Under the pieces are notes generated by a model. The model worked only from the letters and a program-made list of their open reading frames with translations, made no database searches and was not told the origin of the DNA. From a virus, in IMG/VR virus record IMGVR_UViG_3300025849_000204, positions 1-25,021 of that record: DNA of 25,021 nucleotides; one strand, given 5' to 3'. This document shows positions 1-25,021 of this stretch, piece after piece (the first letter of the stretch is position 1; every line of letters begins with the position of its first letter). A program made the translations under genes and the position numbers.

Positions 1-390
1 GGTTCTCTTGGTGTGTTCGTTGGTTGTGAATATGTCAACTCCTCGGGCCAATTGGTTCAGGCTCAGTATTACCCATCTGGTACGTCCAATGGTGATGCTA
101 TCAAAGCCTATGTTGTTGACGATCCAAACGTACTGTTTCAAGTACAAGCCGATGGTGCGATGGATCAATCTGACATTGGTGCAAACACGTTCTTTGCAGC
201 AGCGCAGTCTACCTCTACTGGTTCTACCACAACAGGTAACTCAACTTCTGCAGTAGACGCTACCACTGTCACAACAACCGCCGCCTTCCGTATCGTAAGT
301 GCCGTATCTCCAATTGGCGATGCGTTCCCCGATCTGTTGGTTAAATTCAACCCCGGTTATAACAGCATGACAAATGCTGTTGGCTTGTAA
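1..390 (+). CDS. Virion protein upstream of capsid gene (5' partial)
   Basis: The reading frame is open from base 1, so the true start lies left of the window and at least 129 residues are present. The visible part has a VDDP motif followed by FQVQADG, then a Ser/Thr-rich stretch (about residues 66-95), and ends in a hydrophobic segment before the stop. There is no membrane helix. It ends 12 bases before the capsid gene and shares its transcript. Position and composition suit a capsid-associated (decoration or scaffold-like) protein, as often found directly before the major capsid gene in marine podoviruses. The specific role is inferred from position only. Confidence 0.75.
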   Translation, partial: GSLGVFVGCEYVNSSGQLVQAQYYPSGTSNGDAIKAYVVDDPNVLFQVQADGAMDQSDIGANTFFAAAQSTSTGSTTTGNSTSAVDATTVTTTAAFRIVSAVSPIGDAFPDLLVKFNPGYNSMTNAVGL

Positions 391-395
391 GGAGG
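388..395 (+). promoter_or_regulatory. Strong Shine-Dalgarno of capsid gene
   Basis: TAAGGAGG overlaps the stop codon of the preceding gene and sits 7 bases before the capsid ATG at 403. It is a near-perfect match to the 16S anti-SD sequence, as expected for the most abundant virion protein. Confidence 0.8.
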
Positions 396-402
396 CTAAC
401 TA

Positions 403-1308
403 ATGGCTATTTCACGCGCCCAGCTCCTTAAAGAGCTATTGCCCGGTCTTAACGCTCTCTTTGGGCTTGAGTACGGCAAGTACGAAAACGAACATGCAGA
501 AATCTATGAGACTGAAAACTCAGAACGTAGTTTTGAGGAGGAAGTGAAATTATCAGGATTTGGAGCAGCACCAGTTAAAGCTGAAGGCTCTTCCATTTCT
601 TATGATAATGCTCAAGAATCGTTTACAGCTCGTTACAATCACGAGACTGTTGGCATGGGTTTCTCCATCACTGAAGAAGCGATGGAAGATAACTTGTACG
701 ATTCTCTGTCTGCTCGTTATACTAAAGCCTTGGCTCGCGCCATGGCATACACCAAGCAGGTTAAAGCAGCTTCGTTGTTGAACACAGGCTTCACCACATT
801 CAACTCTGGTGATGGCACTACATTGTTCTCAACAACACACGGCACTGTGGCTGGCACTAATAACGCCAACCGTCCAGCAGTTGCTGCTGACTTGAACGAA
901 ACCTCGCTTGAGCAAGCAGTAATTGACATCGCAGCGTACACTGATGAACGCGGCCTGTTGATTGCAGCTCGCCCACGCAAGCTCATCGTTCCACCTGCGT
1001 TGATGTTTGTTGCGACTCGTTTGCTCCAGACTGAACTGCGTGTAGGTACAGCGGATAACGACATTAATGCTATCAACACTAATGGTTCGATCCCTGAAGG
1101 TTACCGCGTCAACCACTATCTGACTGACGCAGACGCCTTCTTCCTGACTACAGATGTTCCAAACGGCATGAAGCACTTTGTGCGTACAGCCATGCAGACA
1201 TCTATGGACGGTGACTTCGATACAGGTAACGTGCGCTACAAAGCGCGTGAGCGTTATTCTTTCGGTGTATCCGATCCGCTTGGGATGTACGGTTCGCCCG
1301 GTGCATAA
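403..1308 (+). CDS. Major capsid protein (Mu gpT/HK97-like)
   Basis: This 301-residue protein probably forms the icosahedral shell. The N-terminal third carries an acidic stretch (about residues 25-50, NSERSFEEEVKLSGFG) and a segment GMGFSITEEAMEDNLYD, followed by helix-rich sequence SARYTKALARAMAYTKQVKAA. This pattern is familiar from the Mu-like major head subunit/HK97-fold capsid proteins of marine podoviruses. A later segment, PRKLIVPPALMFVATRLL, matches the usual core beta-strand/helix region of that group, and the C-terminus has RYKARERYSFGVSDP. The length is normal for the family. A strong SD precedes it and a strong terminator follows at 1332. The family call rests on pattern recognition; a head protein is also supported by its place before the neck genes. 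Confidence 0.85.
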   Translation: MAISRAQLLKELLPGLNALFGLEYGKYENEHAEIYETENSERSFEEEVKLSGFGAAPVKAEGSSISYDNAQESFTARYNHETVGMGFSITEEAMEDNLYDSLSARYTKALARAMAYTKQVKAASLLNTGFTTFNSGDGTTLFSTTHGTVAGTNNANRPAVAADLNETSLEQAVIDIAAYTDERGLLIAARPRKLIVPPALMFVATRLLQTELRVGTADNDINAINTNGSIPEGYRVNHYLTDADAFFLTTDVPNGMKHFVRTAMQTSMDGDFDTGNVRYKARERYSFGVSDPLGMYGSPGA

Positions 1309-1322
1309 GTTCAATTGAACTT
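1307..1322. repeat. Palindrome copy 1 (16 bp, perfect)
   Basis: AAGTTCAATTGAACTT is a perfect 16 bp palindrome beginning inside the capsid stop codon and 10 bases before the terminator stem. Three related copies occur at 4924, 14346 and 19789, all at gene boundaries. It is a candidate operator, phage promoter element or RNA hairpin; no run of T follows it directly. Confidence 0.8.
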
Positions 1323-1331
1323 TCTATGGTT

Positions 1332-1367
1332 AGGGGCGGTCTTCGGATCGCCTCTTTCTTTTTGTTT
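1332..1367 (+). terminator. Intrinsic terminator after capsid gene
   Basis: A 10 bp stem (AGGGGCGGTC with GATCGCCTCT, two G-U pairs) is closed by a C(UUCG)G tetraloop at 1341-1346 and followed by a T-rich tract (1354-1367). This is the classic rho-independent architecture. It may be partial, letting some transcripts read on into the small virion genes and so keeping capsid mRNA in excess. Confidence 0.85.
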
Positions 1368-1395
1368 GAACCTAGTGTATTCTGTTTTTACTAGG
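1366..1395 (+). promoter_or_regulatory. Weak promoter candidate with inverted repeat
   Basis: TTGAAC (1366-1371) and TACTAG (1389-1394) are 17 bases apart, a poor but correctly spaced sigma70-like pair. An inverted repeat, CCTAGT (1371-1376) and ACTAGG (1390-1395), straddles the spacer and the -10. A start about 7 bases downstream of the -10 would fall near 1401, just before the pseudoknot leader. The boxes match poorly, so this is tentative. Confidence 0.3.
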
Positions 1396-1405
1396 GCAAA
1401 CATCA

Positions 1406-1473
1406 GCTTTGTAGACAGGTTACCGCCCTCCTGACGTTGCATAGACTACAAAGCGAATCCTTATGCAAAGGGT
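1406..1473 (+). promoter_or_regulatory. H-type pseudoknot leader RNA
   Basis: Two perfect, interleaved helices can form. P1 pairs GCTTTGTAG (1406-1414) with CTACAAAGC (1446-1454). P2 pairs TTGCATA (1437-1443), inside the P1 loop, with TATGCAA (1462-1468), downstream of P1. CCCT (1426-1429) can also pair with AGGG (1469-1472), the Shine-Dalgarno of the gene at 1480. The shape (long first loop, SD at or next to the second helix) recalls SAM-II, SAM-V and SAM/SAH riboswitches, but I do not recognise a known consensus. It is either a translation operator or an uncatalogued cis-acting RNA. Confidence 0.55.
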
Positions 1474-1479
1474 ACTAAA

Positions 1480-1704
1480 ATGGCTTCGACTACATTTTCA
1501 GGTCCAGTGACCTCAACCGCTGGTTTCATTGGCGACATCAAAGTTCCAACATACACAGTTGCAACCGCTCCATCTGCTTCAGATGCTGGTGCTGGTACGC
1601 TTGTATACGTTTCTAACGGTGCAGCAGGCGCAGCAATCTTGGCCTTCTCTGATGGCACAGACTGGAAGCGTTCTGATACAGGTGCCACCATCGCCGCAGC
1701 ATAA
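1480..1704 (+). CDS. Small beta-rich virion protein
   Basis: This is a 74-residue protein with no basic cluster, Cys or membrane helix. It begins MASTTFSGPVTSTAGF and then has a segment ending YVSNGAAGAAILAFSDGTDW. That second motif resembles a short beta element common at the ends of phage fibre or head-appendage proteins. It is the first gene after the capsid terminator, and its ribosome binding site (AAAGGG, 1467-1472) lies at the 3' end of the predicted pseudoknot, so its translation may be controlled by that RNA. The function is unknown; a capsid or fibre accessory protein is the best guess. Confidence 0.7.
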   Translation: MASTTFSGPVTSTAGFIGDIKVPTYTVATAPSASDAGAGTLVYVSNGAAGAAILAFSDGTDWKRSDTGATIAAA

Positions 1705-1715
1705 GGAGTTAGGTT

Positions 1716-1925
1716 ATGAGTAGGTTTAAAGCACCCTCTGCCGAAGAACTCGCCCGGCGTGGGCTATATCCTGATGGCTCTCCCATCAAGACAGTTCCCG
1801 TTCGCGCTCGAAATGATAACGGTACGCTTAAAGCAGACGACCCTTCCACACCTGATGTGAATGAGGCTTGGGAAGAGAAACCTGTTAAAAAGAAGCGTGG
1901 TCGTCCCTCAAAGAAAAAGGACTAG
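1716..1925 (+). CDS. Small basic protein with C-terminal AT-hook
   Basis: This 69-residue protein has an SD AAGGAG (1703-1708) 7 bases before the ATG. The N-terminal half is mixed charge with PSAEELARRGLYPDGSP. The C-terminus is KKKRGRPSKKK, whose RGRP core (residues 61-64) flanked by lysines is a textbook AT-hook for minor-groove binding. A role in binding DNA, for instance packaged DNA inside the head, is inference from that motif and from the structural-gene context. A short basic tail could also simply bind the capsid interior. Confidence 0.7.
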   Translation: MSRFKAPSAEELARRGLYPDGSPIKTVPVRARNDNGTLKADDPSTPDVNEAWEEKPVKKKRGRPSKKKD

Positions 1926-1928
1926 GCT

Positions 1929-2213
1929 ATGGCTGGACAAGAGGTTCGCGCATTTAACTTCGCAGTGGGCGACACCCCTGCAGTTGTAGGACCGTCACGG
2001 GGTAGGCTTCAGGGGGTTCTGGTAAACGCCGCTGCAGCCGCCGCCTTCACTATCCGTAATGGCAGTGCCACAGGTGATATCATACTTGATTTAACTCTAC
2101 CTACGGGCTGGAATGACGTATATATCCCTAATGATGGTATACTCGCTGATAACGGTTGTTTTGTTTCCGCATTTACTGGTGCTGGCAGCAAGATGACTTT
2201 GATTATAGAGTAA
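1929..2213 (+). CDS. Small beta-sandwich-like virion protein, paralogue A
   Basis: This 94-residue protein alternates short hydrophobic strands with turns and ends in LIIE. It shares a framework with the next gene: RLxGVxVN near residue 27, GDxI, then IPxDGILAxNGxxVS in the C-terminal third. Both are 94 residues, which indicates tandem duplication of one gene. It starts 3 bases after the preceding stop. No enzyme motif is visible. A decoration or fibre-base protein is plausible but unproven. Confidence 0.7.
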   Translation: MAGQEVRAFNFAVGDTPAVVGPSRGRLQGVLVNAAAAAAFTIRNGSATGDIILDLTLPTGWNDVYIPNDGILADNGCFVSAFTGAGSKMTLIIE

Positions 2214-2219
2214 TGCGTT

Positions 2220-2504
2220 ATGGCTGGTAATGATGTACTTTCCGCTCACGCACACGCTTCATCGGCACTTATAAATCGTAGGTGCCGTTTAAGAGGCGTG
2301 GTCGTAAACACAGGATCAGGGGCGTCAGGGGATGTAATATTCTATGATAATGCGTCAGCAGCTTCCGGCTCTGTGCTTCTTGAGGTTGATGAGAAGGCTC
2401 AAAGTACAGTCGATATTATAATACCGGGAGATGGCATCCTTGCCAAAAACGGCGTGTATGTATCGCTACCCGAAAACGTGTCTGCTACAATCTTTTACGA
2501 GTGA
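2220..2504 (+). CDS. Small beta-sandwich-like virion protein, paralogue B
   Basis: This is a diverged tandem copy of the preceding gene with the same length, the RLRGVVVN element, GDVI and PGDGILAKNGVYVS, ending IFYE. It differs by an N-terminal HAHASSAL segment and a SASGSVLLEV strand. The 124-residue protein at 8237 has a looser version of the same order of strands and may be a distant relative. The function is unknown, probably a virion surface or appendage subunit. Confidence 0.7.
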   Translation: MAGNDVLSAHAHASSALINRRCRLRGVVVNTGSGASGDVIFYDNASAASGSVLLEVDEKAQSTVDIIIPGDGILAKNGVYVSLPENVSATIFYE

Positions 2505-2507
2505 GAT

Positions 2508-2798
2508 ATGCCTGAGAAAAAAGACCCACGGTTAGCAAGAGCAGGAGTATCTGGCTTTAATAAGCCTAAGCGGACTCCTAATCATCCAAAAAAGTCTCAC
2601 ATTGTTGTGGCTAAAGAGGGTGATAAGATCAAGACTATCCGGTTTGGTGAAAAAGGCGCAAAGACTGCTGGCAAGCCCAAGGCGGGGGAGTCTGATCGCA
2701 TGAAAGCCAAGCGCAAGTCCTTTAAGGCTCGTCACGGCAAGAACATTGCCAAGGGCAAAATGTCTGCAGCATATTGGGCGGATAAAGAAAAATGGTAA
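2508..2798 (+). CDS. Lys-rich conserved phage protein (DUF6321-like)
   Basis: This 96-residue protein is nearly one third Lys/Arg. It contains GVSGFNKPKRTPNHPKKSH, then IKTIRFGEKG, and ends with KSFKARHGKNIAKGKMSAAYW. I recognise this arrangement from small conserved proteins of cyanophages and other marine phages annotated as DUF6321; the family number is from memory. The function is unknown. The strong positive charge and place in the head module suggest nucleic-acid binding or packaging inside the capsid. It overlaps the next gene by 7 bases. Confidence 0.75.
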   Translation: MPEKKDPRLARAGVSGFNKPKRTPNHPKKSHIVVAKEGDKIKTIRFGEKGAKTAGKPKAGESDRMKAKRKSFKARHGKNIAKGKMSAAYWADKEKW

Positions 2799-3073
2799 TA
2801 TCTCGGTCTCAAATGGGAAGTCAGTTAGTAGGCAACCGCGTCTCTACTGGAGACGATGCGAGGGATTTAGACATCATTCGCTTTGGCAAAGGTGGTAAGA
2901 CAGAGAGCAAAGTCAATGAGGCTGGCAACTACACCCAGCCCGGAAAACGTAAGGGTTTGTTTAACAAGATAAAAGCTGGTGGCAAAGGTGGCAAGCCCGG
3001 TCAGTGGTCCGCTAGAAAGGCCCAGATGCTGGCTAAGGCGTATAAGGATTCTGGTGGGGGGTATACATCGTGA
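2792..3073 (+). CDS. Lys/Gly-rich conserved phage protein
   Basis: This 93-residue protein is the second of four basic proteins in a row. It has LDIIRFGKGGKTESKV (shared IRFG element with the previous protein), NEAGNYTQPGKRKGLFNKIKAGGKGGKPGQW, then SARKAQMLAKAYKDSGGGY at the C-terminus. The last segment resembles a recurring marine-phage motif for small basic proteins. The start at 2792 gives a 7-base overlap; the Met codon at 2813 is an alternative start that would trim seven residues. The function is unknown. Confidence 0.7.
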   Translation: MVISRSQMGSQLVGNRVSTGDDARDLDIIRFGKGGKTESKVNEAGNYTQPGKRKGLFNKIKAGGKGGKPGQWSARKAQMLAKAYKDSGGGYTS

Positions 3074-3261
3074 AGGGCGTAAAGCATTATCGGAAGGACG
3101 GGACTGTCCATAAGGGCGGGACACACAAGATGCCTGATGGCTCGTTGCACTCAGGCAAGACTCACGGCAAGACAAGCGTAAAGCTGGTGCATTATAAAGA
3201 TTTAAGCAAGGCAGCAAAGGCTAAAGCAGATGGCGCTAAAAGCAAGCCAAAAAAGTCTTAA
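3070..3261 (+). CDS. His/Lys-rich small phage protein, GTG start
   Basis: This 63-residue protein starts at GTG (3070), overlapping the previous stop in GTGA; a G-rich ribosome binding site lies at 3055-3061. The sequence has two short turns, KDGTVHKGGTHK and PDGSLHSGKTHGKTS, that repeat a DG...H.G.TH pattern, followed by a basic C-terminus (DLSKAAKAKADGAKSKPKK). I know the pattern from small marine-phage proteins of unknown function. Clustered His could bind metal, but this is a guess. Its tail overlaps the next gene by 32 bases. Confidence 0.6.
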   Translation: MKGVKHYRKDGTVHKGGTHKMPDGSLHSGKTHGKTSVKLVHYKDLSKAAKAKADGAKSKPKKS

Positions 3262-3487
3262 AGACTGGACCAAGCAGAAATGGCGGACCAAGTCTGGTAA
3301 GCCTTCTACTCAGGGTTCCAAGGCTACAGGCGAGAGATACCTCCCTGAGAAGGCTATCAAGGCTTTGACGGCTGCGGAGTACGCCGCTACTACTAAGAAG
3401 AAGCGCGAGGCTACTAAAAAAGGTAAGCAGGTCGCCAAGCAACCGAAGAAAATTGCCAAGAAGACGGCGAAATATAGGAAGACTTAG
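3230..3487 (+). CDS. Lys-rich protein (DUF5872-like)
   Basis: This 85-residue protein contains LKDWTKQKWRTKSGKPS, then GSKATGERYLPEKAIKALT, then AAEYAATTKKKREATKKGKQ, and ends in a lysine-rich tail. This is the pattern I associate with DUF5872 in phage genomes; the accession is from memory. The ATG lies within the 3' end of the preceding gene, in the +1 frame. It is the last of four very basic small proteins between capsid and neck genes. A DNA- or RNA-binding or head-packaged role is inferred from charge alone. Confidence 0.72.
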   Translation: MALKASQKSLKDWTKQKWRTKSGKPSTQGSKATGERYLPEKAIKALTAAEYAATTKKKREATKKGKQVAKQPKKIAKKTAKYRKT

Positions 3488-3490
3488 ATC

Positions 3491-4174
3491 ATGGCAGTAG
3501 TCACACCAGACCTACCAGAACTATTTGAGGAAGCATATGAACGTGCTGGCCTTGAGATGCGTTCTGGCTATGATTTAAAAACGGCTCGTAGGAGCCTTAA
3601 CATATTAACATTGGAGTGGCAGAATCGTGGTCTCAATCTCTTCACTATTGAAGCGGGTACGCTCGCTATTACAGCGGGTACGTCAACGTATACCCTTCCT
3701 TCGGACACCATCGACCTCATCGAACACCAAGTCCGTACAGGCACAGGTACAAATCAAACCGACACCGCCCTCGAAAGGGTCAGTGTCGCGACCTACGCCC
3801 AGCAAACCAACAAAAACACGCAAGGCAGGCCAACCCAAATCTACGTCCAAAGGCTCCCCACGGAAGTCAAAATAACTCTATGGCCCGTGCCGGACGCCAC
3901 TACGCCGTATACCTTGTCTTACTATAGGCTAAAGGGGATTGATGGTTTGTCGAGTGGCATCGGTGGGGATGTTACGACTGTACCACCTCGTTTTGTGCCA
4001 GCCTTAGTATCGGGCATGGCTTACTACATTGCGATGAAGAAGCCAGACGTTGCCGCTCGTGTCCCGCTGTTGAAGCAAGAGTATGAGTTCCAGTTCCAGC
4101 TCGCTGCTGGTGAGGATGAGGAAACAGCGTCAATCAAGTTTGTACCCTTTGATACGTTTATGATGGGTGGATAA
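3491..4174 (+). CDS. Neck/connector structural protein
   Basis: This 227-residue protein begins with a helix (LPELFEEAYERAGLEMRSGYDLKTARRSLNIL), then alternates strands and turns (AITAGTSTYTLPSDTIDL, ITLWPVPDATTPYTLSYYRL), and ends with a helical segment around PPRFVPALVSGMAYYIAMKKPDV. This helix-strand-helix order with the ITLWPVPD element is typical of head-to-tail adaptor or stopper proteins of marine podoviruses, and the gene at 4931 has a comparable architecture. It probably sits between portal and tail. It overlaps the next gene by one base (TAATG). Confidence 0.65.
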   Translation: MAVVTPDLPELFEEAYERAGLEMRSGYDLKTARRSLNILTLEWQNRGLNLFTIEAGTLAITAGTSTYTLPSDTIDLIEHQVRTGTGTNQTDTALERVSVATYAQQTNKNTQGRPTQIYVQRLPTEVKITLWPVPDATTPYTLSYYRLKGIDGLSSGIGGDVTTVPPRFVPALVSGMAYYIAMKKPDVAARVPLLKQEYEFQFQLAAGEDEETASIKFVPFDTFMMGG

Positions 4175-4497
4175 TGAGCTACGCAAAGGCCAAATACGCC
4201 TTCGGGTTCTGTGACAAGACGGGGTTTCGTTACCCCCTCAAAGACCTTGTGCCTGAGTATAATAACGGCGTTAAGACAGGCTTTCTTGTTGGTAAGGATG
4301 TTGTTGACCCAGACCAGCCTCAAAACTTTCTTGGGCGCATAAAGATCAACGACCCTCAATCACTGCGCAATCCACGCCCAGATACTTCTTTGTTGGAGAG
4401 CCGAGAGCTGTTTGGTTGGAATCCAGTTTGGAACTCTGCGCAATATATGGTAGCGTCTGTAGGAAGAGTTACTGTCACCACAACCGATGGAGATTAA
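4174..4497 (+). CDS. Conserved phage structural protein, unknown role
   Basis: This 107-residue protein contains AKYAFGFCDKTGFRYPLKDLVPEYNNGVKTG and NDPQSLRNPRPDTS. I recognise this combination from conserved proteins encoded between neck genes of uncultured marine phages. It has one Cys and no membrane helix. The C-terminus, VTVTTTDGD, ends where the SD of the next gene begins. A virion role is inferred from its place between two neck genes; the biochemical function is unknown. Confidence 0.65.
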   Translation: MSYAKAKYAFGFCDKTGFRYPLKDLVPEYNNGVKTGFLVGKDVVDPDQPQNFLGRIKINDPQSLRNPRPDTSLLESRELFGWNPVWNSAQYMVASVGRVTVTTTDGD

Positions 4498-4498
4498 A

Positions 4499-4924
4499 AT
4501 GCCAGCACCTAAAAAATCCTTGCGTCCCAAAGCTCGTCCCAAATCTATCTACGGAGTTGGGGAAAAGAGTACCCAAAGCCCTGATGGTATGACTATAGCC
4601 GAGCGCGAGGCTGCGGCTCGCAACGAAGCCCGCCGCAAAGACGCCCTTGAAGGGCGGGCTGCTCGCCGCGCTGGTAGAAAGATTGATTCGGATGCTAGTG
4701 CCGCGTCTTCTTCTCGCATGAAAAAAGAAGAGCAAGAGTCGCAGAACATCTTTAACATGTTAATGGACGGGGCCGCAGAAATGGATAAAAAGGCTTACGG
4801 CGGCAAGATGAAGAAACCTGCTGCTATGAAATCTGGTGGCAAAATGCCCAAAAAGATGAACATGGGCGGCAAGTGTCGCGGCATGGGAGCTGCAACTCGC
4901 GGCGGAAACTTTAAAATGGGTTAA
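4499..4924 (+). CDS. Basic, Ala/Arg-rich phage protein with Gly/Cys tail
   Basis: I choose ATG 4499 rather than the in-frame ATG 4487 because GGAG (4489-4492) lies 6 bases before it and nothing SD-like precedes 4487. The protein is then 141 residues. It has a basic N-terminus (PAPKKSLRPKARPKS), a long charged helix (about 35-90, AEREAAARNEARRKDALEGRAARRAGRK) and a Lys/Met/Gly tail including KSGGKMPKKMNMGGK and CRGMGAATRGG. The tail motif recurs in marine-phage virion proteins. The function is unknown; nucleic-acid or capsid binding is inferred from charge. Confidence 0.65.
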   Translation: MPAPKKSLRPKARPKSIYGVGEKSTQSPDGMTIAEREAAARNEARRKDALEGRAARRAGRKIDSDASAASSSRMKKEEQESQNIFNMLMDGAAEMDKKAYGGKMKKPAAMKSGGKMPKKMNMGGKCRGMGAATRGGNFKMG

Positions 4925-4937
4925 GTTCAAATGAACT
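4924..4937. repeat. Palindrome copy 2 (one mismatch)
   Basis: AGTTCAAATGAACT differs from the consensus AGTTCAATTGAACT at one central base. It begins in the stop codon of the preceding gene, and the ATG of the adaptor gene (4931) lies inside it. A protein bound here, or a hairpin in the mRNA, would directly cover the start codon. Confidence 0.7.
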
Positions 4938-5590
4938 ATTCTGAGTTATCACAGGCCATACAGGATTATACTGAGAACAACGAGACAACATTCGTCTCTC
5001 AGATTCCTACGTTCATAGAGCAAGCCGAGGAGCTTATACACCGCACGGTGATGATTCCAGAGCTTCGCAAGAACGTGAATGCGAGTATGGACCAGAACAA
5101 TCCATATATTGCTAGGCCATCGGACTTTCTGGCACCGTTCTCTTTTGCGGTGATTGATGGCAGTGGTAACTACACCTTCTTGATAGAGAAGGATGTGAAC
5201 TTCATGCGTGAGGCTTACCCGAATCAAACGGGTACGACTGGTCTTCCTAAGTACTATTCCGAGTTTGACGGTGACTTCGCGTCAACTAACTCTCCCGGTA
5301 ACTTTATCTTAGGTCCGACACCTGACGCAGATTATAATGTTCAATTGCACTATTACTACGATCCACCTTCGATTGTAGCGTCTGGCAGCTCTTGGCTTGG
5401 GGACAACGCTGAAGAAGCCCTGCTGTACGGAAGTTTAATAAACGCTTATGTGTTTATGAAGGGCGAAGCCGATGTGCTGTCTATGTATCAGCAAGGCTTT
5501 GACAACGCTATGAGGCGTCTAGTTGTATTGGGAGAAGGCAGACTGAAGCGGGACAGTTACCGTGATGGCGAGCCAAGGATGGAAATGTAA
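4931..5590 (+). CDS. Head-tail adaptor protein (SU10-type)
   Basis: This 219-residue protein would join the portal to the tail tube. It opens with a helical segment, MNYSELSQAIQDYTENNE, then FIEQAEELIHRTVMIPELRKN, followed by strands with ARPSDFLAPFSFAV, a GPTPDADYNVQLHYYYDPPS strand and a C-terminal helical bundle (NAEEALLYGSLINAYVFMKGE). This order is the pattern of the phage SU10 adaptor family. Recognition is from memory, but the length (about 220) and position after the head genes agree. Its start codon lies within a palindrome copy, so its translation may be regulated. Confidence 0.75.
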   Translation: MNYSELSQAIQDYTENNETTFVSQIPTFIEQAEELIHRTVMIPELRKNVNASMDQNNPYIARPSDFLAPFSFAVIDGSGNYTFLIEKDVNFMREAYPNQTGTTGLPKYYSEFDGDFASTNSPGNFILGPTPDADYNVQLHYYYDPPSIVASGSSWLGDNAEEALLYGSLINAYVFMKGEADVLSMYQQGFDNAMRRLVVLGEGRLKRDSYRDGEPRMEM

Positions 5591-5887
5591 ATGTTTGAGT
5601 TTAAACTTGATATGCCTCGTGATGAGCAGGTTGTGTTGGTCAACACAAGTGACAACAGAGGGTTTACTCCAGAAGAACTTTCTGAGCAATGTGTTCAGAA
5701 GTTGATCTCTGTATCTGATACAGCACCCCCAGCTATCAGGGATCAAGCTCGTGCTTACCAAAAGCACATTGAGACGCTTGTTGCATATTATATGCGACAG
5801 GCTATTCGCAGTGACCGCACAACGGTGTATAATGCACTTAATGATGCGGGACATCCCGATCTGGCTGACCTCATAAGGAGACTTTAA
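5591..5887 (+). CDS. Conserved helical phage protein
   Basis: This 98-residue protein has a start immediately after the adaptor stop (TAAATG), with AAGGATGG upstream as SD. The N-terminus has FEFKLDMPRDEQVVLVNTSDNRGFTPEE; the rest is mostly helical, with ARAYQKHIETLVAYYMRQAIRSDRTTVYNAL, and ends in DLADLIRRL. It has no Cys and no membrane segment. Tight coupling to the adaptor suggests a partner in neck assembly or a chaperone, but the function is not recognised. Confidence 0.65.
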   Translation: MFEFKLDMPRDEQVVLVNTSDNRGFTPEELSEQCVQKLISVSDTAPPAIRDQARAYQKHIETLVAYYMRQAIRSDRTTVYNALNDAGHPDLADLIRRL

Positions 5888-5888
5888 T

Positions 5889-6326
5889 ATGGCCTTTACT
5901 GGAAACTACATGTGTACATCGTTCAAGTCTGAACTGATGACGGCTACACACGATTTTACCACCTCAACTGGCAACACGTTTAAATTGGCGTTGTACACAA
6001 ACAGTGCTTCTTTTACTGCGGCTACAACTGCTTACACTGCTACAAACGAGGTGGGTGATTCAGGTTCGTATGCTGCTGGCGGCGGTACTTTGACTAACGT
6101 CACACCGACAACGTCTGGCACAACTGCGTTTACAGACTTCAATGACCTGACCTTTACGTCTGCAACAATCACTGCTCGTGGCGCGTTGATCTATAATGAT
6201 ACCGCAGCGGGTGACCCGACCGTTGTTGTCTTGGACTTTGGTGCGGATAAAACGTCTACTTCTGGGGACTTCCAGATCGTATTCCCAACAGCAGATGCGA
6301 GCAACGCTATTATCCGTATAGCCTAA
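5889..6326 (+). CDS. Conserved beta-rich virion protein
   Basis: This 145-residue protein has SD AAGGAG shortly before the ATG. It opens MAFTGNYMCTSFKSELM, then NTFKLALYTNSASF, and has an N-E-V-G-D-S-G-SYAAGG turn and GALIYND. It is rich in Thr, Ser, Ala and Gly with alternating strands, and it has no catalytic motif. I have seen this pattern repeatedly as a conserved structural protein in marine phages, usually near the tail fibre genes. A tail or fibre component is likely; the precise role is unknown. Confidence 0.7.
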   Translation: MAFTGNYMCTSFKSELMTATHDFTTSTGNTFKLALYTNSASFTAATTAYTATNEVGDSGSYAAGGGTLTNVTPTTSGTTAFTDFNDLTFTSATITARGALIYNDTAAGDPTVVVLDFGADKTSTSGDFQIVFPTADASNAIIRIA

Positions 6327-6349
6327 ACTCTCCAGAGGGGTGACAGGTT

Positions 6350-7531
6350 ATGGCGGATGCCAGAGTAATATTCACAGGCTGGGGCCGAAGTAGTTGGAGT
6401 AGCGGAACTTGGAGTAATCCAGCCGTTACCCTTCCTTCGGCTTCTGGTGCTGTTGGTACAGTTACTGTATCAGGCGATGCTTCTGGTGTCGCGGTTACTG
6501 GTATTGGCGTTACGACTGGTGTTAGCCCTGTTTCCATTGAGGGAGCAGCAACTGTACCGACAACGGGTCTTGGTGCAACTGGAAGCGTTGGAACCGCCAC
6601 CGCACTCAACCGTATGGTTGTTTCTCCCGCAGGTTTAGTCGGCACGGCTTCAGTCGGTCAGCTTCCCATACAAACAGTGAGTTTCCCTGTAACTGCGTCT
6701 GTGGGTACGGTCACTGTAGTAAACAGGTCAATCATCTCTCCGTCTGGTTTATCAGCAACGGGTGAGGTAGGGTCTTTCCCCTCGCAACCTGTGGGTCAGA
6801 GTGCTACGGCTTCTGTAGGCGTTGTATCTATAAACGGTGAAACAACTGTAGGTGTAACAGGTTTATTCGCTACAGGAGGCTTCGGGTCTGTTTCGGTTAC
6901 TGGGGACGCTCCAAGCATACCTGCCACGGGTGTTTCAGCATCTTCTGGGGTTGGTTCGGTTACTGTTTCTGAAGGCGCAGGGGTTGGGGTCAATGTTACG
7001 GGTGTCGCAAGTACAATACCAACTGATGATGTAGCGGTAGTTGCAGATTCTAGTGTAGACCTAACGGGTCTAGCAGCTACAAGTGCCGTTGATTCCGTTA
7101 CTGCTACAGGTATAGCAAGTGTCCCTGTCACGGGTTTGCAGGCTACAGGTATATCAAACGGGTTACCTTCAAACGAAACAGTTTATATATCAACGACAAC
7201 TGCCTCTGGCTGGGGGCGTAGTTTCTGGGGTTCAGGCACTTGGAGTCAACCAGTTGGCACTAATGTCGAGGCAACAGGTAATGTTGGTGCTGTAGTCGTT
7301 ATTCCGAGAATACAAGTACCTGTAACAGGGATACAGGTGACAACGGGTGTTGGTTCTGTTAGTGTTACCGGAGGTACAGGTGCCGATGTTCCTGTCACGG
7401 GGGTCGAGGCAATTGGATCGATAAGCCCACGAGGGGTCACAGTGTGGGGCAGAATAGTCCCTGATGAAACGGCGGTGTGGACAAATATTGCACCAAGCGC
7501 CACAACAGAGTATACTCAAATTAGACCGTGA
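6350..7531 (+). CDS. Repeat-rich beta appendage protein (GWGRS type)
   Basis: This 393-residue protein is dominated by about a dozen imperfect repeats of a hydrophobic-strand pattern resembling VTGxxATxxVGSVSVTG. Near residue 10 it has GWGRSSWSSGTWSNP, and near residue 287 it has GWGRSFWGSGTWSQP, so the two blocks flank the repeat region. It ends with VWGRIVPDETAVWTNIAPS. This architecture suits a filamentous or beta-solenoid appendage. The Trp/Gly motif also occurs in the tail hub at 14376. It could be a tail-fibre shaft or a head fibre; repeat number may vary between relatives. Confidence 0.7.
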   Translation: MADARVIFTGWGRSSWSSGTWSNPAVTLPSASGAVGTVTVSGDASGVAVTGIGVTTGVSPVSIEGAATVPTTGLGATGSVGTATALNRMVVSPAGLVGTASVGQLPIQTVSFPVTASVGTVTVVNRSIISPSGLSATGEVGSFPSQPVGQSATASVGVVSINGETTVGVTGLFATGGFGSVSVTGDAPSIPATGVSASSGVGSVTVSEGAGVGVNVTGVASTIPTDDVAVVADSSVDLTGLAATSAVDSVTATGIASVPVTGLQATGISNGLPSNETVYISTTTASGWGRSFWGSGTWSQPVGTNVEATGNVGAVVVIPRIQVPVTGIQVTTGVGSVSVTGGTGADVPVTGVEAIGSISPRGVTVWGRIVPDETAVWTNIAPSATTEYTQIRP

Positions 7532-7548
7532 CAGGAGGTTAATGCTTC

Positions 7549-8223
7549 ATGGCTAGTACATACACAGTAAACAGCGGTATTGAGCTGATCGCCAATGGCG
7601 AACAGTCTGGTACATGGGGTGACACCACCAACGTAAACCTTCAGATTATTGATAGACTTACCAATGGTGTAGGAGATATTAGTCTTTCTGGAACAACTCA
7701 TACGCTAACCACAACAGACGGTTCTCTATCTGATGGTCAGTATAAGGTGCTTGTGTTCGGTGGCTCTCCTTCTGGAACGAATACCGTAACGGTATCTCCA
7801 AACGACCAAGAAAAGCTGTTCTTTATTAAAAATAATTCTGGTCAATCTGTAATCATATCTCAGGGGTCTGGTGGAAATGTTACCGTACCCAATGGCGAAA
7901 GCGCAGTAATCTACTGTGACGGTGCTGGATCAGGCGCTGCGGTGGTTAACTTATCCGCCACGTTTGACCTTACTACGTTCCTTGAGTCCGCTAACAATTT
8001 ATCGGATGTGGCAGATGCTGCTACCGCTAGGGGGAACCTCGCTGCGGCTCCACTTGCGAGTCCTACCTTCACGGGTACAGTCACGATAGGTGGAGTTACC
8101 TATCCCACATCGGATGGCACAAGCGGTCAAGCATTAGTTACTAACGGAAGTGGTGCTATCAGTTTTGGTAGTGCTGGAATATCAACTGGTAAGGCCATAG
8201 CTATGGCTATCGTTTTTGGGTAA
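7549..8223 (+). CDS. Tail fibre / receptor-binding protein
   Basis: This 224-residue protein starts at 7549, preceded by ACAGGAGG; the ATG at 7540 is immediately closed by a stop. The N-terminus, TYTVNSGIELIANGEQSGTWGDTTNVNLQIID, is a widely seen tail-fibre start in marine phages. Then come LSDVADAATARGNLAAAP and SPTFTGTV, which are standard tail-fibre motifs, and a C-terminus SFGSAGISTGKAIAMAIVFG. Fibres with this short length probably serve as a distal tip or an adaptor for longer fibres. It stands just before the propeller-protein cluster. Confidence 0.75.
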   Translation: MASTYTVNSGIELIANGEQSGTWGDTTNVNLQIIDRLTNGVGDISLSGTTHTLTTTDGSLSDGQYKVLVFGGSPSGTNTVTVSPNDQEKLFFIKNNSGQSVIISQGSGGNVTVPNGESAVIYCDGAGSGAAVVNLSATFDLTTFLESANNLSDVADAATARGNLAAAPLASPTFTGTVTIGGVTYPTSDGTSGQALVTNGSGAISFGSAGISTGKAIAMAIVFG

Positions 8224-8229
8224 AGGAGG
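8222..8229 (+). promoter_or_regulatory. Strong Shine-Dalgarno before 8237
   Basis: TAAAGGAGG at the stop codon of the fibre gene lies 7 bases before the ATG at 8237, predicting high translation of the next small protein. Confidence 0.7.
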
Positions 8230-8236
8230 CTAGAAA

Positions 8237-8611
8237 ATGGCTGCACCAAATATCGTAGATGTAAGCACGATCATAGGCAAATCCGCCACTGTCGCGCTTT
8301 CTACAACTTCACAGACAACGCTGGTCAGCAACGCTGCATCATCGGGCAAGGTGTTTAAGATTAACATGATCCAAGTGGCTAACGTAGATGGCGTAAATGC
8401 TTGCGATATTACGGTTGACGTACACAGCGCCGCTTCTGGCGGTGGCACGGCTTACTCAATTGTTAGCACTGTATCAGTTGCAGGGGACTCATCGCTAGTT
8501 GCTCTGGATAAGAATACTGCGATTTACCTTGAGGAAGATCGCTCAATCACAGCAACTGCTGGCACTGCGAATGATCTGGAAGTGATCGTAAGCTACGAAG
8601 AGATCAGCTAA
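8237..8611 (+). CDS. Conserved beta-sandwich appendage protein
   Basis: This 124-residue protein has no Lys-rich regions. It has strands GKVFKINMIQVANVDG, CDITVDVHSAAS and AIYLEEDRSITA, ending VIVSYEE. The order resembles the two 94-residue paralogues at 1929-2504, suggesting one fold used several times. A strong SD precedes it, and its stop overlaps the next gene's start (TAATG), coupling it to the first propeller protein. It is likely a fibre-associated structural subunit; the function is inferred from context. Confidence 0.7.
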   Translation: MAAPNIVDVSTIIGKSATVALSTTSQTTLVSNAASSGKVFKINMIQVANVDGVNACDITVDVHSAASGGGTAYSIVSTVSVAGDSSLVALDKNTAIYLEEDRSITATAGTANDLEVIVSYEEIS

Positions 8612-10065
8612 TGCGTACCATAGGCAACACACCTGTAGATGGTGAAGTACGGGCTGTTGCCAGTGGTGCATTGGCTAACGGCGACACGGTTGTGGTTAAT
8701 GCTGATGGCACTGTAAGTGCTGTTGGGGGAGGCTCTGGAACTGAGGGAGTTGGTACGCCCGTTGTCTTTGAAACAGCAAGTGTATCCTACACTTCAAGTA
8801 CCTATGACTCTAACAGTGACAGAACCGTTGTAATTTTTATGAATTCTGGGTCTAAAGCGGCAGTAGGAACTATTGATCCGTCCGACAACTCTATTAGTTT
8901 TGGAACGCCCGTGCAGGCGGCTGAACTGGGGGCCGGGCAATGGAACTCCATAACTTTTGATGCAAGTACCAACAAGGTGGCTTGGGTTAATAACTCATAT
9001 TGCGGTGTGGGTACGGTTGATCCATCTGATAACTCTATAAGTTTTGGCACACCGATATTTCGCCCTTTTGGTTTTGATGTTCAGTGGACTTCCGCCGTTT
9101 ATGACTCCAACTCAAATAGGGTTGTATTTCTTGCCAGAAAAGAACTTTCTCCGCAAGAGGGCTGGGCTTTGGTCGGCACGGTCTCCGGGACTAGCTTGTC
9201 ATTTGGATCGCCAGTAAAATTTCAAAGCGGAACAGTAACCAATATTGCAGCTACTTTTGACTCCAACTCTAATAGAGTTGTAATAGCCTTTAGGCACGAC
9301 AGTTCAAGCAATTACGGCAAAGCTATTGTCGGAAGTGTTGATCCATCCGACAACTCTATTAGTTTTGGGACTGCTGTGACTTTTAACAGTGGGAACACAT
9401 ACCGGATGGGTTGCGGCTTTGACAGCCTTAACAATAAAGCTGTTATATCCTACAGAAATTCCGCAGCGGGTGGCAATAGTTATGGAACCGCTATTGTGGG
9501 TACGGTTGACCCATCCGATAATTCTATCAGTTTTGGCACCTCTGTTGTTTTTCATTCGGGTTCGACTGGCTTTGGGACTAGCGTAGTTTTTGACTCCGCT
9601 GCTGGAAAAATCGTTATAGCTTATGACGATGACACTAATGTTTCTGGCAGAGTAATATCTGGAACGGTTTCGGGGACATCTATTACGTTTGATACTGCGG
9701 TTGCGTTTGAAAGCGGTAATACACAATATGTTTTTGCCTCTTACGATAGCACGTCAGAAAGAGTGGCTATAGTTTATGAAGATGACGCTAATCTTGACTA
9801 CGGCACAAGTAATGTATTTTCAGTGGGCTACACCTCCACCAACCTTACCGCCGAAAACTTCATAGGCTTTGCAGATGGCGCTGCTGCTGACGGTACATCT
9901 GCTGGTGTCCAGACGGGTTGCTCTATTAATGACGCACAGTCTGGCTTAACTGCGGGGCAGGATTACTATGTCCAACTTAACGGCACGTTGAGTGAAACCC
10001 CCGCCGATCCATCTGTACTCGCTGGCACTGCCGTGTCGGCTACTGAAATTATCGTGAAAGGATAG
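8611..10065 (+). CDS. Propeller fibre protein 1 (one 7-blade propeller)
   Basis: This is a 484-residue member of a three-gene family. The N-terminal module (residues 1-40) has ASGALANGDTVVVNADGTVSAV. Residues about 47-405 hold seven repeats of about 51 residues, each with a variable strand, DSNSxxVVIAxxxD, a VGT element and a SISFGTxV strand; seven such units suggest a seven-bladed beta-propeller. The C-terminus has YTSTNLTAENFIG and SGLTAGQDYYVQLNGTL. The repeats use the form GTVDPSDNSISFGT more often than its paralogues. Likely a tail-fibre or receptor-binding head; the ligand is unknown. Confidence 0.75.
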   Translation: MRTIGNTPVDGEVRAVASGALANGDTVVVNADGTVSAVGGGSGTEGVGTPVVFETASVSYTSSTYDSNSDRTVVIFMNSGSKAAVGTIDPSDNSISFGTPVQAAELGAGQWNSITFDASTNKVAWVNNSYCGVGTVDPSDNSISFGTPIFRPFGFDVQWTSAVYDSNSNRVVFLARKELSPQEGWALVGTVSGTSLSFGSPVKFQSGTVTNIAATFDSNSNRVVIAFRHDSSSNYGKAIVGSVDPSDNSISFGTAVTFNSGNTYRMGCGFDSLNNKAVISYRNSAAGGNSYGTAIVGTVDPSDNSISFGTSVVFHSGSTGFGTSVVFDSAAGKIVIAYDDDTNVSGRVISGTVSGTSITFDTAVAFESGNTQYVFASYDSTSERVAIVYEDDANLDYGTSNVFSVGYTSTNLTAENFIGFADGAAADGTSAGVQTGCSINDAQSGLTAGQDYYVQLNGTLSETPADPSVLAGTAVSATEIIVKG

Positions 10066-10068
10066 AAG

Positions 10069-10332
10069 ATGAAGACCATCGTTGAAACATCCAGCGGCTT
10101 GAGTAAGTACCTTCTTGCTGATGACGTGACCATTACTGCCACGGCAGAGAACATCACAGTGGGTGATCCTGCTCAGTTCATCATTGGTGACTTGAACAGC
10201 ACCACAGTGACCGTCACTGACAACGTGACCAACGCCCCTGCGGATTGGACTGGCAACAAGTATTTCTTTGACGGTACGACTTGGACGTTAAACGCTGATT
10301 GGGTAGACCCAACACTAGACGACGAGGAATAA
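10069..10332 (+). CDS. Small conserved protein between propeller genes
   Basis: This 87-residue acidic protein begins MKTIVETSSGLSKYLLADDV and has a segment AQFIIGDLNSTTVTVTDNVT, NKYFFDGTTW, and an acidic tail WVDPTLDDEE. This arrangement (VETS...LADD...FIIGDLNS...DGTTW) is familiar from small conserved proteins next to tail fibres in marine phages. It lies between two paralogous propeller genes with no overlap. It may be a fibre chaperone or connector; the function is not known. Confidence 0.65.
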   Translation: MKTIVETSSGLSKYLLADDVTITATAENITVGDPAQFIIGDLNSTTVTVTDNVTNAPADWTGNKYFFDGTTWTLNADWVDPTLDDEE

Positions 10333-10336
10333 TAAT

Positions 10337-11794
10337 ATGCGCACCATTGGTACACCCAGCACACAAGCACGGAAGCTGAACGCCATTGCCAGTGGTGCGT
10401 TGCCCAATGGTGATCCTGTTGTCGTTAATAGCGATGGGACTGTTAGTGTTGTTGCGGAGACAAGTGCGTCAGAGGCAGTCGGCACTGAAGTTGTTTTCAA
10501 CGACTCATACACAAGGTACACTGATGTAGTTTACGACACAAATGCGCAAAAAGTTGTTATTGGGTACATGGACCCGGGGAATAGCAACAAAGGGAACGCC
10601 CTTGTGGGAACAGTTGATCCATCTGATAACTCTATTACCTACGGATCAGAGGTAAATTTTGAAGCTGGGGCAACCGAGTGGGTCAAGGGGACATATGACG
10701 CAAATGCAGGTCGAGTAGTATTTGCATATCGGGACGACAGCAATAGTGGCAAGGGAACCGCTGTGGTGGGGGTTGTTTCGGGGACTTCAGTTTCTTTCGG
10801 CACTCCTGCAACTTTTACTGATAGCCAAGTTCAGTATGTAAATATCGCATATGATAGCAATGCTCAGAAAGTAGCTATAGTATATACGGACCAGACAAAC
10901 AGCAATGCTAGTTATGCAGTTGTAGGCACTACAAACCCTGCCAATAATAGCATTAGCTTTGGGACAGCCGCAGAGTTTGAGTCGACTGCAAGCTACTATC
11001 ATACCATCACCTATGACGAAAACGCACAGAAATCATTAATTACATTTGCTGATAGTGTAGCAGGGGACGCCCGTGTCGCAAGCATTAGTGGAACCAGCAT
11101 AAGTTTTGGAGCCAATGTAAGTTTCAATAATTCGCTTGGAGTTATAGCAGCAGCGTATGACCCAATCGCACAAAAAATTGCTGTATTTTATAACGATGGT
11201 GGTAACGGAAATAAATTAACTGGGATTGTCGCTACAATAAGCGGCACTTCAGTAACCTTCGGGGCCGAAACGGCTATCGGAGCTTCTATCGGGGATATTT
11301 ATGCTGAAGCAACATATGACTCAATAGCAAAAAAGATAGTTCTGGCCTATAGAGATAACGGCGATAGTAATAAAGGGAAAGTTGTTACGGCAACAATTTC
11401 GGGTACGACTTTGAGCTTCGGCACTCCGATATTATTCAATAATGGATCGACTAATAATATTGGTGTGGCCTTCGATAGCAATGCAGGAAAAACTGTTATC
11501 TGCTACGAGGATGAAGGTAATACCGAAAAAGGGACTGCTATTGTTTATCAACCAGCCTACACATCCACCAACCTCACCGCTGAGAACTACATCGGCCTAT
11601 CCAGCAACGGCTATCCCGACACGGCTGGGGCCACCATTGATGTGCAAGGTGCGATAAACGACAGGCAATCAGGTTTGACTGCGGGTCAGGCATACTACGT
11701 CCAGACGGATGGCACACTAACCACAACCGCTGGAGACCCAAGTGTCTTCGCTGGCACAGCCATATCGGCAACCAAGATGATCGTGAAAGGCTAG
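10337..11794 (+). CDS. Propeller fibre protein 2 (one 7-blade propeller)
   Basis: This 485-residue paralogue of the proteins at 8611 and 11798 has the same N-terminal (ASGALPNGDPVVVNSDGTV) and C-terminal (SGLTAGQAYYVQTDGTL) modules. Residues about 48-405 hold seven repeats. Its blades use DSNAQKVAIVY, DPIAQKIAVFY and variant turns, so it has diverged furthest in surface loops while keeping the framework. Divergent blades with conserved ends suggest an exchangeable receptor-binding head on a common attachment. The start is preceded by GAGGA. No enzymatic signature such as a sialidase Asp box is seen. Confidence 0.75.
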   Translation: MRTIGTPSTQARKLNAIASGALPNGDPVVVNSDGTVSVVAETSASEAVGTEVVFNDSYTRYTDVVYDTNAQKVVIGYMDPGNSNKGNALVGTVDPSDNSITYGSEVNFEAGATEWVKGTYDANAGRVVFAYRDDSNSGKGTAVVGVVSGTSVSFGTPATFTDSQVQYVNIAYDSNAQKVAIVYTDQTNSNASYAVVGTTNPANNSISFGTAAEFESTASYYHTITYDENAQKSLITFADSVAGDARVASISGTSISFGANVSFNNSLGVIAAAYDPIAQKIAVFYNDGGNGNKLTGIVATISGTSVTFGAETAIGASIGDIYAEATYDSIAKKIVLAYRDNGDSNKGKVVTATISGTTLSFGTPILFNNGSTNNIGVAFDSNAGKTVICYEDEGNTEKGTAIVYQPAYTSTNLTAENYIGLSSNGYPDTAGATIDVQGAINDRQSGLTAGQAYYVQTDGTLTTTAGDPSVFAGTAISATKMIVKG

Positions 11795-11797
11795 ACC

Positions 11798-14347
11798 ATG
11801 AGAACTATCCCAGAGTTACAAGAGGGTACGCATAGGGCCAAGGCTTCTGGTACTCTGCCGAATGGTAAGCCTGTTATCGTTAATGCTGACGGGACTGTTA
11901 GTGTTGTGGAAGCAACTACAATACCTCAGGCCGTTGGTTCTTCTGCTGTATTTGAAAGTGCTACTACTGGCGTAGGCGGAATAGGTTCTACCTTTGATAG
12001 CAGTAGTAATAAAATAGTTATAGCTTATAGAGATGGTGGCAATAGCAATTACAGCACTGCCGTTGTTGGGACGGTATCAGGTACGAGTATCAGCTTTGGT
12101 ACTCCCACTGTATTTGAAAGCTCTGCTGGACAAAACTTCTCTCCTGTATTTGATAGTAATGCTAATAAAGTTGTTATAGCTTACACGGGCGCAAATGATT
12201 ATGGGAGGTCCGTTGTCGGGACAGTCAGCGGAACAAGCATCACTTTTGGGTCAAGTGTAATTTTTTATTCAGGTGTTGCCACTTGGGATAGTGCCGTTTT
12301 TGATAGTAGCAATAATAAAATTGTTATTGCGTATAAAGACAATAGCAATTCAAGTATAGGAAGAGCCGTTGTTGGCACGGTGTCTGGCTCAAGCATTAGC
12401 TACGGCTCCGCTGTAACATGGACATCTAGCGCCGTCCAATATCTTTCGATTGCATTTGACAGTAGCAATAGCAAAGTTGTTATATCTTCTCAGGTTGGAA
12501 CCAGCGGCCAATCTGTTGTTGGGACTGTTTCCGGTACATCCATATCATTTGGATCAACAACTACTTTTGAAACAGGTAGTTATCCTGAATCGACTTCAAC
12601 CGCATTCGACAGCATTAACAATAAAATTGTTGTAGCTTGGACAATTTCTTCTACAGGAAAAGCTATTGTTGGCACCGTGTCTGGAACCAGTATCAGCTTC
12701 GGAACTGCTGTGTCCTATGCGTCTGCTACCACTACCTCAATTTCTAATACTTTTGATAGCAACACTGGAACAGTTGTTGTTTCCTACAGAGATGAAGGCA
12801 ACTCCAATAAAGGCACTTTCGTAACAGGCACGGTTAGCGGAACAGATATAAGTTTCACGAGTCCAACGGTATTTGAAGGCAATTCAACTACTTCCATTAC
12901 ATCTTCCTTTGATAGTAACTCTAATAAAGTTGTTATATCGTATCAAGACGCTGGAAATTCAAACTACGGTACAGCTAGAGTGGTGCAGCCGCCGGGTTCT
13001 AGTGCCAACCTCACCGCTGAGAACTACATCGGTATGTCTGGTGGGGTGGTGACTGGTGCGCCTCAATCTGTGGGTTCTGCTGTTGTTTTTGAAAGCGCAG
13101 AGGCAGACCAAATGTCCGCCGTGTACGATGCTGACAACCAAAAGGTTGTTATAGCATATAGGGACCGTGGCAATAGTAACTACGGCACCGCTATTGTTGG
13201 CACTGTAAGCGGCACCTCTATCAGCTTTGGAACCGCCGTTGTTTTTGAGAGTGCCAGCAGCAACAACTTCGCTGCCACCTACGACTCTAACGCACAAAAA
13301 GTTGTTGTAGCTTACACTGACGCGGGAAACTCGTCCTACGGAACTGCCATTGTGGGTACAGTAAGTGGTACTTCTATCAGTTTTGGGTCTGCCACTGTGT
13401 TTAAAACTGCTAACGCATCTGGCAAGGCGATGACTTATGACAGTAGCGCACAGAAAGTTGTTGTAGCATACAGAGACCTTGGCAACAGCGATCAAGGCTC
13501 GTGCAACGTGGGTACGGTAAGTGGCACGTCCATCAGCTTTGGTTCTGACGTTATTTTTGAGGCGGCTAGTACGAACGAAATATCTGCCACCTTTGATAGC
13601 AGCGGCAACAAAGTTGTTATCGCTTACAGCGATGAGGGCAACAGTAATTACGGCACTGCGATAGTAGGGACAGTCAGTGGTACGTCTATCAGCTTTGGAA
13701 CTGCCGTTGTGTTTGAGACAGCAACAGCAACAGAAATGTCTGCGGTTTTTGACAGCAACAGCGATAAAGTTGTTGTAGCATATAAAGATGCCGGTAATTC
13801 ATTTTTTGGTACTGCCATTGTAGGAACGGTTAGCGGAACTTCTATCAGCTTTGGAACTGCCGCTGTGTTTCAAGAGTCAAACACTCAAAATATATCAGCA
13901 GTTTTTGACTCTAATACAAACAAAGTAATTATGGCGTATAGAGACGGTGGAGAGTCTGACTTCGGGAAAGTTATAGAAGGAACGGTTAGCGGAACTTCTA
14001 TCAGCTTCGGAAGCGCACTGACTTTTGAAAGTTCAACGAGTGAATGGATTTCGGCTGCTTACGACACTGCTTCACAAAAAACTGTAATAGCATATCAGGA
14101 TGATGCTAACTCTCAGTACGGAAACGCCATTGTCTTTCAAGCAGACACAATCACCAGAGGCTCTGTAGCAGACGGTAGTAGCGCCACGGTAGACATCATC
14201 GGCTCACTCAGCACAAACCAGTCTGGCCTCACCGCAGGGCAAAGCTACTACGTCCAGACAGACGGGACGATAGGAGAGACCGCTGACGATCCAAGCGTCT
14301 TTGCGGGGACAGCAATATCTGCTACAAGTTTAGTAGTAAAAACATAA
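11798..14347 (+). CDS. Double propeller fibre protein (two 7-blade propellers)
   Basis: This 849-residue member of the same family has the N-terminal module ASGTLPNGKPVIVNADGTV, then seven repeats (about 45-396), a linker with SSANLTAENYIGMSGG, seven further repeats (about 424-780) and a C-terminal SGLTAGQSYYVQTDGTI module. The linker repeats the start of the C-terminal module (LTAEN.IG), as in a fusion of two single-propeller genes that lost the inner end module. The second propeller has especially uniform blades. Likely a host-recognition fibre; no enzyme motif is visible. Confidence 0.78.
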   Translation: MRTIPELQEGTHRAKASGTLPNGKPVIVNADGTVSVVEATTIPQAVGSSAVFESATTGVGGIGSTFDSSSNKIVIAYRDGGNSNYSTAVVGTVSGTSISFGTPTVFESSAGQNFSPVFDSNANKVVIAYTGANDYGRSVVGTVSGTSITFGSSVIFYSGVATWDSAVFDSSNNKIVIAYKDNSNSSIGRAVVGTVSGSSISYGSAVTWTSSAVQYLSIAFDSSNSKVVISSQVGTSGQSVVGTVSGTSISFGSTTTFETGSYPESTSTAFDSINNKIVVAWTISSTGKAIVGTVSGTSISFGTAVSYASATTTSISNTFDSNTGTVVVSYRDEGNSNKGTFVTGTVSGTDISFTSPTVFEGNSTTSITSSFDSNSNKVVISYQDAGNSNYGTARVVQPPGSSANLTAENYIGMSGGVVTGAPQSVGSAVVFESAEADQMSAVYDADNQKVVIAYRDRGNSNYGTAIVGTVSGTSISFGTAVVFESASSNNFAATYDSNAQKVVVAYTDAGNSSYGTAIVGTVSGTSISFGSATVFKTANASGKAMTYDSSAQKVVVAYRDLGNSDQGSCNVGTVSGTSISFGSDVIFEAASTNEISATFDSSGNKVVIAYSDEGNSNYGTAIVGTVSGTSISFGTAVVFETATATEMSAVFDSNSDKVVVAYKDAGNSFFGTAIVGTVSGTSISFGTAAVFQESNTQNISAVFDSNTNKVIMAYRDGGESDFGKVIEGTVSGTSISFGSALTFESSTSEWISAAYDTASQKTVIAYQDDANSQYGNAIVFQADTITRGSVADGSSATVDIIGSLSTNQSGLTAGQSYYVQTDGTIGETADDPSVFAGTAISATSLVVKT

Positions 14348-14361
14348 GTTCAATTGAACTA
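14346..14361. repeat. Palindrome copy 3 (14 bp perfect)
   Basis: AGTTCAATTGAACT (14347-14360) is identical to the inner 14 bases of copy 1. As in copies 1 and 2, it starts within a stop codon, here that of the double-propeller gene. The tail-hub gene starts 15 bases downstream, with its SD (GAGGA) in between. Confidence 0.8.
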
Positions 14362-14375
14362 ATTGAGGAACCGTC

Positions 14376-16298
14376 ATGCCCCTCCAAAAACTACAGTTCC
14401 AGCCGGGGATAAACAAAGAGACTACTTCCTATAGCAATGAGGGCGGTTGGTTCGATTGTGATAAGGTTCGGTTTCGTCAAGGCTTCCCAGAGAAGATTGG
14501 CGGTTGGGACAAGATAGGTTCTACATCCTTCTTGGGATCGTGCCGTGCGTTATGGCCTTGGAGAACCTTGAACCTAGATGATTTCTTAGGTGTTGGTACT
14601 CAGTTAAAATACTACATTGAGTCGGGCGAAGGCTACTACGACATAACCCCTATACGACTTACGACTTCTGCAGGCAATGTAACTTTTTCTGCTACAAATG
14701 GCTCTTCGACTATTACAGTGAGCAACCCAACTCATGGCGCTGTTGTAAATGACTTTGTAACATTCAGCGGGGCTGTGGGACTTGGTGGCAATATAACGGC
14801 TGCAGTACTCAACCAAGAGTATCAGATTTTTGAAGTTTCTGATTCTTCTACTTATAAGATTATTGCTCGTGAAGTGGCGTCTACTGGTAGTATTACAGTA
14901 AATGGTCAGTATTCTCCTACACCCGTTGTAGCCAATGGTTCAGATAGTGGTAATGGCGGAAGCTCTGTTGTTGGCGCATATCAGGTAAACGTAGGTCTCG
15001 ACACCTCTGTGACAGGTAACGGCTGGGGAGCGGGAGCGTGGGGCAGGTCAACTTGGGGTTCGGCTGCTACTGTTGATCTAATAACCGATACACTGCGTAT
15101 ATGGACACATGACAACTTCGGCGAAGACCTCCTAATAAACGACATGAACGGCGGCATTTACTACTGGGACGCTTCAGCGGTTAGCCCTTTAACCAGCCCT
15201 GCTGTTGCCCTTAGTAGTTTAGCTGGAGCCGATCTAGCCCCAACGATAGCTAAGAAGGTGATTGTATCAGATGTTGATCGTCACGTTATCGCATTTGGCT
15301 GTGACCCCCTCGACAACATAGGCCAGCAAGACCCTCTTCTTATACGCTTCTCAGATCAGGAGAGCGTGGTAGATTGGCGTCCATCAACTACTAACACTGC
15401 GGGTGATTTGCGTCTTGGCTCCGGCTCTAAGATTGTTACAGCTATCGAAACTAGACAGCAAATTCTGGTCTTCACAGATGTATCTCTCCACGCGATGCAG
15501 TACATTGGCCCACCATTTACCTTTGGGATCAACATGATCTCAGAAAACATCACGATTCGCAGTCCTATATCTGCAGTTGCAGTTGACGATACCGTTTACT
15601 GGATGGGTAAAAATGAGTTCTATGTCTACAACGGTGGCGTTCAGACTTTGCCTTGCTCTGTAAAGGACTATGTATTTTCTAACTTTAATTCCACGCAGGC
15701 CGAGAAATGTTTCGGTGCAGTCAACTCTGCTTTCTCAGAGGTTTGGTGGTACTACCCATCCGCCAATTCAGAAAATAACGACAGATATGTTGTGTATAAT
15801 TACTCGCAAAACATCTGGTATCACGGAAATCTAGTTCGCACTGCGTGGGTTGATCGTGGTGTAAACGAGACACCTATAGCCGCTGGCAGAGATGGATACT
15901 TGTACAATCACGAGGTTGGTTTTGATGACGGTAGCACTAACCCCGCATCGCCAATAGTTGCGTACATAGAATCCAGTCAGTTTGACATAGGCGATGGGGA
16001 TCAATTCTCCTTTGTGCGTAGGCTGATACCAGACCTTACATTCCGCAACTCTACTGCCGAGACACCTATTGCAAACTTTACGGTCAAGGCTCGTAACTTC
16101 CCCGGCGGTGCATACCTGCAGGACAACAGTAAGGCTGTAGAGAAAACCGCTTCTGTGCCTGTGGAGCAGTTTACACAAGATGCACATATTCGCCTGCGCG
16201 GTAGGTCGATAGCCATCAAGGTCGATAGTGACTCTACTGGCACTGGGTGGAGACTTGGTTCGCCAAGGATTGATGTGCGAAGTGATGGTAGGCGCTAA
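14376..16298 (+). CDS. Tail hub/nozzle protein (P22 gp10 / T7 gp12-like)
   Basis: This 640-residue protein opens PLQKLQFQPGINKETTSY, an N-terminal stretch typical of short-tail hub proteins that complete the tail below the adaptor. A central domain has FGCDPLDNIGQQDPLLIRFS and ATETRQQ-like QILVFTDVSLHAMQY, then YWMGKNEFYVYNG, beta-propeller-like in character. The C-terminus ends HIRLRGRSIAIKVDSDSTG, reminiscent of the end of P22 gp10. An inserted Gly/Trp motif GWGAGAWGRSTWGS (about residues 214-227) matches the appendage protein at 6350. The assignment is by resemblance and context; a strong SD (GAGGA) precedes the start. Confidence 0.7.
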   Translation: MPLQKLQFQPGINKETTSYSNEGGWFDCDKVRFRQGFPEKIGGWDKIGSTSFLGSCRALWPWRTLNLDDFLGVGTQLKYYIESGEGYYDITPIRLTTSAGNVTFSATNGSSTITVSNPTHGAVVNDFVTFSGAVGLGGNITAAVLNQEYQIFEVSDSSTYKIIAREVASTGSITVNGQYSPTPVVANGSDSGNGGSSVVGAYQVNVGLDTSVTGNGWGAGAWGRSTWGSAATVDLITDTLRIWTHDNFGEDLLINDMNGGIYYWDASAVSPLTSPAVALSSLAGADLAPTIAKKVIVSDVDRHVIAFGCDPLDNIGQQDPLLIRFSDQESVVDWRPSTTNTAGDLRLGSGSKIVTAIETRQQILVFTDVSLHAMQYIGPPFTFGINMISENITIRSPISAVAVDDTVYWMGKNEFYVYNGGVQTLPCSVKDYVFSNFNSTQAEKCFGAVNSAFSEVWWYYPSANSENNDRYVVYNYSQNIWYHGNLVRTAWVDRGVNETPIAAGRDGYLYNHEVGFDDGSTNPASPIVAYIESSQFDIGDGDQFSFVRRLIPDLTFRNSTAETPIANFTVKARNFPGGAYLQDNSKAVEKTASVPVEQFTQDAHIRLRGRSIAIKVDSDSTGTGWRLGSPRIDVRSDGRR

Positions 16299-16594
16299 TG
16301 TCCCGTATCAATGCCATACCATACTTTCCCAATGCGCCGAGAGAATACAATCAGCAGTACATATCTGAGATTGTCAGAGCATTTTCTGTGTATGTGCAGC
16401 AGGTTCAAAACCCCGGCGAGGGGCGCAATACATTTGGCGTGTTCACCAATCTCCAGACAGATGATTCGGGATTAGAGACCGGGGCTATCTTTAACCACGG
16501 TGGATATGTTAAGATTACACAAGTAAACACACCACATGCGCGTGGATCAGCAGGCACTGGAGCCGTTGGTCTCGTTACAGTGACAACTACATAG
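16298..16594 (+). CDS. Conserved protein after tail hub
   Basis: This 98-residue protein overlaps the hub stop by one base (TAATG). The N-terminus has a short helix NQQYISEIVRAFSVYVQQVQNPG, then strands GVFTNLQTDD and GYVKITQVNTPHARGSAG, and ends in VTVTTT. I recognise the pattern from marine-phage tail clusters, usually next to the nozzle gene. It may be a tail accessory or trimeric plug protein, but this is not shown by a motif. Confidence 0.6.
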   Translation: MSRINAIPYFPNAPREYNQQYISEIVRAFSVYVQQVQNPGEGRNTFGVFTNLQTDDSGLETGAIFNHGGYVKITQVNTPHARGSAGTGAVGLVTVTTT

Positions 16595-16601
16595 GTGATA
16601 T

Positions 16602-16835
16602 ATGTCTGACGGAACAATCATTACAATGCCAGATGGTGGTCGCTGGAAGCCTGCTACCTCTGTGGATACTATACAGTGCCACAACTGTGATAACTTGGTG
16701 GACACACCAGAAGAAGTAGCGTCATACCCTGATGGCAACTGCCCAGACTGCGGTGAGACATGGACTGATACAACTAAGCGGCACACGGCTATCACCGTTA
16801 CAATGCCACAATCCGCAGACGGAGGAGTTATGTAA
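16602..16835 (+). CDS. Small zinc-ribbon protein
   Basis: This 77-residue protein has two knuckles, CHNC (Cys26 and Cys29) and CPDC (Cys47 and Cys50), 17 residues apart. This is the signature of a treble-clef or zinc-ribbon fold. The N-terminus is polar (IITMPDGGRWKP) and the C-terminus ends in VTMPQSADGG. It overlaps the next gene by one base. It may help fold or assemble a tail protein, or bind nucleic acid; the sequence does not decide. Confidence 0.7.
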   Translation: MSDGTIITMPDGGRWKPATSVDTIQCHNCDNLVDTPEEVASYPDGNCPDCGETWTDTTKRHTAITVTMPQSADGGVM

Positions 16836-17848
16836 TGTCAGCGTTTGGAGATAAATTTAAAGCTGAGAGAGCCAAGCAGGGACCGGGCGGAACTTTTAAG
16901 CATAATGGCAAAAGCTACAGTACCAATGTTGCTGGTGAAAAAGCGGCATCAAAGCCAAAGAAGAGCTTTTCTGATAAGGTTAAGGACAGCTTTCAGCCGT
17001 TTAATCCGGGTAGCCAAGCTGCAAAAGACTTCCATGCAAACGTAGGTAAGAGCGAAGGCGCTGCTGACAAAAGAATAAAAGACGCAATGAATGCTGGAAT
17101 AGGGTCACTAGGTGGTGCCACAGCAGATTCTAAAATGTACGCTGACAATCTAAAGCGTTACAACGATTACATGAAAAGTCAGGGACAGTCTGTAGGTGGC
17201 CCGGTGGGCGGTAAGGGTGGCCCTCGTACCATGCCTCAACAACCAGAGATCACGCCAGAGATGCGTGAAGCTGCATTGGGTATGTTTGAGTCTCAACAGG
17301 GTGCGGGTCAGGTTCCTTACTACATGGCTGCGGCTCGCAACGCTAACAACCCCAACATGAGTCCAGCGTTCCAATATGCTGCGCAGAACTATGATGTGCT
17401 TGGTGGTTCGCAGCGCCTTGCCCCTCGTCCGATGGAGATGATGAGCGTAGCAGAGCGTAATCGTATCAATGATATGTCTCAGGCTATGGCAGATCAAGCT
17501 GCACAACGGCGGATGGAAGAGGACGAATACCAGCGAGGGTTAACAGCAGGTAAGACATCAGGTAAGGGTGGCCCCCGAACTATGCCTCAACCGGGCGGCG
17601 GTCAATTTAGTTCAATGGAACAATTGATGGAGTTTCAGAAAGCCAACCCAAGCATGAACCTGATGGGGGAGTATCAGAGACTAAAAGGTCTAGGGGGCGG
17701 CGCACAAACTCAACCACCAAAGCCTCAACCGAGCTATCAATCTCAAGGTGGTAACAGTCCAGTTTTTGCATCTGGCCTTGGGTCTGTATTAGCTAGACGG
17801 TTTGGTAACATGGGTGGGTCAGGTGGTTCAGGGGGATTTAGTTTTTAA
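16835..17848 (+). CDS. Gly/Gln-rich structural protein with internal duplication
   Basis: This 337-residue protein has a basic N-terminus with GPGGTFKHNGKSYSTNVAG and a helical stretch near 75-115. It also has a duplicated segment GGKGGPRTMPQ near residues 125-135 and 242-253, and a Gly/Ser-rich end (GNMGGSGGSGGFSF). It has no membrane helix and no recognised catalytic motif. Composition resembles disordered internal virion or assembly proteins. It lies between the tail hub set and the lysis genes, so a virion role is the simplest inference. Confidence 0.6.
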   Translation: MSAFGDKFKAERAKQGPGGTFKHNGKSYSTNVAGEKAASKPKKSFSDKVKDSFQPFNPGSQAAKDFHANVGKSEGAADKRIKDAMNAGIGSLGGATADSKMYADNLKRYNDYMKSQGQSVGGPVGGKGGPRTMPQQPEITPEMREAALGMFESQQGAGQVPYYMAAARNANNPNMSPAFQYAAQNYDVLGGSQRLAPRPMEMMSVAERNRINDMSQAMADQAAQRRMEEDEYQRGLTAGKTSGKGGPRTMPQPGGGQFSSMEQLMEFQKANPSMNLMGEYQRLKGLGGGAQTQPPKPQPSYQSQGGNSPVFASGLGSVLARRFGNMGGSGGSGGFSF

Positions 17849-17884
17849 TAGACTTGGGAGGGTCGCCAACACTGTGAGTTAATC

Positions 17885-18358
17885 ATGATCGATCCCATTA
17901 CGGCGGTAGGTCTAGCCACCAGTGCCTTTAATATCCTGAAACAGGGCATTAGTGCTGGCAAAGACATCCAAGAAATGAGCGGAACCCTAGCTAAATGGGG
18001 AGCCGCTTTTTCTGATTTTCAGTATGCTGAAGACAAAACAAAGAACCCTCCATTTTACAAGATGATGTCTGACAATAGTGCCAGTGCTATTGAGATATTC
18101 GCCCAGAAAAAGAAGATGGAATCCATGAGGAAGGAAATAAAAGACCATATATCATGGACTTACGGACCATCAGCTTGGGAGGAAGTTCTCGCTATTGAGG
18201 GCGAGATGCGCCGCATCCGCAAGGAAGAGGCTTACAAGAAACAAGAAATGATCGACAACGCTATCAACTTTGTCGTTGGTTCTGTTATATTTATAATTGC
18301 TGGGGCTGGAGTTATTACAGGTTTTTATTACTTGGGTAGATATCAGGGGAAGTGGTGA
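17885..18358 (+). CDS. Membrane-anchored helical protein
   Basis: This 157-residue protein opens with IDPITAVGLATSAFNILKQG, followed by a helical domain and a charged stretch (RKEIKDHISWTYGPSAWEEV, then EMRRIRKEEAYKKQEM). The C-terminal segment (about 127-150, INFVVGSVIFIIAGAGVITG) is a strong transmembrane helix followed by a short polar tail. It heads the membrane and lysis cluster and overlaps the next small gene by one base. It is common in marine phages without assigned function; a spanin-like or inner-membrane DNA-entry protein is possible, but no spanin lipobox or signal is visible. Confidence 0.6.
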   Translation: MIDPITAVGLATSAFNILKQGISAGKDIQEMSGTLAKWGAAFSDFQYAEDKTKNPPFYKMMSDNSASAIEIFAQKKKMESMRKEIKDHISWTYGPSAWEEVLAIEGEMRRIRKEEAYKKQEMIDNAINFVVGSVIFIIAGAGVITGFYYLGRYQGKW

Positions 18359-18522
18359 TGTGGTTTTTAGTTTGGTTTCAAGTTATGAATAACAACATTG
18401 AGCATTATCAACTCAATCAGTTTACTACTGAGAACGAGTGTAGAGAAGCTCTGGAAGATGCTAAAGTCTTGATAACTACAAGCCAAACAACGGTGTATTG
18501 CTTTGAGGTTATACCGAAATAA
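18358..18522 (+). CDS. Small 54-residue phage protein
   Basis: The ATG overlaps the previous stop (TGATG). The sequence begins MWFLVWFQVMNNNIEHYQLN, then FTTENECREALEDAKVLI, and ends VYCFEVIPK. It has a hydrophobic first ten residues and two Cys. The overall shape (hydrophobic start, ECxxxL helix, C-terminal Cys strand) matches short proteins I associate with marine phages, and the frame is fully open. It is encoded tightly after the membrane protein, so it may take part in membrane or lysis functions. It is below the length that many gene callers use. Confidence 0.6.
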   Translation: MWFLVWFQVMNNNIEHYQLNQFTTENECREALEDAKVLITTSQTTVYCFEVIPK

Positions 18523-18649
18523 ACGTGGAGATTACGTTGTATATGACAAAGATGGAAAAGTTGTTATAATAACGCACCACAAACGATATGCTGTAGAGTA
18601 CGCAAGGAGTTTAGAAGATGGCGGCAAAAAAGTTAGAAGACCAAAGTAA
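18503..18649 (+). CDS. Possible small protein, non-ATG start
   Basis: In the frame of TTG 18503 the sequence reads YVVYDKDGKVVIITHHKRY followed by AVEYARSLEDG (starting near residue 11) and ends at 18649. It is 48 codons long, and the first eight codons read RLYRNKRG-like sequence. The patterned DKDG strand-turn-strand and AVEYARS helix look like a folded small protein. There is no ATG or GTG and it overlaps the next gene by 32 bases and a promoter candidate. Low confidence; it could be fortuitous. Confidence 0.25.
   Translation: MRLYRNKRGDYVVYDKDGKVVIITHHKRYAVEYARSLEDGGKKVRRPK
18543..18570 (+). promoter_or_regulatory. Sigma70-like promoter of lysis genes
   Basis: ATGACA (18543-18548) is five of six matches to TTGACA, and TATAAT (18565-18570) is a perfect -10, with a 16-base spacer. 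A start near 18577 leaves about 40 bases of leader containing AAGGAG (18604-18609) before the ATG at 18618. It would express the EF-hand protein, holin and endopeptidase separately from the structural genes. Confidence 0.5.
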
Positions 18650-18932
18650 GTACGATGCCTACGATATGGACGGAGATGGAATTGTTTCCGACTCTGAGAT
18701 GGCGAAGGCCAAAGAAATCAGGGAGACTGAGGACGCGCTGCGCAAACACCTAGCTCAACTGCGCATGGCCCGTTGGACACTGATAGGCATGGGCGTCTTT
18801 ACGGTTACAATGTTCTTTATACCTTTGGACCGTGTCACGGCACTGAGCGATATTTCTAACTTGTTCTACATTTCAGGTGCAGGCATAGTCGGTGCATTCA
18901 TGGGAGCAACAGCATGGATGGGTAGAAAATGA
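18618..18932 (+). CDS. EF-hand membrane protein (possible holin/antiholin)
   Basis: This 104-residue protein has a canonical EF-hand loop DMDGDGIVSDSE (residues 16-27) with acidic residues at loop positions 1, 3, 5, 10 and 12, Gly at 6 and Ile at 7. Two hydrophobic segments follow, about 52-70 (WTLIGMGVFTVTMFFIPL) and 82-101. Calcium binding by the soluble N-terminus is a reasonable prediction; coupling to membrane behaviour is inference. It ends in a 4-base overlap (ATGA) with the holin gene and sits behind the sigma70-like promoter. Similar proteins occur in marine phages without a proven function. Confidence 0.7.
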   Translation: MAAKKLEDQSKYDAYDMDGDGIVSDSEMAKAKEIRETEDALRKHLAQLRMARWTLIGMGVFTVTMFFIPLDRVTALSDISNLFYISGAGIVGAFMGATAWMGRK

Positions 18933-19318
18933 GTATATTCACTGCCGCACTAGGACCGATAGCCAATCTCGCAGGCTCGTGGCTGCAAGGTAAAGCTGAC
19001 AAGAACGCTGCCAGCGCAGAGTTAAAGTTGACCGAGGCTAAGGCCAAGGCACAGATACTTCTTTCTGAGAAGACTAGCGTTGCCGACTGGGAGCGCATCA
19101 TGGCAGAAGGCGCGAAATCAAGCTGGAAAGACGAATGGTTCGTAATTGTTCTGTCAATTCCGTTAGTTCTAGCCTTCATACCCGGTGCCGAGGGGTGGGT
19201 TGACCGTGGGTTTGAGCAGCTTTCCAAAGCGCCCGACTGGTATTTTTACAGCTTAGGTATCGCGATAAGCGCCAGCTTTGGCGTTCGGGGTGCGCAGGCT
19301 TTGTTTAAGAGGAAATGA
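18929..19318 (+). CDS. Holin (GTA three-helix type)
   Basis: This 129-residue protein has a weakly hydrophobic N-terminus (about 3-19), a charged helix (ELKLTEAKAKAQILLSEKTS), then SSWKDEWFVIVLSIPLVLAFIPGAEGW, with a membrane helix at about 70-86, GFEQLSKAPDWYFYSLG, and a second one at about 104-122 ending RGAQALFKRK. The K-DEW...IPG...GF..L...P.WY pattern is that of the GTA_holin_3TM family, first described in gene transfer agents of Rhodobacterales. It should form membrane lesions that let the peptidase reach the cell wall. The endopeptidase gene starts one base after its stop. Confidence 0.75.
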   Translation: MSIFTAALGPIANLAGSWLQGKADKNAASAELKLTEAKAKAQILLSEKTSVADWERIMAEGAKSSWKDEWFVIVLSIPLVLAFIPGAEGWVDRGFEQLSKAPDWYFYSLGIAISASFGVRGAQALFKRK

Positions 19319-19319
19319 A

Positions 19320-19775
19320 ATGACATACAAACTATCACAGCGCAGTCTTGACCGAATGGAAGGCGTAGACGAGCGTTTAGTTGCCGTTGCTAAAGCAGCC
19401 ATAGGCCACACAAAAACCGACTTTGGTGTAATCTGTGGACTGAGAACCATCGGAGAGCAGCGTGAACTCGTAGCCAAGGGCGCATCAAAGACGATGAAGT
19501 CCAAGCACATAGAGGGCCGCGCTCTTGACCTCATGGCCTATGTGGGTTCGCGGGGATCGTGGGAGCTGAATCTGTACGATGACCTTGCGGATGCTGTGAA
19601 GCAGGGAGCTATTGACGTAGGAGTTGCTGTGCGGTGGGGCGCTGCTTGGCATATCAATGACATCCGAGAGTGGGATGGCACAATGGAAGAGGCCATGAAT
19701 GCCTATGTAGACTTGCGCCGTAGCCAAGGTAAACGTCCGTTTATTGATGGACCCCACTTTGAGTTGATGGATTAA
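19320..19775 (+). CDS. L-Ala-D-Glu endopeptidase, M15 family endolysin
   Basis: This protein cuts peptidoglycan cross-bridges or stem peptides to release progeny. I choose ATG 19320, preceded by GAGGA about 8 bases upstream, rather than an in-frame ATG 42 bases earlier inside the holin gene; the result is 151 residues. The M15 signature is complete: SKHIEGRALDL gives the zinc ligands His63 and Asp70, and DGPHFEL gives His146 with catalytic Glu148. The N-terminus contains LSQRSLDRMEGVD, common in phage VanY-like enzymes. The short length and absence of a wall-binding domain are normal for Gram-negative hosts. It follows the holin directly. Confidence 0.88.
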   Translation: MTYKLSQRSLDRMEGVDERLVAVAKAAIGHTKTDFGVICGLRTIGEQRELVAKGASKTMKSKHIEGRALDLMAYVGSRGSWELNLYDDLADAVKQGAIDVGVAVRWGAAWHINDIREWDGTMEEAMNAYVDLRRSQGKRPFIDGPHFELMD

Positions 19776-19804
19776 AACTTTCGTGTTAAAGTTCTATTGA
19801 ACTT
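19776..19804. repeat. Palindrome copy 4 with competing hairpin
   Basis: AAGTTCTATTGAACTT (19789-19804) has one mismatch to consensus. AACTTT (19776-19781) can also pair with AAAGTT (19788-19793), so the same AAAGTT half can form either of two mutually exclusive hairpins. The next gene starts 13 bases downstream with a GGAG ribosome binding site. Confidence 0.7.
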
Positions 19805-19816
19805 CTGGAGATAGTC

Positions 19817-21388
19817 ATGGTTCTACCGCTGTTATTTAGTTTGGGCCTTCCGGCATTAGCTGGAACGGGCGCTCTTGGTGCTACTATGGCAACCCTTTCG
19901 GTCCCTGCTTTGGCGGGTATGGGTGCTGGTCTAGGCTCGTTTGTGCAGACAGGTGATCTCGGCAAAGGCATTCAGACAGGTATGGCTTCGTTCCTCGGCG
20001 GTAAAGTTCTTGGGGGTCTATCAGGATCAACAAGCCCACAAGCACTAAACACAGGTACTGGCGCACAGGCAGCACAAACCGCCACACCGGGCTTCTTACA
20101 AGCTGGCACTCCAGTATCTACCATTGCTAAAGCACCAGTGGCGGCTGACAGCCTAGCTACCAAGTTTCTGGGTTCAGAAGCTGCGGGTACCAAGTTAGGT
20201 TTTGGTAATACGGGAGCCACTAAAGGTGGCGCTTTTACTGCAGCGCAGCAAGGCTTTATACCCGGCATGATCGGTCAGACGATGACTGATGCTCAGTTGA
20301 TGCAGCAAGAGTATGAGAACAGGGCTGCTAAGAAAGACGACGACTCCACTGTGCCTATGCCGAATCCGATGCAGCGCACTTATAACCCTGATCCGTATGC
20401 TGGCGGTGGTGGAGAAGGTTCTTACTTTCAATATTATAGACCCCCACGGGCTGACGGCTCAGAGGTCAAGCCTCCGTATTACTACGCAGAGGGCGGGTAT
20501 GTTAATACAAACGGACCCATAGATCGAAGTCAACTCACAGGTAAAGGTGCTGGAAGAACAGCGACTCAAAATCCTAATGAGACATATATAAATATGTTAT
20601 CCGTTCCTAGAGATAGCCCTCATCACGAACAGCAGGATTACTATGGGGAAATGATGGGTTTAGAGCGGGGACGGCACACTTCGTATCCATTGACACCGCC
20701 GATGCAGGGGCAAACCAGACCTCTGCAGCAATACAGTCAGTATTTAGGTAAGACTTATGATAATTTTGACCAGAAGCGTAATATGTTTTTGAGCGATGTT
20801 CGTGAGCAAGAACAGAAGACGTTTGGTCAGCGTCAGGGACGGCAAAATATATTTGGCATGAATCAAGACTCCCTTCAATATGAACCGTTTTTAGGCCAGT
20901 TTGGCGAAGACTTTAGCGGTATCAGCGGTATCGCGGCCTTCAGAGAGGGCGGGGAAGTAGAAGCAGATCAGATGATGGCTCAGAACGGCATGAACGAGAA
21001 GGATGTCATCGTCAGTGCCATAGAAGCTATTAAAGGAATGTCTGAGCAGCCAGAGATTGTTCTGGCACTATTCGTTCAGAAGTACGGCGAGGACGCACTG
21101 CGTGATCTTGTCGGGCGAGTGCAGTCGGGAGAGTTAGATGACACTGTAGATCGCTTTGAGTCTGGTGATAAGGGGATGGTGCGTGGACCGGGGGATGGTT
21201 CAGGCGTTGATGATATGGTCCCTGCTACACTAGAGGGAGAGCAAGATGTTCTCCTGTCCGATGGGGAGTTCGTCCTAAGAGAGAAGACTACTGATGCGCT
21301 TGAGAAGGCGTATGGTGGCGGTTTCTTAGATATGGTTAACCGTGCTGAAGAGGATGCTCCAAAGAAACTTCAACAAATGGTGGGATAA
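19817..21388 (+). CDS. Internal virion/ejection-type protein
   Basis: This 523-residue protein opens hydrophobic and glycine-rich (MVLPLLFSLGLPALAGTGAL), an amphipathic region that could enter membranes. A low-complexity, Gly/Gln/Pro-rich middle includes GG turns such as YYAEGGYVN and AFREGGEVE. The C-terminus has a helical segment EKDVIVSAIEAIKGMSEQPE, then a motif running from GPGDGSGVDDMVPATLEG to DVLLSDGEFVL near residues 455-490. That motif is common in phage internal and tail proteins. It is probably packaged and ejected with DNA; the assignment is by composition and context. Confidence 0.6.
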   Translation: MVLPLLFSLGLPALAGTGALGATMATLSVPALAGMGAGLGSFVQTGDLGKGIQTGMASFLGGKVLGGLSGSTSPQALNTGTGAQAAQTATPGFLQAGTPVSTIAKAPVAADSLATKFLGSEAAGTKLGFGNTGATKGGAFTAAQQGFIPGMIGQTMTDAQLMQQEYENRAAKKDDDSTVPMPNPMQRTYNPDPYAGGGGEGSYFQYYRPPRADGSEVKPPYYYAEGGYVNTNGPIDRSQLTGKGAGRTATQNPNETYINMLSVPRDSPHHEQQDYYGEMMGLERGRHTSYPLTPPMQGQTRPLQQYSQYLGKTYDNFDQKRNMFLSDVREQEQKTFGQRQGRQNIFGMNQDSLQYEPFLGQFGEDFSGISGIAAFREGGEVEADQMMAQNGMNEKDVIVSAIEAIKGMSEQPEIVLALFVQKYGEDALRDLVGRVQSGELDDTVDRFESGDKGMVRGPGDGSGVDDMVPATLEGEQDVLLSDGEFVLREKTTDALEKAYGGGFLDMVNRAEEDAPKKLQQMVG

Positions 21389-21814
21389 TTGAGGATTAGC
21401 TTGGTGCCGTCAGAGGCAGTAAGGCATGTATGGAAGGATGTTGAGAAGGTACTGAAGAAGAGCGTAGCGACAGCCCAAGGCAAATCAGAAACGATTGACG
21501 TACTGGCTGGGATACTTACTGACATTTACGTTCTTTGGGTTGTAATGGATGATGATGACAGCATAGTCGCTGCGTTCACCACAAGACTTTTAGTATACCC
21601 TCAACGGAAAGCATTGGCCTTGGATTTTGTAGGCGGAACGCGCATGAATGAATGGAACGATCAACTGATCGACACTATGCGTAAGTATGCTAATGAGTTA
21701 GGATGTAGTCACTTAGAAGGCTACGGCAGAAAGGCTTGGGGTAGATCGTTGAGGAAGTACGGTTTCTATCCTGAGTACATAGCGTACCGAATGGAGTTAA
21801 AAGATGGGCAGTAA
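21389..21814 (+). CDS. GNAT-like acyltransferase fold protein
   Basis: This 141-residue protein resembles N-acetyltransferases. Features include a first strand MRISLVPSEAV, strands IYVLWVVMDDDDSIVAAFTT and LALDFVGGTRMNEW, the helix DTMRKYANELGC, and an end GRKAWGRSLRKYGFYPEYIAYR similar to GNAT strand/loop elements. T7 gp13 also has a predicted GNAT-like fold. The start is either TTG 21389, placed immediately after the upstream stop, or GTG 21404 with GAGGA eight bases ahead; I chose TTG because MRISLVP completes the strand. The substrate is unknown. It overlaps the next gene by 11 bases. Confidence 0.6.
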   Translation: MRISLVPSEAVRHVWKDVEKVLKKSVATAQGKSETIDVLAGILTDIYVLWVVMDDDDSIVAAFTTRLLVYPQRKALALDFVGGTRMNEWNDQLIDTMRKYANELGCSHLEGYGRKAWGRSLRKYGFYPEYIAYRMELKDGQ

Positions 21815-23480
21815 AGGTAGTTCGCAGCAGGCACCAAGTGACTCAACCGTCCGCCAGACTAATCTACCTGAGTACGCTGATCCGTACTTCCGCAGGTTGC
21901 TTCAGGGTGCTGAAGACACTCTCATGCCATTTCAGGATGACCTAAGCAGTCCTATCTATGATGACGCTGGGAACATTACAGGTTTCGGTCAAAAGTCTAC
22001 GTATACTCCCTATCAAGGTGAGCGCATTGCACCTTCAGCAAACTATGGAGACATCCAAGCGTCTCGTGCCATGGTTCGCGGTATCGGTCAGTCTGGTATC
22101 GCAGGTATGCCTGAAGCGATGAATGCACAGCGTATGGGTATGGGCGCACAGCGTCAGGGTATGGGCGCACAGGGTGAGGCTATGGGCATTGCTCGTCGAG
22201 GTGTTGGTTATACTGAGGAAGGTATCGACAACCTGAGAGGTATCGGGCAGTACGATACAGGTAATTTTAGTGCTGTGTCACCTACATCTATGATGAATGA
22301 GTTTCAGATGGCTAACTTCTCTCCTTCTGGAGAGTTTAAGCAGTACGATTTCAGAGACCCTATGGAGTTTAGTAAGTTTGGGGTTAGAGACGATTTCACA
22401 TACAGCGGGTTTGATTTTGACCCAACTCGACAGTTTGATTCTGCCGAGGCAGATAGGTATATGTCTCCGTACATGCAGAATGTTGTAGACGTTCAGAAGC
22501 AGCAAGCGCAGTTAGACTTTGATCGCAGTCAGGCAGGTCGTGACGCATCGGCAGTACAGGCTGGTGCATTTGGCGGTTCTCGTCAGGCAGTTGGGGACTA
22601 TTTAGCACAAGAAGGTTTGAGCCGTCAGATGGGCGACATCCAAGCCATGGGTCAACAGCAGGCATTTGAGCAAGCACAACAACAGTTTGAGCGTGATCGG
22701 TCTGCACAAGAACGTCAGCTTGGTATGGAAGTTGGTGAGCTTGGTCGCGTTCAGGGTGGTCTAGCATCAGAACAAGGTCGCGTTGATGCACTTAGGATGC
22801 AAGAGCAATCGCAACGTGAGTTCCGTCAGGCAGATGAATATGCACGGGCGGGTAACATGGAAGCCGCAGAGGCGGCTAGAGTACAGGCTGCTAACACGGC
22901 AGAAATCGCTCGAACGCAAGCTGGTATTGCTGGTGAAATGGGTCGGGTTCAAGCTGGGCGTGTAGGCGAGAACGCTCGTATGGACGCCATGCGCCAACAA
23001 GAAGCGGCTCGTGTACAGCAAGCTATAGAACAGTCTCGTCAGTTCGGTGCGGGTCAAGCCCTCGCAGCAGAGCAAGCTGCTATAGGCGCTGCAGGTCAGA
23101 TGGGTTCAATGGGCCAAGGCATTGGTGCTTTAGGTATGAATTATGGCTCACTAGGCCAAAACCTTGGAGGTCTTGGTCAAAGCCTTGCAGGTCTTGGTCA
23201 AAATCAACGTGCCGCTGACATTCAGGGCGCACAGCTACTTGAGACTATTGGTCGTGATATTCGTGCAGAGGATCAAGCTCGTCTCGATATGGCTTATGAA
23301 GACTTTGCCCGTCAGCGGGACTATCCAATGCAGCAATATGAGCGGATGGCAGGTATCTTGCGCGGTGTTCCAGTGACGCCAAATGTAGAAGAGCAGCGGA
23401 TGGTTAATTATAATCCTCTGCAACAGGCACTAGGTGCAGGTATTTCGGGGCTTGGTCTTTATAAAGGTCTGACATCATGA
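21804..23480 (+). CDS. Gln-rich internal virion protein
   Basis: This 558-residue protein has a polar N-terminus (SKGSSQQAPSDSTVRQTN), a segment NLPEYADPYFRRLLQGAED and GMGAQ repeats near 111-127. The long central helix-forming region (about 225-420) is rich in Gln and Ala, with DRYMSPYMQNVVDVQKQQAQ and SRQMGDIQAMGQQQ. A Gly-rich MGSMGQGIGAL stretch follows near 430-460. Conserved motif DRYMSPYMQ and coiled-coil character are typical of marine-phage ejection proteins. It ends in a 4-base ATGA overlap with the next gene. Confidence 0.65.
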   Translation: MGSKGSSQQAPSDSTVRQTNLPEYADPYFRRLLQGAEDTLMPFQDDLSSPIYDDAGNITGFGQKSTYTPYQGERIAPSANYGDIQASRAMVRGIGQSGIAGMPEAMNAQRMGMGAQRQGMGAQGEAMGIARRGVGYTEEGIDNLRGIGQYDTGNFSAVSPTSMMNEFQMANFSPSGEFKQYDFRDPMEFSKFGVRDDFTYSGFDFDPTRQFDSAEADRYMSPYMQNVVDVQKQQAQLDFDRSQAGRDASAVQAGAFGGSRQAVGDYLAQEGLSRQMGDIQAMGQQQAFEQAQQQFERDRSAQERQLGMEVGELGRVQGGLASEQGRVDALRMQEQSQREFRQADEYARAGNMEAAEAARVQAANTAEIARTQAGIAGEMGRVQAGRVGENARMDAMRQQEAARVQQAIEQSRQFGAGQALAAEQAAIGAAGQMGSMGQGIGALGMNYGSLGQNLGGLGQSLAGLGQNQRAADIQGAQLLETIGRDIRAEDQARLDMAYEDFARQRDYPMQQYERMAGILRGVPVTPNVEEQRMVNYNPLQQALGAGISGLGLYKGLTS

Positions 23481-25021
23481 ACATAATCGACATCCAAGAC
23501 AACTTAAAGAATCTGCCAGAACAAGCTCTGATGCAGGAGATGCAGCAACCTACTGGTAGCGCACCACAGTTCCTTGTCTTGGGTGAGTTGAAGCGCCGTA
23601 AGCAGATGCGTGATGATTACAATCGTCAGAAGAACGCAGATATGAAGACCGTTGCTGAAGAGGTAGTAACCGCAGCGGGAGCGCCACAAGAGGGCATCAT
23701 GCAGATGTCTCGTTCCTTGAACCCCAATACCAACATGGCACAGGACACAGGTCTGGCCCAAGCTGCACCTGTAACCCCAACACAAGCACCACAACCACAG
23801 GCACCTCAGATGATGTCTGATGGTGGGATTATGCGACTTCAAACAGGTGGGACTATCAGTGCCATTGCTAATCTTAAAGTCAATCATCCTGAAATTTACG
23901 AAGAGTATAAAGGCAACCCGGAATCTCTGGCACTGGCTGCAGAATACTTCCTCAACGTGCCAGAAACTCCTGCGCAGACGGTTATGGAGTCATCAGAAAA
24001 ACCTCGTGAATACGACCTGCTAAAGCGTATGTTTTCTGACCCCACTCGTGGGGACATTATAGATCAGCAGAAACGTGATGCAGCAGAGTTTGGTGCCGAC
24101 TACGCACTAGATCAAAGTGATCAGTCTCTATTTAACCAGCAACAAGCCGAGCTTGCTGGCAACGAAATGCTGTTCGCTGAAGGCGCACCTGTAGAATATC
24201 TGACGGGTAACGTGTCCGCAGGTATTGGTGGTAGCGCAGTGCCGTTTGCCGCCGCAGATACCCCTGCGAGTGCCGCGCTAACACAGCCTGTAAGTCCTGA
24301 GATTGCAGATTTTATACCACCTCAGTCACCCACTGCAGACATTGGGGTTAGAACGCTTTCGGGTGGCGCATCACCTTTGCAAGCCAACATGACCGATGTA
24401 CTACCTGACGTTAGTATAGCTAACGCTAGGGCTGATGCAGATAGAGACGACTTGCTGGGATACCTGCGTGGTGAGTATAAGGGTTCTGACTTGCCTGCCA
24501 TAATTGACGCTATTGACAGAAACAATATGGACGAAGGAGGTTTTCGAACCACCTCAGATAGAGTTATAAGAGATGACTTGGGCGGCGGACATAGCCCCGC
24601 GTATTTCCCAAACGATAGGGTAATTGCTCCGTTAAATCGTCGCGCTCAAGCATACATGCAGAGCGACATGTACACGCCACCAGAGCAGATTTATGATCTC
24701 AGCCCTAGAGGAAGTTTGAAGTACGAAGAAGCAGGGGACGAAGAGTTTGCCGCTGTTTCTGACAGACTTGCACGGGAAGACACCGCAGACGCAATAGCTA
24801 AAGAAGATGCTTTCTTCGCGGCTGAAGACGCTAGGTTGGACGCACAAAGAGCGGCTGATCGTGCAATTGGTCGCAGAATTAGTATGGATCAACCCTTAGA
24901 CCCTGACGCCCAATTCGCGGATTCGGCTGCACGGGCGTTTCAGCAGGGTCGAGATAAGTCTACGAGCTTCTTGAGTATGTTCGATGACCTTGTAGACGCG
25001 GGATCAGGTTACTTTGACGCC
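23477..25021 (+). CDS. Large internal virion protein, 3' partial
   Basis: The ATG overlaps the previous stop (ATGA), and the frame stays open to the last base, giving at least 515 residues. The N-terminus is helical (MNIIDIQDNLKNLPEQALMQEM, then LGELKRRKQMRDDYNRQKNAD). It is followed by a Pro/Gln linker and SDGGIMRLQTGG near 115-126, a motif shared by many marine-phage internal proteins. Acidic, low-complexity sequence follows, including a helical stretch of alternating Ala, Glu and Asp near 430-460. No lytic transglycosylase motif is seen in this part; one may lie beyond the window. Probably a long ejection protein. Confidence 0.65.
   Translation, partial: MNIIDIQDNLKNLPEQALMQEMQQPTGSAPQFLVLGELKRRKQMRDDYNRQKNADMKTVAEEVVTAAGAPQEGIMQMSRSLNPNTNMAQDTGLAQAAPVTPTQAPQPQAPQMMSDGGIMRLQTGGTISAIANLKVNHPEIYEEYKGNPESLALAAEYFLNVPETPAQTVMESSEKPREYDLLKRMFSDPTRGDIIDQQKRDAAEFGADYALDQSDQSLFNQQQAELAGNEMLFAEGAPVEYLTGNVSAGIGGSAVPFAAADTPASAALTQPVSPEIADFIPPQSPTADIGVRTLSGGASPLQANMTDVLPDVSIANARADADRDDLLGYLRGEYKGSDLPAIIDAIDRNNMDEGGFRTTSDRVIRDDLGGGHSPAYFPNDRVIAPLNRRAQAYMQSDMYTPPEQIYDLSPRGSLKYEEAGDEEFAAVSDRLAREDTADAIAKEDAFFAAEDARLDAQRAADRAIGRRISMDQPLDPDAQFADSAARAFQQGRDKSTSFLSMFDDLVDAGSGYFDA

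Follow-up and report, generated by a model that had tools for sequence, protein, structure and literature searches.

A Double-Pseudoknot Leader RNA before a Small Virion-Type Gene of Uncultured Phages, Probably a Relative of Mu-gpT-DE

Why should a phage lay two perfect, interleaved helices across the ribosome-binding site of a gene for a protein of 74 residues? The question is raised by a short piece of the window, as we call the whole 25,021-nucleotide stretch of viral DNA analyzed here; in this piece, a gene for a major capsid protein is followed by a folded leader and then by the small gene. A preliminary description of the locus saw in it an unannotated H-type pseudoknot leader at 1406-1480, likened it to the SAM-II, SAM-V and SAM/SAH riboswitches and judged that two such helices were unlikely to have arisen by chance. 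In this paper, we have tried to separate three issues that such a claim runs together: is the fold real, to what is it related and what might it do for the gene that it precedes?

The fold and its covariation

A fold proposed from a single sequence is best judged by its relatives. We searched IMG/VR with the capsid protein and the 74-aa protein, which gave 160 loci, and divergent relatives of the small protein brought in 125 more; across the loci gathered in this way, the region 5' of the small gene keeps its architecture, and its letters vary widely. The two helices first noticed, P1 and P2, are perfect and interleaved exactly where they had been placed in the window, and they covary among homologous leaders, which also show three further covarying helices, P0, hairpin H and P3 (Table 1). 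Thus, the pseudoknot held up, but its description as a simple H-type did not, the covariation supporting instead a five-helix double pseudoknot with two loop contacts. Likewise, the site was right, and the limits were not: the leader spans about 1393-1472 and starts further 5' than had been thought. As far as sequence can tell, a double-pseudoknot leader of this kind heads a small virion-type gene in many uncultured, mostly marine, phages.

In this architecture, P2 is a kissing contact, which joins the loop of P1 to the loop of a weak hairpin, P3, at the Shine-Dalgarno sequence (SD), and P0 ties the loop of H to the 5' end of the RNA. Read from 5' to 3', the elements are the 5' strand of P0, the 5' strand of P1, an A, hairpin H (with the 3' strand of P0 in its loop), AC and one nucleotide and the 5' strand of P2, which we call the C strand; then come AGA, the 3' strand of P1, the 5' strand of P3, the 3' strand of P2, the 3' strand of P3 with the SD and finally, the AUG. 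The window has seven base pairs in P2 (TTGCATA 1437-1443 with TATGCAA 1462-1468), six of which are conserved. The helices vary freely among the homologous leaders, while the nucleotides of the junction are nearly invariant: a G-C pair on P1, the A, the C-G and G-C pairs of H, the AC and the AGA.

Table 1. Features of the leader and its surroundings (window coordinates; counts of significant pairs are from the tree-aware null, swap values are own versus swapped partners)
Feature	Position	Strand	Letters or product	Evidence
Major capsid protein gene	403-1308	+	Mu gpT-like / Phage_capsid_4, 301 aa	PF25209 E 1e-14; PF10124 E 1.4e-9; PHROG 371 major head protein
Intrinsic-terminator-like hairpin and T tract after capsid gene	1332-1355	+		sequence scan
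-10-like hexamer, candidate promoter, 9 nt 5' of P0	1378-1383	+	TATTCT	no good -35 in window
P0 5' strand	1393-1397	+	AGGGC; partner in H loop, 1425-1429	swap test 4.60 vs 3.56; 2 pairs significant
P1 5' strand	1406-1414	+	GCTTTGTAG	7/9 pairs significant
Unpaired conserved A, junction core	1415	+	A	alignment
Hairpin H 5' strand	1416-1419	+	CAGG	homologues CAG/CTG, CTG/CAG, CCG/CGG; middle pair significant
P0 3' strand in H loop	1425-1429	+	GCCCT	covariation, swap test
Hairpin H 3' strand	1430-1433	+	CCTG	covariation
Unpaired conserved AC, junction core	1434-1435	+	AC; variable nucleotide 1436 next	invariant columns
P2 5' strand (C strand)	1437-1442	+	TTGCAT	6/6 pairs significant; swap test 5.89 vs 4.77
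Conserved AGA, junction core	1443-1445	+	AGA	AGA in 60/63 non-redundant leaders
P1 3' strand	1446-1454	+	CTACAAAGC	exact pairing, covariation
P3 5' strand, anti-SD strand of SD hairpin	1459-1461	+	CCT	2/3 pairs significant
P2 3' strand, loop of SD hairpin	1463-1468	+	ATGCAA	covariation
P3 3' strand	1469-1471	+	AGG, within SD AGGG 1469-1472	covariation
Controlled gene, small virion-type	1480-1704	+	FSGP-family protein, 74 aa	FSGP N-terminus common to 259 homologous genes

We judge the helices real because the homologues covary. A covariance-model alignment of 67 leaders has P1 and H paired at 96.6% as against 68.9% with shuffled partners; two-sided changes number 221, and the covariation score is 0.708, as against 0.174 on shuffling and at most 0.12 on sliding. 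The covariation check that had been suggested for P1 and P2 was run on 63 leaders with a scripted tree-aware null similar to that of R-scape (a FastTree phylogeny, Fitch substitutions placed randomly on its branches and a G-test with average-product correction). At E < 0.05, 18 column pairs were significant, and all 18 lie inside the five helices (P0 2, P1 7, H 1, P2 6 and P3 2) and none outside. Swapping partners between leaders cut the pairing beyond all 5000 permutations for P0, P1, P2 and P3 in leaders that had been picked by the N-terminus of the protein and lined up on sequence anchors. The anchors fixed the P1 strands independently of P1 pairing and required the pairing of H, whereas the strands of P0, P2 and P3 were positioned with pairing in mind, so that their counts are somewhat flattered; for P0, the result holds with Watson-Crick pairs only.

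Might all of this be complementarity by chance, without function? One result would suit that idea, namely that the nested fold of the single sequence is of ordinary energy (z = 0.47). The homologues have already refuted it, since the significant pairs fall where they do and every helix has two-sided changes, and we give it next to no weight. The arithmetic for the two helices alone points the same way as the earlier judgment about chance, short of deciding it: in random sequence of the same dinucleotide frequencies, 0.05 H-type pseudoknots with helices of 9 and 7 bp within 70 nt are expected per 25-kb strand. A 9/7 pairing that turns up on the minus strand (23554-23616 in reverse-complement coordinates, which 25022 minus x converts to the plus strand) is 1406-1468 over again, the same palindromic-type pairing and not an independent case.

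The leader is also unannotated, as had been claimed. The Rfam search that had been proposed returned no match in the window at gathering and in 1300-1520, no match to Mu-gpT-DE or to a riboswitch at E up to 10. Two relatives gave weak Rfam matches (L078 to RF02926 at 15 bits and L291 to snoR100), which lie below threshold, and we rejected them as family identities and take them as chance. The leader DNA found no match among deposited phages; the six matches in bacterial genomes are all on MAG or uncultured-bin contigs and are probably phage.

The ribosome-binding site and the transcript

What marks a translational cis-regulatory leader, structurally, is that covarying structure includes or abuts the SD of the following gene, and that is what the window has. 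It had been supposed that the SD pairs with 1426-1429. That helix (CCCT 1426-1429 with AGGG 1469-1472) does not covary, its own pairing of 2.08 being no better than the 2.09 of swapped partners (p = 0.61), and it is unsupported because its 5' strand belongs to P0, where 1425-1429 pairs with 1393-1397; the partner of the SD is the 5' strand of P3. Among homologues, P3 appears as CCT/AGG, CTC/GAG, CTT/AAG, GTG/CAC, ATC/GAT and GGT/ACC. The SD overlaps the P2 or P3 strands in 55 of 63 leaders; in the other eight, it begins 0-2 nt 3' of P3, and closure would there come by crowding, not by pairing. Leaders of a Pelagibacter-phage subtype have a P2 strand, CTAGG, that itself extends into the SD (phage HTVC027P), and P3 is not evident in the leader of HTVC023P.

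Taken alone, the P3 hairpin is weak, with a median of -0.6 kcal/mol (-3.5 in the window), and P2 is worth about -6. This suggests that it is P2 that makes closure of the SD effective, although the value for the window is not negligible, and its SD could be partly closed without P2.

Where might the RNA begin? In 43 of 63 homologous leaders, P0 is preceded at a distance of 10-60 nt by a terminator comparable with the one after the capsid gene of the window, and -10-like hexamers are most frequent at 8-10 nt before P0 (27/22/17% versus roughly 0-14% at other distances). A scan for a full sigma-70 promoter found none in the window, and the hexamer TATTCT is a weak candidate. From these positions, we infer that the RNA begins at or near P0. 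No terminator-like site lies between leader and gene in the window.

The genes further along have some features of their own. Shortly after the leader-controlled gene come two adjacent, paralogue-like 94-aa proteins (1929-2213 and 2220-2504), and at 8611-14347, there are three tandem related proteins (484, 485 and 849 aa) with related N-termini and repeats like VVIAYRDGGNSNYGTAVVGTVSGTSISFG, an 87-aa gene standing between the first two.

A relative of Mu-gpT-DE that stays with one gene family

The likeness to SAM-II, SAM-V and SAM/SAH found no support; the nearest relative of the leader is a phage element, Mu-gpT-DE (RF03012), for which we know of no function. The window leader does not reach its gathering threshold of 49 bits. 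The leaders of FSGP genes in sister phages do match RF03012 (L002, L013, L022 and L027; for example, L002 at 3985-4037 and, in another locus, L080 at 3996-4040), and one of the matching sister phages has a capsid protein 98% identical to that of the window. The consensus of RF03012 closes with CAGGAGAUuaACAUG, letters that hold the SD of the following gene and its start codon, and a Mu-gpT-DE leader runs as far as the AUG of an FSGP gene; Rfam types the element as "Gene; sRNA."

The two RNAs have in common a junction of the form P1-A-H-AC-C-nGA-P1', that is, one helix nested within another, with A, AC and nGA as conserved letters (AGA in the window), an H of the CAG..CTG type and a C strand of 6-7 nt. 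They also share their site, after a gpT-like capsid gene and before an FSGP gene, and both enclose the initiation region. The differences lie in how the enclosing is done. Mu-gpT-DE is 53 nt long, has neither P0 nor the SD hairpin P3 and carries its SD (CAGGAG) as the 3' strand of a short P1, its C strand facing the AUG; in the window, the 3' strand of P1 ends 14 nt upstream of the SD, so P1 is not the SD strand. Because it fails the model score and uses a different SD strand, the window leader is a relative of Mu-gpT-DE and not a member.

In nearly all of 26 distinct Mu-gpT-DE leaders, the C strand reads GCCA where the start reads AUGGC and CCCA where it reads AUGGG. It thus tracks codon 2, so that this single-stranded stretch can form a helix with the start codon, one that the Rfam structure line lacks. 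Mu-gpT-DE has been named among RNAs for which covariation points to pairs beyond those in the databases (PMC7657543). In two leaders (L078 and L081), P0, P1 and H form the same scaffold as in the window, and a UGCCA stands opposite AUGGCA; both look intermediate. On these comparisons, the window leader and Mu-gpT-DE are probably variants of one regulatory RNA.

To what gene does this RNA belong? The 74-aa protein had no family or match in Pfam, PHROGs or the PDB. Its FSGP N-terminus occurs with differing C-terminal parts, and its own C-terminal beta module resembles segments of phage tail fibers, as does its AlphaFold model (pLDDT 77) among viral models, with nothing convincing in the PDB. We regard the product as a putative virion-type protein. 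A relative in the metagenome-assembled phage DSL-LC04 is annotated as a cement protein, the sole relative so annotated (PMC10611076), and is preceded by a clear type I leader RNA.

The leader and the gene move together. Over 1-1363, the window is 88.7% identical to L002; the likeness then breaks off, with no detectable match over 1364-1916, and resumes at 1917. The piece exchanged is the promoter region, the leader and the gene, and L002 carries in its place Mu-gpT-DE and another FSGP gene. Where the capsid and FSGP genes are not neighbors, it is the FSGP gene that the RNA accompanies (HTVC027P and L028). Leader and gene are, that is, exchanged together and kept together away from the capsid gene, which argues for action of the RNA in cis. 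A strict type I parse fits 176 of the 260 FSGP genes that have full leaders, and the type II pattern fits 27; most of the other 57 look, on inspection, like type I variants. FSGP genes that start MLTSFSGP stand without such a leader (for example, L256, L257-L259, L261 and L263); there, the upstream sequence looks coding, which suggests overlap with an upstream gene. In the other direction, almost all genuine RNAs stand before an FSGP gene, and three precede genes with divergent-looking or different N-termini (L055, L067 and L068).

Two leaders are worth recording separately. One FSGP leader (L140, about 2905-3000) is of neither type and seems to have interleaved helices, with CTCG/CGAG as its SD hairpin. 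In Synechococcus phage MinM2 (L163, about 1558-1632), a pseudoknot of GACCCGGGG/CCCCGGGTC with CCGTCT/AGACGG at the SD sits after the capsid gene and before an FPAPV gene; it looks different and is possibly a third leader type.

What the leader might do

We think it likely that 1393-1472 is a leader that controls in cis the initiation of translation at the FSGP gene. In the mechanism that we propose, the leader would sit close to the 5' end of the transcript and fold as a three-helix junction (P1, H and P2) with its two loop contacts, and the P2 contact would stabilize the weak P3, so that sequestration of the SD becomes effective. The ribosome site would be closed when the junction is folded and accessible when it is open. 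It is somewhat the better guess that the folded state is the off state, a kissing contact that stabilizes the SD hairpin being a natural way to make one.

What would set the switch? A virion protein of the phage is the likeliest trigger, if short of a probable one: the FSGP protein or the gpT-like capsid protein, the two common denominators across leader-bearing phages, could bind the conserved junction, and synthesis would stop once enough had accumulated. More tentatively still, we propose a previously undescribed class of double-kissing translational switch, in which free capsid or FSGP protein binds the shared junction and the RNA reads out the state of assembly.

A metabolite- or ion-sensing translational riboswitch, whose junction would bind a small ligand and so lock the kissing contact over the SD, would account for a compact, nearly invariant junction amid freely varying helices and for a weak P3 that depends on P2. 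But the same core is present in Pelagibacter phages HTVC023P and HTVC027P and, in its Mu-gpT-DE form, in Roseobacter phage CRP-902, which argues for a partner that is phage-encoded or universal, and because the hosts of these phages are unrelated, a phage protein is likelier than a metabolite. The genes that the element precedes at the loci seen are, moreover, of virion type and in no case metabolic (a biased sample, gathered with virion genes), and no Rfam riboswitch matched in the window; we hold a riboswitch to be distinctly unlikely. The structure could instead be constitutive and unregulated, a cap that protects the 5' end of the mRNA against decay and that fixes the initiation rate, low or high (it could even raise initiation), and with it the stoichiometry with the capsid protein. 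The place of P0 at or near the presumed transcript start fits this idea, as does the position after a terminator. Simple hairpins would suffice for such a task, however, and a double pseudoknot with a conserved unpaired core, kept in two architectures, suggests a binding site, so that we find a constitutive role rather unlikely.

The Rfam type of RF03012 invites yet another reading, a small RNA that comes from the 3' region of the capsid gene and acts in trans, and the terminator-promoter arrangement upstream would suit it. We consider it very unlikely: the SD of the following gene, and in Mu-gpT-DE its AUG as well, lies within the element; the element travels with the FSGP gene and not with the capsid gene; and no terminator-like site separates it from the gene in the window.

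If control in cis by a virion protein is right, the switch class would unite Mu-gpT-DE with a larger group of unlisted leaders from phages whose capsids are of the gpT type. The orphan RNA Mu-gpT-DE gains a candidate function, since both RNA types enclose the ribosome-binding site of one virion gene family, and there is a testable route by which tailed phages might keep a virion protein in balance with the capsid. HTVC023P and HTVC027P carry relatives, so the proposal can be tested in sequenced Pelagibacter phages, and structural work is offered a strongly covarying double-pseudoknot fold.

How does such a switch compare with those already known? In cobalamin riboswitches, an upstream loop kisses the loop of a hairpin at the ribosome-binding site and closes translation, and the loop-loop contact at such a hairpin is what the window has in common with them; the window differs in having no cobalamin aptamer, no Rfam match and a virion gene of a phage downstream. 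The SAM-II, SAM-V and SAM-SAH riboswitches form a pseudoknot with its 3' strand at the SD, and so does the window, which, unlike them, has two loop contacts, an SD hairpin and another gene context; their covariance models picked up nothing in 1300-1520 at E up to 10. The T4 gene 32 leader pseudoknot serves autogenous translational repression by the gene's own product. Its fold is unrelated to that of the window and is not a kissing hairpin at the ribosome-binding site, but it, too, is a pseudoknot in the leader of a phage mRNA, and repression by a protein is the likeness that we propose.
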